64,000 bases of DNA, from positions 1 through 64,000 of the forward strand of contig CAJXLJ010000009.1 of assembly GCA_913055785.1 (NCBI GenBank). The letters run 5' to 3'. This DNA comes from an uncultured Parvularculaceae bacterium (GTDB lineage: Bacteria > Pseudomonadota > Alphaproteobacteria > Caulobacterales > Parvularculaceae). Shown piece by piece: positions 1 through 64,000 of this stretch (positions are counted from its first letter, which is position 1; every line of letters starts with the position of its first letter). The translations under genes and the position numbers were made by a program. The notes below the pieces were generated by a model, which did no database searches, was not told the origin of the DNA, and was given only the letters and a program-made list of their open reading frames with translations.

Positions 1-58
1 CTCGTTCGAGGTGCTGTTCGGCCCCGGCCGGGCCTATGACGGGGTTTCCTGCCGCTAG
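1..58 (+). CDS. C-terminal fragment of an unidentified protein (truncated by window edge)
   Basis: An open frame enters from the left edge (first full codon at base 2) and ends at a TAG at 56-58. Only 18 codons are visible, ending in GVSCR. That is too little to identify the product, and the frame could be fortuitous. Confidence 0.3.
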   Translation, partial: SFEVLFGPGRAYDGVSCR

Positions 59-125
59 GGCGCGGGCGCTGTCGCATTCCCGGAAGATGGGGTAAACCGG
101 GCCCGCGCAACCATGAGCCAACCTT

Positions 126-398
126 ATGAAACTCACGATTAATATCGACTGCACGCCTGAAGAAGCGAGGACCTTTTTCGGGATGCCCAATGTTGAACCG
201 CTCAACAACATGATCGTCGAGGAGATGACGAAGCGCGCCAAGGACAACATGGACACGCTGGCCGATCCCGAACGGCTGATGGCCGCTTGGATGAGCATGA
301 GCGGCAAGGGGATCGAAGGGTTCCAGAACTTTATGGGCGCGGCCATGAGCGGCATGGGCGGCGGCATGGGAAGCGGCGGCGGGGCCAAGAAAAAATAG
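126..398 (+). CDS. DUF6489 family small protein
   Basis: A 90-aa protein starting MKLTINIDCTPEEARTFF, the pattern of the alphaproteobacterial DUF6489 family, whose function is unknown. Residues about 1-65 are ordinary. The last 25 are a Gly/Met-rich low-complexity tail (repeats of GGGMG-like units) ending in KKK. There is no signal peptide or membrane segment, so it is probably cytosolic. It lies 6 nt upstream of mnmE on the same strand and is likely cotranscribed with it. The Gly/Met tail recalls phasin-like or low-complexity adaptor tails, but I infer no function from this. Confidence 0.8.
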   Translation: MKLTINIDCTPEEARTFFGMPNVEPLNNMIVEEMTKRAKDNMDTLADPERLMAAWMSMSGKGIEGFQNFMGAAMSGMGGGMGSGGGAKKK

Positions 399-404
399 GC
401 CGTC

Positions 405-1739
405 ATGACTGACACGATCTTTGCGCGGGCTTCCGGCGCCGGCCGGGCCGGCGTCGCCGTCTACCGGCTGTCGGGTCCGGGCGCGTTCAGCCTTGTCAGC
501 ATATTAGTTGGTAAACGGATTAAATGCCGGACGCCGATACGCGTTCGCCTGCGCGATCCCGGGGACGGCGGCCCGATCGATCACGGGCTGGCCATACTTT
601 TCAAGGCCCCCAAAAGCTATACTGGCGAGGACGTCGCCGAACTTCATCTCCACGGCGCGGTATCGGTGGAGGCCGGGCTTTTCGCGGCGCTCACCGGGCT
701 TGGCGCGCGCCCTGCGGAAGCCGGCGAATTCACGCTGCGGGCGCTGAAGAACGGAAAGCTCGATCTCGCCCAGGCGGAAGCCCTCGCCGATCTTATCGAT
801 TCCGAAACGACCCTTCAGAGAAAGCAGGCTTTGGGGCAACTCGACGGGCGGCTTTCGGCGCTCGCGGAGAGCTGGCGCGCCAAGCTTTTGGCGGTCATGG
901 CGCCGCTCGAGGCCGATATCGATTTCCCCGATGAAGGCGACGTTCCGGCGGCCGTCGCGGCGCGGGCCGGCCCGGTCATCGCCGATCTCAAGAGCGAGTT
1001 AACCCTCTATCTCGAGCAATCAGGGCGTGCACGGACGATCCGCGAAGGCGTCTCGATCGCCGTCGTTGGTCCGCCCAATGCGGGCAAGTCATCCCTCGTC
1101 AACGCGCTCGCCGGATCCGAGGTGGCGATCGTCTCCGACATCGCCGGCACGACCCGCGACATCGTCGAGGCGCGGCTCGATCTCGCCGGCGTCGTCGCGG
1201 TCATCGCCGACACCGCCGGGCTCCATGAGGGAACAGGCGACGTGATCGAGGCCGAGGGCATGCGCCGCGCCCGCGCCCGGGCTGAGGCGGCGGATATCCG
1301 CCTCGGCGTTCTCAATCCTTCGGCGGCTTATGTTTCACGTGAAACACTCGCCCTCCTCCGCCCCGGGGATTTCCTGCTCTGGACCCGCGCGGATCTCGGC
1401 GCGGCCATACCGCAGATCGTATCGCCGAGGGGCGTTGAGGTGTTGAGCGTCTCCTCCGCGACCGGCGAAGGGTTGCCCCTCCTGCTGGACGTGCTCGCGA
1501 AGAAAGTTACCGCCGGGCCGCAAGCCGGCGGGCCCGCCCTCACCCGCGCCCGCCACGTCAAGGCCGTCGAGGACGCCATCGCCGCCCTTGCCCGCGCCGA
1601 GGTCAATCTCGGGGCCGCGCCGGAACTCGCCGCTGAAGACGCCAGGCTTGCGGCGCGGGCCCTCGCCTCGATCACCGGCGCGGTCGGCGTCGAGGATGTG
1701 CTTGGCGAGATCTTCTCGAGCTTTTGCATCGGGAAGTGA
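405..1739 (+). CDS. mnmE: tRNA uridine-5-carboxymethylaminomethyl(34) synthesis GTPase MnmE (TrmE)
   Basis: MnmE with MnmG installs the (carboxymethyl)aminomethyl group on wobble U34 of several tRNAs, using GTP and methylene-tetrahydrofolate. The 444 aa match the family length. The N-terminal tetrahydrofolate-binding domain is followed by a G domain with the P-loop GPPNAGKSS at about 222-230, switch motif GTTRDI and DTAG at about 269-272. The protein ends in the diagnostic CIGK, whose Cys (441) is the conserved catalytic-region residue. A parS site lies inside the gene (1331-1346) and is read as V-S-R-E-T. mnmG follows about 0.5 kb downstream and completes the enzyme. Confidence 0.97.
   Translation: MTDTIFARASGAGRAGVAVYRLSGPGAFSLVSILVGKRIKCRTPIRVRLRDPGDGGPIDHGLAILFKAPKSYTGEDVAELHLHGAVSVEAGLFAALTGLGARPAEAGEFTLRALKNGKLDLAQAEALADLIDSETTLQRKQALGQLDGRLSALAESWRAKLLAVMAPLEADIDFPDEGDVPAAVAARAGPVIADLKSELTLYLEQSGRARTIREGVSIAVVGPPNAGKSSLVNALAGSEVAIVSDIAGTTRDIVEARLDLAGVVAVIADTAGLHEGTGDVIEAEGMRRARARAEAADIRLGVLNPSAAYVSRETLALLRPGDFLLWTRADLGAAIPQIVSPRGVEVLSVSSATGEGLPLLLDVLAKKVTAGPQAGGPALTRARHVKAVEDAIAALARAEVNLGAAPELAAEDARLAARALASITGAVGVEDVLGEIFSSFCIGK
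1331..1346. promoter_or_regulatory. parS centromere site 1 (inside mnmE)
   Basis: TGTTTCACGTGAAACA is a perfect 16-bp palindrome and an exact match to the chromosomal parS consensus bound by ParB. It is the first of five in 2.9 kb, and parA and parB lie just downstream. Here it is read in frame as part of the mnmE coding sequence. Confidence 0.93.
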
Positions 1740-1785
1740 TCCCCCGAAAACTTTTCTGTAAGCGCCCGGTGATAGGCAGGGGCGC

Positions 1786-2016
1786 ATGTGCGTCGGCGTC
1801 GGCAGTCAGTTTTTCTGGATAGGGGCGGCCCTCTTTGCGGGGCTGGCGCTGTTGAACTTCTATACCGCAAAACAGTTTCTTCGTGCGCTGCGTCACGCCG
1901 ATACGGCGGAAGCCTGGGCTGCGGCGCTGATGGATCATCTTCCGGTTCTGGTTATCAACGGGATCTGGCTGTTGGTGGTGTTACTCGCCGCCCGCGCTTG
2001 CGGGATCGGCTTCTGA
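1786..2016 (+). CDS. Small two-helix membrane protein, unknown
   Basis: A 76-aa ORF between mnmE and mnmG with a plausible purine-rich ribosome site (AGGCAGGGG, spacing about 4). Two hydrophobic stretches (about residues 9-27 and 52-71) flank a charged amphipathic middle, suggesting a two-pass inner-membrane protein. I do not recognise the family. Same-strand placement between two translation-modification genes suggests cotranscription only. It could be a chance ORF, but the two-helix pattern and the ribosome site favour a real gene. Confidence 0.55.
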   Translation: MCVGVGSQFFWIGAALFAGLALLNFYTAKQFLRALRHADTAEAWAAALMDHLPVLVINGIWLLVVLLAARACGIGF

Positions 2017-2052
2017 ACAGACGCCGAAAAAGGGCGACCGGGCGCGCCCGAT

Positions 2053-2068
2053 TGTTCCACGTGAAACA
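2053..2068. promoter_or_regulatory. parS centromere site 2 (intergenic, before mnmG)
   Basis: TGTTCCACGTGAAACA, the alternative parS form (one C in the left arm) that is the canonical B. subtilis sequence. It is the only one of the five in non-coding DNA. Confidence 0.93.
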
Positions 2069-2090
2069 TTTTTTCGAAAACGAACCCCCG

Positions 2091-2155
2091 TTCATCCCCA
2101 CGGAGCCGGGGATCCATTTAGCGCTTGAGGCTGGCTTCCGCCTTTCGCGGGAATA
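2091..2155. repeat. Dispersed palindromic repeat (REP-like)
   Basis: ATCCCC (2094-2099) pairs with GGGGAT (2108-2113), followed by an imperfect arm around TTCCGCC...GCGGGAA. The reverse strand reads as MDPRLRGDE, a string typical of dispersed palindromic repeats in alphaproteobacterial genomes. A related element occurs at 62660-62742. Confidence 0.6.
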
Positions 2156-2226
2156 AGCGGCTTAAGCTTATTTATGGATGCAAAATCCTCAACGGCGGCC
2201 TATATCCCGGCCTTCAGAGGAACGAG

Positions 2227-4146
2227 ATGAAAGACTACGACGTCATCGTGATCGGGGGCGGACACGCCGGCTGCGAAGCCGCGGCCGCCGCCGCGCGCGC
2301 CGGCGCGAGAACGCTGCTCGCCACTCACCGTAAGGATACGATCGGCGAGATGTCGTGCAATCCGGCGATTGGCGGCCTCGGCAAGGGTCACCTGGTGCGC
2401 GAGGTCGATGCGCTTGACGGGCTCATGGGCCGGGTGATCGACCGGTCAGGCATCCAGTTCCGTATGCTCAACCGCTCCAAGGGGCCGGCGGTGCGCGGAC
2501 CCCGCGCCCAGGCCGACCGCCGGCTTTACCGTGAAACCATGCAAGGTTTGCTCGCGGGCTATCCGGGGCTCGACATTCTCGAAGCGCCCGTCGAGGACCT
2601 GATTGTTTCACGTGAAACCGTCGCGGGCGTTGTCACAGCGGACGGCGAGGAGATCCGCGCCCGCGCGGTGGTGCTGACCACCGGCACGTTCCTCAAGGGC
2701 ATGATCCATATCGGCGAGAAGCGCTTTCCGGCGGGCCGCGCGAATTCCCGCGCAGCGGACAAGACATGGGGCGGCATAGAAGCCCCCTCGGTCGGACTGT
2801 CCGACAGGCTCTACGGACTCGGTCTCAAAATGGGCCGCCTCAAGACCGGCACCCCCGCCCGGCTCGACGGGCGGACGATCGACTGGGACCGGCTCGAAAT
2901 GCAGCCGGCCGATGAGACCCCTGTTCCTTTCTCTTTCCTGACCGCGCGCATCGAGGTTCCGCAGATCGCCTGCGGGATCACTTGTACGACGCCGGAAACC
3001 CACCGGATCATCGAGGAGAATATCGGGAAATCGGCGGTCTATGGCGGCGCCATCGCCGGACGGGGGCCGCGCTACTGCCCGTCGATCGAGGACAAGGTGG
3101 TGCGGTTCGCGGAGCGGGAAAGCCACCAGATCTTCCTCGAACCCGAAGGTTTACCCGACCGCGCCGGCGGTCAGGACGGATTCCACACGGTCTATCCGAA
3201 CGGGATTTCGACCTCCCTTCCCGAAGAGGTGCAGGCGGCGTTTTTAAAAACCATCCCCGGTCTCGAGCGGGCGGCGGTCATCCGCTACGGCTACGCCATC
3301 GAATACGACTATGTGGACCCGCGGGCTCTGACCGCGACGCTCGAGGTGAAGGCCCTGCCCGGCCTGTTCCTCGCGGGGCAGATCAACGGCACGACCGGCT
3401 ATGAAGAGGCCGCCGCGCAAGGATTGATGGCCGGGGTCAACGCCGCCCGCGCCGCCTGCGACGGCGATGCGTTCATCCTTGACCGGGCGCAGGCTTATAT
3501 CGGCGTCCTGATCGACGACCTCACGACCCACGGCGTCACCGAACCCTATCGCATGTTCACGAGCCGGGCTGAGTACCGGCTGACCCTGCGCGCCGACAAT
3601 GCGGATCAGCGCCTGACCCCGCTCGGCATTGCGGCGGGGATTGTCGGGGCGGAACGGGCTGAAATGTTTCACGTGAAACAATCGGCCCTCGAAAAGGCCC
3701 GGTCCTGGGCGGAAACCACAACCCTCAGTCCTACCGAAGCGGCCCGGCGCGGCCTCAAGATCAATCAGGATGGCCGCCGCCGTTCGGTGATCGACCTGCT
3801 CGCCCTTCCCGATGTGGGGCTTGAAGACCTCGCGGCGATCTGGCCCGTGCTCGACGACATGCCGGCCGCCGTCGCCGAGCAGCTTGCCTTCGATGCGCTC
3901 TATTCGGGCTACCTGCACCGGCAGCAGGCGGACATCGTCGCCTTTAAAAAGGACGAGTCCCTGAGACTGCCCCCTGATCTAGACTATGGGGCGATCAAGG
4001 GGCTTTCCAATGAGGTTCGCAGCAAGCTGATCGCCGCGAGGCCCGCAACGCTCGGTCAGGCCGGGCGCATCGAAGGGGTGACGCCGGCCGCCCTCGCCCT
4101 CCTTCTCGCCTGGGTCAAAAAGCGCGCAGCGAAGGCGGCGGGATGA
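2227..4146 (+). CDS. mnmG: tRNA uridine-5-carboxymethylaminomethyl(34) synthesis enzyme MnmG (GidA)
   Basis: FAD-dependent partner of MnmE in wobble-uridine modification. I chose the ATG at 2227 because it gives [17 protein letters not shown], with the Rossmann FAD motif GGGHAG at residues 10-15, as in all MnmG. An upstream in-frame start at 2125 would add 34 residues of repeat-derived sequence. The product is 639 aa, normal for the family, and contains GCEAA, the CNPAIGG motif (Cys in the catalytic region) and [16 protein letters not shown]. Two parS sites are embedded in the gene (2604-2619 and 3665-3680). The stop codon overlaps the rsmG start (ATGA). Confidence 0.97.
2604..2619. promoter_or_regulatory. 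parS site 3 (inside mnmG, one mismatch)
   Basis: TGTTTCACGTGAAACC has the perfect core with the last base changed from A to C. It is read in frame as V-S-R-E-T in mnmG. It is probably bound by ParB, perhaps more weakly. Confidence 0.85.
3665..3680. promoter_or_regulatory. parS site 4 (inside mnmG)
   Basis: TGTTTCACGTGAAACA, an exact match. Here the site falls in a different reading phase and encodes M-F-H-V-K-Q, so the DNA sequence rather than the peptide is what is kept. Confidence 0.93.
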
Positions 4147-4772
4147 CGCCGGAAGAGTTCGCCGCCGCTGCGGATGTTTCACGTGAAACATTGGACCGGC
4201 TGAAGGCCATGGACGCCGTCCTCCTGGACTGGTCGTCGCGCCATAATCTTGTGGCCCGTTCCACCATCGAAACGCGTTGGGCCCGTCATTATCTCGACTC
4301 CGCGCAACTCGTCCCGCTGCTGCCGGAAAACACCAAAACTCTCGCCGATATGGGCGCCGGCGCCGGGTTTCCGGGCCTCGTTCTGGCGGCGATGCTGGCG
4401 GATCGGGGCGTCGCGGTGACGCTCATCGAATCGACCGGCAAGAAGGCGGCGTTTCTCCGCGCGGCGGGCGAAGCGATGGGGCTCGCTGACCTGAAAGTCA
4501 TACCGGCGCGCATCGAAGCGGTGAAACTGGCGCCGAAACCCGATATCGTGACCGCAAGAGCCCTCGCCCGGCTTGATAAATTGCTCGCCTATGGCGCTGG
4601 AATAGCGGACAAAAACACCCGGTATTTCTTTCTTAAAGGACAAGATGTTGAGGATGAATTGACCGAAGCCGCTAAATCTTGGCATATGAGGGTGATAAAG
4701 CATTCAAGCCGCACCAGCCCTCAGGGCGCCATACTGGAAATCGCCGAGCTCGCCCGTGTCCGCAACGCATAG
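4143..4772 (+). CDS. rsmG: 16S rRNA (guanine(527)-N(7))-methyltransferase RsmG (GidB)
   Basis: SAM-dependent methyltransferase that modifies G527 of 16S rRNA. The 209 aa are typical for the family. The SAM-binding glycine motif [10 protein letters not shown] is at about 69-78, preceded by the family RHYLDS segment. The start overlaps the mnmG stop (ATGA) and the 3' end overlaps the parA start by 17 nt, so the mnmG-rsmG-parA-parB genes appear translationally coupled. A parS site lies at codons 11-16. Confidence 0.96.
4175..4190. promoter_or_regulatory. parS site 5 (inside rsmG)
   Basis: TGTTTCACGTGAAACA, an exact match, again read as V-S-R-E-T. It is the site closest to parA (about 570 bp upstream). 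Confidence 0.93.
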
Positions 4773-5577
4773 TCCGCACAAGCCGCGGGTTCTCGCCATC
4801 GCCAACCAGAAAGGCGGCGTCGGCAAAACCACGACCGCGATCAACCTCGCGACAGCGCTCGCCGCGGTTGGCGAAAAAGTTCTGCTCATCGATCTCGACC
4901 CGCAGGGCAACGCCTCGACCGGCCTTGGGGTTTCGGCGGCGGATCGGGGCGTCACCACCTATGATGTTCTGTGCGGGGAATACCGTCTCGAAGCGGCGGT
5001 GACGGAAACCGATATTCCGGGCCTGCTGCTGGCGTCCGCAGGCGTCGACCTCGCCGGCGCGGAGCTCGAGCTGATCGACGCCGAGCGCCGCCATTACCGG
5101 CTCGCTGACGCTATTGAGGAATTCGGCGAGGCCGCTGCCGGCGTTGAGACAAGCTATATCCTGATCGACTGTCCGCCCTCTTTGAGCCTTCTGACGGTCA
5201 ACGCGCTCGCCGCCGCGGATGCGGTGATCGTTCCGTTGCAATGTGAGTTTTTCGCCCTCGAAGGTCTCAGCCAGATCATGCGCACCATCGAGACGGTGCG
5301 TGCACGGATTAATCCGCAAATCGAGCTCCAGGGCGTTGTGCTCACGATGCATGACCGGCGCAACAATCTGACGGCGCAGGTTGAAGAAGACGTGCGCGCG
5401 CATTTGAAAGACAAGGTCTACCGCACCGTCATTCCGCGCAATGTGCGGATTTCCGAAGCGCCCAGCCACGGCAAGCCGGCGCTTTTATACGATCTCAAAT
5501 GCCCCGGGAGTCAGGCCTATATCCAGCTTGCTTCCGAGGTCATCCAGCGCGAGCGCGCGCGGCCGGAAGCGGCCTGA
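4756..5577 (+). CDS. parA: Chromosome-partitioning ATPase ParA (Soj)
   Basis: ParA is the DNA-bound ATPase that drives ParB-parS complexes apart after replication of the origin region. The deviant Walker A motif KGGVGKTT is at residues 19-26 and the Walker A' aspartate follows in LLIDLDPQGN. DCPPSLSLL is the Walker B region. I use the GTG at 4756, which gives 273 aa with a short N-terminal tail and overlaps rsmG. No downstream ATG would preserve the P-loop. It is followed 14 nt later by parB. Confidence 0.96.
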   Translation: MSATHSPHKPRVLAIANQKGGVGKTTTAINLATALAAVGEKVLLIDLDPQGNASTGLGVSAADRGVTTYDVLCGEYRLEAAVTETDIPGLLLASAGVDLAGAELELIDAERRHYRLADAIEEFGEAAAGVETSYILIDCPPSLSLLTVNALAAADAVIVPLQCEFFALEGLSQIMRTIETVRARINPQIELQGVVLTMHDRRNNLTAQVEEDVRAHLKDKVYRTVIPRNVRISEAPSHGKPALLYDLKCPGSQAYIQLASEVIQRERARPEAA

Positions 5578-5591
5578 GGAAGGACAAGATC

Positions 5592-6536
5592 ATGGCCGTT
5601 GCAGCTAAAAAAAAGAGCCAGAGCAAAGGGTTAGGGAGAGGGCTCGACGCCCTTCTCGGCGATGGCCCGGCGCCGGCCAAGACCGCGGCGGCGCCAAAGG
5701 GCAAGGCGGAGGAGCCTGGTCCCCGCCGCGAATTGCCGATCGAGTATTTAAAGCGGAATCCCGGCCAGCCGCGGCGCCTGTTCGATGAAGCGGCGATCGA
5801 CGATCTCGCCGCCTCAATCGCCGCGCGCGGCCTTCTGCAGCCGATCCTCGTACGGCCCAAAGGCGACAAGGAATACGAAATTGTCGCCGGCGAGCGGCGA
5901 TGGCGCGCGGCGCAGAAAGCAAAGCTCCACAATGTGCCGGTCGTCATCCGTGAACTGACGGATGAGGAAACCGCCGAGATTGCGCTGATTGAAAACCTGC
6001 AGCGGGTCGACCTCAATCCGATTGAGGAGGCTGCCGCCTATCAGGCGCTCGCCGATATGTACAAGCGCACCCAGGAGGAGATCGCCAAGGCGGTCGGCAA
6101 GTCACGCAGCCATGTGGCGAATGTGATGCGCCTGTTGAAACTGCCGGAGACGGTGCAAGCGGCGCTCAGCGCCGGCGATCTCGCCATGGGTCACGCAAGG
6201 GCGATGCTTGGCTGTTCGGACCCCGAATGGGCCTGCGGCGTGGTGCTCAAAAAAGGCTATTCGGTGCGCCAGACCGAAAACCTGATCCGTGACTATGAGG
6301 AAAACAAGATTGACGGTGCCCCCGGCAAGAAGTCGAAAAAGGCAAAGAAATCAAAAGCTTCTGAAGGGCGTAAGGATGCGGATACGCGCGCGCTCGAGCG
6401 CGATCTTTCCGCTGTCCTGGGGCTTGAGGTCGCCATCGACCATTCGAAAAAAGGCTCGGGCGAGATCACCATTGGCTACCTCACCCTCGATCAGCTCGAT
6501 GACATCTGCCGTCGCCTGATGGGCGCAGGCGTCTAG
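5592..6536 (+). CDS. parB: Chromosome-partitioning protein ParB (CTPase, parS-binding)
   Basis: ParB nucleates on parS and spreads as a CTP-dependent clamp. The start ATG at 5592 has a GAGGAAGGA ribosome site, and the N-terminus KGLGRGLDALLGD is the ParA-interacting motif. The CTP-binding motif GERRWRA is at 100-106, ENLQR at 134-138, and the helix-turn-helix that reads parS at about 159-184 (RTQEEIAKAVGKSRSHV). The C-terminal dimerisation domain follows a Lys-rich linker. The 314 aa are typical. All five parS sites lie 1.4-4.3 kb upstream. Confidence 0.97.
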   Translation: MAVAAKKKSQSKGLGRGLDALLGDGPAPAKTAAAPKGKAEEPGPRRELPIEYLKRNPGQPRRLFDEAAIDDLAASIAARGLLQPILVRPKGDKEYEIVAGERRWRAAQKAKLHNVPVVIRELTDEETAEIALIENLQRVDLNPIEEAAAYQALADMYKRTQEEIAKAVGKSRSHVANVMRLLKLPETVQAALSAGDLAMGHARAMLGCSDPEWACGVVLKKGYSVRQTENLIRDYEENKIDGAPGKKSKKAKKSKASEGRKDADTRALERDLSAVLGLEVAIDHSKKGSGEITIGYLTLDQLDDICRRLMGAGV

Positions 6537-6570
6537 CCGGCGGCTGCGAAATTAATCCGTAGAAAGAAGA

Positions 6571-7626
6571 TTATCGTCCCGCCATCATGGCGAGGCGCAA
6601 GGCTGCGCGTTCGACCAGTTCGCGCTGCGGCGCGCCGGTGGTCTTGGCGTCGAGCTCGGCGTCGACGAGCATCCGCAAGGCGCGGTCGAGCGCCGGGCCG
6701 CGCCAGCGGCGAAGCTGGTTTTCGAAAGACCGTTGCTCCGCGAAAAACACCGGCGGGCGCAGTTTCTTCATGGCCGCTGCGGGGCTGTCGCCGGCGTCCA
6801 TAAAGTCATTCGCGGCCTTCAGCCGGGCGAAATGCCGTTGCAGGGCGCGCAGCAGCGCCACCGGGTTGGCCCCGCCGGCCGCAGCCTTGTGCAGCGCGGC
6901 GGAAAGCTTTGCCGGCGCCCCGTTCGCCGCAGCGGCGGCGGTTTCGTCAATCGCGCCGCCGATCCCGTCAACCAGCGTCGCCCTGACGTCGTCGATGGTG
7001 ATTGTTCCCGGCCCGCCGCGCAGCGCCGCCGGGCCCTTGTAGAGGATCAGCTTGTCGATTTCGGCCCGTGAAATGCCGTGATCGTCCCCGAGCAGCGAGA
7101 CGGCGAGATCAAGCGCGTCGTCGTCAAAGCGCAGCTCTTCGGACCGCGCGGCCTCGCGGGCGAGATCCCGGACATCGGCGGGCGCGTCCGCATAGCAGGG
7201 CAGCGCCGCCCCGGCCTTCGCCTTCTCGAACGCCTTGCGAAGGCCTGATCGCGGCGAGAGTTCGCCCGCTTCAACCAGCACCAGCGCATTCGACTTGACG
7301 GTTCCGGCGTCAAGGCTTTCGAGAAAGTCGCCCGCCGCTTTCGCCGAGGCCTCGCCACTTGTCCGTAGGCGGACGACGCGCTCCCCGCCGGCGAAGGAAA
7401 GCGCGGCGGCCTCGTCGCCGAGGCGACCCGGCTCGGCCTTGATGTCGGCGTCGGAAAGCTCGATGAAGTTGAACGGGTCTTTGAGGTCCTCGACGACCGA
7501 GCGCGCCAGAATTTCCGTTCGTTCCCGGACAAGGCCGCCGTCTGGCCCGTAGATAAGGACGGCTGAAACCGACTTGTCGCGCCTTGAAAGAAAGGCCTTG
7601 ATGGCCTTGCCCTTGAGCGCGACCAT
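6571..7626 (-). CDS. holA: DNA polymerase III subunit delta (HolA)
   Basis: Delta is the clamp-loader subunit that opens the sliding clamp. The 351 aa begin with the family-typical segment in which a basic N-terminus (ALKGKAIKAFL) precedes LIYGPDGGLVRER. The length and Ala/Arg-rich helical C-terminus fit. The start ATG shares one base with the lptE stop (TAATG), so the two are coupled. It is the last gene of the minus-strand leuS-unknown-lptE-holA run and converges with parB. Confidence 0.93.
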   Translation of the reverse strand: MVALKGKAIKAFLSRRDKSVSAVLIYGPDGGLVRERTEILARSVVEDLKDPFNFIELSDADIKAEPGRLGDEAAALSFAGGERVVRLRTSGEASAKAAGDFLESLDAGTVKSNALVLVEAGELSPRSGLRKAFEKAKAGAALPCYADAPADVRDLAREAARSEELRFDDDALDLAVSLLGDDHGISRAEIDKLILYKGPAALRGGPGTITIDDVRATLVDGIGGAIDETAAAAANGAPAKLSAALHKAAAGGANPVALLRALQRHFARLKAANDFMDAGDSPAAAMKKLRPPVFFAEQRSFENQLRRWRGPALDRALRMLVDAELDAKTTGAPQRELVERAALRLAMMAGR

Positions 7627-8249
7627 TATTCGGCGTTCCGCCAGACGTCTTCGATCAGCTCCACATCCTCGTCAGGCTCGTTGAGCTTGTCGTAATCGCC
7701 TTCAAAACCGGCGCCGTCTTCGTTTTCCGGCGGATTCGATTCAGGCGTCAGGGACCCGTCCGAAAAACGGATCAGCAGTTCGCGCTCGATGTCCTCGGCG
7801 AGGATGCGCGCGGCCTTTTCCTGCGCCGTGCGTTCGGCGAACAGGGTCGAATATTGCGACGGCACGATATTGTAGGAGGCGACGGCGCGGGCGCTCCCTT
7901 TGACCGCCTTGCCGGTTTCAAGATCGACCAGCGTGTATTTGCCGTTAAGGCGATAATTGTAGCGGGTCACTGTCGCGTCGATCTGAACGGCGAGGCGTTG
8001 GGCGCTTTCCGTGGCCTCGACGGTGAGCTCGTATTTCGGGCTCTCGCCGTCCTGCAGGTAGATACGGTCGTGAAGCGCGTCGGCGATCAGCGTCTGAACC
8101 GACTCCGGGGCCCGGACATCGCCGATGGCGACGAGCTGGTTCAGCGGCGCGGCCCCATTTTCCGGCGTTGCGTAAATCGCCTTGAAGCCGCAGCCGTTCA
8201 AGAAAAGCGCCATCATCGCGCCGGCAATATATGAGATTGGCTGCTTCAT
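7626..8249 (-). CDS. lptE: LPS-assembly lipoprotein LptE
   Basis: LptE is the outer-membrane lipoprotein plug of the LptD translocon that places LPS on the cell surface. The N-terminus is a lipoprotein signal ending in lipobox LNGC, followed by GFKAIYATPE, which matches the usual GFRPLY-type opening. At 207 aa the protein has an acidic C-terminal tail rich in Glu/Asp. The neighbours leuS and holA are the classical lptE context in proteobacteria. Confidence 0.9.
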   Translation of the reverse strand: MKQPISYIAGAMMALFLNGCGFKAIYATPENGAAPLNQLVAIGDVRAPESVQTLIADALHDRIYLQDGESPKYELTVEATESAQRLAVQIDATVTRYNYRLNGKYTLVDLETGKAVKGSARAVASYNIVPSQYSTLFAERTAQEKAARILAEDIERELLIRFSDGSLTPESNPPENEDGAGFEGDYDKLNEPDEDVELIEDVWRNAE

Positions 8250-9002
8250 TTACGCCGCTCCAATTTCTCTTGCGAATGCGGCGCGCGTTCTTGCGCCGGA
8301 GGGGCCCTGATGCGCCTCAACTGATTTGAGAAATTCGATCATCAACCCGCAATACCGTTTGTCATCGACGAGTCCGTTGCCGACGACGCCAAGCTCTTCA
8401 TCAGTGACGCCCTTCTGCCGCATAATCGAGATTACGCCGGCCCAGTCCGTATCTGACGCAACGCCATGGTCGACTGGCGTTGTCCTGCCTGCATGGATGG
8501 TCAAAAACGTCTCGGCGGACAACTCATCAAGTATCGCAAAATATTTTTTTATGGAACGGAGCGGTATGGCGTTGGCGCCGATTTGAGCAGCGCCGCTACA
8601 AACCTTGTCGCCGTCGCCTTCCCGAACGGCGACAAGCAGCTGGACATTTCCCGATACCAGTTTGCGTAACTGCTGATCGGGGGCCATGTCGATTTCTCCG
8701 GCGTATTTACGTCGAATCTCAGCCGTGACCTCCGAGCCGCGCTGGCGAACGACGTCTGGTCCGCCGCCGTCCTTGACCGCGGCCAGCGTCCCAGAAATCA
8801 CTGCCTCATAGTCTTCCGCGAAATGCTCCTGCAAGACGGCCATGGTTTTGGGCAGGCCTTCCGACAAATCTTTAGTCAGTTGCTCTTCTGAATAAAGCGC
8901 CCGCTGGCCCTCAAAAATCGCGAATTTCGTAAACGCGCCGACAAAATGAGCGGCAAGCAAGCCGACGAGAAGCGGGACGGCGATAATAATCAGCTTTTTC
9001 AA
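8250..9002 (-). CDS. Exported or membrane-anchored protein of unknown function
   Basis: A 250-aa protein wedged between leuS (11 nt) and lptE (0 nt), a position that is normally a direct leuS-lptE junction. The only sensible start is a TTG at 9002, supported by an upstream AGCGGGG and by the KKLIIIAVPLLVGLLAAHF signal/anchor that follows. The rest is soluble and mixed alpha-helical, with a Cys pair candidate (CSGAA and YCGLM). I recognise no family. Base composition is visibly more AT-rich than in leuS, suggesting a later insertion into the operon. Confidence 0.75.
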   Translation of the reverse strand: MKKLIIIAVPLLVGLLAAHFVGAFTKFAIFEGQRALYSEEQLTKDLSEGLPKTMAVLQEHFAEDYEAVISGTLAAVKDGGGPDVVRQRGSEVTAEIRRKYAGEIDMAPDQQLRKLVSGNVQLLVAVREGDGDKVCSGAAQIGANAIPLRSIKKYFAILDELSAETFLTIHAGRTTPVDHGVASDTDWAGVISIMRQKGVTDEELGVVGNGLVDDKRYCGLMIEFLKSVEAHQGPSGARTRAAFAREIGAA

Positions 9003-9013
9003 AACAGACCCCG

Positions 9014-11674
9014 CTAATTCGCGACGATATTCACGATCCGTCCCGGCACGACGACAATTTTGCGGACCGTCTTGCCGTCAATATGCCGCTTCACGGTCTC
9101 GTCGGACAAGGCTGCTTGTTCCACAGTTTCGTTGTCTGCGCTCGCGGCGACGGCGATTTCGGCGCGTCGCTTGCCATTGACCTGCACGGCGAGGACGATT
9201 TCGTCTTTGGCCAGCAGCGCCGGGTCGGCTTTCGGCCAGGGGGCGTCGCACACAAGCTCCCCCATGCCTGTTTCCGGGCCGCCAAGCGTTTCCCAGCACT
9301 CCTCGGCGAGATGCGGGGTGAACGGCGCCACAAGGCGCACCAGCGCGGCGAGCGCTTCGGCCTGCGCAAAGGCTTCCGCGCGGACGCTGTTCGCCGGGGA
9401 GCCGTCCGCCTTTTTCATGGGCGGCGTTTTCTTGAGGGTGTTGAGGAACTCGTAAATCCGGGCGATCGCCTTGTTGAACCGGAAATGCTCGATGTCCTCG
9501 GTGACGCCGTCGATTGCGGCGTGGGTCGCCCGCCGCAGCGCGACGCCGGCCTCGTCCATGTCGCCCGGCGGGTTTGCAAGGTCGTGGGGTTTGAGCGCGC
9601 CTTTCGCGGGCGCGACGGCGTCCCAGACGCGATTGACCAGCTTCCACGCGCCCTCGACCCCGGCGTCGGTCCATTCGACGTCGCGTTCGGGCGGCGAGTC
9701 GGACAGCATGAACCAGCGCGCGGCGTCCGCGCCGTAGGTCTCGGCGATGGCTTCGGGCGAGACGACGTTGCGCTTCGATTTCGACATTTTCTCGATTGCG
9801 CCGACGATGACAGGGGCGCCGCTTTCCGCATGAACGACCTTGCCGTCCCTGCGCACGACTTCTTCCGGCAGCAGCCAGCGGTCTTTCAGGGATTTTGTTT
9901 CGTCGGAGTCGAGATACGTCTCATGCACCACCATCCCTTGCGTGAAGAGATTGGAAAATGGTTCCTCTACGGATAAATAGCCGCACGCCTTCATCATCCG
10001 AGAGAAGTAGCGCGCATAAAGAAGGTGCAGAATGGCGTGCTCAACGCCGCCGATATACTGATCGACCGGAAGCCAGGAATCGACGGTTTTCTTATCCGTT
10101 GGCCGGTCTTCCGGCTGCGAGGCGAAGCGCGCGAAATACCACGAGGAATCGACGAATGTGTCCATGGTGTCGGTTTCGCGGCGGCCGGGTTTGCCGCATT
10201 CAGGGCACGGAACATTCTTCCAGTCCGCCGCCCGGTCGAGCGGGTTGCCGGGCGTCTTGAATTCTTCCGCGTCGACCGCCGGCAGCAGCACCGGCAGGTC
10301 GCCGGCCGGTACGGGGACGATGCCGCAAGCCTCGCAGTGGATCGCCGGGATCGGGCAGCCCCAATAGCGCTGGCGTGAGACGCCCCAGTCGCGCAGGCGG
10401 TACTGGATCTTGCCTTCGCCCTCGCCCATTTCCTCGATTTTTTTGATCGCCGCGGCGATGGCGTCGTCGGTTGAAAGCCCGTCGAGAAACCCGGAATTGA
10501 AGATCGTTCCCGGCCCCACATAGGCTTCGTCTTCGATCCTGAACGTCGCCGGGTCCTCGTTCGGCGGCAGCACGACCGGCGGGACCGGCAGGCCATACTT
10601 GCGGGCGAAGTCGAGGTCCCGCTGGTCGCCCGAGGGGCAGCCGAAGATCGCGCCCGTGCCGTATTGCATCAGTACGAAATTGGCGACGAACACCGGCAGG
10701 CGCCGGTCGTCGAAAGGGTGACCCATTTCGACGGGGAGCTTATATCCTCGCTTTTCCGCCTTCTCGATCGCTTCTTCCGAGGTGCCGGTTTTCTGGCACT
10801 CGGTGATGAATTCCTTGAGCTTCGGGTCGGTTTCGGCGAAATGCGCCGCCAGCTTGTGGTCGGGCGCGACGGCGATAAAGCTCGCGCCGAACAGCGTATC
10901 GGGCCGAGTGGTGAAAATCTCGACGCCGTCCGCCAGTTCCGCGGGCAAGTCCGTTGCGCCCACGAAACGGAACATCATCTGCAAGCCTTTTGACTTGCCG
11001 ATCCAGTTGCGCTGCATCAGGCGGACATTGTCCGGCCAGCCGGCGAGGCGGCCGTCATCGAGGGCTGCGAGGAGATCGTCGGCCTCGCCGGTGATCTTGA
11101 AAAACCATTGCGAGAGCTTGCGCCGCTCGACGGGCGCGCCCGACCGCCAGCCCTTGCCGTCGATCACCTGTTCATTGGCGAGAACGGTCTGGTCCACCGG
11201 GTCCCAGTTCACCTGGCTTTCCTTGCGGTAGGCGAAGCCCTTCTTCCAGAACTCCAGGAACATCCGCTGCTGATGGCGGTAGTACTCCGGATCGCAAGTG
11301 GCGAATTCGCGGCTCCAGTCGATGGCGAGCCCCATCTGCTTGAGCTGGCCGCGCATCACGTCGATATTCGCATAGGTCCAGTCGCGCGGATGCGCGCCGG
11401 TCTGCATCGCCGCGTTTTCCGCCGGCATGCCGAACGCGTCCCAGCCCATCGGATGCAGCACGTTAAAGCCGCAGGCCTTTTTATAGCGCGCGATGACGTC
11501 GCCCATGGCGTAATTGCGCACATGGCCGATATGGATGCGGCCCGACGGATAGGGGAACATCTCAAGGACGTAGTATTTCGGCTTGTCGCCGTCTCTTTCT
11601 GCGGCAAAGGCGCCGGCTTCGTTCCAGCGGTCCTGCCATTTCGGCTCGACGTCCTTCGGATTGTAGCGGGGCAT
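9014..11674 (-). CDS. leuS: Leucyl-tRNA synthetase
   Basis: Class I aminoacyl-tRNA synthetase that charges tRNA-Leu. The 886 aa contain the HIGH motif at 48-51 ([11 protein letters not shown]), an editing (CP1) domain in the middle, a zinc-like cluster with [10 protein letters not shown] and CPECGKPGR, and KMSKS at 629-633. The start [14 protein letters not shown] is standard. It follows a strong terminator hairpin (11699-11724) that separates it from the DUF3576 gene. A tRNA-Leu gene is at 48216 in the same window. Confidence 0.98.
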
Positions 11675-11696
11675 TCTGTTTCGTCTCTCGGATATA

Positions 11697-11724
11697 AAAA
11701 AACGGCGCTTTCAAGCGCCGTTTT
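11697..11724 (-). terminator. Intrinsic terminator of the DUF3576 gene
   Basis: Near-perfect dyad: AAAACGGCGCTT pairs with AAGCGCCGTTTT around a 2-nt centre. On the minus strand the stem is followed by a T-run. It lies 22 nt past the DUF3576 stop and upstream of leuS, so it should separate the two units. Confidence 0.85.
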
Positions 11725-11745
11725 CAACCAATCCAGCGCGCAATG

Positions 11746-12210
11746 CTACTCGTCGATCTGGTTAAGTCGCAACTGGCGCGCGCGGGTCAGGATGGCGTTC
11801 TCGATTTCCCGGGCGGTCGCCGGGTTGACCGCCGCATCGATCCACTCGCCGTTTTCCATGCGCTGCTGGCGGAAGACCGAGACCCGCAGAGCGTCGGCGC
11901 GGAGCGCGCTGTCGAGGATGTAGACGGTGGTCTTGAACCGCTCGCCCGGGGCTTCCGGGTTGATATACCAGTCGGTGATGATCAGGCCCGAAATCGGGTC
12001 GGCTGAGGAAACTGGAAGAAAACCAAGGGTTTCAAGGGAGGCGGACCACAAATAGCGGTTCACGGTCACCGCCTGGGCGCCCTTGCTGTCATATTCGGCG
12101 AGGGTCGCGGTGCGCGCCTTCTTGATCCCGCCGCCGCCGCAGGCGGCCAGGCCGCCGGCCACGAGCGCGAGGGTTAATGCCTTGATAACCTTAACGTATT
12201 TCGGGTTCAT
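11746..12210 (-). CDS. DUF3576 domain lipoprotein
   Basis: A 154-aa protein with a lipoprotein signal (lipobox LAAC after a hydrophobic helix, residues about 8-24), then glycine-rich GGGG. The body reads VNRYLWSASLETL and ADPISGLIITDWY, the conserved core of DUF3576, a proteobacterial outer-membrane-associated family of unknown role. In other alphaproteobacteria this gene also lies beside leuS. It has its own terminator. Confidence 0.88.
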   Translation of the reverse strand: MNPKYVKVIKALTLALVAGGLAACGGGGIKKARTATLAEYDSKGAQAVTVNRYLWSASLETLGFLPVSSADPISGLIITDWYINPEAPGERFKTTVYILDSALRADALRVSVFRQQRMENGEWIDAAVNPATAREIENAILTRARQLRLNQIDE

Positions 12211-12579
12211 AGGGGGTGATTCCGATCATATTAACGAACCGCCGGGCAAGGCGGCTTAAATTCCGTGGCTTTCCTACCACAACCGCGCAATTAGACAACG
12301 CGCTCAAGAGCCGGTCGCTTGAACCTTTGAGGGCGGCAGGCCATTATTCGCAAAGGTCATAAAGCTGTTAACTTTATGCCGTTAGAGCTTGTCAAGATTT
12401 TGGCGCGCCCAGATCATGAAAGCTCCGGCGACAGGGAACAGTCTGACCGTGGGGCGTTGCGTGGGGATCGTTGGTCTCGGAAGGGGCGGGATCAGCGAAA
12501 TTTGACGATGAGGCGACCGGCTTTCCGGTTGTCTTGAATATGCAGCGCGGCTGCGGCCGTTGATGAAACGTTGAGAGTG
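12211..12579. other. Intergenic region between divergent DUF3576 and porin genes
   Basis: This stretch of 369 bp without a gene must hold both promoters. I see a possible sigma-70-like pair for the porin (CTTGTC, 17-nt spacer, AGATCA, around 12388-12416; weak) and a small dyad ACCGG-CTTT-CCGGT near 12514-12527. The region is AT-richer than the genes. There is no convincing ORF, RNA gene or riboswitch. Confidence 0.4.
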
Positions 12580-13800
12580 ATGACCTTATTGCGGAAGGCG
12601 TTATTGGGAGTTTGCGCAGCGGCGTTGTCCGCTGGCGCCGCCCATGCCGCCGACCCGGTAAAGGTCGATGTCGAAGGCGAGGCGAGCGTCGTCGCCGGCG
12701 TCGTCGACGGCGATGCTGATGCGGACGCCAACGCCACGCTCAAGGTCAAGGGCTCGACCATTTTCGACAACGGGGTTGAACTCGGCGCAGTCGTCAAGAC
12801 GCGTCTCGACGCCGACCAGCCATACCAGTATTTCTCGGGCGGACGCTATTCGAGTCTGCTGATCGGCGGCCCGCGCGGCGTCGCGCCCTCCTCGAGCAGC
12901 GACGTTTATCTCGAAGGCGCCTACGCTTACGCGCGCGGCAGCTTCGGCCAGATCATTGTCGGCCGCGACCAGGGCGTCGCGCGGACCCTGGCGGTCACCT
13001 CGCCGACGATCTTCAGCTCCACCAACGTCAATGATTGGCGTACGGACCTTTCCGGCCTCAACGACGTTCACACCGTCAACGACTTCACCGGCTATTCGAC
13101 GAAAGTCACCTATATGCCGCCAGCCAATTTCCTTGGCGGCGCGCTCGGCGGCCTTCGCATGGGTGTTTCCTACTCGCCGACGCTGCGGAATTGCGGCGAC
13201 CGTCTGTGCGCGCCGGAAAGCGGCTTCATCATCGCGCCGGACGGCACGGTCCTGATGGATTCTTCCAAGTGGGAAGATGCGGTGGAAGCGGCGCTTTATT
13301 ATCAAAAGCCGATCAAGCTAGGCGGCGACCGCCTGCTGCTCGGCGTCGGCGCGAGTTACGTGAAGGCGAACGAAGACACGCTTTCCGAACTGCCGATCTA
13401 TGACGACTACAAGGCCTATTCCGTCGGCCTCAACCTCGCCTATCGCGGCATCACGCTTGGCGGTTCAGTGAAGACGACGAATTCCGGCATCGCAACCATC
13501 GACCAGGACGAGTATCTCGCTTTCGATGCGGGCGTTACCTATCGTACGGGCGAAGAGGAAGGCGATGTCGCTTTCATGCTGGGCTATGGCCAGTCGGAAG
13601 CCAATATCCTGGGCCAGAACCCGCTCGACCCGACCTTGTTTCGCGACACCAAGACCGCGCAGGCCGGCGTTTCCTATGTGATCAGCCGCGGCATCACCGT
13701 CGGCGCTGCCGCGCAATATGTCGAATCCAAAAAATCAACGGCGGTCGGGGGGCCTGAAGAAGCCACAACCGTCGTGATCGAAAGCTCAATTAAATTCTAA
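12580..13800 (+). CDS. Outer-membrane porin
   Basis: About 406 aa with a cleavable signal peptide (LRKALLGVCAAALSAGAAHA then ADPVKV) and alternating amphipathic beta strands throughout. It ends in a C-terminal Phe (VVIESSIKF), the outer-membrane insertion signature. The pattern GEASVVAGV...ATLKVKGSTIFDNG matches Gram-negative trimeric porins. I prefer ATG 12580; an in-frame TTG at 12571 would add three residues. It is single-gene, with its own upstream region and terminator. Substrate specificity cannot be inferred. Confidence 0.9.
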   Translation: MTLLRKALLGVCAAALSAGAAHAADPVKVDVEGEASVVAGVVDGDADADANATLKVKGSTIFDNGVELGAVVKTRLDADQPYQYFSGGRYSSLLIGGPRGVAPSSSSDVYLEGAYAYARGSFGQIIVGRDQGVARTLAVTSPTIFSSTNVNDWRTDLSGLNDVHTVNDFTGYSTKVTYMPPANFLGGALGGLRMGVSYSPTLRNCGDRLCAPESGFIIAPDGTVLMDSSKWEDAVEAALYYQKPIKLGGDRLLLGVGASYVKANEDTLSELPIYDDYKAYSVGLNLAYRGITLGGSVKTTNSGIATIDQDEYLAFDAGVTYRTGEEEGDVAFMLGYGQSEANILGQNPLDPTLFRDTKTAQAGVSYVISRGITVGAAAQYVESKKSTAVGGPEEATTVVIESSIKF

Positions 13801-13840
13801 TAAAAAAATTCTAAGCGCCTAAGCTTAGAGGGGATACTGA

Positions 13841-13870
13841 AAACGGGACGGTTTGCGCCGTCCCGTTTTT
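13841..13870 (+). terminator. Bidirectional terminator between porin and thiE-like gene
   Basis: ACGGGACGG (13843-13851), loop TTTGCG, CCGTCCCGT (13858-13866), followed by T4 and, on the other strand, by a short T-run. It serves the convergent porin and ThiE-like genes. Confidence 0.88.
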
Positions 13871-13872
13871 CT

Positions 13873-14496
13873 TTATGCGGACTCGAGAAACGCGCCGATG
13901 CTGCCGAGCCCGGCGACATTGGGACCAGCGAGGCCGGCCGCATTGGTCTCGTCGACGCCGCCGAGGGCGATGACCGGCAGCCGCGCGTCGCGGGCGAGCG
14001 CCCTGAAGCGTTCCGCGCCGAGCGCCGGCGCGTCCGGATGGCTGGCGGTTGCGAAGGCCGGCGCGAGAAACGCGATATCGGCGCTCGCCTTGGCCGCCCG
14101 CGCAAGGTCCGCCGCCCCATGACAGGAGACGGTCTTGATCATGCCGGAAGGGATTTCCGCGGCGGCGTCCATCCAGGATGGAATATGAACGCCGTCGGCG
14201 CCAATCTCTTCAGCGAGGCCAGCGTCGCCGGCGACGATCAGCAGGACTGCTCTTTCCGCGCAAATCTCCTTGAGGTTGGCGGCGCGCGCGCGCCGTCGCG
14301 GATCGTCATAGTCGCGCAGCACAATCGCCGATCCCTTCGGTAGCGCCTCAACGATCCTTTCGGGATGCGGCGCGCGGGCGCCGTCGGTCATGAACGCCAG
14401 ACAAAAGGCCGCGTCCGCCCGCCCGGAACGGCGTTTGAGGCTTTGGGCGGCGGCTGCTAGTTTCGCCGCGCGCTGTTGCGCGCTTTCAATCGTCAT
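13873..14496 (-). CDS. Thiamine-phosphate synthase family protein (ThiE/TenI-like)
   Basis: A 207-aa TIM-barrel protein of the ThiE/TenI superfamily. ThiE joins the thiazole and pyrimidine halves of thiamine. Visible family landmarks are LRDYDDPRRRARA near the N-terminus, GADGVHIP and the late phosphate-binding stretch VIALGGVDETN. The usual ThiE start (Y-LITD) is replaced by AFMTDGAR, and the GVHLGQ-D motif is changed to GVHIPSWMD, so the substrate may differ. No thiamine genes or TPP riboswitch lie nearby. It starts divergently from the yggS-type gene. Confidence 0.75.
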   Translation of the reverse strand: MTIESAQQRAAKLAAAAQSLKRRSGRADAAFCLAFMTDGARAPHPERIVEALPKGSAIVLRDYDDPRRRARAANLKEICAERAVLLIVAGDAGLAEEIGADGVHIPSWMDAAAEIPSGMIKTVSCHGAADLARAAKASADIAFLAPAFATASHPDAPALGAERFRALARDARLPVIALGGVDETNAAGLAGPNVAGLGSIGAFLESA

Positions 14497-14514
14497 AACC
14501 AGGCGTTGCTTTCA

Positions 14515-15201
14515 TTGGACACCGACAGGATCGACCCGGCCGCCAATCTCCGCGCTCGCCGCGCGGAACTCAAGTCCGCGCTTGAAGAGGCGGGGCGTCC
14601 GTCCCGCGACGTCGTCATCACCGCGGTTTCGAAAACCCATGATGCGGATCGCATATTGCCGGTCCTCGAAGCCGGGCACCGTGTGTTCGGCGAAAACCGC
14701 GTGCAGGAGGCGATGGCGAAATGGCCGCCCCTGCTGCGAGAGGGGTTCCCGGATGTGGAGTTGCGTCTCATCGGGCCGCTGCAGTCGAACAAGGCGAAGG
14801 AGGCCGCGGCGTTCTTCGACGTAATCGAAACGGTCGACCGGCCGAAGATCGCCAAGGCGCTGGCGGCGGCCATCGCCAGTCAGGAGAAACGCCCGCGCCT
14901 CCTCATTCAGGTGAACACCGGCGAGGAGCCGCAAAAGGCCGGCGTCGCACCGCAGGACGCCGCCGGTTTTATCGCTCAGTGCCGTGAGGAATTCGGGCTT
15001 GTCATCGCCGGGCTGATGTGTATTCCCCCCGCCGGGGACGATCCCGCGCCGCATTTCGCCCTTCTCGCCAAGCTCGCCGCCGAAAACGGCCTTGAGGAGC
15101 TCAGCATGGGCATGAGCGCAGACTACCTGATTGCGGCCCAGCTCGGCGCCACCCATGTCCGTATCGGAACCGGGGTTTTCGGTCAGCGGGAGCATGCTTA
15201 A
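14515..15201 (+). CDS. YggS/YBL036C-type pyridoxal-5'-phosphate homeostasis protein
   Basis: A PLP-binding TIM-barrel protein that buffers PLP and affects amino-acid pools rather than catalysing a known reaction. The PLP lysine lies in VITAVSKTH, and the family signatures FGENRVQEA, LIGPLQSNKAKEA, QVNTGEEPQKAG and LSMGMSADY are all present. No ATG is available. TTG at 14515 (or 14506) gives the normal 27-30 residues before AGR; a TTG at 14476 would run into the divergent thiE-like start. About 228 aa. Confidence 0.9.
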   Translation: MDTDRIDPAANLRARRAELKSALEEAGRPSRDVVITAVSKTHDADRILPVLEAGHRVFGENRVQEAMAKWPPLLREGFPDVELRLIGPLQSNKAKEAAAFFDVIETVDRPKIAKALAAAIASQEKRPRLLIQVNTGEEPQKAGVAPQDAAGFIAQCREEFGLVIAGLMCIPPAGDDPAPHFALLAKLAAENGLEELSMGMSADYLIAAQLGATHVRIGTGVFGQREHA

Positions 15202-15335
15202 ATATCGGGTGTCGCGCCGGTTCTGGTAAAACCGGCCGGAGCGCGATAACAACTCTCTGTCGCGGTTGTGAATTCCATGTGAGCCGGAGCCGGCGCTATG
15301 AGGCGGCTTTGAGGCAATGAAACGGAAAGCTGGTT

Positions 15336-16025
15336 ATGGCGCGGGCGAAACGCATTCTTCTGGTTGATGACGACGAACTCCTGCGCGAGACGCTGATCGA
15401 CCAGTTCAACGCTCATGACGAATATGAGGTGGAGCCGGCGCCGTCGGCGAGCGTCGCCATCGCGCGCGTCAAGGATGAGGCGCATATCGACCTTCTACTC
15501 CTTGATGTCGGCCTGCCGGACATGGACGGGCGCGAGGCCTGTCGCATCATGCGCAAGAACGGGTTCAAATCGCCGATCATCATGCTCACCGGCGCGGACT
15601 CGGACGCCGACACGATCCTCGGCCTTGAGGCGGGCGCCAATGATTATGTGGTGAAGCCCTTCAAGTTCGGCGTGCTGCTCGCGCGGGTGCGCGCGCATCT
15701 TCGAAGCCACGAGCAGAGCGAAGACGCGGTCTTCAAGATCGGGCCTTATGAATTCCGCCCGGCGGTGAAAATGCTCGTCACCGGCGACGACAAGAAGATA
15801 CGCCTGACGGAAAAGGAAACCTCGATCCTCAAATTCCTTTATCGCGCCGGCGGCAAGGCGGTGACGCGCGAAGTGCTGCTCGATGAGGTCTGGGGGTACA
15901 ATTCCGGCGTGACGACTCACACGCTCGAGACCCATGTCTATCGCCTGCGCCAGAAAATCGAGCCGGACCCCTCCAACGCGTCGATCCTGCTGACCGAAAG
16001 CGGCGGCTATCGCTTATCCATCTGA
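15336..16025 (+). CDS. OmpR-family response regulator transcription factor
   Basis: A 229-aa two-domain regulator. The receiver domain (about 6-120) has the acidic pair DDDE, the phospho-acceptor Asp in LLLLDVGLPDMDG, a Thr in MLTGAD and the Lys in VVKPF. The C-terminal winged helix (about 135-229) ends in THVYRLRQKIEPDP and GGYRLSI. No histidine kinase lies beside it, so it is an orphan here. The linker around FKFGVLLARVRAHLRS is highly conserved in alphaproteobacterial regulators, but I cannot assign the orthologue. Its 3' end overlaps the convergent S41 peptidase gene by 12 nt. Confidence 0.93.
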   Translation: MARAKRILLVDDDELLRETLIDQFNAHDEYEVEPAPSASVAIARVKDEAHIDLLLLDVGLPDMDGREACRIMRKNGFKSPIIMLTGADSDADTILGLEAGANDYVVKPFKFGVLLARVRAHLRSHEQSEDAVFKIGPYEFRPAVKMLVTGDDKKIRLTEKETSILKFLYRAGGKAVTREVLLDEVWGYNSGVTTHTLETHVYRLRQKIEPDPSNASILLTESGGYRLSI

Positions 16026-17345
16026 GGCGGATGGGCCATCGAGTTTGCGATTGTTCATAATCCGCTCACCGCTTTCCGTCTGAAGTTCAAACCCGATAAC
16101 CGCGCCTTTTTTATTGCGGATGAACTGAACGCGATATTCGTTCGGCAGGCCTTCGAGATAGAAGCGGTCCTTTGCGAGCGGTATTAACGCCAGTGGCTCG
16201 TTGCCCTCCCTTTGATAGATCAGCCTGCCGTCTTCAAGGCGAATGGTCCGAACGCCATAATCGCCAGGGTAATCGGACGGGTTAATATCGTTGATCGTTG
16301 CGGGCGTCGTTCTGGAGAGCGCCGCTTCGCGCGCCCATTCGAGTTTTTGGCGTTCCGCATCGTCAAGATTCTGAACGTTGAGCAGGCTGGAATAAACTTC
16401 GGCAAGCGCGACGTCGAATGCCTGTGAAGCGGGCGCTGAAATATCTGGTGAGACGCCCTTGCCCTCCCAATTTTCACCGGTCACGGGGTTTTTTGTCGTT
16501 TTTGTTGATATGAAGACTGTGAAGCCGTGGCCGACATAAAAACTTGCGCCTGGGTTGGCCGCGCCGCGCGTTGTTTGGCCGACTACGGTTGCCCTGCCAA
16601 GCGCTTGCATGGCGTAGGCGAAAGATTCGGCTGCAGATGCGGTTCGTTCCGAAGTGAGGATGTATACTGGAACGTAAGGCCGGGCGCCGGCTGGCGCATA
16701 TGACAACGAGCGCAACTCGGTCGGGTATTCGGCTTCACGAGAAATGAATGTGTTGAGAACAACCGGGTCGAGCGGGTCGAAAAAATGGCTGGCGATGAAC
16801 TGCACCATTGAGGGGTTGCCGCCACGGTTTTCACGCAGATCGAAAATCACCGCCTGTGTGTCGCGGATGAAACGGAGCGCTGTGGCGCCGGCGTCGCCGG
16901 CGTAGTGGGTCGGAACGAAAACCCTCAGATCAATGTAACCGACATTGCCGTCGATGATTTCGGCGCGCTGGAACCCGTAGTTGGATGTTTTGAACATCTG
17001 ATACCAGGCGAACGGCGATTCGGTGGGCGCGTCGGATTCTTCAGGTTCAGGAACGCCGGACACAACGCCAAAATGCCGGTCATAGGGCTCCAGAAAAGTA
17101 TTTAACGCTGCTGCAAGAGCCTCGCCCGTATCTGCGTTAGCGAACGCGCCTGACGCCTCAGCCTCGCGGAGGCTGTTTGCCACTTCTCCGGCGCGCACGG
17201 CGTCGAAGAAGTGGGTTTCGATTGTATCGGCGATCGCCGCCACAACCTCTGTACGTGTGTTCACGCGGAGCGTGTCGGATTTTCTAGCAAGGGCAGGGCT
17301 GAAAAGCAGGCTTGCCGTTAGGGCGGCGATCAAAAAGGTTCTCAT
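16014..17345 (-). CDS. Exported S41-family peptidase
   Basis: A 443-aa protein with a signal peptide (MRTFLIAALTASLLFSPALA). An N-terminal helical domain (about 25-120) is followed by the S41 catalytic core. It has the DLRENRGGNPSMV motif, the nucleophile serine in SERTASAAESF and GQTTRGAANPG near the Lys/Gly turn, as in the interphotoreceptor-retinoid-binding/tail-protease branch. No PDZ domain is evident. I chose ATG 17345 because it begins the signal peptide; longer frames extend into the dyad upstream. The gene is AT-richer than its surroundings. Confidence 0.88.
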   Translation of the reverse strand: MRTFLIAALTASLLFSPALARKSDTLRVNTRTEVVAAIADTIETHFFDAVRAGEVANSLREAEASGAFANADTGEALAAALNTFLEPYDRHFGVVSGVPEPEESDAPTESPFAWYQMFKTSNYGFQRAEIIDGNVGYIDLRVFVPTHYAGDAGATALRFIRDTQAVIFDLRENRGGNPSMVQFIASHFFDPLDPVVLNTFISREAEYPTELRSLSYAPAGARPYVPVYILTSERTASAAESFAYAMQALGRATVVGQTTRGAANPGASFYVGHGFTVFISTKTTKNPVTGENWEGKGVSPDISAPASQAFDVALAEVYSSLLNVQNLDDAERQKLEWAREAALSRTTPATINDINPSDYPGDYGVRTIRLEDGRLIYQREGNEPLALIPLAKDRFYLEGLPNEYRVQFIRNKKGAVIGFELQTESGERIMNNRKLDGPSASDG

Positions 17346-17423
17346 GGTCTCTCTACTGTTGTGCGCGTAACGCGAGCTGCAGTGGGGCATTTCTAGACAG
17401 AGAAAGCGCTCGCTGATAACCTG

Positions 17424-17458
17424 AAACCGTGTCCTACAAGCCATGTAGGACACGGTTT
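17424..17458. promoter_or_regulatory. 15-bp perfect dyad with 5-nt centre: operator or hairpin upstream of the RHH gene
   Basis: AAACCGTGTCCTACA (17424-17438) is exactly repeated inverted as TGTAGGACACGGTTT (17444-17458) around AGCCA. It sits between the divergent S41 peptidase and ribbon-helix-helix genes, 25 nt before the ATG of the latter. It is followed on the plus strand by T-rich DNA, so it could also fold as an intrinsic terminator or attenuator. No upstream gene on the plus strand needs a terminator. Confidence 0.75.
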
Positions 17459-17483
17459 TTGTTCCTTATCCGGGTTGTCGCCT

Positions 17484-17831
17484 ATGTCAGCGCCATCGTT
17501 GAAGAAAACAGAAACGCTAGAAGTGAGGGTCCCGTTTGAAACCAAGGAGCGTTTCAAAGAATTGGCCGACCGTCAGGGAGAATCGGTTAGCACGATCTTG
17601 CGCGGGCTTGTTTACGATTTCTTGCAGGCGCCGCGTACGCCTGCCTTAGAAACACCGGCGCCTAGAGCGGGCCGGAAAGCTTCTGCGGCGTCGTTAATTG
17701 CGGTCTTGTGCCTGGTGGTCGTGTCGGCGGCGGCGGTTTTCAACTCGTCGAAGACTGGCACCGGCGCTGTTTCCAGTGGCGCCGGAGAGCCCTCAGGCGA
17801 GCCCGCCGAGCCCGTCTTCGCCGAGCCTTAG
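17484..17831 (+). CDS. Membrane-anchored ribbon-helix-helix (Arc/CopG-like) protein
   Basis: A 115-aa protein. Residues about 10-47 (TLEVRVPFETKERFKELA then SVSTILRGLVYDFL) fit a ribbon-helix-helix DNA-binding fold, with the beta strand TLEVRVP and two helices. A Pro/Ala linker follows, then one transmembrane helix at about 68-86 and an acidic Pro/Glu tail. ATG 17484 is preferred over TTG 17475. If real, this is a DNA-binding domain tethered to the membrane, and the dyad just upstream is its obvious candidate operator. arsC follows 18 nt downstream. Confidence 0.75.
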   Translation: MSAPSLKKTETLEVRVPFETKERFKELADRQGESVSTILRGLVYDFLQAPRTPALETPAPRAGRKASAASLIAVLCLVVVSAAAVFNSSKTGTGAVSSGAGEPSGEPAEPVFAEP

Positions 17832-17849
17832 GCTGAGGAGCGCCCCTAG

Positions 17850-18197
17850 ATGACCGTTACGATTTATCATAACCCGCGCTGCTCGAAATCGCGCCAGACC
17901 CTGGCTCTGCTTGAAGAGCGGGGGATTGCGCCGGCGGTTGTCGAGTATCTGAAGACCCCGCCGCCGAAAGCCGAGCTGAAGGCGCTCGCCGCAAAGCTGG
18001 GCCTTGAAAGCGTCCGGGAAATGATGCGGGTCAAGGAGGCGCCGTATACGGAGCTTGACCTTGCAAACGTCACAGCCGAGACGGCGCTGATCGACGCTAT
18101 GGAAGCGCATCCGGTGCTGATCGAACGGCCGATTGTCGTCAACGGCGACAAGGCTGCGATTGGCCGCCCGCCGGAAGCCGTCCTTGCAATACTTTAA
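17850..18197 (+). CDS. arsC: Arsenate reductase (ArsC, glutaredoxin type) or Spx/ArsC family protein
   Basis: A 115-aa thioredoxin-fold protein. The active-site Cys11 lies in NPRCSKSRQTL, with MRVKEAPYTEL in the middle and ERPIVV...GRPPEAVL at the end, as in glutaredoxin-dependent ArsC/YfgD proteins that reduce arsenate to arsenite. There is no arsB, acr3 or arsR nearby, so it may be a housekeeping YfgD-type member rather than part of an arsenic operon. It lies 18 nt after the RHH gene and is probably cotranscribed. Confidence 0.88.
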   Translation: MTVTIYHNPRCSKSRQTLALLEERGIAPAVVEYLKTPPPKAELKALAAKLGLESVREMMRVKEAPYTELDLANVTAETALIDAMEAHPVLIERPIVVNGDKAAIGRPPEAVLAIL

Positions 18198-18213
18198 AGG
18201 TCGCGCCGGAAAA

Positions 18214-19692
18214 TTACTTTTCCTGCGGTTCAATTCTGGACAGGACAGGCTCGATCACGCCGCGCGCTTCGCGCAGTCCTTCGGATGAGTTGGAAAGGAT
18301 AATCACAATCCATCCGTGATCGGGGTCTATTCTCACTTCTGCATTCGGTCCGAAGAAGCCGCCGCTGTGGCCGATATATTGACCGAACGGGCCGCCCCAT
18401 AGAAAAAAGCCCAAGCCATACTCTTCACGCGCGTTTTCCGGCGTATAATCGGTCCAGGCTAAATCGCGCGCCTCTCTTGAGAAGAGGGCGTCATTCATCA
18501 TCGCTTTTGCAAAACGCCACAGATCTTCGGTTGTTGAATAGCAACCGCCGGCAGGTCCGCCGCGCACCGTTCCCCAGAGTGTTTCTTCTCTCCAAACCGG
18601 GCTGTCTTCTGAAAAGTCTATGTAAAGGTTTGTTGCAATGTTTCGCACCGGACTGTCTTTGGCGAAACAACCTGTGGATGTCATCCCTGCGGCGGGGAAG
18701 ATTTCTGAGTCAAGCTGGTCGTCATATGATGCGCCGCTGACCTTTTCGATGATGGCGCCCAACAGGATATAGCCGGCGTTGGAGTAGAGCCAGTCAGCCC
18801 CGGGCTCAAATGCTAATTTTTGCTGTCGAATCAGCGCTTTGTAGTCACTGACATCTCTGTAAAGCAGTGGGGATGTTTGCAGGAATTCTTCCGTAAAATA
18901 GGTTCCCAGTCCGGACGTGTGCGTCAGAAGATGATGGATCGTAATCTTGGAGCCGGTCTCTGGCGAAATCCAATCCTCACCTAAAATGTCGCTGACGGTT
19001 GTGTCTAAAGCCAGTACGCCTTTTTCAACCATCCGCAAAATAATGCTTGCGGTGAACATCTTGTTCGCTGAAGCCAGATTAAACCGTGTCGATAACGTGT
19101 TGGGGACTGCATATCGCGTAGACGCATTTCCATAGGCTGCGTTTAGAAGAATATCATCGCCCTGCGCGATGAGCACGGCGCCGGAGAAGAGGCCAACCTG
19201 TTCGGCGCGCTGAAGATAAGAAGCGATCTGTTTCTTGGCGTCTTTTTTCGATATCGCATCATTCTTGCCCGGTTCCGGCGGCATTGAGTAGGCGACGCCA
19301 AATCCTGAGATCTTTTCATCGGAAAAAACCAGCGTGATTTGCCGCCAGGCCCCGCTAAGGCGTTCCTTGGCGAGAACATTGAGTTCCTTACCTTCCTGGC
19401 CGAATACCCGCCTGCCCCAAACGTCCAAGCCTTGCGCACGAAAGTGGAGCTTGCGGGCAAGGGTTCTGTCATCATTGTGATTGCGGGAATCTATAAAGTC
19501 AGCCGTTCCATATTCTTGCAGCAGGCCGGCGAATGTCTCGCCATCTCCTGTCGACAGGGCCGAGATTATTCGTGACGCTAAATTGGCCTGAGGGGTGTTT
19601 GGCAGCCCTTGAATATCGCGCATGCCCTGTGCGCCCGCAGGACCGATAAAGAGAGCGATGCAAAATAACGACGCCGCTGTGAGAATGCGCAT
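18214..19692 (-). CDS. Exported beta-lactamase-family serine hydrolase (class C / S12 fold)
   Basis: A 492-aa protein with a signal peptide (MRILTAASLFCIALF...GAQG), a DUF3887-like region (about 30-130), then a penicillin-binding-protein/beta-lactamase domain. The catalytic tetrad SANK (S-x-x-K) is in LASANKMFTAS, the Tyr motif YSN in LYSNAGY, and the third box HSG in IGHSGGFFG. Such proteins are usually esterases or D-aminopeptidases rather than antibiotic-hydrolysing enzymes. AGGAGG and AAGGA precede the start; ATG 19692 is used (GTG 19695 also possible). The gene is AT-richer than its neighbours. Confidence 0.88.
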   Translation of the reverse strand: MRILTAASLFCIALFIGPAGAQGMRDIQGLPNTPQANLASRIISALSTGDGETFAGLLQEYGTADFIDSRNHNDDRTLARKLHFRAQGLDVWGRRVFGQEGKELNVLAKERLSGAWRQITLVFSDEKISGFGVAYSMPPEPGKNDAISKKDAKKQIASYLQRAEQVGLFSGAVLIAQGDDILLNAAYGNASTRYAVPNTLSTRFNLASANKMFTASIILRMVEKGVLALDTTVSDILGEDWISPETGSKITIHHLLTHTSGLGTYFTEEFLQTSPLLYRDVSDYKALIRQQKLAFEPGADWLYSNAGYILLGAIIEKVSGASYDDQLDSEIFPAAGMTSTGCFAKDSPVRNIATNLYIDFSEDSPVWREETLWGTVRGGPAGGCYSTTEDLWRFAKAMMNDALFSREARDLAWTDYTPENAREEYGLGFFLWGGPFGQYIGHSGGFFGPNAEVRIDPDHGWIVIILSNSSEGLREARGVIEPVLSRIEPQEK

Positions 19693-19831
19693 CACAATAA
19701 TCCTTACCCTCCTAAACTTCAGGCCTTTTATATGACACCGTGCGCTTGAGGTTCCTCTAGGCGCGTTATAGCTGGGCTAAGAAAAGTCGTTGCGATGCTG
19801 TCGCGTGTTTTTTCTCGGATATGCAGCGGGC

Positions 19832-20758
19832 TCAATCGGCCATCAGCCTTTCGAGTCGTCCGCGTTCGGCCATCAGCACGCGATAGCCTTCCTTGATGAA
19901 CTCGTCGGCGCGGTCGAAGGCGGTGGGCATGGCGTCGCGCATATCCGGCTGCAGGCAGATATCCGGCGGATCGGCGACGGCGCGCGCCCGCGCGAGATGC
20001 ATCTGGAAAATGTCGGCCGCCGCATAGGCGGTTTCGAAAAGATGGGGCGCGGCGTCGGCGCGCGCTTTGGCGAAATCGATCTGGCGCTTGATGGCGGCCT
20101 GCGTGTCTTCGATCAGCTTGGCGACCGCCCCGGTGACGCCGGGTTTCGCCGGGAGTTTTGGCTCGGGCAAGGCTGGCAGGCCTGACTTGCGGTTTCCGAA
20201 CCGGTCGAGCACGCGGGGAACGGCGTTGAGATCGACGGCGAGCACCACCTCCGCGCCGAGATCGCGGGCCACGGAAACCGGCGCCGGATTGGCGAGGGCG
20301 CCGTCCACCAGCCAGCGCTCGCCATGCCGCACGGCGTGAAACACCACCGGGATGGCGCTTGAGGCGCGGGCGGCGTCGATCACCGAACCTTTGGTGAGCA
20401 CAATTTCCTCGCCGCTTGCGAGGTCGGTGGCGATGGCGGCGTATTTGACGCCCAGTTCTTCGATGTTCTTGTCGTAGCTCCGAAAGGCCTCGAAGGCGGG
20501 CGCGGTGTCGATCAGCCCGCCGCGATGGACTTTCAGGGTGAAATGCTCAAGCGCGGACAAGGGTTTGAGCTCCCGCGCCCAGGTCTGAAACTCTTCAAGC
20601 GCGCCAAGGAGATAGGCCCCGCCGACCAGCGCGCCGACCGAGCAGCCGGCGATGACGTCGGGCTTCACGCCCATTTCATCGAGCGCCTTCAGGACCCCCA
20701 CATGGGCCCAGCCGCGCGCTGCGCCCGACCCCAAGACCAGTCCCAGCGACTTCGCCAT
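19832..20758 (-). CDS. Patatin-like phospholipase family protein (RssA-like)
   Basis: A 308-aa cytosolic or membrane-associated lipid acyl hydrolase. The oxyanion motif is LGSGAARGWAHVGVL, the nucleophile Ser lies in GCSVG (G-x-S-x-G) and the catalytic Asp in VDGAL, giving the Ser-Asp dyad of patatins. The length and order match RssA/YchK proteins. It is a single gene, divergent from flgB; the short shared intergenic region carries the CtrA-like half-site at 20821. Confidence 0.93.
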   Translation of the reverse strand: MAKSLGLVLGSGAARGWAHVGVLKALDEMGVKPDVIAGCSVGALVGGAYLLGALEEFQTWARELKPLSALEHFTLKVHRGGLIDTAPAFEAFRSYDKNIEELGVKYAAIATDLASGEEIVLTKGSVIDAARASSAIPVVFHAVRHGERWLVDGALANPAPVSVARDLGAEVVLAVDLNAVPRVLDRFGNRKSGLPALPEPKLPAKPGVTGAVAKLIEDTQAAIKRQIDFAKARADAAPHLFETAYAAADIFQMHLARARAVADPPDICLQPDMRDAMPTAFDRADEFIKEGYRVLMAERGRLERLMAD

Positions 20759-20820
20759 ATAGCACTCCGTGTAAGGATTTATTAACCGCGACCGGCGGTG
20801 CGCCCCGCGTCAACGGGCGC

Positions 20821-20828
20821 TTAACCAT
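20821..20828 (+). promoter_or_regulatory. CtrA half-site (TTAACCAT) upstream of flgB
   Basis: TTAACCAT equals the CtrA 8-mer motif described for Caulobacter. It ends 47 nt before the flgB start, and a second TTAACC occurs at 20782. It suggests cell-cycle control of the flgBC-fliE unit. Eight bases alone are weak evidence. Confidence 0.5.
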
Positions 20829-20875
20829 AAAGCGCGAAATTAGGGACGAAAGCGCGAGATTTCAAAGGGCGTCAT

Positions 20876-21286
20876 ATGGATTTTTCAAAAATCCCCTTGC
20901 TGTCGGGGCTTGCGGCGCGGCTTGATTTTCTGGCCGCCCGGAGTTCGGTGATTGCGCAGAATATAGCCAACGCCGACACCCCCGGCTATGCGGCGAAGGA
21001 TATTGAAAAGCCGAGCTTCGGCAGGATGGCGCGATCCGCGGCGACCGGCGCAACCGCGCCGATGCGGGTCAGCGATCCTAGGCACATCGCCGTAACGAAT
21101 TCAGGCGGTTCAGCCTCCTACCGGGCGGTCAGCGCGCCGGACGGCGAGGCCTCGCTGACCGGCAATCAGGTGTCGGTTGAAACCCAGGCCATGAAGCTTT
21201 CCGAAACCCGGCAGGACTATGCGCTGGCGGCGAGTCTTTACCGCAAGGGGCTCGCCATGCTGCGCCTCGCGGCGCGCGGCCAGTAA
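20876..21286 (+). CDS. flgB: Flagellar basal-body rod protein FlgB
   Basis: Proximal rod protein exported by the flagellar type III system. The 136 aa contain SSVIAQNIANADTPGYAAKDIEKPSF in segments typical of FlgB, with the NxANxxTPGY signature of rod proteins. It is the first gene of flgB-flgC-fliE, with flgC 12 nt downstream. A CtrA-like half-site lies upstream. Confidence 0.95.
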   Translation: MDFSKIPLLSGLAARLDFLAARSSVIAQNIANADTPGYAAKDIEKPSFGRMARSAATGATAPMRVSDPRHIAVTNSGGSASYRAVSAPDGEASLTGNQVSVETQAMKLSETRQDYALAASLYRKGLAMLRLAARGQ

Positions 21287-21298
21287 AGGAGACAAGCG

Positions 21299-21709
21299 AT
21301 GGACGACATCAACACCGCCATGCAGATTTCCGCCGCCGGCATGCGCGCCCAGAGCGCCCGCCTGCGTGTGGTCGCGGAAAACCTCGCCAACGCCAATTCG
21401 ACAGCGGAAGCGCCGGGGCTAGATCCCTATCGCCGCCAGATCCCGGTCTTTTCGACCTATGTAGACCGCGCGCTCGGCGCCGATCTTGTGGAGGTCTCGC
21501 GGATCGCCCTCGACTCGTCGGAATTCACCCTGCGTTTCGACCCGAGCCATCCGGCGGCGGACGCGGAAGGCTATATCACCCTGCCCAACGTCAATCCGCT
21601 GGTTGAAATGATGGACTTGCGCGAGGCTCAACGCAGTTACGAAGCCAATCTCGGCGCGCTCGACACCATGCGGTCGATGGCGGCGTCGACCTTGCGAATT
21701 CTGGAGTAG
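21299..21709 (+). CDS. flgC: Flagellar basal-body rod protein FlgC
   Basis: Proximal rod subunit. The 136 aa show the N-terminal MQISAAGMRAQSARL and VAENLANANST rod signature and the C-terminal MMDLREAQRSYEANL heptad helix. AGGAGA precedes the start. fliE follows after 4 nt. Confidence 0.96.
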   Translation: MDDINTAMQISAAGMRAQSARLRVVAENLANANSTAEAPGLDPYRRQIPVFSTYVDRALGADLVEVSRIALDSSEFTLRFDPSHPAADAEGYITLPNVNPLVEMMDLREAQRSYEANLGALDTMRSMAASTLRILE

Positions 21710-21713
21710 CCCC

Positions 21714-22025
21714 ATGAGCGCCAGTTCCATTCACGCCGCGCATATCTACGCGCAGGTCGCAAAGGCGGCGGCGGAAGCGCCGCGTACGGATGATCCCGCC
21801 ATCGCAAGGCCGAATTTCGGCGCGCTGGTGCAGAACGCCATCGGGAATGTGCAGGCGAGCCTTGCGACCGGCGAGGCCGCCGCCGCATCCGTCGCCGCGG
21901 GCGAGGCGAACCTCGTCGACGTGGCGACGGCGGTGAGTGCTGCCGAAGTCACCCTCGAAACCGCGATCGCCGTCAGGAACCGGGTGATCGAGGCCTATCA
22001 AGACATTTTGAGGATGCCGATTTAA
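21714..22025 (+). CDS. fliE: Flagellar hook-basal body complex protein FliE
   Basis: Adapter between the MS ring and the rod. The 103 aa have the C-terminal region AVSAAEVTLETAIAVRNRVIEAYQDILRMPI, the conserved FliE tail (described in parts: VTLETAIAVRN and EAYQDILRM). It completes the flgBC-fliE unit; an unrelated gene then separates it from fliQ. Confidence 0.95.
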   Translation: MSASSIHAAHIYAQVAKAAAEAPRTDDPAIARPNFGALVQNAIGNVQASLATGEAAAASVAAGEANLVDVATAVSAAEVTLETAIAVRNRVIEAYQDILRMPI

Positions 22026-22162
22026 TAAACGCCGCGCTTTACACCTGACTTTATTCAAACTATCCTGCGTCCGCGCAAAGCAAGTTTTAGTGTGTATAAT
22101 CAAAACGCTTTGCGAAAATCCTTGTATATTGCGTATCGCCGATAATCATATAGGGGCGGGCA

Positions 22163-23293
22163 ATGAACAACGAGAATCCGAACGAGGATCGTCCCGAAGA
22201 AATTCAACAAGGCGGCATATCCCAATGGGGCTATGCAGGGCTATCGCTTGCTGCGTTAGTGATCGGCATCGGGGCCGTCGCTTTTTTGTTGGTTTGGGAT
22301 CTCGGTAGCGAACGGTTTCAGGCGGCGTATTACCTGACATTATTGATTTTTGGTTGTTCGGTTGCCGCGTTTCTGTTTGGCGCAATGCGATCATATGCGA
22401 GCTTCGTCGGGCGTCGGATAGACGCAAGATTGGAGCTTGGCGGGCCTGTTGTTGTTGCTGTTCTCGTTGTCTTGGGGGCTTATTTTTTGCCTCAGCCTCA
22501 GGGTGATAATCACCTCGTGGTACGGCTTGTGGGGCCCGCAAAATTCAGGACTGAGCCTGCGACCAGAGTTTTTGTCAGCTTTCCGGGATTTCGTGACGAC
22601 GGAACCATAAATGCCCTTGGCGAAGTCCGGTTCGAGCGGGCGCCGGAAACGCGCGAAAAGCTCCAGGTTGCGTTAGACTCTGACTTTTACAAAATCGCCA
22701 GCGGCGAGCCGCATGAATACGAAGCGAATAAATACAACCGTATTGACATCCATATCGATGAAATTGACGTCGGCCCAAACGCCAAGCCATACAGAGTAGC
22801 GATTGTCGACACCTCGTTTTCCGAGGAAGCGTATGATCAACAAAGCCCTGCGTCGGCGAGGCTGACCAACGCCCAAACAATTGAACAGAAAATCAGAAAC
22901 GAATTGGGCGACCGGAATATCGTTGCGCAGGCGTTCCATGTCGCTGGCGTCGATTTTTTAGGCCAGGCGCATGTTGAGTCTTTCAAACCAGATTTGATCA
23001 TTATTCACCGATCTGCGTTCAATTTTGAAAACGGGAGCGATCATGATGAGCGCCGGCTTAAGGCCTTCATCAGGAACGTTCAGGACACATCGGCGGATTT
23101 TTTGATTTTTTCCCGGCAGGACAACACAGACGAGTCTTATGAAAGCGGCATCGCCGCTGATACGAGCATCTCCGCCAGCCGAATTAATGCGTTTCAGTTC
23201 GAGAGAGGCAATCCCTGGGCTGATCCAGCTCAGTCCAGCAGGTTCATTTCTCGTATCGCGGCCCTCGTGGATGCGTCGCAAAACAAAGATTGA
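22163..23293 (+). CDS. Uncharacterised three-helix membrane protein inserted in the flagellar cluster
   Basis: A 376-aa protein with a charged N-terminus, three transmembrane helices (about 24-45, 53-74, 93-110), a beta-rich segment (about 116-200) and a C-terminal alpha/beta domain (about 209-370). The last contains strands RVAIVDTSF, DLIIIHRSAF and ADFLIFSRQD alternating with helices, reminiscent of a Rossmann/receiver-like fold. I recognise no family or catalytic motif. The gene is clearly AT-richer than its flagellar neighbours and separates fliE from fliQ, which suggests insertion. Ribosome site: AGGGGCGGG. Confidence 0.75.
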   Translation: MNNENPNEDRPEEIQQGGISQWGYAGLSLAALVIGIGAVAFLLVWDLGSERFQAAYYLTLLIFGCSVAAFLFGAMRSYASFVGRRIDARLELGGPVVVAVLVVLGAYFLPQPQGDNHLVVRLVGPAKFRTEPATRVFVSFPGFRDDGTINALGEVRFERAPETREKLQVALDSDFYKIASGEPHEYEANKYNRIDIHIDEIDVGPNAKPYRVAIVDTSFSEEAYDQQSPASARLTNAQTIEQKIRNELGDRNIVAQAFHVAGVDFLGQAHVESFKPDLIIIHRSAFNFENGSDHDERRLKAFIRNVQDTSADFLIFSRQDNTDESYESGIAADTSISASRINAFQFERGNPWADPAQSSRFISRIAALVDASQNKD

Positions 23294-23314
23294 GCGTAGG
23301 GGCGCGTCTAGGCC

Positions 23315-23330
23315 TTAACCCTCGCTTAAC
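23315..23330 (+). promoter_or_regulatory. Full CtrA-consensus site upstream of fliQ
   Basis: TTAACCCTCGCTTAAC fits TTAA-N7-TTAAC exactly (TTAA at 23315 and 23326). It lies 128 nt before the fliQ start, with another TTAACC at 23411. In Caulobacter the fliQ promoter is a known CtrA target, so function is likely conserved. Confidence 0.75.
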
Positions 23331-23457
23331 CTGTATTGATCGGTTTGTCGCGTTTTCTGCCGAAAACCGCCGCCAGCTTTTTCTGAAAACGCTTCTATAA
23401 AAACGCGCCCTTAACCCTCTACCGGGCAATATTTGCCGGGTAGCGGAGACCAGAGTT

Positions 23458-23736
23458 ATGGGCGGCGGAGAAATCCTCGAAATCGCGCGAGAAGCGTTCT
23501 GGGTGACCCTTCTGGTCGCCGGGCCGGCCATGCTCGCCGGCCTTGCCGTCGGCCTTGTTATTGCGCTCCTGCAGGCCCTGACGCAGGTTCAGGAAATGAC
23601 CCTGGTGTTCGTGCCGCGCATCATCGTCATGTTCCTCGTCATAGCTCTTTGTCTGCCGTTCATGGGCTCGGCGCTCGGACGCTTCGCCATCGAGCTTTAC
23701 GCTCATATCGCGGCGGGCGGGCCCGGGGCCGGCTGA
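23458..23736 (+). CDS. fliQ: Flagellar export-gate protein FliQ
   Basis: Two-helix component of the FliPQR export gate. The 92 aa contain WVTLLVAGPAMLAGLAVGL and QALTQVQEMTLVFVP, the FliQ signature, with hydrophobic segments at about 17-42 and 55-75. The TGA overlaps the fliR ATG (TGATG), so the two are coupled. Confidence 0.95.
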   Translation: MGGGEILEIAREAFWVTLLVAGPAMLAGLAVGLVIALLQALTQVQEMTLVFVPRIIVMFLVIALCLPFMGSALGRFAIELYAHIAAGGPGAG

Positions 23737-24512
23737 TGACCGCCTCCTTAAGTCTTGCAGATCTTCCGATCGACGTCTTCGTGGTGTTCGCCGTCTTCTG
23801 CCGGGTCGGCGCGTTTTTCATGACCGCCCCCGCCCTCGGCGACTTCTCCCTGTCGCCGCGCCTGCGTCTCGCGGCGGCGATCGCCGTCACCGCCGCCCTC
23901 GCCCCGGTCATGGCCGGGGCCTATCCTGACTGGGCGCGCGCGGGCGGGCTTGGAGAAATGACCGCGATCATCGCCGGGGAGGTGTTGTTCGGCGGCTTTC
24001 TCGGCCTCGCCGCAAAAATGTTCATGAGCGCGCTCAATGTCGCCGGGCAGATCATCGCCTTCCAGATGGGGTTGTCGCTGGCGCAGGTCTTCGATCCGAC
24101 CCAGCAATTGCAGGGGGCGATTGTCGGCGGATTTCTGGCGATCCTCGGAACGACGATGATTTTCGCGACCGACCTGCATCACATGATGCTGCTGGCGCTG
24201 AAGGATTCCTATCACCTGCTGGCGCCGGGCGTCCTGCCGCAATTTGGAGACATGTCGGCTGTCATGGTCGAAACCCTGTCGGCGGCGTTTTCTCTGGGCC
24301 TGCGTCTCGCCGCGCCGTTCGTGCTGTTCGGTCTTGTCTTTTATGTCGGCGCCGGCGTTCTCAACCGGCTGATGCCGCAGGCGCAGGTGTTCTTCATGCT
24401 GATGCCCGCCAATCTGGGCCTCGGTCTGATGCTCCTGATGCTGACGACCGGGCTTTTGATGTCGGTCTTCCTCGACCGCTTCGAGGCGTTCCTGGCGCCG
24501 TTTCGAGGCTAG
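23736..24512 (+). CDS. fliR: Flagellar export-gate protein FliR
   Basis: A 258-aa polytopic inner-membrane protein of the flagellar type III export gate. I chose the ATG that overlaps the fliQ stop (MTASLSLADLPIDVFVVF). The family core segments FQMGLSLAQVFDPTQQ and MPQAQVFFMLMPANLGLG are visible among about six hydrophobic segments. flhB follows after 6 nt. Confidence 0.94.
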   Translation: MTASLSLADLPIDVFVVFAVFCRVGAFFMTAPALGDFSLSPRLRLAAAIAVTAALAPVMAGAYPDWARAGGLGEMTAIIAGEVLFGGFLGLAAKMFMSALNVAGQIIAFQMGLSLAQVFDPTQQLQGAIVGGFLAILGTTMIFATDLHHMMLLALKDSYHLLAPGVLPQFGDMSAVMVETLSAAFSLGLRLAAPFVLFGLVFYVGAGVLNRLMPQAQVFFMLMPANLGLGLMLLMLTTGLLMSVFLDRFEAFLAPFRG

Positions 24513-24518
24513 GCCGCC

Positions 24519-25604
24519 ATGGCGGAGCAGCAGGACAACGCTCAGCGTACGGAAGAGCCGACGCCGAAAAAGCTGGCGGAGGCGCGCCGCAAGGGCGATG
24601 CGCCGAAGAGTCAGGAGCTGGTCGCGGCGGTCATGCTCGGCGCCGGCGCGCTTGGTCTCTGGGCGCTTTCGGCAGGCGCGGCGGCGGGCGTTTTGAAAAC
24701 CGGCGCCGCCTTTCTCGATCACCCTCATGATCTGCTTGCCGACCCCGGCGCGCTGCAGCAATTGTTCGCGGCGGTCTCATTGCAGATCGGTCTGGCGCTC
24801 TCAGGGCTTGGCGTCCTCGTGCTGCTCGCTGCGCTGACGGCCAACATCACGCAGGCGCTTCCTGTCTTCACGACCGAACGCATGAAGCCGTCCCTGTCGA
24901 AGCTTTCGCCGCTCTCCGGCGCGCAGCGGATTTTCGGGCCTTCGGGGCTTTTCAATTTCGCCAAGGGCGTCAGCAAGATCGTCCTTGTCGGCGCGCTCCT
25001 CGTCTTCGTCCTTTGGCCTGACCGCCATTTGTTGACGGCGGCGCTCTACGCAGAAGGCGGCGGCCTCCTCGTGCTGGCGCGCGGGCTCGTCCTGAAACTG
25101 GTCGCCGCCGCTGTCGTCCTGATGATCGTGATCGCCGGGCTCGATTACGCCTTTCAGCGCCATTCCTGGAAAAAGCGGTTGCGCATGACCCGCGATGAGG
25201 TGCGCCGGGAGATGAAGGAAACCGAGGGCGACCCGCAGATCCGCGGCCGCTTGCGCCAACTCCGCGAAACCCGGGCGAGAAAGCGCATGATCGCCGCCGT
25301 CAAGGACGCGACAGTGCTGATCATGAACCCCACCCACTTTGCGGTGGCGCTCGACTATGAGATGGGCGACGAAGCGGCCCCGACCTGCATCGCCAAGGGG
25401 GTCGACGACGTGGCGCTCCGAATGCGCGCTGCAGCGGAAGACCATGGCGTGCCGATCGTCGACAATCCGCCGCTCGCCCGGGCGCTTTACGCAAGCGTCG
25501 AGGTCGACGAGGAAATTCCGCTCGAACATTACGAAGCGGTGGCGAATGTGATCGGCTTCATCATGCGCAAGGCGCAGGCGGTCGCGCCGCGCCGCCAGCC
25601 CTGA
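24519..25604 (+). CDS. flhB: Flagellar export switch protein FlhB
   Basis: FlhB switches export from rod/hook to filament substrates after autocleavage. The N-terminal EEPTPKKLAEARRKGD is the family start. Four membrane helices follow, then the cytoplasmic domain with the autocleavage motif NPTH at 270-273 (cleavage between N and P in LIMNPTHFAVAL). 361 aa is the usual size. It ends the fliQ-fliR-flhB unit, and the CckA-type kinase gene follows 108 nt later. Confidence 0.96.
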   Translation: MAEQQDNAQRTEEPTPKKLAEARRKGDAPKSQELVAAVMLGAGALGLWALSAGAAAGVLKTGAAFLDHPHDLLADPGALQQLFAAVSLQIGLALSGLGVLVLLAALTANITQALPVFTTERMKPSLSKLSPLSGAQRIFGPSGLFNFAKGVSKIVLVGALLVFVLWPDRHLLTAALYAEGGGLLVLARGLVLKLVAAAVVLMIVIAGLDYAFQRHSWKKRLRMTRDEVRREMKETEGDPQIRGRLRQLRETRARKRMIAAVKDATVLIMNPTHFAVALDYEMGDEAAPTCIAKGVDDVALRMRAAAEDHGVPIVDNPPLARALYASVEVDEEIPLEHYEAVANVIGFIMRKAQAVAPRRQP

Positions 25605-25712
25605 GATCTCGGGAAAATCAGGGCGCTCCCGGGACCTGCTCTTGGTGGCGCAGCAAGGCGAAGCCCCCCATAATGGCCGTTTCGAATCACTTTCGCAGAG
25701 AGAAAATCGTCC

Positions 25713-28433
25713 GTGGCGACAAAGGAAAATGCAGCGGCCCGCGCCGCCGGCGATGAAGAGAGCGTAGCGGCCGCCGACGCCGCGATCATGCTGGACGACG
25801 ACCGCCAGGATGCGCCGCGTCCGCCCACCCCGGCTGAGATCGTCGCCATGATGGACGCGGCCGCCGCCGCAAAAAAGCAGACGGCTGAAACCCGCGAGAC
25901 GCGCCCGGAAGGCGGCGGCGCGGTGAACACCGCCTCGTTCTGGCTGCTTTGGGCGTCAGTCTTCGTCGCCCTGGCGGCGATCACCTATTTCATCCTGTCA
26001 GGCGATCATGGCGGCCGGCTCGGGCTGGTTCTCGCCGGCGCCGTCGCGTTCATCGTCGCCCTCTTCGTGGTCGCCGCGGCGACCGGCATGTTTTCGCCGG
26101 TGCTGCTCGCCGGGGCCATGTTGCGGCGCGCGGGCGGCAAGCCGGCTTCGGAAGCGGCCGAACTCGCCGGCTCGGAAATTCTCGGCGCGCTGGGTCTCGC
26201 CGAGGGCGTGCTCGACACCGACCGGGATGCAAGGCTGGTGACCCGCCGCGACGGCGTCGTCACCTACGCCAACCGCGCCTATTTCGCGCTGGCCGAGGAC
26301 GCCGGCGTTGTCGGTCCTGCCGGCCTGCCGCCGCGCATCGATCGCCTGTTCGCACAGCAGGGCGCGGAAGCCACGAAAATTTTCCGCCTGTGCCGGGCGG
26401 CGAAAAGCGCGGAGCCGGCGGAAGAAATCATCTCCCAGGTGATGGGCGTTGAAGAAGGCGGGCGGCGCCGGCGGTTTGAAGTCAGCGTCCGGCCTGTTCG
26501 CGGTTCTGACGAGCATGTGGCCTGGCGGCTTCGCGACCTGCCGGTCGAGGAAGAGCACGACACGCTGGCCGCCGCCTATGCGGACTTCCCCGAACCGGTG
26601 TTCGCGCTTGAAAAGTCAGGCCAGATCGCCTGGGTCAACGCCGCCATGCGCGCGCAGCTCGGCGCGGCGCGCGGCGGCGTCGCGCATATCGATGGCGTCG
26701 TGCTCGGGGAAACCGGCGATCTCGTCCGCGGCCTGTGGCGGCTCGACCGTACGCGCATCGAAGCGCTGGTGCGCCGCGCCGGCGCTGACCCGGTTGATGC
26801 GGCCTTCTCCGCGTTCCGCCGCGGCGGCGTCGGCGAGGGGTTCGCCTGCGTCACCATGATCGTCGATGAGCAGGAAGACGAGCCTGAAGAGGTGAAACTT
26901 TCCGGCGACATTTCGGAGTCGCCGTTCGGCATCGCGATCGTTGAGGGCGAGGTCAATCATGACGGGCGCATCATCGAGGCCAATAAGGCGTTCACGGATG
27001 TTTTCGGCGGAACGAAAAAGAACGCGCCTCTGGCGAAATCGCTTTCGGTCGACGCGCTGCAGGACCTCGCCGCAGAGATGAAACGGAAGCCGCGCGCCGG
27101 CGCCGCGCCGACGCCGGTCGAGGTGACCGTCGGCAAAGGCGTCGAGGCGCGCACGTTTGCAGTGTTCCCGCGGCCAGTTCGCCGCCGCCGCGGCGGCTAC
27201 GGGCGGCGCAAGACGTTTCTCTACACGGTCGACATCACCGACCGGAAACGGATGGAAGAGGACTACGCTCAGGACCAGAAGCTGCGCGGTATCGGCGAGA
27301 TCGCGAGCAAGGTCGCGCACGATTTCAACAACTATCTGCAGGTGGTGCTCGGTCATTGCGAAAGGCTGATGCTGAAGCATCCGGCAGGCGACCCTTCCTA
27401 TCCGGAGCTTGTGCAGATCCGCGAGAACGCGCAACGCGCCGCCAACACGACGAAGCAGCTCCTCGCTTTCTCACGCAAGCAGACGCTGAAGCGCGAGGTT
27501 CTCTCGGTCACCGAACTGCTGCGCGGCTTTTCGCGCTTTTTAACCCGCGCCATCGGCGAAAAGGTTCGCCTTGAACTGGTGAACGGCCGCGCCCTGCCCC
27601 TCGTCAAGGTCGATAAGTACCAGCTCGAAACGGCGATCATGAACCTCGCCGTCAACGCCCGCGACGCGATGGCGCCGAAAGGCGGCGATCTCACCATCAG
27701 TACAAAGAGCGTATCCGCCGATGAGGCGCGCGCGCTCAACATTCCCGGCCTTGCGGCGGAGGACTGCGTGATGATCGAGGTCGCCGACACCGGGCCGGGC
27801 GTGCCGACCGATATCGCCGACAAGATCTTCGACCCGTTTTTCACGACAAAGGAATCCGGCAAGGGGACCGGCCTTGGTCTTTCAACCGTCTACGGAACGA
27901 TCCGCCAGATGGGCGGCGCGGTGTCGCTTGAAAGCGCGCCCGGCAAGGGCGCGGCGTTTCGCATTTATTTGCCGGCCTATGACGGCGACATCGCTGCGGA
28001 AAGCGCGGAGGAACCGGCGCTGTCTCAAACACGCGAGCCGCAGGACCTGACCGGCGCCGGCCGCATCCTGATTGTCGAGGATGAGGATTCGGTGCGCACA
28101 TTCGTCACCGCGACGCTCACCGATTGCGGCTATGAGGTGACGGCGGCGGAAGACGGAGAAGACGCGCTCGAGTTGTTGGCGGACGAAGGCGCTGATTTCG
28201 ATCTGGTGATCTCCGACGTCATGATGAACTTCCTTGACGGGCCGTCCTTCGTCCTGAAGGCGCGCGAACAGTACGGCCTCAAATCGAAGGTGATTTTCAT
28301 GTCCGCCTATGCGGAGACCGCGGTTCGCGACCAGCTCGATGTCATCGAGGATGCGGGCTATATTCAAAAGCCCTTCACGCTGAAAGGGCTCGCGACGCAG
28401 GTGAAGACGGCGCTTTATCCTGCGGAGGACTAG
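25713..28433 (+). CDS. cckA: CckA-type hybrid histidine kinase (cell-cycle kinase)
   Basis: A 906-aa sensor kinase. Two membrane helices lie at about 71-130, followed by PAS-like regions (about 150-500), the dimerisation/phospho-acceptor helix with His536 in [10 protein letters not shown], an ATPase domain ([10 protein letters not shown], then DTGPGVP and [13 protein letters not shown]) and a C-terminal receiver with Asp835 in VISDVMM. CckA phosphorylates and dephosphorylates CtrA and CpdR through ChpT. Its position just after flhB is, to my recollection, also the Caulobacter order. It starts with GTG. CtrA-type sites in this window fit the assignment. The N-terminal 70 residues are low-complexity. 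Confidence 0.88.
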
Positions 28434-28452
28434 GCGGAGACTGGGAGACGGC

Positions 28453-29169
28453 ATGCGGCAGGTTGTGTTCGACCTTGAAACGACGGGCTTTAAATACGCT
28501 GAAGGCCACCGGATCGTGGAGATCGGCGCCGTTGAGCTGATCAACGGCGCGATCACCGGGCGGAGCTTTCACGCCTACGTCAATCCTGAGCGCGACATGC
28601 CCGAGGACGCCTATCGCGTTCACGGCATTTCGGCGGAATTCCTGGCGGACAAGCCGCGGTTCGCGGAACCGGAAGCCGCCCCCGCCTTTCTGGGCTTTAT
28701 CGGTCAGGCGGAGCTGGTCGCGCATAATGGCGCTTCATTCGACCTGCCGTTTCTTCAGGCCGAGCTTAAGGGCGCCGGCATCGCGCCGCTGAAAAACACC
28801 ATGGTCGATACGCTGCATCTCGCGCGCCGGAAGTTTCCGGGCGCGCCGGCCAGCCTCGATGCGCTCTGCGCGCGTTTCGGCATTGATACGAAGGAACGCG
28901 AACGGGACGGTCACGGCGCCCTTCTCGATTCGCGGCTGCTTGCGGAAGTCTATATCGAGCTGACCGGCGGCGCACAGGCAGGCCTCAATTTCACCCGGCA
29001 CGACGCCGCTTCGGATGGGAACGGCGACGGCGCGTCGCAATCTCGTGCGGCGCGCCCGCGCCCGGCGCCGCTGGCGTCGCGTGCGACCGAAGAAGAACTC
29101 GCCGCCCATGCGGCGTTTCTGGAAGAAATGGAAGACGCCGCGCTGTGGCGGCGTTATCTCGACGCGTAA
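28453..29169 (+). CDS. dnaQ: DNA polymerase III epsilon subunit (3'-5' proofreading exonuclease)
   Basis: A DEDDh exonuclease of the replicative polymerase. The Exo I motif FDLETTG supplies D7 and E9, Exo II is in ELVAHNGASFDLPFL and Exo III in HGALLDSRLLAEVY. At 238 aa it includes the C-terminal tail that binds the alpha subunit, here with a Ser/Ala/Arg-rich linker. It is convergent with secB, with one base between the stop codons. Confidence 0.94.
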   Translation: MRQVVFDLETTGFKYAEGHRIVEIGAVELINGAITGRSFHAYVNPERDMPEDAYRVHGISAEFLADKPRFAEPEAAPAFLGFIGQAELVAHNGASFDLPFLQAELKGAGIAPLKNTMVDTLHLARRKFPGAPASLDALCARFGIDTKERERDGHGALLDSRLLAEVYIELTGGAQAGLNFTRHDAASDGNGDGASQSRAARPRPAPLASRATEEELAAHAAFLEEMEDAALWRRYLDA

Positions 29170-29170
29170 G

Positions 29171-29671
29171 TTACGCCTGGCCCGCTGCAGGACGCCGCAT
29201 CGTGTCTTTGTTGGCGATGTAGATACTCATGAAGTCGATCGGATCGAGCATCAGCGGCGGGAAATTACCGTTGCGCGTGGCGTCGGCGATGATCTGCCGC
29301 ATGAACGGGAACAGCATTCGCGGACACTCGACCAGCATCGCGATTTCAAGCTGCTCGCGCGTCAGGTTTTTGATTTCGAACGCGCCGGCGTAAGTCGCCT
29401 CGACGATGAACACCGGTTCTTCGTTGCGGGTCGCGCGCGCTGAAACGGAGAACTCAATCTCATACTGATTTGGCGCGACCGCCTTGCCGTTCACGTCGAC
29501 ATTGATGTCGATCTCCGGCGCGGCGTTCGGCTGAAAGCTCTCCAGCGCCCGCGGGCTCTCGAAAGAGAGGTCCTTCAGATACTGGGCGATGAGCGTCATG
29601 GAAGGCTTTTCGGGCGCGCCGCCATCGGGTTCGCCGCCTTGCGTGTTCGGGTCTTGTGGGGTCTCTGACAT
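29171..29671 (-). CDS. secB: Protein-export chaperone SecB
   Basis: SecB keeps preproteins unfolded and hands them to SecA. The 166 aa contain IAQYLKDLSFESP, the tetramer strands and AMLVECPRMLFPFMR followed by GNFPPLMLDPIDF, all conserved in SecB. The N-terminus carries a 25-residue acidic/Gly/Pro extension before the core. Confidence 0.96.
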   Translation of the reverse strand: MSETPQDPNTQGGEPDGGAPEKPSMTLIAQYLKDLSFESPRALESFQPNAAPEIDINVDVNGKAVAPNQYEIEFSVSARATRNEEPVFIVEATYAGAFEIKNLTREQLEIAMLVECPRMLFPFMRQIIADATRNGNFPPLMLDPIDFMSIYIANKDTMRRPAAGQA

Positions 29672-29756
29672 TGCGCGTTTTTTTGATTACGAATTGAAGG
29701 CGGGCTCCTTACACGTGGGGGCGGCTGACCGCAACCCGTGAGGGCGTCCGCCGGTG

Positions 29757-30155
29757 TTAAGGCCGGTGAATTGTGATCGTCGCCTCGCCGCGCTCAATAC
29801 GTTTTTTGAGTTCCCTGAGCGCCAGCCGCCCGAGAAACCGTCGGAACGGCGGAAACAAGAGGGCGAAGCCCAAAGCGTCGGTAATAAAGCCGGGGGTCAT
29901 CAAGAGCGGCGCGGCGACCGCCAGCAGCGCCCCGTCGACGGCCGACGCCACAGGCGGGCGGCCTTCTGCAAGGTCCCGGCGGGCCGCTTCAAGCGCCGCC
30001 AGTCCCTGAACGCGAATGAGCCATCCGCCAAGGAAAGCCGTCGCCAGGCAGGCGGCGATAACCGGCAGCACGCCGAGAGCCTGACCGGCGCTCAAGAGCA
30101 CGAATATCTCGGCGACCGGGCCGGCGACGAACAGAATGAGGAGGATCAAAAGCAT
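29757..30155 (-). CDS. fxsA: FxsA family inner-membrane protein
   Basis: A 132-aa membrane protein of the FxsA family (in E. coli, overproduction relieves phage T7 exclusion by the F plasmid; cellular role unclear). Hydrophobic segments lie at about 2-20 and 25-48 and again at about 78-98 (LLMTPGFITDALGFALLFP). The hallmark sequence AAPLLMTPGFITDALG is intact. It is divergent from the Tim44-like gene, in the usual secB-fxsA-tim44-mltA arrangement. Confidence 0.9.
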   Translation of the reverse strand: MLLILLILFVAGPVAEIFVLLSAGQALGVLPVIAACLATAFLGGWLIRVQGLAALEAARRDLAEGRPPVASAVDGALLAVAAPLLMTPGFITDALGFALLFPPFRRFLGRLALRELKKRIERGEATITIHRP

Positions 30156-30239
30156 ATAGACAGGGTGTTATTCACGATTTCGAGCTTATATAAGGGGTGC
30201 TGGCGCAATTTTAAGATTTTGCGCGAAAATCGGCTGTTT

Positions 30240-30881
30240 ATGGACCCTGTTCTTCTCATTCTCGCCGGCGTCACGGCGTTCATCCTTTTTCGGCTCATAT
30301 CGGTGATGGGCACCCGCACCGGGCATGAACAGCACCATGACCTTGAAGGGCTGCAACGCAACGCCAAAAAGGCGCAGCAAGCGCCGGATGAGGCCGACGG
30401 CCGTCCCGAAGAAGAAATCGCGCCCAAACCGGTTTCCACCAACGCCCGGATCTTGCGCGACGCCGACCCGCATTTCGACGAAGCCGAGTACCTCAAAGGC
30501 GCCCGATCCGCCTACGAGATGATTGTCGAGGCGTTCGCCGCCGGCGATCTGCGCTCGATCCGCCCCTATCTCGCCGAGCCGGTCTATAACGCCTTCAAGC
30601 AGGCGGTGTCGGCGCGCGAACAGGCCGCCTACACGACAGATCTCAAATTCGTGGGCATCGATCATGCGGCGATCGTCGATTCAGAAATCGACGAGGACTG
30701 GATGAATGCCACAACGGAGTTCACCTCCAATCAGGTGCGCGTGACCCGCGACAAGGACGGCGAGGTTGTTGACGGCGACCCCAACCGGATCGATCTCGTG
30801 AAGGATCGCTGGACATTTTCGCGCAAGCGGTCGAGCAAAGACCCCAACTGGATTCTTGTCGCGACCGGCGGCGCTGCGTAA
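30240..30881 (+). CDS. Tim44/TimA family inner-membrane adaptor protein
   Basis: A 213-aa protein with one N-terminal membrane anchor (about 3-22), a charged linker, then a Tim44-like domain (about 75-213; note AEYLKGARSAYEMIVEAFAAG and VKDRWTFSRKRSSKDPNW). This is the bacterial counterpart of the mitochondrial import motor anchor, with a proposed role in membrane or respiratory biogenesis. ATG 30240 is the first start after the fxsA divergence. mltA follows 36 nt downstream. Confidence 0.9.
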   Translation: MDPVLLILAGVTAFILFRLISVMGTRTGHEQHHDLEGLQRNAKKAQQAPDEADGRPEEEIAPKPVSTNARILRDADPHFDEAEYLKGARSAYEMIVEAFAAGDLRSIRPYLAEPVYNAFKQAVSAREQAAYTTDLKFVGIDHAAIVDSEIDEDWMNATTEFTSNQVRVTRDKDGEVVDGDPNRIDLVKDRWTFSRKRSSKDPNWILVATGGAA

Positions 30882-30917
30882 CATTCCCGGCGACGTCGCC
30901 AGGGCCGCCTGAAAATC

Positions 30918-32288
30918 GTGACCGTTCTGTCAAACCGAACCATTCGCGTTCTTCTTTCGGCGAGCCTGATCTTGGGGACGCTGGCGGCGGCGCTGGTGTT
31001 CAGCGGGATATGGCCCGCCTTTTACACGATCAAGCCCGGCCTTTCGGCTTATGGCGAGCCAAGCCTCGATTATCGTGTGGCGGCCTACCGGGAACTGCCG
31101 GGCTGGCTGCAGGATGATCCGGGCGAAGCGCTCGGCGCTTTTCTTCTGTCCTGCGAGCGGATGAGCGCGCGCGACGAGGCGGCGCCGGCCAATTCACAGG
31201 AGTATCTCGGCGAGCGGCTTGCCGGCGTTTCGCTCGGCGGGACGGTTGGCGACTGGCTGGCACCGTGCGCGGCAGCCGCCGGCCTCGATCGCGGCGCCTA
31301 TGCCGGCGCGGACGCGTGGCGAAGCGCCGTTCGGGTGTTTTTCGAATCTCATTTCACGCCGGTCGAAATTCGCGACCGGCGCGCGCCCCTCCCCGACGGC
31401 CCGGCGCGCCGCCACGGCCCCCGCATCGAGACGAGCGGACTTTTCACCGGGTATTTCGAGCCGTCCTACCCGGCCTCGCCGATGCCGACCGCCGACTTCA
31501 GCGCGCCGGTCTATCGCCGCCCGGACGACCTCATTGACGTCGATCTCGGCGCCTTCAGGCCGAAACTCGCCGGTCAGCGTATCGCCGGCCGCATTGAGGG
31601 AAACAAACTCGTTCCGTATGCAGATCATGGTGAGATTAACGGCGGCGCCCTCGCTGGCAAGGTTCAGCCGCTCGCCTGGATGCGGCCGAACGATCTGTTC
31701 TTCCTGCAGATACAGGGCTCGGGGCGTCTCGATTTCAACGACGGCAGCCCGCCCCTGCGTATCGGCTACGCCGGGCAGAACGGGCGGGCCTACACAGCCA
31801 TCGGACGCACCATGGTGGATCGCGACATCATGCGGCTTGAAGACGTTTCCATGCAGTCGATCCGTGAGTGGCTCGATCATGCGGACGAGGCAGCGGCGCG
31901 GGAAATGCGCGAGCAAAACGCTTCCTATGTCTTTTTCACCGAACTCGATATGCCGGAAGACCCGGCTCTCGGTCCCCTGGGCGCGCAAGGCGCGCCCCTG
32001 ACCGCCGGCCGGAGCCTGGCGGTCGACCGGCGGTATCATACGCTTGGGGCGCCGGTTTTTGTCGATATCGAGCCGGTCTCCGCACATGGGCCCAAACCGA
32101 TCCGCAGGCTGATGATCGCGCAGGATACCGGCGGCGCCATCAAGGGGCCGGTGCGCGGCGATGTGTTCTGGGGCGCCGGCGACGAGGCGGGCGCCGTCGC
32201 CGGAGAGATGAAGGCGGCGGGCCGGCTTTATGTGCTGGTTCCGGCCGCCGTCGTGGAGCGGCTGAGCGGCGGAGCGCCCGCGCAATGA
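30918..32288 (+). CDS. mltA: Membrane-bound lytic murein transglycosylase A
   Basis: Cleaves the beta-1,4 MurNAc-GlcNAc bond to anhydro-muropeptides. The 456 aa start with GTG and carry an N-terminal membrane helix (about 9-28). The MltA barrel domain follows (TGYFEPSYPAS; NDLFFLQIQGSGRL) and then a C-terminal 3D domain with its conserved Asp residues in IAQDTGGAIKG and DVFWGAG. There is no lipobox, so it is anchored by the helix rather than lipid. It overlaps smr (ATGA). Confidence 0.93.
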   Translation: MTVLSNRTIRVLLSASLILGTLAAALVFSGIWPAFYTIKPGLSAYGEPSLDYRVAAYRELPGWLQDDPGEALGAFLLSCERMSARDEAAPANSQEYLGERLAGVSLGGTVGDWLAPCAAAAGLDRGAYAGADAWRSAVRVFFESHFTPVEIRDRRAPLPDGPARRHGPRIETSGLFTGYFEPSYPASPMPTADFSAPVYRRPDDLIDVDLGAFRPKLAGQRIAGRIEGNKLVPYADHGEINGGALAGKVQPLAWMRPNDLFFLQIQGSGRLDFNDGSPPLRIGYAGQNGRAYTAIGRTMVDRDIMRLEDVSMQSIREWLDHADEAAAREMREQNASYVFFTELDMPEDPALGPLGAQGAPLTAGRSLAVDRRYHTLGAPVFVDIEPVSAHGPKPIRRLMIAQDTGGAIKGPVRGDVFWGAGDEAGAVAGEMKAAGRLYVLVPAAVVERLSGGAPAQ

Positions 32289-32824
32289 AGCGCCGGCTCA
32301 CCCCGGAGGAGCGCGATCTGTGGTGCCGGACCGTGCGCAATGTCGCGCCTCTGGGCGTTCGGCGGCGCGAGGCTGAAACCGCGGATGTCGTGCGGAAGCA
32401 TCCGGCGCCTGTTGCTGCGCATGGCGCGTCCGGCAAGCCGGTTTCCCGCGCTCTCGGGCGCCCGCCACCCCCTGCCGCCCGCGATCCTTTCCGCGCCGGC
32501 GACCCGCGTATGGAGCGTCAGGCGCGCCGTGGACGGCTGGCGATCGATGCGACATTCGACCTCCACGGGCACAATCAGGCGACGGCGCGCGCCGCGCTTT
32601 ACGGGTTTCTTCTTGAAGCGCGCCGCCGCGGCCACCGGTGCGTTCTCGTGGTCACCGGCAAGGGCGGGCGCCGGGGCGAAGAACAGCGGGAAGGCGTGCT
32701 GCGGGCCGGGTTTCGTCGCTGGATGGGTGAGGATGATTTCCACCAGCATGTGGTCCGGGTCGCGACCGCCCACCAGCGCCATGGCGGCGCCGGGGCGTTT
32801 TACGTGTTCTTGAAAACCCGCTGA
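32285..32824 (+). CDS. Smr/MutS2-C domain protein
   Basis: A 179-aa protein with a Pro/Arg-rich N-terminal half (about 1-90) and a C-terminal Smr domain. The latter has the DLHGHNQATA motif (LDLHG-type) and VLVVTGKGGR followed by HQRHGGAGAFYVFLK. Smr domains nick or bind nucleic acid; the role of these short proteins is open. It starts inside the mltA stop, as in many alphaproteobacteria. Confidence 0.9.
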   Translation: MKRRLTPEERDLWCRTVRNVAPLGVRRREAETADVVRKHPAPVAAHGASGKPVSRALGRPPPPAARDPFRAGDPRMERQARRGRLAIDATFDLHGHNQATARAALYGFLLEARRRGHRCVLVVTGKGGRRGEEQREGVLRAGFRRWMGEDDFHQHVVRVATAHQRHGGAGAFYVFLKTR

Positions 32825-32829
32825 GCGGC

Positions 32830-34698
32830 TTAGCCGTTGAGGATGAATTTCCAGACGCCAAAAGCGACAATCGCCGCCGGCAGGGCGTAGAAAAACAGCA
32901 CGCGGGAAAACCGGATGAACATCGTCTCGACGAAATCCATCGTCCAGTTGACGAACGCTTCGTTCCACCAGCGGCGTGGCTCGTGTTTGGGCAGTTGCGA
33001 CTGCTCCGGCTCGAACGGCATTGCGGCCAGCACCTGAACCCCGCGATTCTTCCAGCGCTGGAAGGCGAGCTTCAACGCGCCGTTGACGACAGACCCGCGC
33101 AGGCGCCGGAACATCATGGAGAACGGTCCGTAGCTGAAGTCCTTCGGATCGAATTCAATGTCGAGAACGACGGACGCCGGCCTGTCGCTGTTGCTGTCTT
33201 CATCAAGGCGCACCACCGTATGGCGCACGCCGAAATTGCGCAGATAGTTTTCGACGTCGCCGAGCGAGGCCGCGGCGCCGTCGCGCCGGAAATGCAGGAT
33301 CGTTCGCACGCCGCGCGCGCCCGAACTCTGCACTGAAAGCAGGACCCAGGAGAACGCCGCGGCGAGGACGCCAATGGCGACCGCGCCCTGCGAGGTTAGC
33401 GAAGACAACCAGGAAAGCGCTTCCGGCAGGTCGATCAGCGCCATCGAATTGGCGCTGACGCCGTAAACGCCGAAGGCGAGCAAGAGGAAGGCCGCAACGC
33501 CGAGGACATAGCCGAGGAATTGCATGAACCCGGCGCCGATCGTGCCGCCTGGTTGCGCCACCGCATGCATGCGCCGGCCCCAATAGGCGGTTTTGGCGTC
33601 GGTCGTGCGATAGCGGTCCTCGAGCAGCGAATGGTCGGGATTGTTCTCCACCACCATGAAGCGGGTCTTGGCCGGGTGGTCGTCATCGAAATCGTGATCG
33701 ATGATCACGTAATCCGACGAGCGCATGGCGACTTCATAGGGGAGCACCATGCCGAACAGCTTGCTGTTTTGCGGCTCGACGCCGAGCGTTGAATAAAACC
33801 GCGTATCGCCGGTAACCGGATCGAACAGCGTGTTGGTCTGCCGTGACGTATTGGTCGACGCGCGCGCATATTTGGCGAGTTCGCGATGCGGCTCGACCAT
33901 ATGCGGGATTTCCTGAATCTCGATGCCGATGGCGCGCAGTCCGTCGAGCTTCGACTTGCAGCGCCGCGCCGCTTCCGGGCCGGCGTAAACCAGATCGATC
34001 CGGTCACGGATCAGTTTCTGGTCCGCCATGTCGATCGGCAGGCCGGCGCGCGGCATTTCGGCGTCATAGGACGCCTCGGCGTCGCCGCCGGAGTCGACCG
34101 CGCCCCAGGACTTTCTGAGACGCCGTTGAAGGGCTGAAAAACCGGTGCCGGGGTGCGATGATTGAATGAGATCGTAAAGCTGCGATTCATGAACCGCGAG
34201 GCAAAGGTCGTCCGTCGCCTCAACCTGTTCGATGCCGCGAATGGTGAACAGCGTGCCGAGCGCGCGCAAGGCCTCGTAATCATATCCGCTATAGGGATTG
34301 TAAAACGGAACGAGCGCGAAATCGGCGGTGCCCTGTTTGACCGCCATCAGCGCCTGCTCCTTGGTGCGGAGCGGCTGCGTGACCTCGCGCTGGTAATCGA
34401 AACTGTTATTGGTGCTGGCTTCGGCGAATTCGCGTTCGAGCCGGGCGCTCAAGGACGCAAGGCCGGCGTCGGCGACCGTGCCTTCGCTGCGTGCGCGCCG
34501 CAGAAAACGATCCGTGGCCTGATAACCGAACCCCCACTCCTCGCCGGTGAAGGCGATGCGCGGCCGTTTTTTCGGTTTGCCGTCAAAACGCGAGCTTTCA
34601 GGCTTCTTCTGCGACCGGTCCGAAAATCGCGGATCGGCGTCCTCAGCGAAGGACATCAACGCACGCCGTCTGAATCCGCTAGTTGCGCCGTCAGCCAT
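32830..34698 (-). CDS. Membrane-anchored prephenate-dehydratase-like / ACT-like protein, uncharacterised
   Basis: A 622-aa protein. Residues about 47-351 resemble a prephenate dehydratase: RIAFTGEEWGFGYQA at the start, VPFYNPYSGYDYEAL where PheA has VPIENSxxGxV, and DHPAKTRFMVV carrying the catalytic-type TRF (345-347). Two membrane helices (about 390-412, 437-456) follow. A further domain (463-563) has the strand-helix-strand look of ACT and ends VQVLAAMPFEP, like the PheA ending. A last membrane helix lies at about 600-618. The two soluble parts should face the same side. A full CtrA site lies 40 nt upstream. The PDT and ACT readings are inference by eye. Confidence 0.8.
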   Translation of the reverse strand: MADGATSGFRRRALMSFAEDADPRFSDRSQKKPESSRFDGKPKKRPRIAFTGEEWGFGYQATDRFLRRARSEGTVADAGLASLSARLEREFAEASTNNSFDYQREVTQPLRTKEQALMAVKQGTADFALVPFYNPYSGYDYEALRALGTLFTIRGIEQVEATDDLCLAVHESQLYDLIQSSHPGTGFSALQRRLRKSWGAVDSGGDAEASYDAEMPRAGLPIDMADQKLIRDRIDLVYAGPEAARRCKSKLDGLRAIGIEIQEIPHMVEPHRELAKYARASTNTSRQTNTLFDPVTGDTRFYSTLGVEPQNSKLFGMVLPYEVAMRSSDYVIIDHDFDDDHPAKTRFMVVENNPDHSLLEDRYRTTDAKTAYWGRRMHAVAQPGGTIGAGFMQFLGYVLGVAAFLLLAFGVYGVSANSMALIDLPEALSWLSSLTSQGAVAIGVLAAAFSWVLLSVQSSGARGVRTILHFRRDGAAASLGDVENYLRNFGVRHTVVRLDEDSNSDRPASVVLDIEFDPKDFSYGPFSMMFRRLRGSVVNGALKLAFQRWKNRGVQVLAAMPFEPEQSQLPKHEPRRWWNEAFVNWTMDFVETMFIRFSRVLFFYALPAAIVAFGVWKFILNG

Positions 34699-34737
34699 AA
34701 CTGGGCCCCACGATCTATCTCCCTCAAGAGGGACAGA

Positions 34738-34753
34738 TTAACCTGCTATTAAC
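34738..34753 (-). promoter_or_regulatory. Full CtrA-consensus site upstream of the PheA-like membrane protein
   Basis: TTAACCTGCTATTAAC on the plus strand has TTAA at 34738 and 34749 with a 7-nt spacer, exactly TTAA-N7-TTAA. It lies 40 nt before the minus-strand start at 34698, in promoter position. The other flank is the end of hslU, so only this gene can be the target. Confidence 0.65.
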
Positions 34754-34934
34754 TACAGCGAAAGCCCGGTTTCGGCTTTGCGGGGCGGCAATAGCGGCGG
34801 TGTGCGCTTCCCGCCACGCCCGGCTAAGGGGCGGGATTTCCTTGAAAAATCCGGTTTGCGGCGGGAACGGCGCGGCGCGCGGCGGTGAAAATCCGTGATT
34901 CCGGCGCCGGGCTCTATTGTTTCGATAAAGAAAC

Positions 34935-34948
34935 AAGCCTTTTGGCTT
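34935..34948 (-). terminator. Weak hairpin at the end of hslU
   Basis: AAGCC (34935-34939), loop of four, GGCTT (34944-34948), then GTTTCTTT on the minus strand. It overlaps the hslU stop codon. A 5-bp stem makes it a weak terminator. Confidence 0.4.
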
Positions 34949-36254
34949 AAAGGATATACTTGGACAGATCGGCGTTGCGCGTGATCTCGCCCAGCCGCGC
35001 CTCCACATAGGCCGCATCGATCCGGATAGTCTCCCCGCTCCGGTCCGCGCCGGTGAACGAGATCTCGTCAAGCACCGTTTCCATGATCGTGGCGAGGCGG
35101 CGCGCGCCGATATTCTCAACCCCCGAATTGACCGCCGCGGCGGCGTCGGCGAGCGCGTCGGCGGCGTCATCGGCGAAATCGAGCGTTACCCCTTCGGTCG
35201 CCATCAGCGCGCAATACTGCTTGATGAGGCTCGCTTCGGGTTCGATGAGAATGCGTTTGAGATCGTCTCTTGAAAGCGCGTCAAGCTCGACCCGGATCGG
35301 CAGCCGTCCCTGCAGCTCAGGCAGAAGGTCCGAAGGTTTCGACAAGTGAAAGGCGCCGGAAGCGACGAACAGGATGTGGTCGGTTTTGACCGGGCCGTAT
35401 TTGGTCGCGACGGTTGCGCCTTCGATCAGCGGCAGGAGATCGCGCTGCACGCCTTCGCGGGAGACGTCGGCGCTCCCCCGGTCGGCGCCGCGGGCGATCT
35501 TGTCGATCTCGTCGAGAAAGACGATGCCGTCATTCTGCGCGAGCTCCACCGCTTCGCGGGCGACCGCGTCGTCATCGAGAAGATTGTCGGACTCCTCGGC
35601 GATAATCGGATCGTGCGCATCGCGGACCTTGAGGCGCTTGGTCATGCGCGGTCCCTGAAACGCCTTACCCAGCATGTCCGAAAGATTGATCATACTCATT
35701 TGCGAGCCCGGCATGCCGGGAATGTCGAAATTCGCCATGCCGCCTTGCGAATCGCGCAGCTCGATTTCGATTTCGCGGTCGTCGAGTTCGCCGGCGCGCA
35801 GCTTCTTGCGGAAATGCTCGCGGGTGGCGTCGCCGCCGCCCTCGCCGACCAGCGCGTCGATCACGCGCTCTTCGGCGGCGGCGTGCGCGGCGGCTTTCAC
35901 CTCCTCGCGCTTTTTTTCGCGCACCAGCCCGATCGCGATTTCGACAAGGTCGCGCACGATTGAATCGACGTCGCGGCCGACATAGCCGACCTCGGTGAAC
36001 TTCGTCGCCTCGACTTTCAGAAACGGCGCGCCGGCGAGCCGTGCAAGGCGCCGCGAGATTTCGGTCTTGCCGACGCCGGTCGGGCCGATCATCAGGATGT
36101 TTTTCGGCGTGATTTCCTCGCGCAGCGCGCCCTCGACCCGGCGGCGGCGCCAGCGGTTGCGCAGCGCAATGGCGACGGCGCGCTTGGCGGCTTTCTGACC
36201 GACGATATAGCGGTCAAGCTCGGATACGATTTCACGGGGCGAAAAGTCGGTCAT
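34947..36254 (-). CDS. hslU: ATP-dependent protease ATPase subunit HslU
   Basis: AAA+ unfoldase of the HslUV (ClpYQ) protease. The 435 aa from ATG 36254 begin [20 protein letters not shown], the family start. Walker [10 protein letters not shown] is at 58-66, the I-domain lies in the middle, Walker B is in [12 protein letters not shown] and sensor II near [13 protein letters not shown]. The C-terminus ends SKYIL, whose last residues insert into HslV to activate it. It lies 77 nt downstream of hslV. Confidence 0.97.
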
Positions 36255-36331
36255 TTTGGCGATCATCCTCCAGCGAGCGGCGACCACTAGCGGCTAATCA
36301 CGCGAAACGGAAGGGCGGCGCTTGCGGCGGA

Positions 36332-36883
36332 TTATGCGCCGTCGGTAATGGTTTCGAGCGTCAGTGAGTCGTTCGTGTAAACGCAGACCGACGCGGCGAT
36401 CGCCATGGCTTTTCTGACGATCTCCTCAGCGTCGAGCGTGGTTTCCTCAAGCAGCGCGCGCGCCGCCGACCGCGCGTAATCGCCGCCCGAGCCGATGCCG
36501 GTAACGCCGAATTGCGGCTCAAGCACGTCCCCCGCTCCCGACAGCGTGAGCGTGACGGATTTGTCGGCGACGATCATCATCGCCTCGAGACGGCGCAGAT
36601 AGCGGTCGGTGCGCCAGTCCTTGGCGAGTTCGACGCAGGCGCGGGTGAGCTGGTCCGGATATTGTTCGAGCTTGGCTTCAAGCCGTTCGAGCAGGGTGAA
36701 GGCGTCAGCGGTCGCGCCGGCGAAGCCGGCGATGACCTTGCCGGCGCCGAGCCGGCGCACTTTGCGCGCATCGCCCTTGACCACGGTTTGGCCGAGGCTC
36801 ACCTGCCCGTCGCCGCCGACGCAGACGGTTCCATTGCGGCGCACCGCGAGAATCGTCGTGCCGTGCATGTCGTTCGCACTCAT
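36332..36883 (-). CDS. hslV: ATP-dependent protease peptidase subunit HslV
   Basis: Proteasome-like peptidase. From ATG 36883 the 183-aa precursor has a seven-residue propeptide (MSANDMHG); processing after G exposes Thr1 in [10 protein letters not shown]. From Thr1, Asp17 (GGDGQ) and Lys33 (ARKVRRL) fall in the canonical places, and IGSGG is present. A longer upstream frame would add an unlikely N-terminus. It is divergent from hisB across 114 bp. Confidence 0.96.
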
Positions 36884-36997
36884 CTTCCGCTCCGTTTCCG
36901 CGCTCGCCCTGAATGGACGAGCACGTGAATTTTCAATATGTATCAACGTATTCGGCGTTCCATAGCGGAACCGGCCCGAACTTGAAAGGAGCCCGCC

Positions 36998-37591
36998 ATG
37001 CGCGCGGCCACGGTTGAGCGAAAAACCCGCGAGACGGAAATCTTCGTCGCCCTCGAACTAGACGGGGCGGGCGATTATGACATCGAAACCGGGATCGGTT
37101 TTTTCGATCACATGCTTGAAGCCTTCGCCAAGCATTCAATGATCGATCTTAAAATCCGCGCTGAAGGCGATCTTCATATCGACATGCACCACACGGTCGA
37201 AGACGTGGGCATCGTCATGGGCCAGGCGGCGGCGAAAGCGCTGGGCGATTGCGCCGGCATCCGCCGTTTCGGCGCGGCGTACATCCCGATGGACGAAACC
37301 CTGTCGCGCGCGGCGGTCGATATCTCCAAACGCCCCTATCTCGTCTGGAATGTCGGCTTCTCCCGCCCGAAGATCGGCGAGATGGACACCGAGCTCTTCA
37401 AGGAATGGTTTCACGCCTTCGCCACGAACGCCGGGATTTGCCTGCATGTCGAAAACCTCTACGGCGACAATTCCCATCATATTATCGAAAGTTGCTACAA
37501 GGCGCTCGCGCGCGCGTTCAGGCAGGCCGCGGAAATCGACCCCCGCGCCGGGGAAACGCCGCCGTCGACGAAAGGCTCGCTGGGCGGCTGA
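36998..37591 (+). CDS. hisB: Imidazoleglycerol-phosphate dehydratase HisB
   Basis: Sixth histidine-biosynthesis step (IGP to imidazole acetol phosphate), Mn-dependent. The 197 aa contain both metal-binding histidine clusters: [14 protein letters not shown] then [10 protein letters not shown], and DNSHHIIES. It has an excellent ribosome site (GAAAGGAG). It is the first gene of a histidine cluster that also contains two small exported proteins and a CYTH-CHAD gene. Confidence 0.97.
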
Positions 37592-37754
37592 CGGCGCCCC
37601 GCGCTTTCAAAATTTGAAGCATTATGCTGCGCTCGCAGATTGACCATCCGGCCGCAATTGGGTGAGATCGCCGCCGGCTGGGAGCCGTCAAGCGTCTGAC
37701 CTGTTGCGTATTCAAAGAAAAACCGGGCGCTCAACTTCGACAGGGCAGGAAAGT

Positions 37755-38021
37755 ATGAAAATCAGGGAATTATTGGTGATGGCCGCCGGCGCGGCGGCGA
37801 TCGGTTCGGCGGCGACAGCGGGCGATTTCGCCGATGCATGCGTTGCGACCCTTGAGGCCGAAGGACGCGATGCGTCAGGCTGTGCATGTCTCGAGGAAGA
37901 AATCGTCGCCAACGGTCTGGAAGACGAGTTTCTCTCGCTCGGCGAGATCGCCGATCCGGCTGATCGCTACGCCGCCGCCTCCGACGAGGCGAAAGCGGTC
38001 ATGGACAAGTGTACGCGTTGA
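37755..38021 (+). CDS. Small exported cysteine-motif protein, copy 1
   Basis: An 88-aa protein with a signal peptide (MKIRELLVMAAGAAAIGSAATA). The mature part has a DASGCACLEEE motif with a C-x-C pair, a lone upstream Cys (FADACVATLE) and a C-terminal Cys (VMDKCTR): four cysteines in a small acidic domain. It is the paralogue of the next gene. It is also translationally adjacent to the histidine genes, but I see no metabolic reason for its presence. Confidence 0.75.
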   Translation: MKIRELLVMAAGAAAIGSAATAGDFADACVATLEAEGRDASGCACLEEEIVANGLEDEFLSLGEIADPADRYAAASDEAKAVMDKCTR

Positions 38022-38041
38022 TAACCGAGAGAGGAAACCAC

Positions 38042-38296
38042 ATGAAAAAGTTGCTTATCTCCGCCCTTGCGGCGGGCCTGGCCGTTTCTCCGGCCTTCGC
38101 CAGCAGTGATCTTGAGGCGCAATGCGTCGCCTACACCACCGAGACCGGCGGCGATCCTTCGGGCTGTTCCTGTCTCGCGGAGTCGGCTGATGCGGACATG
38201 ACCGCGGAGCTGATGGCGGTGGCGTCAGAAGAAGATCTCCAAGCCCTGAGCCAGCCTTCCAAGGATGCGATCGCGGCCTGCTGGCCCGACGCCTGA
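38042..38296 (+). CDS. Small exported cysteine-motif protein, copy 2
   Basis: An 84-aa protein with a signal peptide (MKKLLISALAAGLAVSPAFA). It shares the layout of copy 1: AQCVAYTTETGGDPSGCSC and a final AACWPDA, giving the same four-cysteine spacing and a C-x-C followed by Leu. The start lies 20 nt after copy 1 behind GAGAGGAAA, and a terminator follows (38319-38349), so the pair looks like its own transcription end. Function unknown; a periplasmic disulfide-bonded or metal-binding role is possible. Confidence 0.75.
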   Translation: MKKLLISALAAGLAVSPAFASSDLEAQCVAYTTETGGDPSGCSCLAESADADMTAELMAVASEEDLQALSQPSKDAIAACWPDA

Positions 38297-38318
38297 GGGC
38301 CCTACCGTTTAAAGAATG

Positions 38319-38349
38319 ACGGTGCCCTTCACGGGCGCCGTTTTCTTTT
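38319..38349 (+). terminator. Intrinsic terminator after the small paralogue pair
   Basis: ACGGTGCCC (38319-38327), loop TTCAC, GGGCGCCGT (38333-38341) with one G.T pair, then TTTTCTTTT. It divides hisB plus the two small genes from hisH-hisA onward. Confidence 0.85.
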
Positions 38350-38404
38350 GGCGCCCTCCCCGGCCCGGCTTTCCCGCCGCGGCTCTACTCGCTAGAAGCG
38401 CCCC

Positions 38405-39046
38405 ATGGCGCAGCAAGTGGCGATCATCGATTACGGCTCGGGCAATCTCCGCTCGGTTGAAAAGGCGTTCGAGCGGGCGGCCCGCGAGAGCGGTCTCGCC
38501 GCGCATTTCACGGTCACCGACGATGCCGCGCTGATCCGCGCCGCTGACCGGCTGGTGTTGCCGGGGGTCGGGGCGTTCGGGGCCTGCATGGCGGGGCTCT
38601 CGGCGCGCGCCGGCTTGCTCGAAGCGCTCGAGCATGGCGTCCTGGCAATGGGCCGGCCTTTTCTCGGCATCTGCGTCGGCATGCAGCTGCTCGCCGACCG
38701 CAGCCAGGAATTCGGATCCCATGACGGGCTCGGCTGGATCGTCGGCGATGTGAAACCTTTTGACGGCGCGGGCCTGCGCACACCGCATATGGGCTGGAAC
38801 GAGATCGCGGTTCCCGCCCCTCACCCGCTGCTCGACGGGCTTCATGGCGAGGCCTTCTATTTCGCTCACTCCTATTGTTTCGATCCTGAAAACAACGCGC
38901 ATGCGGTCGCGTTTTGCGACTATGGGGAGCGGTTCGCGGCGGCGGTGGCGCGGGACAATATCGCGGGCGTCCAGTTTCATCCGGAAAAAAGCCAGCGCGC
39001 CGGCCTCAGGCTGTTGCAGAACTTTCTGCATTGGGACCCATCGTGA
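38405..39046 (+). CDS. hisH: Imidazole glycerol phosphate synthase subunit HisH
   Basis: Glutaminase subunit that supplies ammonia to HisF. The 213 aa show VAIIDYGSGNLRSVEKAFE at the start, the nucleophile Cys in FLGICVGMQLL and the His/Glu pair in GVQFHPEKSQ. The TGA overlaps the hisA ATG (TGATG). There is no strong ribosome site upstream. Confidence 0.96.
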   Translation: MAQQVAIIDYGSGNLRSVEKAFERAARESGLAAHFTVTDDAALIRAADRLVLPGVGAFGACMAGLSARAGLLEALEHGVLAMGRPFLGICVGMQLLADRSQEFGSHDGLGWIVGDVKPFDGAGLRTPHMGWNEIAVPAPHPLLDGLHGEAFYFAHSYCFDPENNAHAVAFCDYGERFAAAVARDNIAGVQFHPEKSQRAGLRLLQNFLHWDPS

Positions 39047-39783
39047 TGCGCGCCCTGACCCTTTATCCCGCAATCGACCTCAAGGCCGGCGCGTGTGTGC
39101 GTCTGCTCCACGGCCGAATGGAAAAAGCCACAGTCTATAATGAAGACCCAGCCGCGCAGGCGTCAGCGTTCCGCGACAACGGCTTTGGCTGGGTGCATAT
39201 TGTGGACCTCGACGGCGCCTTTTCGGGCCGGTCGGAAAACGCCGAAGCGGTCAAGGCCATCCTCTCGGCGGGCGGCATGAAGGCCCAGCTCGGCGGCGGC
39301 GTGCGCGATATGGCGGCGGCGGAGGGCTGGCTCTCCCTCGGTATCGCCAGGGTCATACTCGGTACGGCGGCGGTTCGCGACGCCGGTTTCGTACGCGCCG
39401 CCGCCCGGCGCTTTCCGGGCCGGATCGTCGTCGGAGTCGACGCGCGGGAGGGCCGGGTCAAAACCGACGGATGGGACGGCGATACCGGCCATACGCCGCT
39501 GGACGTTGCGAAAAAATATGAAGATCAGGGCGTCGCCGCGGTGATCTACACCGACATCAGCCGCGACGGCGCGCTCGCCGGCGTCAATGTGGAGGCGACG
39601 GCTGCGCTTGCCGATGCGCTCGCCATACCAGTGATCGCCTCGGGCGGCGTCGCCGCGCTTGATGATATCGAGGCGCTCTGCGCTGCGCATGAAAACATCG
39701 AGGGCGTCATCATCGGCCGCGCGCTTTATGACGGTCGCATCGACCCGGCAAAAGCGCTGGCTGCGGCGCGCGGGGGAAAGTAG
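39046..39783 (+). CDS. hisA: ProFAR isomerase HisA
   Basis: TIM-barrel isomerase of the fourth histidine step. The 245 aa begin MRALTLYPAIDLKAGACVRL, whose Asp in PAIDLKAG is the catalytic acid. The second Asp is in YTDISRDGALAG, with phosphate-binding segments GGGVRD and ASGGVAALDDI. The start overlaps the hisH stop. Confidence 0.96.
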   Translation: MRALTLYPAIDLKAGACVRLLHGRMEKATVYNEDPAAQASAFRDNGFGWVHIVDLDGAFSGRSENAEAVKAILSAGGMKAQLGGGVRDMAAAEGWLSLGIARVILGTAAVRDAGFVRAAARRFPGRIVVGVDAREGRVKTDGWDGDTGHTPLDVAKKYEDQGVAAVIYTDISRDGALAGVNVEATAALADALAIPVIASGGVAALDDIEALCAAHENIEGVIIGRALYDGRIDPAKALAAARGGK

Positions 39784-39877
39784 GGCCGGCGCATCCGCTA
39801 AAGTTGTCCGCGATAGGCGCCGCTTCGGCGCTGCGATAGGCTTTCGCGGGTCTGGGGTTGTGGAGTATCCGCCGGAA

Positions 39878-41415
39878 ATGGCGCGGGGCGAAATCGAAAC
39901 CGAATTGAAATTCACCGGCGCGCCCGGCGATGTCGCCGCGCTGCCCGAGAGCCTGTTCATGAAAGCCATGGTTCAGGGCCGGGGCGGCGAATGGGAGCGG
40001 CTTTCCTCCACCTATTACGATACGCCGGACCTTGCGCTGGAGCAGGCCGGCCTCAGTTTGCGTTTGCGCGAGGAAAACGGCGCCCGCGTGCAGGCGGTCA
40101 AGCGTCCCCGGGGCGAGGGCGCGATTATCCGGGACGAATTTGAATGCGCGCTCGGTGAGGGGGCGGTCTTTCCGGCGAAAACCGGCGATCCGTCAGCCGA
40201 TGCGCTGATCGAAGCGGCGCGCGCCGATCTTGCGCCGTCGGCGTCGACCATCGTCGACTGCTGGAGCGCTGTTGTCCGTTTCGGCGTTTCGGAAATCGAA
40301 ATCGCTGTCGATCTCGGCCGCGCCGAATGCCGGGGGGCGGACGGCGTCATGCGCACGGCCCCGCTGGCGGAAGTCGAGCTGGAGCTTGTCGAGGGGGAGG
40401 CGGGCGATCTCTTCGATCTCGGCCGGCTGTTAATCAGAAACGCGCCGCTAAGGATCAGTACACGAACGAAACTCGAATACGCCCGCTCACTGGCGGGGGC
40501 CCCTATCGGATTGCGCAAGGGAGCCGGCTGCAGCTTGCGCCGGAGGAAAGCGCGGCGAGCGCGCTTGACCGTTCGCTTCTGCAGATCGCCTCGCGGCTTG
40601 CAACGCTTCAGCCGGTCCTGCTTGAGGCGCGTCATCCGGAAGGGGTTCACCAGATGCGCGTCGCCTTGCGGCGCTTGCGCGCCATCGAGCGCACTTTCCG
40701 GCCGTTTGTCGCCGGTCGGCGTCTGCGCGCGCTCGCCGAACGAGCGAAGCTGATCGCCAGGGCGCTCGGGCCGGCCCGCGACTGGGACGTTTTTCTGGAA
40801 GAAACCCTGCCGTCGGTTCTTGAGAGCGGATACGCCCCGACCGGCGCCGGCGCGCTCAGGGCGCGGGCCATGACGATCCGCGCCGCAGCTTGGGCGGAGG
40901 CGGTAAAAATCGTTGAAAGTCAGGAGTTTAAGGAGTTTCAGCTCGACATTCTCGAGGCTGCGGTCGCCCATGACTGGCGCACCCCGGCGGGCGGCGCGTT
41001 CGACGCCGCCGTCGCTGACATTGCGCCGGCGGCGCTCGACCGGCGCCTCCGCCGGGCGCGAAAGATCGCCAGAACCATCGACCGCAGCAGCCCTGCCGGG
41101 TGGCACCCCTTGCGCATTGCACTCAAGAAGCTGCGTTATCCGCTGCAGATGTTCCGTTCGGTTTACCCGAAGGACATTCGCAAGCCCTATATGTCGACGC
41201 TCTCGGTACTGCAGGATGCTTTCGGCCACGTGAACGATGCGGCGGTGGCGCAGCGTCTCGCCAACGAGGCTGCGGAAGCGACCGGCGGCGATGCGATGCG
41301 TGCGGCGGGGTTCGTTTGCGGTTATAAGGCCGCCGAGGCCGAGGCGGCGTCGCGGACGATCGAAGCGGACTTTGCTGCCTTTGAAAACATGAAGCCGTTC
41401 TGGCGGGAAGACTGA
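39878..41415 (+). pseudogene. CYTH-CHAD protein (triphosphatase/polyphosphate-binding type), interrupted by a frameshift
   Basis: From ATG 39878 one frame encodes a CYTH domain (GEIETELKF, the ExExK signature of triphosphate tunnel enzymes, through about 40490). A -1 shifted frame then encodes a CHAD domain (HPEGVHQMRVALRRLRAIE; WHPLRIALKKLRYPLQMF) to 41415. Frames of both parts overlap, but the CHAD half has no start codon of its own, so this is one gene with a 1-nt loss (or 2-nt gain). The likely spot is the G5C4 run at 40495-40503. The TGA abuts the hisF ATG, so the gene is part of the his operon. It could be a real mutation, an assembly error or, less likely, programmed frameshifting. Confidence 0.8.
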
Positions 41416-42189
41416 ATGCTCAATATACGGATTATTCCGTGCCTTGACGTGAAAGACGGACGGGTCGTCAAGGGCGTCAATTTCGTCAACCTCCGCGACG
41501 CCGGCGATCCGGTCGCGGCGGCCGAGGCCTATGACGCGGCGGGCGCTGACGAGCTGTGCTTTCTCGACATTTCCGCGAGCCATGAGGGCAGGGGCGTCCT
41601 GCTCGACAAGGTGAGCGCCGTCGCCGAGCGCTGTTTCATGCCGCTGACGGTCGGCGGCGGCGTTTCGTCGGTGGAGGATTTCCGCAACCTGCTTCTCGCC
41701 GGCGCGGACAAGGTGGCGATCAACACGGCGGCGGTCAAAGATCCGGACCTTGTCAGTCGCGCCGCGGCGCAGTTTGGCGCCCAGTGCGTCGTCGTCGCCA
41801 TCGATGCGAAGGCGAAGCCCGGCGGCGGCTGGGAAATATACACCCATGGCGGGCGCGAACCGGCCGGGATCGACGCCGTGGCGTTCGCCCGCGAGGTGGT
41901 GCGGCGCGGGGCCGGGGAGATCCTGCTGACCTCCATGGACCGGGACGGCGTCAAGACCGGTTTCGATATCGCCTTGACCCGTGCGGTTGCGGATGCCGTG
42001 TCCGCGCCGGTGATCGCTTCCGGCGGCGCCGGTACGGCGGCTCATATGGCTGAAGCGGCGATAGCGGGCAATGCCGCCGCGGTGCTTGCGGCGTCGATTT
42101 TCCATTTCGGCGAGGTCTCGATCGCGGAAGTGCGCGCCGCGCTCGCCGCCGCCGGCGCGCCGGTGCGGCGGCTTGCTGGCGCAGCTTGA
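41416..42189 (+). CDS. hisF: Imidazole glycerol phosphate synthase subunit HisF
   Basis: Cyclase subunit that makes IGP and AICAR from PRFAR and HisH-derived ammonia. The 257 aa have the catalytic Asp in [15 protein letters not shown] and the second Asp in [12 protein letters not shown], with GGGVSSVED and [10 protein letters not shown] phosphate loops. It starts directly after the CHAD stop. Confidence 0.97.
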
Positions 42190-42220
42190 AAGCCGCACGC
42201 CAAGCGGTTAGGGGCGATAT

Positions 42221-42556
42221 ATGAGCAAGGCATCACATACGTTAGGCGACGTTCTCGCCCGCCTTCATGCAACAATCGAAACCCGAAAGGGCGCCGATCC
42301 CGATGCGTCCTACACGGCTTTGCTGCTCGCCGGCGGCGTCCGGAAATGCGCGCAGAAATTCGGCGAGGAAGCGATCGAAACAGTGCTCGCCGCCGTAGGC
42401 GGCGACAAGGCGCATCTGACGGCGGAAGCCGCCGACGCGCTTTATCACCTGATGGTAACGCTCGCCGCCGCGGGCGTGTCGCCGGACGATGTCGCCGCCG
42501 AACTCGCTCGCCGCGAGAGCCAGTCGGGCCATGCGGAAAAAGCGGGGCGGAAGTAA
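42221..42556 (+). CDS. hisE: Phosphoribosyl-ATP diphosphatase HisE
   Basis: Second histidine step (PR-ATP to PR-AMP). The 111-aa all-helical MazG-like protein shows TLGDVLARLHATIE, KFGEEAIETVLAAVGGD and EAADALYHLMVTL with the metal-binding E-E-D pattern. It is a separate gene rather than a HisIE fusion; hisI is not in the window. Confidence 0.95.
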   Translation: MSKASHTLGDVLARLHATIETRKGADPDASYTALLLAGGVRKCAQKFGEEAIETVLAAVGGDKAHLTAEAADALYHLMVTLAAAGVSPDDVAAELARRESQSGHAEKAGRK

Positions 42557-42881
42557 CAGCGCCAGCGCCGCGCCTTCCGCAACATTCACAATATCAAAGA
42601 ACCTGACAGAGACGGCGGCCGCCCGCCTCCCGTCCGTACGCTGAAGAGGTCTCATCCGGTTCGCGGCTGCCCGCTTGGAAATGTCCGGCCTGTTGCGCCG
42701 TCATCAGCGTCGACGGAGAGAATAAGGCGGGCGGCGAGGGGGGTGGATAACTCTCCCCATTTTCTGGGCTGCAGCGCCAACCGCCCTCCTGAGGTTGTAT
42801 TTCGCGCGGCCGCTATTCGCCTCCCGCGTGCAAAAAAAGCCCCGCCGAAGCGGGGCTTTTTATCGTTTCTGAACGGTCAGC
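42557..42881. other. Intergenic region between hisE and the M2 peptidase
   Basis: 325 bp with no convincing gene. The only clear element is the bidirectional terminator at 42836-42859. Open frames here lack ribosome sites and family features. Confidence 0.5.
42836..42859 (-). terminator. Bidirectional terminator
   Basis: AAAGCCCCGC (42836-42845), tetraloop CGAA, GCGGGGCTTT (42850-42859), with A- and T-runs on both sides. It ends the M2 peptidase gene (stop at 42882) and could also stop read-through from hisE. The identical 24-bp sequence recurs at 48802-48825. Confidence 0.92.
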
Positions 42882-44768
42882 CTACCAGCCGCACTGGCGG
42901 CCTTCGTTCTGTTCTTTCAGATAGTCCATCAGCGGTTCGAAATAGGCGACCACCGCCGAGCCGTCCATTTCGGCCGATCCGGTGAAGGCCTCGAGCGCTT
43001 CCGGCCAGGGTTCCGACTGGCCCATCTCCAGCATCGCGTTGAACTTCTCACCGACCTCTTTCGATCCGTAAACGGAGCAACGATGCAGCGGACCTTCCCA
43101 GTCGGCCATTTCGCAGGCCGCCTTGTGGAACTGGAACTGCAGGATGTTGGCGATGAAGTAGCGCGTATAGGAGACGTTGTTGGGGATGTGGTATTTGCCG
43201 CCCGGATCGAAATAATCGGCCGAGCGTTCGACCGGCGGGCGGATGCCCTGATACTGGGTGCGCAAGGCCCACCAGCCGTCATTATAGGTTTCCGGGGTCA
43301 GCTCGCCGGAAAACACCTGCCAGCGCCACTTGTCCATCAGGAGGCCGAAGGGCTGGAACGCAATTTTTTCAAGCGCGACGGACATTAAAAGCCCGACGTC
43401 TTTCGAGGCGTCCGGCGTCTCGTCGAGGAGGCCGATCTGTTTCAGATATTCCGGCGTGATCGACAGCGCCACCATGTCGCCGATCGCTTCATGGAAACCG
43501 CCATTGGCGCCGCCCCAGAAAATCGGCGACTGATCCTTGTAGGCGCGCTGATAGTAGTTGTGGCCAAGTTCGTGATGCACCGTCTGGAAGTCGTCGGCGT
43601 TGACCTTGGTGCACATCTTGATGCGGATGTCCTCGGCGCCGTCGAGATTCCACGCTGAAGCGTGACAGGCGGCTTCGCGGCCCTCGGGTTTGGTGATCTG
43701 CGAGCGTTCCCAGAACGTATCCGGGAGCGGCTCGAAGCCAAGGGACGAGAAGAAAGCCTCGCCGGTCTTGACCATTTTCACCGCGTCATAGCCGTTGTCT
43801 TTCAAAAGCGCCGTCAGGTCGTAGCCCGGATCGGCGTCGCCCGGCGCGACGAGGTCGTAAATGTTGAGCCAGCTTTGCGCCCACATATTGCCGAGAAGGT
43901 CGGCGCGGATCGGCTGGTCGAGCGGGACGATGTCGTCGCCGTATTTGTCGTTGAGCTTGGCGCGGACATGGCAGTGAAGTTCGTCGTAAAGCGGCTTCAC
44001 CTGCCCCCACAGCCGGTCGGTTTCGGCCGCAAACTCCGCAGGCGGAAGATCGTAACGGGCGCGCCACATGGTCCCGACATCGTCAAAGCCGAGCTCGACG
44101 GCGCCTTCATTGGCGACCTTCACCATCGCGGCGTAGTCGCTCTTCATCGTGCCGCCGTCGGCGCGCTCGGCCACCGGCACCTCGCGCCATTTCGTCCAGA
44201 TTTCCTGAAGCCTTTGCGGGTCGCGGACAGTGCCCATCATTTCTTCGAGATCGACACGGGGAACCTGCGCGCCGTCAAGTTCGATCTTGCCTGTCGCATA
44301 AGCAGACGACATGCGCGTGTTGATTTCCGAAAGCTCCTTGGCCGCGCCCGGGCGCTCAGGCGCCGGCAGGTTGAGGCCGAGCTTGATCAGCTCGATCTTG
44401 CGGCGCATGTCGGCGGGCAGTTCGAGGTCATTGAAGCGCTTGGCTTCATTGGCGAACTTGACGCCCATCTCGGTGCCTTCGGCGCTCACTTGCGTGTTCA
44501 GCCAGTCGGTGTCGTAGTTGATATAGGTTGCGTTCACCCAGGCGATGCGCGCCGAATATTCGCCGAACTCCCGATAGAACTTTTCGACTTTCTCGATGAA
44601 GGCCTGCGCCTCGTTTACGGTCGCGGGGCCTGATTGCGGCGCGGCGGTTTCGGTCTCGCCGGTCGACAGGGAGCCGACGGCTTCCGGTTGCGAACAGGAC
44701 GCCGCAAACGCCAGAACGGAAAGCGCGGCACCGGCGCCGAGGAGACGGCGCAAATGAATTGATGTCAT
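42882..44768 (-). CDS. M2-family peptidyl-dipeptidase lipoprotein (ACE-like)
   Basis: A zinc metallopeptidase of the angiotensin-converting-enzyme family that removes C-terminal dipeptides. From ATG 44768 the 628 aa begin with a lipoprotein signal (LSVLAFAASC, lipobox ending in Cys). The zinc site is HHELGH, and the third ligand Glu follows in GGFHEAIGDMVALS. The full-length helical fold of M2 appears complete. In alphaproteobacteria this probably serves peptide nutrition at the envelope. Its neighbour on the same strand is the exported protein below. Confidence 0.93.
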   Translation of the reverse strand: MTSIHLRRLLGAGAALSVLAFAASCSQPEAVGSLSTGETETAAPQSGPATVNEAQAFIEKVEKFYREFGEYSARIAWVNATYINYDTDWLNTQVSAEGTEMGVKFANEAKRFNDLELPADMRRKIELIKLGLNLPAPERPGAAKELSEINTRMSSAYATGKIELDGAQVPRVDLEEMMGTVRDPQRLQEIWTKWREVPVAERADGGTMKSDYAAMVKVANEGAVELGFDDVGTMWRARYDLPPAEFAAETDRLWGQVKPLYDELHCHVRAKLNDKYGDDIVPLDQPIRADLLGNMWAQSWLNIYDLVAPGDADPGYDLTALLKDNGYDAVKMVKTGEAFFSSLGFEPLPDTFWERSQITKPEGREAACHASAWNLDGAEDIRIKMCTKVNADDFQTVHHELGHNYYQRAYKDQSPIFWGGANGGFHEAIGDMVALSITPEYLKQIGLLDETPDASKDVGLLMSVALEKIAFQPFGLLMDKWRWQVFSGELTPETYNDGWWALRTQYQGIRPPVERSADYFDPGGKYHIPNNVSYTRYFIANILQFQFHKAACEMADWEGPLHRCSVYGSKEVGEKFNAMLEMGQSEPWPEALEAFTGSAEMDGSAVVAYFEPLMDYLKEQNEGRQCGW

Positions 44769-44857
44769 GAAATCCCACCTGATTGCTGGATATGCCTGAA
44801 CGCACACTAGCGTATCCGCCGCCGCATCGCAAAGCGTAGAGCCTTGAAAATAAGGAG

Positions 44858-46120
44858 CTATCGCTTGCGCCAGGCGTCCATCGGGCCGGCGTCCGCGGCT
44901 TGCGGCGAGGGCGCCTCAGGCCGCTCGGCCGTCGCCGTCTCGATATAGGCCTCAAGACTTTCAGCGCCGGCGTCTTTCAGCATCGTCTCGATCTGCGCCG
45001 GCGTGTGGGTGATGCGATAACGCCGCGCGAGTTCTTTTTTGAACGCCGGCGTATAGATGAAACCGACCGAGGCGCTTGAATGCTGGTCCTCGAACGGCGT
45101 GAGGAAGACGACGCCGTCATAGGCGTCCGCCATGGTCTGGCCCGGCGCGGCCTTGTGCATGTGGTTGCCCATATAGGCCGCCTCGCCGAACGGCGTTTTT
45201 GTGAGATCGATCGCGACGGGCGTCGCGCCGTAAGTCTTAAACGCCGAATCCCAAAGCCCTTGCGCCACCCGCGCCCAGCTATAGCTGTAACGCTCAAGCC
45301 CTTCGCCGGTGCGCGGCGCTGCGCCGTCGGCCGCCTTTTCCATTTCGATATTGAGGATCGGCGCGTTCAACCTTATCGACCAGGTCATTTCCGCATGCCA
45401 CTGCCTGAAAAACGTCCCCGTGTTCCAGAACGGCGCGCCGTCCTGTTGGCGAATGTCCGTATACGCATGACGCGTGTTCGTCAGGAAAACGCCTTTTTCG
45501 CCGTTGAAATCGCCGAGATCGGCGAGAATGGTCCTGTACATCGCGTAATCGCGGCCGATCACTTCGCGCGTGTTGTAGTTCGTCCAGTCCTCGAGGCGCT
45601 CCATTTCCTTCCAGTAGCTGGGCGTTGAAACGGCGCGCACCTTCAGGCGCTCTTCCGGGGGCAGGCCGCGATTCACCTCATAGACCGTGTGGAGAAAGTC
45701 GAAATAGGTTTTGTAGGACCAGCCATAGCGGTCCTGAAAGGCGGGGTAGAGCAGGGTGCGGTCTTCCGGGAAGGTCCCGAAATAGGCGTCGAGCGCGCCT
45801 TGCCGGTTTGAGGGGATGACTTCGAGAAAAATATAGCGCGCCTTTCTGCGGAAGGCCGGGCTGCGCACAAGTTCGGTGTAGAATTCCCACGGCTCGACGG
45901 CGTTGTGGAGGGCGTCGTCGAAGAGAACGAGGTCGCGCTCATCGAGAATGGTCAGCACATAATCGAGCGGCGCTTTTCCCTTCTTTTGGAGGGCCGTCAC
46001 ATGGCGGGCGAGCTGTTCCTCGTCGGCTTTTTGAGTCGCTTCCGCCGCCGGCTCCGGCGCGGCGAGAGCGGTCACCATCGCCGCGGCGAAAATCGAGATG
46101 AGAGTTTTTGCAAGCGCCAT
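44858..46120 (-). CDS. Exported protein resembling the EreA/ChaN (Tiki) superfamily, tentative
   Basis: A 420-aa protein with a signal peptide (MALAKTLISIFAAAMVTALA). The segment DLVLFDDALHNAVEPWEF then ARYIFLEVIP recalls the acidic and His motifs near the start of erythromycin-esterase/ChaN-like proteins (GE.H...), but the first motif reads DDALHN rather than GExxH, so catalysis cannot be assumed. I do not recognise an exact family. Start chosen at the signal-peptide ATG. An 18-bp perfect dyad lies 20 nt upstream (46141-46158). Confidence 0.65.
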   Translation of the reverse strand: MALAKTLISIFAAAMVTALAAPEPAAEATQKADEEQLARHVTALQKKGKAPLDYVLTILDERDLVLFDDALHNAVEPWEFYTELVRSPAFRRKARYIFLEVIPSNRQGALDAYFGTFPEDRTLLYPAFQDRYGWSYKTYFDFLHTVYEVNRGLPPEERLKVRAVSTPSYWKEMERLEDWTNYNTREVIGRDYAMYRTILADLGDFNGEKGVFLTNTRHAYTDIRQQDGAPFWNTGTFFRQWHAEMTWSIRLNAPILNIEMEKAADGAAPRTGEGLERYSYSWARVAQGLWDSAFKTYGATPVAIDLTKTPFGEAAYMGNHMHKAAPGQTMADAYDGVVFLTPFEDQHSSASVGFIYTPAFKKELARRYRITHTPAQIETMLKDAGAESLEAYIETATAERPEAPSPQAADAGPMDAWRKR

Positions 46121-46140
46121 GACCGGCCTCCGGAAGCTCA

Positions 46141-46158
46141 ATGCTACGAACGTAGCAT
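46141..46158. promoter_or_regulatory. Operator-like palindrome upstream of the exported protein
   Basis: ATGCTACG-AA-CGTAGCAT, a perfect 8-bp dyad with a 2-bp centre, typical in size for a TetR- or MarR-type dimer. It ends 20 nt before the minus-strand ATG at 46120. No candidate regulator gene is adjacent. Confidence 0.55.
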
Positions 46159-46225
46159 GTGCATGCGTCAGGAGACGCCGTTCGGTCAATCGGACGTTCG
46201 ACGAATGCACGCTCTTGCGCGACGG

Positions 46226-46774
46226 TCAGATTTTTTCGGCGACCTTGATGGCGACGCGGCAGCCGGCTTTGATCGCCGCCGAAAGCAGGCTGTAGCCGGG
46301 GGCGTCCGCGGCGCCGGCTTCTTCTGCGGCCGTCTTGTGACCGATCTCGTCGGCGCGGAATTTCTCGATCGTCGCGGCGAGCGCCGGCTCGCTCTCTTTC
46401 AGCGCTTCGGCCTGACTGGCGTAATGCTTTTCGATGACGTCCTCGACGGCGGCTGTGCAGGCCATGGCGGCCTTTTCGCCCATCAGCGCCGTCGCCGCGC
46501 CGAGCCCGAACCCGGCGGCGTTCCAGAACGGGGCGAGAAGCGTCGGGCGAACCTTTCGCTCGGCGAGCAGCCGGTCGAAGGTTTCAAGATGCTCGATTTC
46601 GCCGGCTTCCATTTCCTCGATCGCCTGCGCCGTCTCCGCCTTGTGGGAAAGCGCGCCGAAGACGGCGCGCTGGCCGCGATAGATGGCGACCGCGCCATAT
46701 TCGCCGGCGTGGTCAACGCGCAGCATTTCCGCAAGGCGCGGGGCGCGGGGGCCGGGTTTTTGCGGACCGGACAT
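46226..46774 (-). CDS. coq7: Demethoxyubiquinone hydroxylase Coq7
   Basis: Di-iron hydroxylase of ubiquinone biosynthesis. The 182 aa carry the diiron ligands in LRVDHAGEYGAVAIY, EEMEAGEIEHLETF, AVEDVIEKHY and FRADEIGHKTAAEE, the E...ExxH repeat pattern. It lies 4 nt downstream of dsbB and is probably in one operon with it. Confidence 0.94.
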   Translation of the reverse strand: MSGPQKPGPRAPRLAEMLRVDHAGEYGAVAIYRGQRAVFGALSHKAETAQAIEEMEAGEIEHLETFDRLLAERKVRPTLLAPFWNAAGFGLGAATALMGEKAAMACTAAVEDVIEKHYASQAEALKESEPALAATIEKFRADEIGHKTAAEEAGAADAPGYSLLSAAIKAGCRVAIKVAEKI

Positions 46775-46778
46775 CGGG

Positions 46779-47345
46779 TTAGCCGGCCCTGTTTTCCGGC
46801 GCGCCCTGCCGGATGCGTTTGACGCGGCGCGTTTCGGTCAGCGCGGCGAACAGGGTCAGCGCAAAGAGCCCCGCAGAGGCGAGCAGATTGTACCCCGCCA
46901 TGGAGACGCCGAGTAACCGCCATTGCGCATCCTCGCAGGACGGCGCGTCGGTTTTCTTGTCGAGCGACCCCAGAATGTCATCGATGCCGCCGACGTCCGC
47001 GCCGCCCGAGCAGATCGCCGGCCCCGGCCAGAACCCGTATTCAACGCCGGTATGATAAAAAGCGAGACCGGCGCTGACCGCGTAGACCAGCGCCGCGGCG
47101 CCGACCGCGGCGGCGGCGCCCAGCCTGGATTTGAAGATGCGCGCGGCGAGGAGACCGGCGGCGGCCACCGCCAGCGCGGTCCAGTGCGCCTCCCGCTGGT
47201 CGAGGCACAAAATGCACGGGACGAAACCGCCCACCTTTTCAAAGAGATGCGCGCCGGCGAGCAGGGCGGCGCTCGCCGCAAAAGCCGCCATCAGCGCGCG
47301 TTCGGTCAGCGAATATCCAGAAAGCCGGTCGAGCATGAGCCTCAT
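46779..47345 (-). CDS. dsbB: Disulfide bond formation protein B (DsbB-like)
   Basis: An inner-membrane protein that reoxidises DsbA through quinone. It has about four membrane helices, the first Cys pair in CILCLDQREAHW and a second periplasmic pair formed by CSGGAD and CEDAQW. ATG 47345 gives 188 aa; a GTG at 47354 would add three. It precedes coq7, a quinone-biosynthesis gene, but the link may be accidental. Confidence 0.88.
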   Translation of the reverse strand: MRLMLDRLSGYSLTERALMAAFAASAALLAGAHLFEKVGGFVPCILCLDQREAHWTALAVAAAGLLAARIFKSRLGAAAAVGAAALVYAVSAGLAFYHTGVEYGFWPGPAICSGGADVGGIDDILGSLDKKTDAPSCEDAQWRLLGVSMAGYNLLASAGLFALTLFAALTETRRVKRIRQGAPENRAG

Positions 47346-47395
47346 GATAGACACGGCGCGGGGGCGACGCCGCTGCGCGGATCGTCACAGCCGCG

Positions 47396-48079
47396 CTAGA
47401 GCCGCGCGCTGAGCCAGTCCTTGATGAGATGCAGGGTTTCGGCGCCGACAAAGACCAGCAGGAACACCCAGATAAAGCCGATCAGCAAGCCGCCGATGAC
47501 GAGAAGGCCGTCGCGCTCGATCAACCCGAGCGCGGCGATGGCGACGCCGACGCCGGGCACCGTATTGGTGAGCGGGAAAGGCGTCAGGATTGAAGCGATC
47601 GGCAAGAGCAGCAGCGCGCCGATGATGCGCAGCGCCAGATGGCTGGTGACGGGCCGGATACGGGGCGTTGCGAGGCGTTCGATCCAGCCGACATATTTCT
47701 CGGCGCGGGAGAGCACGCTGGAAAAGGCGGGAATGGCGAACCGCCGGTTGTGAAGCTTCTTCGGCAACCAGGGATGGCGCCGGCCAAGCGCCATTTGCGC
47801 GGCGAGCGCCAGCATCGGCAACGCGACGATCTGCGGCAAGCCGTAAACGAAGGGAAGGCAGCATGGCAGCGCCAGAAGCAGAAGCAGAAAACCGAAAGCC
47901 CGCTCGTCGAGCCGGTCGATAACATCGCCCAGCGCAGCGGTCGGCTCATCGCCGGTCGCGCCGTCCGTTGCAGCGGTTTCCGGCGCCGCGCGCTTCAGGT
48001 CGTCGAGAATGTCGTGGAGAACGCGGGTTGCGCCGCGCATGGGGCTTGAAGACGAATGATGTGCGTCGGCCATGGCCAT
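47396..48079 (-). CDS. exoD: Exopolysaccharide synthesis protein ExoD
   Basis: A 227-aa polytopic membrane protein of the ExoD family (named from Rhizobium exopolysaccharide and alkali phenotypes; biochemical role unclear). The landmarks are LPCCLPFVYGLPQ, the Arg-rich loop RHPWLPKKLHNRRF and about five hydrophobic segments. It carries a hydrophilic 45-residue N-terminus. ATG 48079 or 48073 both fit. Confidence 0.9.
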   Translation of the reverse strand: MAMADAHHSSSSPMRGATRVLHDILDDLKRAAPETAATDGATGDEPTAALGDVIDRLDERAFGFLLLLLALPCCLPFVYGLPQIVALPMLALAAQMALGRRHPWLPKKLHNRRFAIPAFSSVLSRAEKYVGWIERLATPRIRPVTSHLALRIIGALLLLPIASILTPFPLTNTVPGVGVAIAALGLIERDGLLVIGGLLIGFIWVFLLVFVGAETLHLIKDWLSARL

Positions 48080-48215
48080 TCCGGGTAACCTGCAACAACA
48101 GAGCTAGGATGTGTCGGTCCGTTCTACAAACATCGGGGTAAACAAACCGCCAAGGCGCGGCTTGACCGCCCCGGCGGCCCCCCTATCATGCGCGCCGCTC
48201 TATCGGCCTTTGAAT

Positions 48216-48302
48216 GCCCCTCTGGCGGAACTGGTAGACGCGCTGGATTCAAAATCCAGTTCCCTTGCGGGAGTGCCGGTTCGATTCCGGCGGGGGGCAC
48301 CA
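48216..48302 (+). tRNA. tRNA-Leu (anticodon CAA)
   Basis: 87 nt with a clean 7-bp acceptor stem (GCCCCTC with GGGGGGC) and encoded CCA at 48300-48302. The anticodon arm is CTGGA-TTCAAAA-TCCAG with anticodon CAA (reads UUG). A long class II variable arm (TTCCCTTGCGGGAGT) and the T-arm GTTCGATTC follow. The long variable arm fixes it as Leu. Confidence 0.97.
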
Positions 48303-48434
48303 CGAGCCGCGACCGTTTGCGGAGCAAACGCAGCGCGGCGAGATCCCGCCTGCTGCGCAGGCTTCGGCTTGGCGAGCCAGCCTGATTTGATACGTTTATT
48401 CGGTGTGCGGGCTTTATGCTGGGCGAAGGCGCGC

Positions 48435-48776
48435 TCAGCTCTTCTTCACGAATTCCGATTTCAGTTTCATCGCGCCGACTCCGTCGATGCGGCAGTCGAT
48501 ATTGTGATCGCCGTCCACAAGACGGATATTTTTTACCTTTACGCCGACTTTGACGACCTGCGAACTGCCCTTGATCTTGAGGTCCTTGATGACGGTGACC
48601 GTGTCGCCGTCGGCCAGCAAATTGCCGTTGGCGTCAACGACGCCCGGCCCGGCGTCTTCCGTTTCCGCCGCCTCGCCTGCAGCCCATTCATGTCCGCATT
48701 CGGGACAGACCAGCATGGCGCCGTCTTCATAGGCGAAGGCCGAAGCGCATTGCGGACAAGGCGGTAGTTCGCTCAT
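48435..48776 (-). CDS. YjdM/PhnA family zinc-ribbon protein
   Basis: A 113-aa protein with an N-terminal four-cysteine zinc ribbon (CPQC...CPEC) and the C-terminal PhnA domain ([20 protein letters not shown]). The PhnA name is historical, since it lies beside phosphonate genes in E. coli; enzymatic activity is not established here. It lies just downstream of a terminator hairpin. Confidence 0.93.
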
Positions 48777-48801
48777 TGCGGTTTATTTCCTTTTCAAAGA
48801 A

Positions 48802-48825
48802 AAAGCCCCGCCGAAGCGGGGCTTT
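48802..48825 (-). terminator. Terminator hairpin, identical to 42836-42859
   Basis: AAAGCCCCGC (48802-48811), CGAA, GCGGGGCTTT (48816-48825). On the minus strand it lies 22 nt past the stop of the beta-helix protein and upstream of yjdM. The 24-bp core is base-for-base the same as the one at 42.8 kb. Confidence 0.9.
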
Positions 48826-48847
48826 GTCGTTTCTCAATTGTCGCCGG

Positions 48848-49915
48848 TCAGCAGCGGCCGCGTTTGCGATCCTTTTTCGAACAATTGTCGCCGCCGTTGC
48901 TTTGCATGAAATTGTTGATGATTTTCGGCTCAAGGCCTTCGCGGACGAAAATGCCCAGCCCGTGATTGCCGACAATATCGTTATCCTCGATGACGCCGTT
49001 GACGCCGAACGGAATGGCGACGCCGTCGCCGTTGTTCTCGGCGATTTCATTGTAGCGCACCAGGGAAAGCTTGGCGTATTTGTCGAGAATGACGCCGGAG
49101 CCCTTGTTGTTGCGGATCTTGTTGCCGATCAGCTTCGCCGATCCGTAGCCGGAAGACTTCACGCCCGAGTCGAGATTGTCGAAAATCTCGTTGCCGGCGA
49201 CGACGATGTCGGCGCGGCTGCCCGAAGCGATATCGACGCCGACCTTGTTCTGCAGGATCTTGTTGTCGATGATGAAGCTCTGCGACAGCGAATGCGCCTG
49301 AGCGACGAAGACGCCTTCCGAGCCGGCGCTGATGCGGTTCTTCTCAAGCATCACCGTGCCGCCGGAAATCTTGACCGCCGGTCTGACGCCGGAGCCGAGA
49401 ACGTCGCTTTCCTTGAGGGTGAAAACCCCCTGCCGGACGTCGACGCATGCGTCGGCGCTCGAATTGATCTTTGACGCGAACTGAACATTCGCGACGACTG
49501 CATGTGCAGTCGGCGTTTTCGGCGAGAAGGTCATGCAGGTTGAATTCATCGGCGCGTTGATTTCAACGCCGGAACCCGGCCCGCGGTCGCCCTGAATGAA
49601 CACCGATTTCTCGAGGGTCAGCGATTCATTGTAGACGCCGTGCATGACATACACGACGCCGCCCTCGGCGACATCTCTCACGGCCTTGGAGATCGATTTG
49701 TAGGGCCCCGGGCCGTTCGCATCGACAATGATCTGAAGCGGACCATCCTTGCTGGAGGTCGCGCCTTGCGTACCCGACGAACTCGCGCCGGCGCCCGGCT
49801 CGCGGATCGGAAAGCCGCCGAGCGATTGCGCCTGCGCCGCGCTCGCCAGCATCAGTCCGCCGGCGATCGCCATTGCCGCAGCGGGGGCGACATATTTTGA
49901 CATTACGCGTTTCAT
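48848..49915 (-). CDS. Exported right-handed parallel beta-helix protein
   Basis: A 355-aa protein with a signal peptide (ends AAQAQ). After a Ser/Gly/Thr linker it starts with PLQIIVDANGPGPYKSI, then repeats of about 23 residues with N-x-I/V-x-x-N steps (IVVAGNEIFDN; KLIGNKIRNNKG; GVIEDNDIVGNHG), the parallel beta-helix pattern of surface carbohydrate-active or adhesive proteins. It has no catalytic Asp pair that I can place. ATG 49915 follows GAGGGG; a TTG at 49921 is less likely. Confidence 0.85.
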   Translation of the reverse strand: MKRVMSKYVAPAAAMAIAGGLMLASAAQAQSLGGFPIREPGAGASSSGTQGATSSKDGPLQIIVDANGPGPYKSISKAVRDVAEGGVVYVMHGVYNESLTLEKSVFIQGDRGPGSGVEINAPMNSTCMTFSPKTPTAHAVVANVQFASKINSSADACVDVRQGVFTLKESDVLGSGVRPAVKISGGTVMLEKNRISAGSEGVFVAQAHSLSQSFIIDNKILQNKVGVDIASGSRADIVVAGNEIFDNLDSGVKSSGYGSAKLIGNKIRNNKGSGVILDKYAKLSLVRYNEIAENNGDGVAIPFGVNGVIEDNDIVGNHGLGIFVREGLEPKIINNFMQSNGGDNCSKKDRKRGRC

Positions 49916-49930
49916 AACCAACCCCTCTGC

Positions 49931-51238
49931 CTACTGAATGTCGCGGGTGTATTCGAAGCTCAGGCGACGCAGCGCGTCATTCGCCGGCTTGAAGCCGAGC
50001 GCGGAAGCCCGGGCCAGGTGAAACGCCGACTTGCGTTCGTCCGGCGCGACTTCGTTGAGGCCCGTCGTGCCGTCCCGGAAGACGACGCCGAGCGCATAAT
50101 GAGCAATCGCTAGATCGTGTTCGGCGGCCTTTTCAAGCCAGTTAACGGCTTTGTGTCCGTCCTGTTCGACGCCGATGCCGCGGACATGCATGATGCCGTA
50201 GACATATTGCGACATTGGATGTTCGGCCTTGGCGGCGTCGCGGAAGAGCTCCACCGTCTGGCGCGGCGTCAGGACGCCGGTGACCACCGACTGCTTTTCG
50301 TCTTCGGTCATCGTGAGGTCGCGGGCGACCGTCGAATACTGGAACCGCCGGATCGCGGCGCGGGTCGACGGGCCGAGCTTGTTGTCGACGCCGCCGGCGC
50401 GGAAGCCAAGCGCGTTGAGCGCGCGCTGGATCAGCTCCACGTCGATGTCGGAGACCGCCTTGAGGGCCTCGGCCATCTTGATTTCCTCAAGCTCTTTCTT
50501 CAGGCGCTCGAGTTCTTCCTGTTGCGGCGTCTTGCCGGTGTGCTCCGGCGGCAGCGGCGGCTGCCACTTTTCGACCTTTTCAAGCGCGACCTTGATTTCC
50601 TTCGGGTTCATCAGGGGCTCGAGAAATTCATAAGCCGCGCTCGCCTCGCCGACGCCGCGGGCTTTCGCCAGCGCGTACATCTGCAGGGCGCGCGTGTTGC
50701 TTTTGTCGACGCCGGCGCCCTTCTGGTACATCTCGCCGAGGCGATAGAGGTCGTAAGGGCTGCCCGCCTCGAAGGTCTGCGCCACCAGGCGCTCCGCCTT
50801 CTCGACATCGAAGGTGCTCATCCGTCCACGGATTTCCGGGAGCCGTTGTTCGGCGAGGATGCGCGCGTTGACTTCCGCCGCCGAGGGGGTCTGGTAAGCG
50901 GTGAAGTCGTGATAGGCGGCGAGCGTGTACCACATCAGCGCCTGGACGTTGTCCACCGGAATTTCCTCCAGCGGCGAGGCGGCGGTTTTCGCGCCTTCCA
51001 GGGTCTTGCCGGAATAAACATCGCCGAGGATCTTCTTCGAGCGAACATCGCCGGCGACCGCGAAGCGGCGCCAGATGTCGATCGCCTGCGCGTACTGGCC
51101 GTTCATGTAGGCCTGAACGCCGGCCTCGTAATTGGCGTGCGCCGGCGCAGCGGCCGACAAGGCGAGGACGGTCGCCGCTACGGCGCCGCCGAGCGCGAAA
51201 CGCGCCTTGCGTAAAATTGTCATGTGATGTCTCTTCAT
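49931..51238 (-). CDS. Exported Sel1-repeat protein with a peptidoglycan-binding-like domain
   Basis: A 435-aa protein with a signal peptide (ends PAHA). Residues 30-215 contain TPR/Sel1-type repeats (DLYRLGEMYQKGAGVDKSN). A Glu/Lys coiled-coil follows, then IDVELIQRALNALGF with GPSTRAAIRRFQ, a PG-binding-1-type domain. Further Sel1 repeats (YGIMHVRGIGVEQDG) lie near the C-terminus. It probably acts in the periplasm at the wall. It is 15 nt upstream of the beta-helix gene (same strand), so the two may be one unit. A CtrA-like TTAACCAT is at 51374. Confidence 0.85.
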   Translation of the reverse strand: MKRHHMTILRKARFALGGAVAATVLALSAAAPAHANYEAGVQAYMNGQYAQAIDIWRRFAVAGDVRSKKILGDVYSGKTLEGAKTAASPLEEIPVDNVQALMWYTLAAYHDFTAYQTPSAAEVNARILAEQRLPEIRGRMSTFDVEKAERLVAQTFEAGSPYDLYRLGEMYQKGAGVDKSNTRALQMYALAKARGVGEASAAYEFLEPLMNPKEIKVALEKVEKWQPPLPPEHTGKTPQQEELERLKKELEEIKMAEALKAVSDIDVELIQRALNALGFRAGGVDNKLGPSTRAAIRRFQYSTVARDLTMTEDEKQSVVTGVLTPRQTVELFRDAAKAEHPMSQYVYGIMHVRGIGVEQDGHKAVNWLEKAAEHDLAIAHYALGVVFRDGTTGLNEVAPDERKSAFHLARASALGFKPANDALRRLSFEYTRDIQ

Positions 51239-51373
51239 ACCCAGCTTCCCCTCACCAGACGCCCAAACTCCTTGCGGGCCCCCTGCCGGCCAATAGCGCC
51301 CCACTTTAGTAGTCAGCGCACGGCGATGCGGCCGCCATTAAAGCACGGCTTGCCGTGTGGCTCCAGATTAACC

Positions 51374-51381
51374 TTAACCAT
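51374..51381. promoter_or_regulatory. CtrA-like half-site upstream of the Sel1 gene
   Basis: TTAACCAT, within ATTAACCTTAACCAT; 136 nt before the minus-strand start at 51238. It is a half motif only and could be chance. Confidence 0.3.
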
Positions 51382-51413
51382 TTTCGAAAGCAAAAAGGCC
51401 CCCTCAAGGCTGA

Positions 51414-51680
51414 TTATGACGCCTCGAGGCCCTTGCTATTTGCGGATTTCGGCCCGCGCGTGACCTGAAAGACGCAGCAGCCGTCCGGGCCGGGAAGCCG
51501 GTCGACCGCATGGCCGCCTTCCCGGCAGAAATGCGGAATATCGACCGCCGCGACAGGATCATCAGCAAAAACAGTGAGTTGCGCCTTCTCCGGCATGGCG
51601 CGCAGGACCGCTTCGAGGCGGATCACTGGTACTGGGCAGCGATAGCCCCGGAGGTCGAGGGTTCTGGGTGAGGGCTCCAT
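51414..51680 (-). CDS. TusA-family sulfur-carrier protein
   Basis: An 88-aa protein with the single-Cys CP motif LRGYRCPVPVIRLEAVL (Cys in Cys-Pro-x-Pro) that carries persulfide in TusA/SirA proteins, and the strand FADDPVAAVDIPHFC that ends the fold. Other Cys residues occur later (DGCCVF). The ATG at 51680 gives the correct domain start. Confidence 0.9.
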   Translation of the reverse strand: MEPSPRTLDLRGYRCPVPVIRLEAVLRAMPEKAQLTVFADDPVAAVDIPHFCREGGHAVDRLPGPDGCCVFQVTRGPKSANSKGLEAS

Positions 51681-51710
51681 CGCCGGGCTTCTTAGGGCTG
51701 CGGCTGCGCG

Positions 51711-51750
51711 AAAAAAAGCCCCCGCATGGCGCGCTCGGCCATGCGGGGGC
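51711..51750 (-). terminator. Strong intrinsic terminator of the TonB-receptor gene
   Basis: GCCCCCGCATGGC (51718-51730), 7-nt loop, GCCATGCGGGGGC (51738-51750), followed by seven T on the minus strand. It lies 30 nt past the receptor stop. Confidence 0.92.
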
Positions 51751-51780
51751 GGGGGTGGTCGTTTGTAGCCGGGTGGCGGC

Positions 51781-54183
51781 CTAGAACTGCACCCGGCCCT
51801 GAATCCAGACCGTGCGGCCCTGGCTGAAGAACGAATAGTTCGACTTCGCGCCGAAGGTCGAGCCGGCGAGCGGCGTGTCGCCGCCGTAAAGCAGAACCTG
51901 CTCATTGAAGAGGTTCTTGCCGAGTACGGCGAGCTGCCACATGCCGTCCTGCGGACCGAAAGCGAGCCGGCTGTTGACGGTCGCGTAATTGCCCTGAACG
52001 AGCGCCGGGTCGTAGGTCGAGGACGCATGATATTCCGACGTGTAGAAAACATCGGTGATGCTTGAGACCTCGAAATCGCCGACCGGGACGCGGAAGTCGA
52101 CGGTGGTGACGCCCTGCCACTGCGAAACCAACTGGCCGGTGTTGCCGGTGTAGTCGCAAAGCTCCGGCGTCATGTCGCCGTCGATGTCGACATTCGGCGC
52201 CTGGCCGAAATAGCACTGGCCGTTGACGAAGTCGGTATATTCGAAATCGGTATAGGCGAGGCTGCCCGACAGGGTGAGGTTGTCGGTGACGGCCCAGCGC
52301 CCGTCGACTTCAAAGCCGAGGATCTCCACGGCGGCGGCGTTGCCGACATTGAAGCCGAGTACGCCGTCGAAGATGGAAATCTGCAGGTCTTTGTATTTCG
52401 TCAGGAAGCCCGCGAAGTTGATCTCTGCGGAATCGCCGATGCCGAGTTTGCCGCCGATTTCGTAATTGGTGGCCTGCTCGTCATCGAATCGGAATGAATC
52501 CGCCGTGGTCGGATAGAAGTTGCGGTTGTTGGCGCGGAAGTCGAACCCGGCGGACTTATAACCGCGGGCCCAGCTGGCGTAGAGGAGCAGATTGTCCGCT
52601 GCGTCGACGACCAGTTTGACGTCCGGCGAAAAGCGCGTTTCGGAAAGCTCGTCCGACACCGGCAAGGCGCCGAGCTGGCTGATCAGGAACGCGCCGGTCG
52701 GCCCGAGATTGTCGAGATTGGTCGACGTAATCCCGAACAGATTGGCGTAGATCAGCGGGGCCGCAGTCTGCGCCATTGGCAGCGTGTCGAAGTTGAGGTC
52801 GGTGACGGTCAGCGTCCGCGCGCCTTCCTTTTTCTCGTAGCTGATGCGCCCGCCGAGCTGCAGCTCGATCCGGTCCATCGGCCGGATGTTCACTTGCGCG
52901 AAGGCGGAATAGATTTCGCCATTGGTATAGGCTTCCCGCGAGGCTTGCGTCGCCGCAACCAGCGCGCCCTGGGAGCTCATGGTGAGGGCGTTGATCGCCG
53001 GCACGAGAATGGAGTTGGCGGGCACGATGATCTGGTCGGCGTAATCGTGATCGCTGGACTGGAAATAAACGCCGGCGACGAAATCATAAAAATCCCGCAC
53101 CGGGGAGGTGACGCGGATTTCCTGACTCCACTGCGTGTATTTCTCCTGCAGCGCGGCGTCGAACACCACGGCGCCGGTGAAGTCGCAGTCGCAGAGTTCG
53201 TCATATTCGAACTCTTCGTAAGCGGTCGTCGAGCGGACTTCGTACTCGCCGGCGTTCCAGATCAGGTTCGCCACATAGGTTTGCGTGTCATTGTAACTGA
53301 AGTCGCCGTTTGAACTGCGCCTGCCGTCAAACGTCGTGTTGAGAACGCTCGGGTCGGCCATGAAGCCGCCGTAAAGGATCTGCCCATAGGTGGCCCCGGC
53401 GAACGGGCCGCCAGCGGCCGGCCTCTCGCCGATCACCTCGATATGCCGTCCGTCGACGTCGAACTCGCCGATTTCCGCCTTGAGACGCAGCAGGAGGCTG
53501 TCCGAAAGGTCGGCCTCAAGCTGGCCGCGGATCATCCAGTCATTGCGCTGCGGTTCGGTGCGGCCGAGGGTGAGGTTCTCGACATAACCGTTGGAGTCGC
53601 GGAAGCGGCCGGCGACCCTTGCCCGCACGCCGTCGGTGATCGGCCCGGAAACCGCGCCTTCGACGACATATTCCTCGTCCTCGAATTCATAGGCGCCGGA
53701 GATAAAGCCCTCGAACTCGTCCGTCGGTTTTGCGGTGGTGATGTTGAGCGCGCCGGCGACGGCGTTCTTGCCGAACAGGATCGCCTGCGGTCCGCGCAGC
53801 ACCTCGACCCGTTCGAGATCGAGGAACGGCGCCCGCGTCTGCTGGGCGCGGGGGTAATGCACCCCGTCGATATAGGTTGCGACCGATTGCTCGAACGCCT
53901 GGTTGATGCCCGAGCCGATGCCGCGAATGAAGATATTCGTGGCGATGCCGGTTTCCGTCATGGTGAAGTTCGGCACCAGATATTGCAGGTCTTCCGATTT
54001 CTGGATGGCGGTGTCGGCGAGTTTTTCCGCCGGCACGGCCGAGATCGAGATCGGCGTATCCTGAAGGCCCTGTTCGCGCGACTGCGCGGTGACCACGATC
54101 TGGTCGAGCTGGGCGAAGGCGGGCGTCGCGGTGACGGCGACAATAGCGGCAATAGACGCACTGGCGGCGTGGCGCAGCTTCAT
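51781..54183 (-). CDS. TonB-dependent outer-membrane receptor
   Basis: An 800-aa protein with a signal peptide (ends ATPAFA) and a TonB-box-like QLDQIVVTAQ. The plug domain spans about 30-160 (NIFIRGIGSG; RGPQAILFGKNAVAGAL), followed by a 22-strand barrel ending in a C-terminal Phe (WIQGRVQF). ATG 54183 is preceded by GGGAGGA. The substrate is unknown; this receptor class often takes complex glycans or siderophores. No transport or regulator genes are adjacent. Confidence 0.93.
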   Translation of the reverse strand: MKLRHAASASIAAIVAVTATPAFAQLDQIVVTAQSREQGLQDTPISISAVPAEKLADTAIQKSEDLQYLVPNFTMTETGIATNIFIRGIGSGINQAFEQSVATYIDGVHYPRAQQTRAPFLDLERVEVLRGPQAILFGKNAVAGALNITTAKPTDEFEGFISGAYEFEDEEYVVEGAVSGPITDGVRARVAGRFRDSNGYVENLTLGRTEPQRNDWMIRGQLEADLSDSLLLRLKAEIGEFDVDGRHIEVIGERPAAGGPFAGATYGQILYGGFMADPSVLNTTFDGRRSSNGDFSYNDTQTYVANLIWNAGEYEVRSTTAYEEFEYDELCDCDFTGAVVFDAALQEKYTQWSQEIRVTSPVRDFYDFVAGVYFQSSDHDYADQIIVPANSILVPAINALTMSSQGALVAATQASREAYTNGEIYSAFAQVNIRPMDRIELQLGGRISYEKKEGARTLTVTDLNFDTLPMAQTAAPLIYANLFGITSTNLDNLGPTGAFLISQLGALPVSDELSETRFSPDVKLVVDAADNLLLYASWARGYKSAGFDFRANNRNFYPTTADSFRFDDEQATNYEIGGKLGIGDSAEINFAGFLTKYKDLQISIFDGVLGFNVGNAAAVEILGFEVDGRWAVTDNLTLSGSLAYTDFEYTDFVNGQCYFGQAPNVDIDGDMTPELCDYTGNTGQLVSQWQGVTTVDFRVPVGDFEVSSITDVFYTSEYHASSTYDPALVQGNYATVNSRLAFGPQDGMWQLAVLGKNLFNEQVLLYGGDTPLAGSTFGAKSNYSFFSQGRTVWIQGRVQF

Positions 54184-54374
54184 TGGTAGTCCTCCCTGAA
54201 CGCGCGCCGGACATTTTTTTCCGCGCCGGCGCATTTTTATGACGGCATAATGACAGATTATTCGGCTGCGTTCACTGCCCGGTTTACCGGAATGATGCGG
54301 CTTACCCCGATTTCGGAGCATTTTGCTGCAATCTCATGGGTAGTGTTGCCCGTTTTCAACAAATAGGCGGCCGC

Positions 54375-54403
54375 AACCAAAAAAGACGCCGCTTGCGCGG
54401 CGC
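54375..54403 (-). terminator. Terminator of the slipin/nfeD operon
   Basis: ACGCCGC (54386-54392), TTGC, GCGGCGC (54397-54403) with one G.T pair; six T follow on the minus strand. It lies about 30 nt past the slipin stop. Confidence 0.82.
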
Positions 54404-54434
54404 CTTTGGCGTGCGGATTTGGCGTGGGAGGCGC

Positions 54435-55184
54435 TCAGCGCGTGAACCGGTCCGCCAGCTCGTTCAGCGAAAACGGGAAGACGATCGTGTTGGTGCGGTC
54501 GCCGGCGATTTCCTGCAGGGAGTTGAGATATCTGAGCTCCATGGCGCCGGGCGAAGTGGCGAGCACCTGCGCGGCTTCGGAGAGTTTCGCCGCCGCCTGG
54601 AATTCGCCCTCCGCGAGGATCACCTTCGAACGCCGCTCGCGTTCGGCTTCGGCCTGTTTGGCGATCGCGCGGATCATCGACGGGTCGACATCCACATGCT
54701 TGATTTCGACATTCGAGACCTTGATGCCCCAGGCTTCGGTCTGGTGATCGAGGATTTCCTGAATGTCCTTGTTGAGCTTGTCGCGCTCCTGCAGCATTTC
54801 ATCGAGATCGTGTTTGCCGAGCACCGAGCGCAGGGTCGTCTGCGCGAGCTGGCTGGTCGCGGCCATATAGTTCTCGACCTGCACGACGGCGCGCACGGCG
54901 TCGACCACGCGGTAATAGATCACCGCGTTCACCTTCACCGAGACGTTGTCCTGGGAGATCACATCCTGGGTCGGCACGTCGTGAACGAGCGTCCGCATAT
55001 CGACCTTGCGCATGGTCTGGATCACCGGAATGAGAATGATGAGGCCCGGCCCCGCCGCTTTGCGGCCGACGCGGCCAAGGGTGAAGATGACCCCGCGCTC
55101 ATATTCCTTCAAAATCTTGATGACGCTGGTGATGATCACAAGCGCAAAAAACAAGAGTGGGATGAAAAAGCCGATGCCGCCCAT
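54435..55184 (-). CDS. Slipin (SPFH/stomatin-family membrane protein)
   Basis: A 249-aa stomatin homologue with an N-terminal membrane hairpin (about 3-24), then an SPFH domain ([28 protein letters not shown]) and a coiled-coil tail. Slipins oligomerise in lipid microdomains and pair with NfeD proteases, here encoded directly upstream. 249 aa is typical. Confidence 0.94.
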
Positions 55185-55229
55185 CTGTTGTCTCCTTTCG
55201 AGTTGACGCCGGACGCGCCGGTCAGGGCG

Positions 55230-55544
55230 CTAGGCGGATTCCTTCTTTACGGTCAGCGATAATCCGTCGACGGATATCACCGAAACTTTGTCACCCGGCG
55301 CCAGCGTCTCGCTTGAAAGCGCGCGCCACAGCTCGCCGTCCGCCGAGACGTATCCTTCACCGCCGCTCCACTCGACCACTTCGGCGCGCACGTCCTTCAT
55401 CTGCTCGCCGACGCGGAACGGGGTTTTCCAGCGCATGAAGACGAGGCCGTAGAGCTTCGCCGCCGCCACCAGGCCGAAGCCGGCGAGAACGGCGATAACC
55501 GTGATGCCGATGGGATGGGTCGCAAGTCCCGCCGCCTCGTTCAT
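55230..55544 (-). CDS. Short NfeD-type OB-fold membrane protein
   Basis: A 104-aa protein with one membrane helix (about 13-35) and a C-terminal NfeD OB-fold (RAEVVEWSGGEGYVSADGELW; LAPGDKVSVISVDGLSLTV). It lacks the protease domain, so it is the small-subunit version. It sits between the long nfeD (7 nt) and slipin (45 nt) as the middle gene of the operon. Confidence 0.9.
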   Translation of the reverse strand: MNEAAGLATHPIGITVIAVLAGFGLVAAAKLYGLVFMRWKTPFRVGEQMKDVRAEVVEWSGGEGYVSADGELWRALSSETLAPGDKVSVISVDGLSLTVKKESA

Positions 55545-55551
55545 GGCGCGT

Positions 55552-57039
55552 TCAAGCCTCTTTCATTTGCAGGCCGCCGAGCAGGCCGCCAGCCTTGGCC
55601 TGTTTGACGACGAGAACAAGGCCGTCGACTTCGAGAACCCGGACCTTGTCGCCCCGCTCGAGCGGCTTGTCGGAGCGGGCGCGCCAGCGCTCGCCTTCGA
55701 TGATCACCCAGCCTTCCCGGCCGTTCCATTCGTCGACGACGCCTTCGCGCTTGCGGATCGCCTCGGCGCCGATCATCGGCCCGTGACTGCGCGAACCGAT
55801 AATCGCGAAGAGAATGAGGGCCAGCAGACCGCCGGCGATCGTCATGATCGCCGCAATGACGGTGGTGGAAACGCGGAAGCCTTCGGGGAAAACGATGAAC
55901 AGCCCGAACCCGAAAACAAGAAGACCTGCAAGGCCCACCAGTCCGAAGGTCGGCGTATAGGCTTCAAGGACAATCATCACGACGCCGGTCAGCATCAGCG
56001 CGACGCCGAGCCAGTTAAAAGGCAGCACCTGAAAGGCGTAGAGGCCGAGAATGAGACACATCACGCCGACGACGCCCGGAAAGATCGAACCGGGGGTCCA
56101 CATTTCGATGACGATACCGGTGGTCGCCAGCGACATCAGGATCACCGCGACATTTGGATTGGCGATGAAGTTGAGGAACTTCTCGATGGCGGTCGGTTCG
56201 ATCCGTTCAAGTCTTAGCGCCGCGGTTGCCAGCGTTTTCTCGCCGCCCGCGGTCGCTACGGTGCGGCCGTCGATCTGGGTAAGGAGATCGTCGATGTCTT
56301 CGGCGATGAGGTCGATGACGCCAAGCTCCAGCGCCTGATTGGCGGTGACGGAAGCCGCGTCGCGCACCGCGCTTTCGGCCCAGTCGGCGTTGCGGCCGCG
56401 TTCCTCGGCGAGGGCGCGGATATAGGCGACCGAGTCGTTGATGATCTTGGCGCGCAGGGCGTCGTCATTGGACAGCGGGTCCGCGGCGGTGCGCTCGCGG
56501 TCTTCGAGCGTTTCGGGCGCCGCCTCGCGCGCGTCGTCTGCGGGTTCGGCGCCGTCGCCGCCTTCGGCTGGGGCGGGGTTTGCGTCGCGCGGATCGTCGA
56601 AGCGCGGCTCTTCGGCCGGCGCGCCGCCGATTTCGATCGGCGTCGCCGCGCCGGTGTTGGTGGCCGGCGCCATGGCCGAAACGTGCGCCGAGTACATGAT
56701 GTAAAGACCGGCGGAAGCCGAGCGCGCGCCCTGCGGCGAGACATAGGTGGCGACCGGCGTATCGGAGGCGAGGATCGCCTTGATGATCGTCTTCATCGAA
56801 TCCATCAGCCCGCCGGGCGTATCGATCTCGATAATGACGAGTTCCTTGCCGGCGTCGGAGGCGCGACCGATTTCTCTGGCGAGATAGTCGGCGGCGGGGG
56901 GCGTCACCGGCCCGTCGAGAGTGAGGATCACGCCGTCTTTGGGGGCGCTGTTTTGTGCGAAGGATGAAAAACTGAAAAGCGCCGCGCCAAGGGCGAAGAG
57001 CAGGAGAAAGAAAAGCCGTCCCTTCGAGATTGACGCCAT
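55552..57039 (-). CDS. NfeD membrane-bound serine protease (long form, ClpP-class)
   Basis: A 495-aa protein with a signal peptide (ends FAQ), a ClpP/SppA-like domain with the Ser109 region (RSASAGLYIMY) and Lys198 (LRAKIINDS) as Ser-Lys dyad candidates, four or more membrane helices (about 285-430), and a C-terminal NfeD OB-fold (EGWVIIEGERWRA). Between protease strands residues about 138-192 form a Pro/Ala/Asp/Glu-rich linker that looks like a lineage insert. Known NfeD-slipin pairs cut or quality-control membrane stomatin oligomers. First gene of the nfeD-nfeD-slipin operon. Confidence 0.9.
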   Translation of the reverse strand: MASISKGRLFFLLLFALGAALFSFSSFAQNSAPKDGVILTLDGPVTPPAADYLAREIGRASDAGKELVIIEIDTPGGLMDSMKTIIKAILASDTPVATYVSPQGARSASAGLYIMYSAHVSAMAPATNTGAATPIEIGGAPAEEPRFDDPRDANPAPAEGGDGAEPADDAREAAPETLEDRERTAADPLSNDDALRAKIINDSVAYIRALAEERGRNADWAESAVRDAASVTANQALELGVIDLIAEDIDDLLTQIDGRTVATAGGEKTLATAALRLERIEPTAIEKFLNFIANPNVAVILMSLATTGIVIEMWTPGSIFPGVVGVMCLILGLYAFQVLPFNWLGVALMLTGVVMIVLEAYTPTFGLVGLAGLLVFGFGLFIVFPEGFRVSTTVIAAIMTIAGGLLALILFAIIGSRSHGPMIGAEAIRKREGVVDEWNGREGWVIIEGERWRARSDKPLERGDKVRVLEVDGLVLVVKQAKAGGLLGGLQMKEA

Positions 57040-57138
57040 GCCTCGCCCCTTTTCCTGTCCGCCCGGTTCTTCTTAAATAAGCGCGAATGACGACGTTTCA
57101 ACGACGAAAAGCGTCTCACGCTGTGCGTGTAAACAGCC

Positions 57139-58152
57139 TTAATTCATCTGACACTCGCCGAGCGTGAGGATCTGCGCAATCAGATCGGGATCGTCGGGGA
57201 GGATGCCCGCGGCGGGCAGGCGCGGGATCAGCTCGCGCCATAACGGCCAGGCCTCGAACGCTTCCTTGAAGAGCGGCAGCGATGCGCCGACCTCGCCGAC
57301 CGAGGCCAGGGTGACGGCGCGCCAGAAAACCATTTCATGGTTGCCGGGCGCCATTTCCGCCGCGGCGGCGTAGGCCTTGTTGGCGCCTTCCATGTCGCCC
57401 GCGGTGACCAGTTCGTCGCCCTTGTTCATGAGATTGTAGGCGCGGTTTAAAACGATCAGCCGCCGCAATTCGGCGAGCGGCGTTTCGTGATCCTCGACGC
57501 GCAAATCGATGACGCGGCCTTCCCACGGATTGGCGTGACGCGTCCCGTCGACGACGGTCATCGCCGCCGACTGCTTGCCGCGAATGTCGCCGCCGACGCT
57601 TTGCGCGCCTTCGAGCGCCGCCATCAGCCGTTCGGCGAGATCGCCTTCGGCGGCTTCAAACGCCGCGGCCATCGCCGCGCAGACGGTTTCTTTTTCCATC
57701 AGGTTCGCCTGCACCGAATAGCCCTCGCCCTGGCTGTCGCAGGCGTGGACGATGGCGTTCTCGCCGGTATGGGCGGCGACGCGGCCTTGCGCGTCCACAT
57801 ACGCGACCTGACGCACATTCCGGTTTTCGTCCTTATCGATCAGTTTCGCGAGCGTCTTCGCCGGGTCTTTTCCCTTGCGCATCGCCTCAAGGCCGCGCGG
57901 CCCGTATGCAGGTTCGACGAAGGACTGCGTTGCGGCCGCGCCGACGCCGGCTTCCGCCCAGGAAACGATCGATCCGACCGAGAACCAGTGCGACTGCACC
58001 GCGACGCCGATCTCGCCGGTTTCCGCATCGCGGGCGACGATCGAATAGGTCGAGACGGGGCGCTTCGGGTCCGCCGCGCCGAAATCGTCTTCGGCGTGAA
58101 CGGGCGCGCAAATAAATGCGCTGATCAGCACGGCGGCGGTCAAACGGTTCAT
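57139..58152 (-). CDS. DUF1028 family exported protein (Ntn-hydrolase-like)
   Basis: About 337 aa with a signal peptide (MNRLTAAVLISAFICAPVHA). The DUF1028 core (VSTYSIVARDAETGEIGVAVQSHWFSVGS in parts; GAAATQSF; ANLMEKETV) spans about 33-230. A helical, TPR-like C-terminal extension (LMNKGDELVTAGDMEGAN) follows. DUF1028 is placed in the Ntn-hydrolase superfamily; its substrate is unknown. The ATG at 58152 has GGAGG 10 nt upstream; the ATG at 58161 lies directly on it and is less likely. Confidence 0.85.
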   Translation of the reverse strand: MNRLTAAVLISAFICAPVHAEDDFGAADPKRPVSTYSIVARDAETGEIGVAVQSHWFSVGSIVSWAEAGVGAAATQSFVEPAYGPRGLEAMRKGKDPAKTLAKLIDKDENRNVRQVAYVDAQGRVAAHTGENAIVHACDSQGEGYSVQANLMEKETVCAAMAAAFEAAEGDLAERLMAALEGAQSVGGDIRGKQSAAMTVVDGTRHANPWEGRVIDLRVEDHETPLAELRRLIVLNRAYNLMNKGDELVTAGDMEGANKAYAAAAEMAPGNHEMVFWRAVTLASVGEVGASLPLFKEAFEAWPLWRELIPRLPAAGILPDDPDLIAQILTLGECQMN

Positions 58153-58250
58153 CGATGTCATCCTCCGGTTTTTGCCGATCCTATCGCGGCGGCGGCGCAA
58201 TCGAAACCGCCGCTTGCGCCGCGCTTCTCGAAGCCGCACCTTGTATTGCG

Positions 58251-59711
58251 ATGAAAGATTTCCCCAAATACGTCCCCGCGACCGCCTATTCGACGCTCGG
58301 CGATGAGGCCGGCGCGCCGTTTTACGACATTGTCGAACCGGCGGCCTTTCCTGAACGCACGCTGCGCTATCGCAATCAGCGCTGGGCGGAAAAGGCCGGT
58401 CTCGGCGGTTTAAGCGATGCGCAGTGGATCGCGCATTTCGGCGCGTTCGAGCCGCTCCCCCGCAATCTCGAAAGGCCGCTCGCTATCCGCTATCACGGCC
58501 ATCAGTTCCGGTCCTACAATCCGGATATCGGCGACGGGCGCGGATTTTTATTCGCGCAACTGCGCGACGATCAGGGAAGGCTGCTCGATCTCGGCACGAA
58601 AGGGTCGGGCCAGACGCCCTATTCCCGATTCGGCGACGGGCGGCTCACCTTGAAGGGCGGCGTTCGCGAAATCCTGGCGACGGAAATGCTCGAAGCGCTC
58701 GGCGTTTACACGTCGAAAAGCTTTTCGCTGATCGAGACGGGCGAGGCGCTTTATCGCGGCGACGAGCCCTCGCCGACGAGGTCGTCGGTGCTGGTGCGGC
58801 TCTCTCATTCCCATGTGCGCTTCGGCGTGTTCGAGCGGCTGGCGTTTGAAAAGGACGAGCAGGCGATCGGCGATCTCGTCGACTATTGCGTTGCGCATTT
58901 TTATCCGGCGCTTTCCGGGCTTTCCGGCGGCGACAAGGTTGCGGCATTCTACGAAAGCGTTGTTCGCCGGACGGCGCGCCTTGCTGCGCAATGGATGGCG
59001 GCGGGCTTCGTTCACGGCGTTCTCAATACGGACAATATAAACGTGACGGGTGAAAGCTTCGACTACGGACCATGGCGGTTCGCGCCGACGGCGGACCCCA
59101 CTTTCACCGCGGCCTATTTCGACGAGACAGGGCTTTACGCGTTCGGGCGGCAGGCGGAGGCATGCGCCTGGAACCTTGCGCAGTTCGGCGGCGCGCTGTC
59201 GCTTGTCGCCGATGTTGAGCCGCTGACGTCGGCTTTGCAGACATTCGGCGACGTTTACGAAGAGGCGATGGCGGACGAATATTTCCGCCGCCTCGGCCTC
59301 GCGCGGGAAGGCAAGGGCGACTTTGCTTTTCTTGTCGATCTTCTGAAATGGATGACCGAAACGGCGGCCCCTTACGAGCAGTTGTTTTTCGACTGGTTTT
59401 GCGGCGCGGCCTCAGCGGGCCGGGCGGCGAACAGCCCGGCGGCGGCGTTTTACGCAAGCGACGACTTCGCGCCGGTCCGGTCGAGACTGACGGCGTATGC
59501 GCCGGCGGACGAAGCGCGTCTTGCGCATCCCTATTTTCAGCAGGGCGAGCCCTGCTCGATGCTCATCGGCGAGGTCGAGGCGATCTGGGGGGCGATCGCC
59601 GATAACGACGACTGGCGGTTATTTGAAAGCAAGCTCAAGGCGATTGCGGAAATGCGCGAGGCCTACGGCTTTGACGCGTCTTCCTACGCGCCCTTGCCAG
59701 CTTCCAAATAA
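58251..59711 (+). CDS. selO: Protein adenylyltransferase SelO
   Basis: SelO (YdiU) is a pseudokinase-fold enzyme that transfers AMP to Ser/Thr/Tyr of redox proteins. The 486 aa contain RYHGHQFRSYNPDIGDGRG, GTKGSGQTPYSRFGDG (ATP-binding loop) and GVLNTDNINVTGESFDYGPW, the metal-binding and catalytic Asn/Asp pair. The C-terminal Sec/Cys common in the family is absent (ends YAPLPASK). The gene is divergent from DUF1028. Confidence 0.94.
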   Translation: MKDFPKYVPATAYSTLGDEAGAPFYDIVEPAAFPERTLRYRNQRWAEKAGLGGLSDAQWIAHFGAFEPLPRNLERPLAIRYHGHQFRSYNPDIGDGRGFLFAQLRDDQGRLLDLGTKGSGQTPYSRFGDGRLTLKGGVREILATEMLEALGVYTSKSFSLIETGEALYRGDEPSPTRSSVLVRLSHSHVRFGVFERLAFEKDEQAIGDLVDYCVAHFYPALSGLSGGDKVAAFYESVVRRTARLAAQWMAAGFVHGVLNTDNINVTGESFDYGPWRFAPTADPTFTAAYFDETGLYAFGRQAEACAWNLAQFGGALSLVADVEPLTSALQTFGDVYEEAMADEYFRRLGLAREGKGDFAFLVDLLKWMTETAAPYEQLFFDWFCGAASAGRAANSPAAAFYASDDFAPVRSRLTAYAPADEARLAHPYFQQGEPCSMLIGEVEAIWGAIADNDDWRLFESKLKAIAEMREAYGFDASSYAPLPASK

Positions 59712-59747
59712 AGAGTGAAAGTCCGCTCAACTGTTGGAGGGGTCGCC

Positions 59748-60473
59748 ATGAAAAAATTGGTTCTAATTCCGCTTGCGCTTTTGCTGTTCGGTTGTTTGCC
59801 GGCAGAAGAGAAAAACGTAATTCAGGTAGAGGGCGTTGCGACCATTGAGGTTGCTCCAAAGTTTTTTGAAGTTGGCGCTACTGTTAGATCGATAAAAAAT
59901 ACGCGTGATGGAGCTTTTGCTGATGCGGCCGCCATTTACACAAGGCTGCAGGAAGAGCTTCCGAAATTGGACGGGCTGGAATCGGTAAAAATAACGACCG
60001 CCTCAGCAGAAGTTGAGACAATATACGACGGTGAGTGCTTGGATCTGCGATATGACGAATACTGCCCAGTCACAGGTTACGGAGCTTATATCAGGGTTTC
60101 TGTTGAGGGATCCCCGGCGACCTCCGCCGGGAGCATGCTTTCGCTCATTACCGAGCTTGGCGCTGAGTCAGTAGAGTTTAAGGAGTTCAGGGCTGAAAAC
60201 CTGCAGGAGGCAAATGAGCAGGCCGTTAAAGCAGCCGTTGAAAACGCCAGCTACAAGGCGCGTTTAATTGCGTCGTCGGCAGGGGCGACGCTGGCTGGGG
60301 TGGCTAAAATTCAATCAGGAAAAGATTTTGACAAGACATATATGGACGAACTCCAGAAAGATATGATTGTCGTTTCTGGAACGGCGCGGCGCTATGCGAC
60401 CGTTCCTTTTGACATTGAGCCGCAACCGATCACTGTCTCGGCGCAGGTGGTCGCGGCGTTCGAAATCGAATAG
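59748..60473 (+). CDS. SIMPL-domain (DUF541) lipoprotein
   Basis: A 241-aa protein with a lipobox LFGC at residues about 13-16 and a SIMPL/DUF541 body (VEGVATIEVAPKFFEVGATVRS). The family role in the periplasm or outer membrane is unclear. It has a GGAGGGG ribosome site. The gene is markedly AT-richer than selO 36 bp before it, suggesting a different origin. Confidence 0.87.
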   Translation: MKKLVLIPLALLLFGCLPAEEKNVIQVEGVATIEVAPKFFEVGATVRSIKNTRDGAFADAAAIYTRLQEELPKLDGLESVKITTASAEVETIYDGECLDLRYDEYCPVTGYGAYIRVSVEGSPATSAGSMLSLITELGAESVEFKEFRAENLQEANEQAVKAAVENASYKARLIASSAGATLAGVAKIQSGKDFDKTYMDELQKDMIVVSGTARRYATVPFDIEPQPITVSAQVVAAFEIE

Positions 60474-60493
60474 CTGGGGCGGCCCTGAGCGCC

Positions 60494-60625
60494 TTACCCG
60501 TCGGCCCGCGCGGCGACCTTACGGAAGCCGCGATGGACGAGGAACGAGCAGGACAGCAGCATGTTCACGCCGATAAAGCCGTAGATCACCATTTCGATGA
60601 GGCTGATGCTTTCAATCAGGGTCAT
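60494..60625 (-). CDS. 43-aa single-helix membrane mini-protein
   Basis: A minus-strand ORF, easily missed for its size: MTLIESISLIEMVIYGFIGV then NMLLSCSFLVHRGFR, ending VAARADG. A TAGGAG ribosome site lies 6 nt before the ATG. The central 18-20 residues form a membrane helix with a positively charged C-terminus (positive-inside rule). Base composition is coding-like. It could be a stress or chaperone-type mini-protein. It is supported by features of the ORF alone. Confidence 0.55.
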   Translation of the reverse strand: MTLIESISLIEMVIYGFIGVNMLLSCSFLVHRGFRKVAARADG

Positions 60626-60928
60626 GGCGGGCTCCTACTCTCTCAACAGGGGCGATGGGTTGAGGTTCGGACAAACCGATTAAAATTTTTGCCAACTTTT
60701 AGAAGGGCTTGGTTAGCCCGGCGCTAACCAGTCAAGCCGCTGGCCGGACGTTCAAAAAGGCGAAATCCGGCTGAATCCGGGCGCCCAGGCGCTTGTTCCC
60801 TTGAGCGGTTTTTACCGCTAACATCAGGAATTCGAGGCCTGTTTCCGCCGCCAGAGCGCGGCTCGGGCTGAGGATGGGCCGTGTGGTAGACGGGCCAGAA
60901 CGTCTGGTGGGGAAGTCGTGAGGGGTCG
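60626..60928. other. Intergenic region before the proteasome-like gene
   Basis: About 300 bp with no recognisable gene. It contains a dyad GGTTAGC (60711-60717) / GCTAACC (60723-60729) and an AT-rich patch near 60680 (TTAAAATTTTTG) that could serve as promoter for the 43-aa gene on the minus strand or for 60929 on the plus strand. Confidence 0.4.
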
Positions 60929-62212
60929 ATGACATCTGAAGTCGTGTTGATGAACCGTCAGGCGGTGGCGATGGCGGCGGACAGCGCCGTCACCATTTCC
61001 GGCGACCGCTATCTCAAAACCTATCAGTCAGTGGACAAGCTGTTCCCGCTGGTCGACGGCCAGCCGGTCGCGGTGATGATCTATAACAACGCCGAGATCA
61101 TGTCGACGCCGTGGGAGACGGTGATATCCCTTTATCGCGAACAGGCGCGGGGCCGTGCGCTCGAAACCGTCGCCGCCTACGCCGACGACTTCATGGAGTT
61201 CCTTTCCGGCAACCCTGACCTCTTTCCGCCCGAACATCAGGATACGGAATTCTTCAAGGTCGTCGCCGTGGTTTTTACGGTGATCGCCGAGGAATTCGAT
61301 CATCAGGTCCAGCAGTATCAGGGGCGCCATGGCGCGCGCGTCAAGGATCACATCTCCTCGATGTTCGAATATGTGGTCGGCCAGCTGCATGCGGACTACC
61401 AGCGCTATCCCGACGATTCGCCGCGCGCGGATCTGCCGTGTTTCCCGAAAGGCATGGACGAGCAGGTCCGGCGCCGGTATGGCGGCGAGATCGATCAGCT
61501 GATCGAAAGCCTGCTCGCGTCGCTGAAACAGGAATTTCCGGGGCTGACGGTGTCTGAAACGACGCGCGGACGGCTTCGCGAGATCGCCGTGTTCGCCTGC
61601 GTCAAGGACGCGTTTTTCGAGCATTATACCGGCGTCGTCTTCGCCGGCTTCGGCGCCCGCGAGAAATTCCCGTCAATGCGCTCCTACCTTTCCTCAAGCG
61701 TCATTCTTGGCATCTTGAAGCGCAAGCGCGACCGCGAGGCGGACATTCATTCAGATTCAGGGCCGGTCTTCCAGCCCTTCGCGCAGGACCGCATGATCCG
61801 GACGTTCCTTACCGGCATGGACCAGTATCTCAGGATGTTCGTCTTCAGCGAAACCCTGAAGCTTTCGAAGGGGCTCGTCACCGACATTGTCGCGCGCACG
61901 CCCAATCTCACCGACGCGCAGCGCAACGCGATCTACGCTGACTACAGCCAGAACAATCTCGGCCACGCCCTGCATGAATTTTTCCGCTCGGTCGATAATT
62001 ATCAGTATACGGTCCATACGCGGCCGATCCTGAGGGCGATCAATTCGCTGCCGAAGAAAGAGCTGGGCGAGACCGCGGCGTCGCTGATCAAGCTCAACTC
62101 CTTCCAGCAGAAGGTCATGCACTCGGTTGAGACGGTCGGCGGGCCGATCGACGTTGCGGTGATCACCCGCAACGGCGGGCTTGAATGGAAGCGCGAGAAG
62201 CCGGAGCTTTAG
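60929..62212 (+). CDS. Uncharacterised protein with a proteasome/HslV-like N-terminus
   Basis: A 427-aa protein starting MTSEVVLMNRQ; removal of Met would expose Thr1. Counting from that Thr, the segment AVAMAADSAVT puts Asp at 17 (as in HslV and 20S beta), and VDKLFPL supplies a Lys at 36 (canonical 33, three residues inserted). VMIYNNAEI sits where beta subunits have the Gly-rich strand after the Lys. The remainder (about 80-427) is a long helical extension that I do not recognise. No signal peptide. Ribosome site AGGGG. Followed 12 nt later by a 142-aa gene. The proteasome-like reading is mine by alignment; the family identity is unknown. Confidence 0.8.
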   Translation: MTSEVVLMNRQAVAMAADSAVTISGDRYLKTYQSVDKLFPLVDGQPVAVMIYNNAEIMSTPWETVISLYREQARGRALETVAAYADDFMEFLSGNPDLFPPEHQDTEFFKVVAVVFTVIAEEFDHQVQQYQGRHGARVKDHISSMFEYVVGQLHADYQRYPDDSPRADLPCFPKGMDEQVRRRYGGEIDQLIESLLASLKQEFPGLTVSETTRGRLREIAVFACVKDAFFEHYTGVVFAGFGAREKFPSMRSYLSSSVILGILKRKRDREADIHSDSGPVFQPFAQDRMIRTFLTGMDQYLRMFVFSETLKLSKGLVTDIVARTPNLTDAQRNAIYADYSQNNLGHALHEFFRSVDNYQYTVHTRPILRAINSLPKKELGETAASLIKLNSFQQKVMHSVETVGGPIDVAVITRNGGLEWKREKPEL

Positions 62213-62224
62213 GGAAACAGGATT

Positions 62225-62653
62225 ATGGTTGAGCGTTTGAAACAAATCTGGGCCGGCTTCGAGCAGACGACGACCCGCAACCTTACCGGTCGCGGCGTCG
62301 AGAACATCATCGTGCCGGAACGCGCCGATTACGCCGCCGAGGATTACGAATTCCTGCCGGAAGATTACGTCTCGCCCGCCGAGGCGGCGTTTTCCGCGCT
62401 GCGCGAGGACATTAAGGCCAAGGGCAAGAAATTCGGCCGGGGCAAGAAGGCCGACAAGCAGTCCTATGCGGAAGACCTCGAGCCGACGCCGATGACCGAA
62501 CGCGCCTTCAATGGCGACGAGCTCATCCGCGGTATGCGCTCGACGGCGATGCGCACCATGCGCGCCGATCTCGATTACGAGCGGTATCTCGACACGGCGG
62601 AAGGAAAAGCCGCCGCCAGGAAAAGCCGCAAGAAGCGCTTCGGGATTTTCTGA
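62225..62653 (+). CDS. Basic/acidic small protein, partner of the proteasome-like gene
   Basis: A 142-aa hydrophilic protein with an acidic segment (EDYEFLPEDYVSPAEAAFSAL, residues about 39-59), a Lys-rich stretch (KAKGKKFGRGKKADKQS) and a C-terminal Arg/Lys tail (AAARKSRKKRFGIF). Much of it is predicted disordered. I recognise no family. The 12-nt gap and same strand imply that the pair is one operon, and adaptors or substrates are often such proteins, but this is speculative. Confidence 0.65.
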   Translation: MVERLKQIWAGFEQTTTRNLTGRGVENIIVPERADYAAEDYEFLPEDYVSPAEAAFSALREDIKAKGKKFGRGKKADKQSYAEDLEPTPMTERAFNGDELIRGMRSTAMRTMRADLDYERYLDTAEGKAAARKSRKKRFGIF

Positions 62654-62659
62654 CTGTTT

Positions 62660-62742
62660 CGTTCATTCCGGCGAAAGCCGGAATGCTTATCCTCAATATC
62701 CTTGCTTGCGGAACGAGATCCCGGCTTGCGCCGGGATGAGCG
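62660..62742. repeat. Pair of dispersed palindromic hairpins
   Basis: Two stems: CATTCCGGC (62664-62672) with GCCGGAATG (62677-62685), and ATCCCGGC (62718-62725) with GCCGGGAT (62730-62737). The reverse strand translates as IPAFAGMNE and HPGASRD, a hallmark of dispersed alphaproteobacterial repeats. Related to 2091-2155. Confidence 0.7.
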
Positions 62743-62808
62743 ATCAGCCCGTTATTGAACAGGCGCTGAAAGCGCCCATGTCTTGAGGGAAGCACATGGG
62801 AGAGCTTG

Positions 62809-63132
62809 ATGATCATCACCACAACCGATGCGGCCCCGGGGCGGGAAACCCGGGAGAGCCTCGGCGTCGTCGCCGGCGAGGCGATCTTGGGGGTCAATAT
62901 CTTCCGCGATCTCTTCGCGGGCATCCGCGACATTATCGGCGGGCGTTCCGGCGGCTATCAAAAGGCGCTGCGCGAGGCGCGCGATCATGCGATGGCCGAT
63001 ATGGAGCAGGAAGCGGCCGCCCTCGGGGCTGACGCCATTCTTGCGGTGGATATCGATTATGAAGCGATCGACACCCAGAAAGGCGCGATGCTGATGGTGT
63101 CGTGCAACGGCACGGCGGTGAAGCTGCGCTAG
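62809..63132 (+). CDS. YbjQ/UPF0145 heavy-metal-binding-domain protein
   Basis: A 107-aa protein with MIITTTDAAPG at the start, GEAILGVNIFRDLFAGI, ARDHAMADMEQEAAALGADAIL and a final strand VSCNGTAVKLR: the YbjQ pattern, a small oligomeric beta-alpha fold of unclear role. ATG 62809 is preceded by GGGAGAG; a TTG at 62806 is possible. Confidence 0.92.
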   Translation: MIITTTDAAPGRETRESLGVVAGEAILGVNIFRDLFAGIRDIIGGRSGGYQKALREARDHAMADMEQEAAALGADAILAVDIDYEAIDTQKGAMLMVSCNGTAVKLR

Positions 63133-63135
63133 GCG

Positions 63136-63915
63136 TTATTCGCCGTCGCCGTGTTCTTCTTCGTTTGCCGGCGTTTCGCGTGGCTCGTTGGAGGACTGGC
63201 TGCCGAAGAGATCCTCCGCGGAAGCGGCGTGACCGTCCGCGTCCGCGGCTTCAGGGCTGGTGGCGGCTTCCATTTCGGGCGCGCCTTCATGTGCAGCTTC
63301 CTCGACCTCAGCGGGCGCAACAACTTCAGGCTCCGGAAACGGAACTGGGTTGCTTGAGAGCGTCGCCATGTAGGCGAGAAGCTCCGCGCGCTGCTCATCC
63401 TTGGCGACACGCTGCGCCATGGCGGTGCCGGGTACGAATTCCTGCGAATTGCGGATGAACGCGTCGAGACGCTCATAGGTCCAGGTCCCGCCGAGCGCCT
63501 GCAGCGCGCCGGAATAGTTGAAGCCCGCATGGCTGGCGACCGGGCGGCCGACGACGTCCCAGAGATTGGGGCCGGTCAGGTTTGCGCCGCCCTCTTCAAA
63601 TGTGTGGCAGGATTTGCACAAGGCCGAGCGGCGCTCGCCGGCTGAGGCGTTGGCGTTCTGGAGCAGCTCCGCGAGGCTCGCCTTTGGCTTTTCCTCGCCA
63701 TGGCCGCCGCCGGTCTCAAGCTGGATGTCTCCGCCATAGGCGAGATGCAGTTCGTCGCCATGACCGCCGCCATGATGCGCGCCGCCGCCGGTCAGCGCCC
63801 TGGTGAGCTGCGGCACGCCGAAGATCAGCAGCGCCGCCATGAGAATGGCCCCGAGAATCTTGTTAACAAGAAGCGGGTCTTTGTTGGAGTCGCCCTGCTT
63901 GGTTGGTTCGCCCAT
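63136..63915 (-). CDS. Membrane-anchored c-type cytochrome
   Basis: A 259-aa protein with an N-terminal membrane anchor (about 20-40), a His/Gly-rich linker and a cytochrome c domain. The haem motif CKSCH is at 100-104, and the axial Met is probably in PGTAMAQRV. A long acidic Ala/Pro/Glu tail (about 205-259) follows. This fits CycM-like c552/cytochrome cy proteins that shuttle electrons between bc1 and terminal oxidases. In many alphaproteobacteria the gene beside it encodes prephenate dehydratase; that side lies beyond the window. Confidence 0.93.
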   Translation of the reverse strand: MGEPTKQGDSNKDPLLVNKILGAILMAALLIFGVPQLTRALTGGGAHHGGGHGDELHLAYGGDIQLETGGGHGEEKPKASLAELLQNANASAGERRSALCKSCHTFEEGGANLTGPNLWDVVGRPVASHAGFNYSGALQALGGTWTYERLDAFIRNSQEFVPGTAMAQRVAKDEQRAELLAYMATLSSNPVPFPEPEVVAPAEVEEAAHEGAPEMEAATSPEAADADGHAASAEDLFGSQSSNEPRETPANEEEHGDGE

Positions 63916-64000
63916 GATTGGTTCGCCCCGGAATCGCGCCCCGACCGGGGCGTGGAAACATCTGAATTGCGCGGCGTTCTAGCGATCTTCTGGAGCCATA

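Follow-up and report, generated by a model that had tools for sequence, protein, structure and literature searches.

A gene with threonine next to the start and invariant candidate catalytic residues

The window, a 64,000-nucleotide stretch of the genome of an uncultured Parvularculaceae bacterium, carries a gene for a 427-residue protein with a predicted proteasome-like fold, closely followed by a gene for a smaller partner protein (Table 1). A sequence-only reading of this DNA had drawn attention to the threonine that follows Met1, to an aspartate at position 17 counted from that threonine and to a lysine at position 36 in a VDKLFP context, and these positions are confirmed on the open reading frame. 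In protein numbering the three residues are Thr2, Asp18 and Lys37, and they are invariant, together with Asn9, Ser19, Thr22 and others, in an alignment of 17 sequences. This set comprises the window protein and 16 relatives from a whole-protein search (24-51% identity to the window protein), picked for diversity, with fragments and close copies omitted.

Table 1. Positions in the window of the genes, residues and predicted elements discussed in the text
Feature	Position	Strand	Basis or remark
Proteasome-like Ntn-hydrolase gene, consistent with PMI-4 type, 427 aa	60929..62212	+	ATG start; ORF call, relatives, predicted fold
Predicted nucleophile Thr codon (residue 2; Thr1 once Met is removed)	60932..60934	+	Invariant, 96/96
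Asp18 codon GAC (Asp17 in Thr1 numbering)	60980..60982	+	Invariant, 17/17 and 96/96
Lys37 codon AAG (36 in Thr1 numbering), VDKLFP context	61037..61039	+	Invariant, 96/96
First predicted helical insertion (residues 101-225), following the initial pair of helices	61229..61603	+	Model, element order
Second predicted helical insertion (residues 299-373), between putative H3 and H4	61823..62047	+	Model, element order
Conserved C-terminal segment, residues 404-413, GGPIDVAVIT	62138..62167	+	Alignment; core strand 407-413
Partner gene, 142 aa	62225..62653	+	12 nt 3' of the enzyme gene; homologues, conserved position
hslV	36332..36946	-	Only PF00227 match in the genome
DUF1028 protein gene	57139..58239	-	PF06267, E 2.4e-69

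The same three residues are invariant in a larger, non-redundant alignment, which consists of the window protein and 95 of 156 loci after a cut at 80% identity. The 156 loci, from which the partial locus L070 was left out, were gathered via short sequence patterns, one of which contains the aspartate, so the conservation of Asp18 in this set is biased; the threonine and the lysine lie outside the patterns. Judged from these alignments, the Thr-Asp-Lys arrangement is far beyond chance. A start codon stands immediately 5' of the threonine in every one of the 156 loci (ATG in 141, TTG in 9, GTG in 6), and many of them have an in-frame stop just a few codons further 5', which leaves those loci no alternative start. 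L022, which belongs to the first set, carries ATT before the threonine in place of these start codons, shortly after an in-frame stop. The gene begins immediately ahead of the threonine, with no propeptide.

The distance from the threonine to the lysine varies with the length of the intervening loop, which accounts for a lysine at 36 rather than 33 in the window protein: of the 156 loci, 111 have it at 36, 22 at 33 and 23 at some other position in the range 34-40. The position read as the oxyanion Gly47, assigned by Thr1 numbering, holds Gly in 84 of the 96 aligned sequences and Ala in 12, the window protein having Ala as do 11 other members. For the window gene, searches for promoters and terminators scored no higher than they did on shuffled sequences.

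A predicted 20S beta-subunit fold with two helical insertions

Given the non-redundant alignment, AlphaFold2 models the 427-residue protein with a pLDDT of 92.8 and a pTM of 0.89. Re-alignment of Foldseek's own matches pairs the model with 186 of the 202 residues of the 20S beta subunit of Archaeoglobus (Z 17.7, rmsd 3.7), and this alignment runs from model residue 2, paired with beta residue 1, to model residue 427, paired with beta residue 195. The prediction, made with high confidence, is of an entire 20S beta-subunit fold into which two helical segments are inserted. Structure prediction and Foldseek comparison thus return the beta sandwich of the proteasome-type N-terminal-threonine fold that had been proposed from residue spacing, with Thr2 at the place of the beta-subunit Thr1. 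The proposal also included a large helical extension; the helical addition is indeed large, but the model places it in two internal insertions and not at a terminus.

The first insertion, of ~125 residues, consists of helices 101-158, 176-202 and 210-225, and the second, of ~75 residues, of helices 299-323 and 329-373; both were located by the order of secondary-structure elements and not by superposition. The best Foldseek hit, at E 9.8e-5, is a mammalian 20S subunit, and Anbu is listed at 3e-3. Superposed over their full length, the Foldseek matches fit poorly (TM 0.28 by query and rmsd 18.9 in the best row), in our opinion because of the helical insertions. A search of BFVD with the model gave no match at E 0.001 or better; the first row is a protein named proteasome beta subunit (E 0.005), and rows 2-4 are uncharacterised phage proteins. 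HslV is absent among the best 50 matches listed in the structural re-alignment, an absence that excludes nothing.

Sequence routes to this fold are faint. Searches of the 427-residue protein gave only two chance-level rows in Pfam (E 0.14 and 0.22, under the cut-offs), nothing in NCBIfam and, with phmmer against the PDB, no match at E 10. A family profile compared with the Thermoplasma acidophilum 20S beta sequence gives E 0.005 over window residues 402-419. Cullin matches of the same profile, which rank ahead of 20S beta at E 0.0035 and fall in a helical insertion, are taken as chance. In a phage library the protein matches phrog_5990 (E 2.8e-74), annotated as function unknown.

Assignment to the PMI-4 family

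Fuchs, Alva and Lupas (2021; PMC8665760, a paper cited by PMC13022661) named 22 proteasome-like families, giving them predicted folds without functions. The suggestion that the window protein might found a new family is thus overtaken by that publication. Two of the families, PMI-3 and PMI-4 (the latter standing for Proteasome homolog with Multiple Insertions 4), combine a long insertion behind H1/H2 with a second one that separates H3 from H4 (PMC8665760). By element order, the window model has the same beta fold with helical segments at 101-225, after H1/H2, and at 299-373, between H3 and H4. PMI-4 comprises 501 sequences at 90% identity and is listed in Proteobacteria, Firmicutes, Bacteroidetes, Actinobacteria, Euryarchaeota and phages (Table 1 of PMC8665760). 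Relatives of the window protein occur in Bacteria, Euryarchaeota and phages, the archaeal records including metagenome bins in which misbinning is possible. PMI-3 shares both insertions, but its published spread is narrow: the same table gives it 28 sequences and lists none from phages, Firmicutes, Bacteroidetes or Actinobacteria. Since insertion architecture and taxonomic spread both match, the window protein fits PMI-4, the comparison being one of architecture and distribution and not of sequences.

The better-known relatives differ more clearly. The window enzyme shares with the 20S beta subunit the fold and a threonine at the equivalent place, but it is twice as long, carries two helical insertions and has no propeptide, and neither an alpha subunit nor an ATPase is found among its five tested neighbours. 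Like HslV it has a threonine after the start and Asp17. The PF00227 search of the genome, by contrast, matches only the hslV gene of the same window; PF00227 is not listed for the window enzyme at E 10, hhalign of the family profile against the window's HslV found nothing, and no HslU lies among the tested neighbours, so identity with HslV was rejected. Connectase, a specific ligase rather than a protease, likewise has a proteasome-like fold and no propeptide, but it is described as lacking H1/H2 and as carrying a two-helix insertion between S3 and S4 (PMC8665760). The window model has H1/H2 (helices 62-73 and 81-93), and the gaps between its strands there are just 4 residues (21-24 to 29-32) and 5 residues (29-32 to 38-40), and connectase was set aside. 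Anbu was rejected as well, for its long C-terminal H5 helix is absent and the model terminates in strands 407-413 and 417-422.

Among open-licence papers, the literature search found no functional study of PMI-4. The kind of protein has been known since 2021, and its gene context looks to be unreported: the authors of PMC8665760 state that for these families they saw neither a genomic context that hints at function nor an AAA+ partner, whereas a small 3' partner and, in some relatives, ubiquitin-like cassettes are found here.

Distribution of the enzyme

In the window's family the gene is present in all 35 other sampled genomes, in one of which (G018) it is split into pieces on two contigs. 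Other families of the order have it in 3 of 24 genomes, and the overall count is 39 of 60 with the window's own genome and both groups taken together. The wider class sample is patchy (14 of 289, own genome included). At least 448 relatives were confirmed in genome records, many of which are metagenome bins, and 77 loci were kept; the record names among the matches listed include archaea (ANME-1, Thermococcaceae), Nitrospirae, Planctomycetota, Bacteroidetes, Streptomyces and others, and the best-matching named genomes among them are Parvularculaceae such as Marinicaulis. On viral contigs 170 stretches were confirmed and 80 kept. Of 50,697 phage records 13 carry a relative, and these include Streptococcus satellite phages and a Providencia phage; so do 10 of 72,556 plasmid records, one being an Enterococcus faecium plasmid. 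In the window's family the enzyme-partner pair is nearly universal and housekeeping-like; outside that family, prophages, satellite phages and plasmids carry it as well.

Some plasmid copies of the enzyme are shortened or interrupted, with 357 aa to the first stop in L203 (Rhizobium leguminosarum), 251 aa in L204 (Hyphomicrobiales UR115) and 122 aa in L205 (Rhizobium WYJ-E13).

A small gene directly downstream

The coupling to a 142-residue protein that had been noticed in the window alone proves to be real and conserved. Of 60 genomes of the family, own genome included, 56 encode a homologue of this partner, and it lies directly 3' of the enzyme in 29 of 32 alphaproteobacterial loci checked. 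The remaining three (L065-L067) belong to a more distant clade, with 50-54% enzyme identity, and have other ORFs in that place. The partner has no family match in Pfam or in NCBIfam. A second alphaproteobacterial clade, Rhizomicrobium-like (L071-L087 without L082 and L085), has its own 3' proteins of ~120-195 aa, which differ by eye from those of the window clade.

Beyond this clade, a small ORF is usual at the same place. Under a strict rule (30-80 aa, a Shine-Dalgarno-like stretch and a start at -45 to +30 nt), such an ORF stands directly 3' of the enzyme in 55 of 71 loci, a non-redundant and mostly non-alphaproteobacterial set, versus 34 of 326 control genes (Fisher test, 2e-29). In alphaproteobacterial loci a longer 3' ORF is found in 15 of 20 cases versus 13 of 114 controls (Fisher test, 1e-8). 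Controls were genes of 250-600 aa in the same loci, whatever their operon position, and 4 of the 95 loci had too little downstream sequence. Among the other 16 of the 71 loci, one has a longer ORF and 15 have neither kind under the strict rule, as is also the case for 5 of the 20 alphaproteobacterial loci. With a permissive rule, 159 of 164 loci have a small ORF, a figure obtained without a control and not counted as proof.

The partner ORF often overlaps the enzyme's stop codon, and the two frames overlap or nearly touch. Over 15 related partner pairs, which include near-duplicates (L140/L152 with L142/L154; L182/L183), the changes at codon positions 1, 2 and 3 number 207, 188 and 369 (369 of 764 at the third). 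This pattern is as expected for real, constrained genes, although the near-duplicates make the p-value of the test smaller than it should be. Deposited records also annotate partners of 58 aa in Providencia phage PSTRCR_117lys, 55 aa in a Porphyromonas phage and 56 aa in an E. faecium plasmid; the record of a Stenotrophomonas phage annotates none at that place. Compared with the window, the partner is 60% identical in G020, 40% in G033 and 35% in G028, versus 88%, 71% and 67% for the enzyme, and by these sequence identities the partner is evolving faster than the enzyme within the same genomes.

By eye, many partners from cellular genomes have an aromatic-aromatic-Pro motif and a C-terminal helix-like stretch, and phage partners differ widely from one another. 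Partners of different clades have no visible homology, with no sequence common to all, and a single shared role for them is therefore an assumption. In the window the enzyme and its partner share one reading frame, and a read-through fusion was modelled with the stop read as Gly and a 5-residue linker, giving a chain of 574 aa (alignment of 64 rows, 13 of them fused and 15 with the partner alone). The secondary structure of the enzyme in this model is essentially as in the model of the enzyme alone. Blocks of fusion residues 531-560, the partner's last third, have pLDDT values of 81, 89 and 93, versus 76-79 for its middle helix and 46-60 for its first part. Read from these pLDDT blocks alone, the pattern would fit a partner whose last third docks as a short segment.

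Neighbouring genes and the phage setting

The absence of an adjacent ATPase, claimed from the window's letters, fits the five neighbours tested, which are DUF1028, SelO, SIMPL, YbjQ and cytochrome c genes; this neighbourhood is conserved in the window's family. The DUF1028 gene lies ~3 kb upstream of the enzyme gene. DUF1028 is presumably itself of Ntn-like fold, and two Ntn-type proteins may thus stand close together in the window.

Among 48 non-redundant viral loci (from L115-L194), 11 have a repressor-like helix-turn-helix gene as the first or second gene upstream, transcribed in the same direction, as counted by sequence clustering and by eye without a control count. The position is like that in a lysogenic operon or prophage immunity region. 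Other phage copies are found next to genes for holin and lysozyme, or where the prophage ends. The arrangement fits cargo expressed in the lysogen, with a defence role possible. PADLOC has no model matching the enzyme-partner pair. A scan of neighbours within four genes at 27 genome loci (126 of 134 listed, at least 85 aa) found scattered restriction-modification, E1 and helicase genes, and among the best 25 families listed per library none matched more than 3 proteins.

Ubiquitin-like cassettes near some relatives

At nine loci, five of them on rhizobial plasmids, an enzyme relative and a cassette of multi-ubiquitin/E2, ThiF E1 and DUF6527 genes are no more than ~5 kb apart. The cassette corresponds to operon type 6e, polyubiquitin-like, of Iyer et al. 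2006 (PMC1779556), whose multi-ubiquitin, E2-like, E1 and metal-binding proteins here adjoin the enzyme relative. Two gene orders are found. In type A the cassette is divergent, with two unknown genes between it and the enzyme (Mesorhizobium plasmid L037, Rhodocyclaceae L095, Muproteobacteria L106, Bradyrhizobium L107 and Novosphingobium L112); because one enzyme clade is common to all of them by eye, these loci are not five independent events. In type B, on Rhizobium plasmids L200, L201, L203 and L207, the cassette lies on the far side, followed by a gene annotated as a Clp protease subunit, which in L200 is a ClpP-like serine protease by Pfam.

A 205-aa protein with no assigned role is encoded near the enzyme in one type A locus (L107:11750-12337) and in the type B loci (L200:7429-8043), at 44% identity, and its L200 copy has no Pfam family.

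The cassette is present on five of the 10 plasmids with the enzyme, and a multi-ubiquitin relative on 98 of 72,556 plasmid records; the hypergeometric value for their co-occurrence, 1e-12, ignores shared ancestry and the weight of Rhizobiales. The other five enzyme plasmids (Ruegeria, Pantoea, E. faecium, UR115 and WYJ-E13) have no cassette near the gene, and those of UR115 and WYJ-E13 hold short or interrupted enzyme copies. In contrast to the type 6e operons, the five tested neighbours in the window include no multi-ubiquitin, E2 or E1 genes, and the genome itself yields nothing for multi-ubiquitin at E 1 and, for E1, just a weak and partial hit (E 1.8e-4). As the window's genome does without it, the cassette is unneeded for the enzyme's basic role. 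Ubiquitin-like modifiers together with the proteasome appear in the literature listings for archaea, and no open-licence paper was found that links a proteasome homologue of bacteria to a ubiquitin cassette.

Proposed mechanism and its alternatives

Methionine aminopeptidase takes off the initiator methionine of proteins that begin in this way, exposing the threonine, and Thr1 of 20S beta subunits attacks amide bonds. The window protein is probably a proteasome-like Ntn hydrolase of PMI-4 type that works along these lines outside a ring and together with a dedicated regulatory partner. Removal of the methionine would expose Thr1, which would attack amide bonds as in 20S beta subunits, and the enzyme may be a peptidase. 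The two helical insertions, ~125 and ~75 residues long, make a double ring of the HslV kind unlikely; they may instead form a lid or docking platform, in which case the enzyme would be a monomer or small oligomer acting on few substrates. The small protein would be a dedicated regulator, whether inhibitor, activator or adaptor, that docks on the enzyme through short segments.

The small protein could also be the cognate substrate, cut or ligated in the manner of connectase into a processed peptide or conjugate. We hold this to be rather unlikely, with some points in its favour: the partner is small and dedicated, has long poorly ordered stretches in the fusion fold and is encoded in a frame that overlaps or nearly touches that of the enzyme, and the related connectase is described as a specific ligase, not a protease (PMC8665760). 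Against it, no sequence common to all partners is seen, and connectase itself, which lacks H1/H2 and has its insertion elsewhere, is unlike the window model. Carriage by prophages, satellite phages and plasmids, the fast divergence of the partners, the restriction-modification genes that adjoin some loci and the helix-turn-helix gene upstream in 11 of 48 viral loci, counted without a control, would suit a toxin-antitoxin or phage-exclusion pair in which the enzyme harms the cell or the phage and the small protein restrains it. The near-universal presence and conserved neighbourhood in the window's family, together with the lack of a PADLOC match, speak against such a pair, and we judge it improbable.

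A general, ATP-independent protease for unfolded proteins, whose partner just aids folding or assembly, would agree with the lack of an AAA+ gene among the five tested neighbours, and the describers raise such a role as possible for some families (PMC8665760). Large helical insertions and a dedicated partner suggest selectivity instead, and this role seems to us unlikely. Least plausible by far is a catalytically dead structural or binding protein. In its favour, these proteins have no known activity and the window protein has Ala at the position read as the oxyanion Gly, but Thr, Asp and Lys are invariant in the aligned archaeal, bacterial and viral members and the start codon is tied to the threonine. 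The preferred reading stays that of a probably non-ring hydrolase with exposed Thr1 and a dedicated regulator.

A broader idea takes in the cassette loci. The family might be a two-component machine, made of the enzyme and a dedicated, quickly evolving small partner and found across bacteria, archaea and phages, that has been joined more than once, in plasmids and islands of Pseudomonadota, to a multi-ubiquitin/E2/E1 cassette, as a minimal pathway of tag and proteasome-like enzyme evolved apart from that of eukaryotes. We regard this as a tentative possibility, on balance doubtful.

Implications

The small gene that usually lies 3' of the enzyme gives each lineage a binding candidate, and with it a first handle on function. 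The cassette loci allow a direct test of whether bacteria couple a ubiquitin-like tag to a proteasome-like enzyme. The window's own pair occurs in nearly all genomes of its family and is an obvious one to express first.
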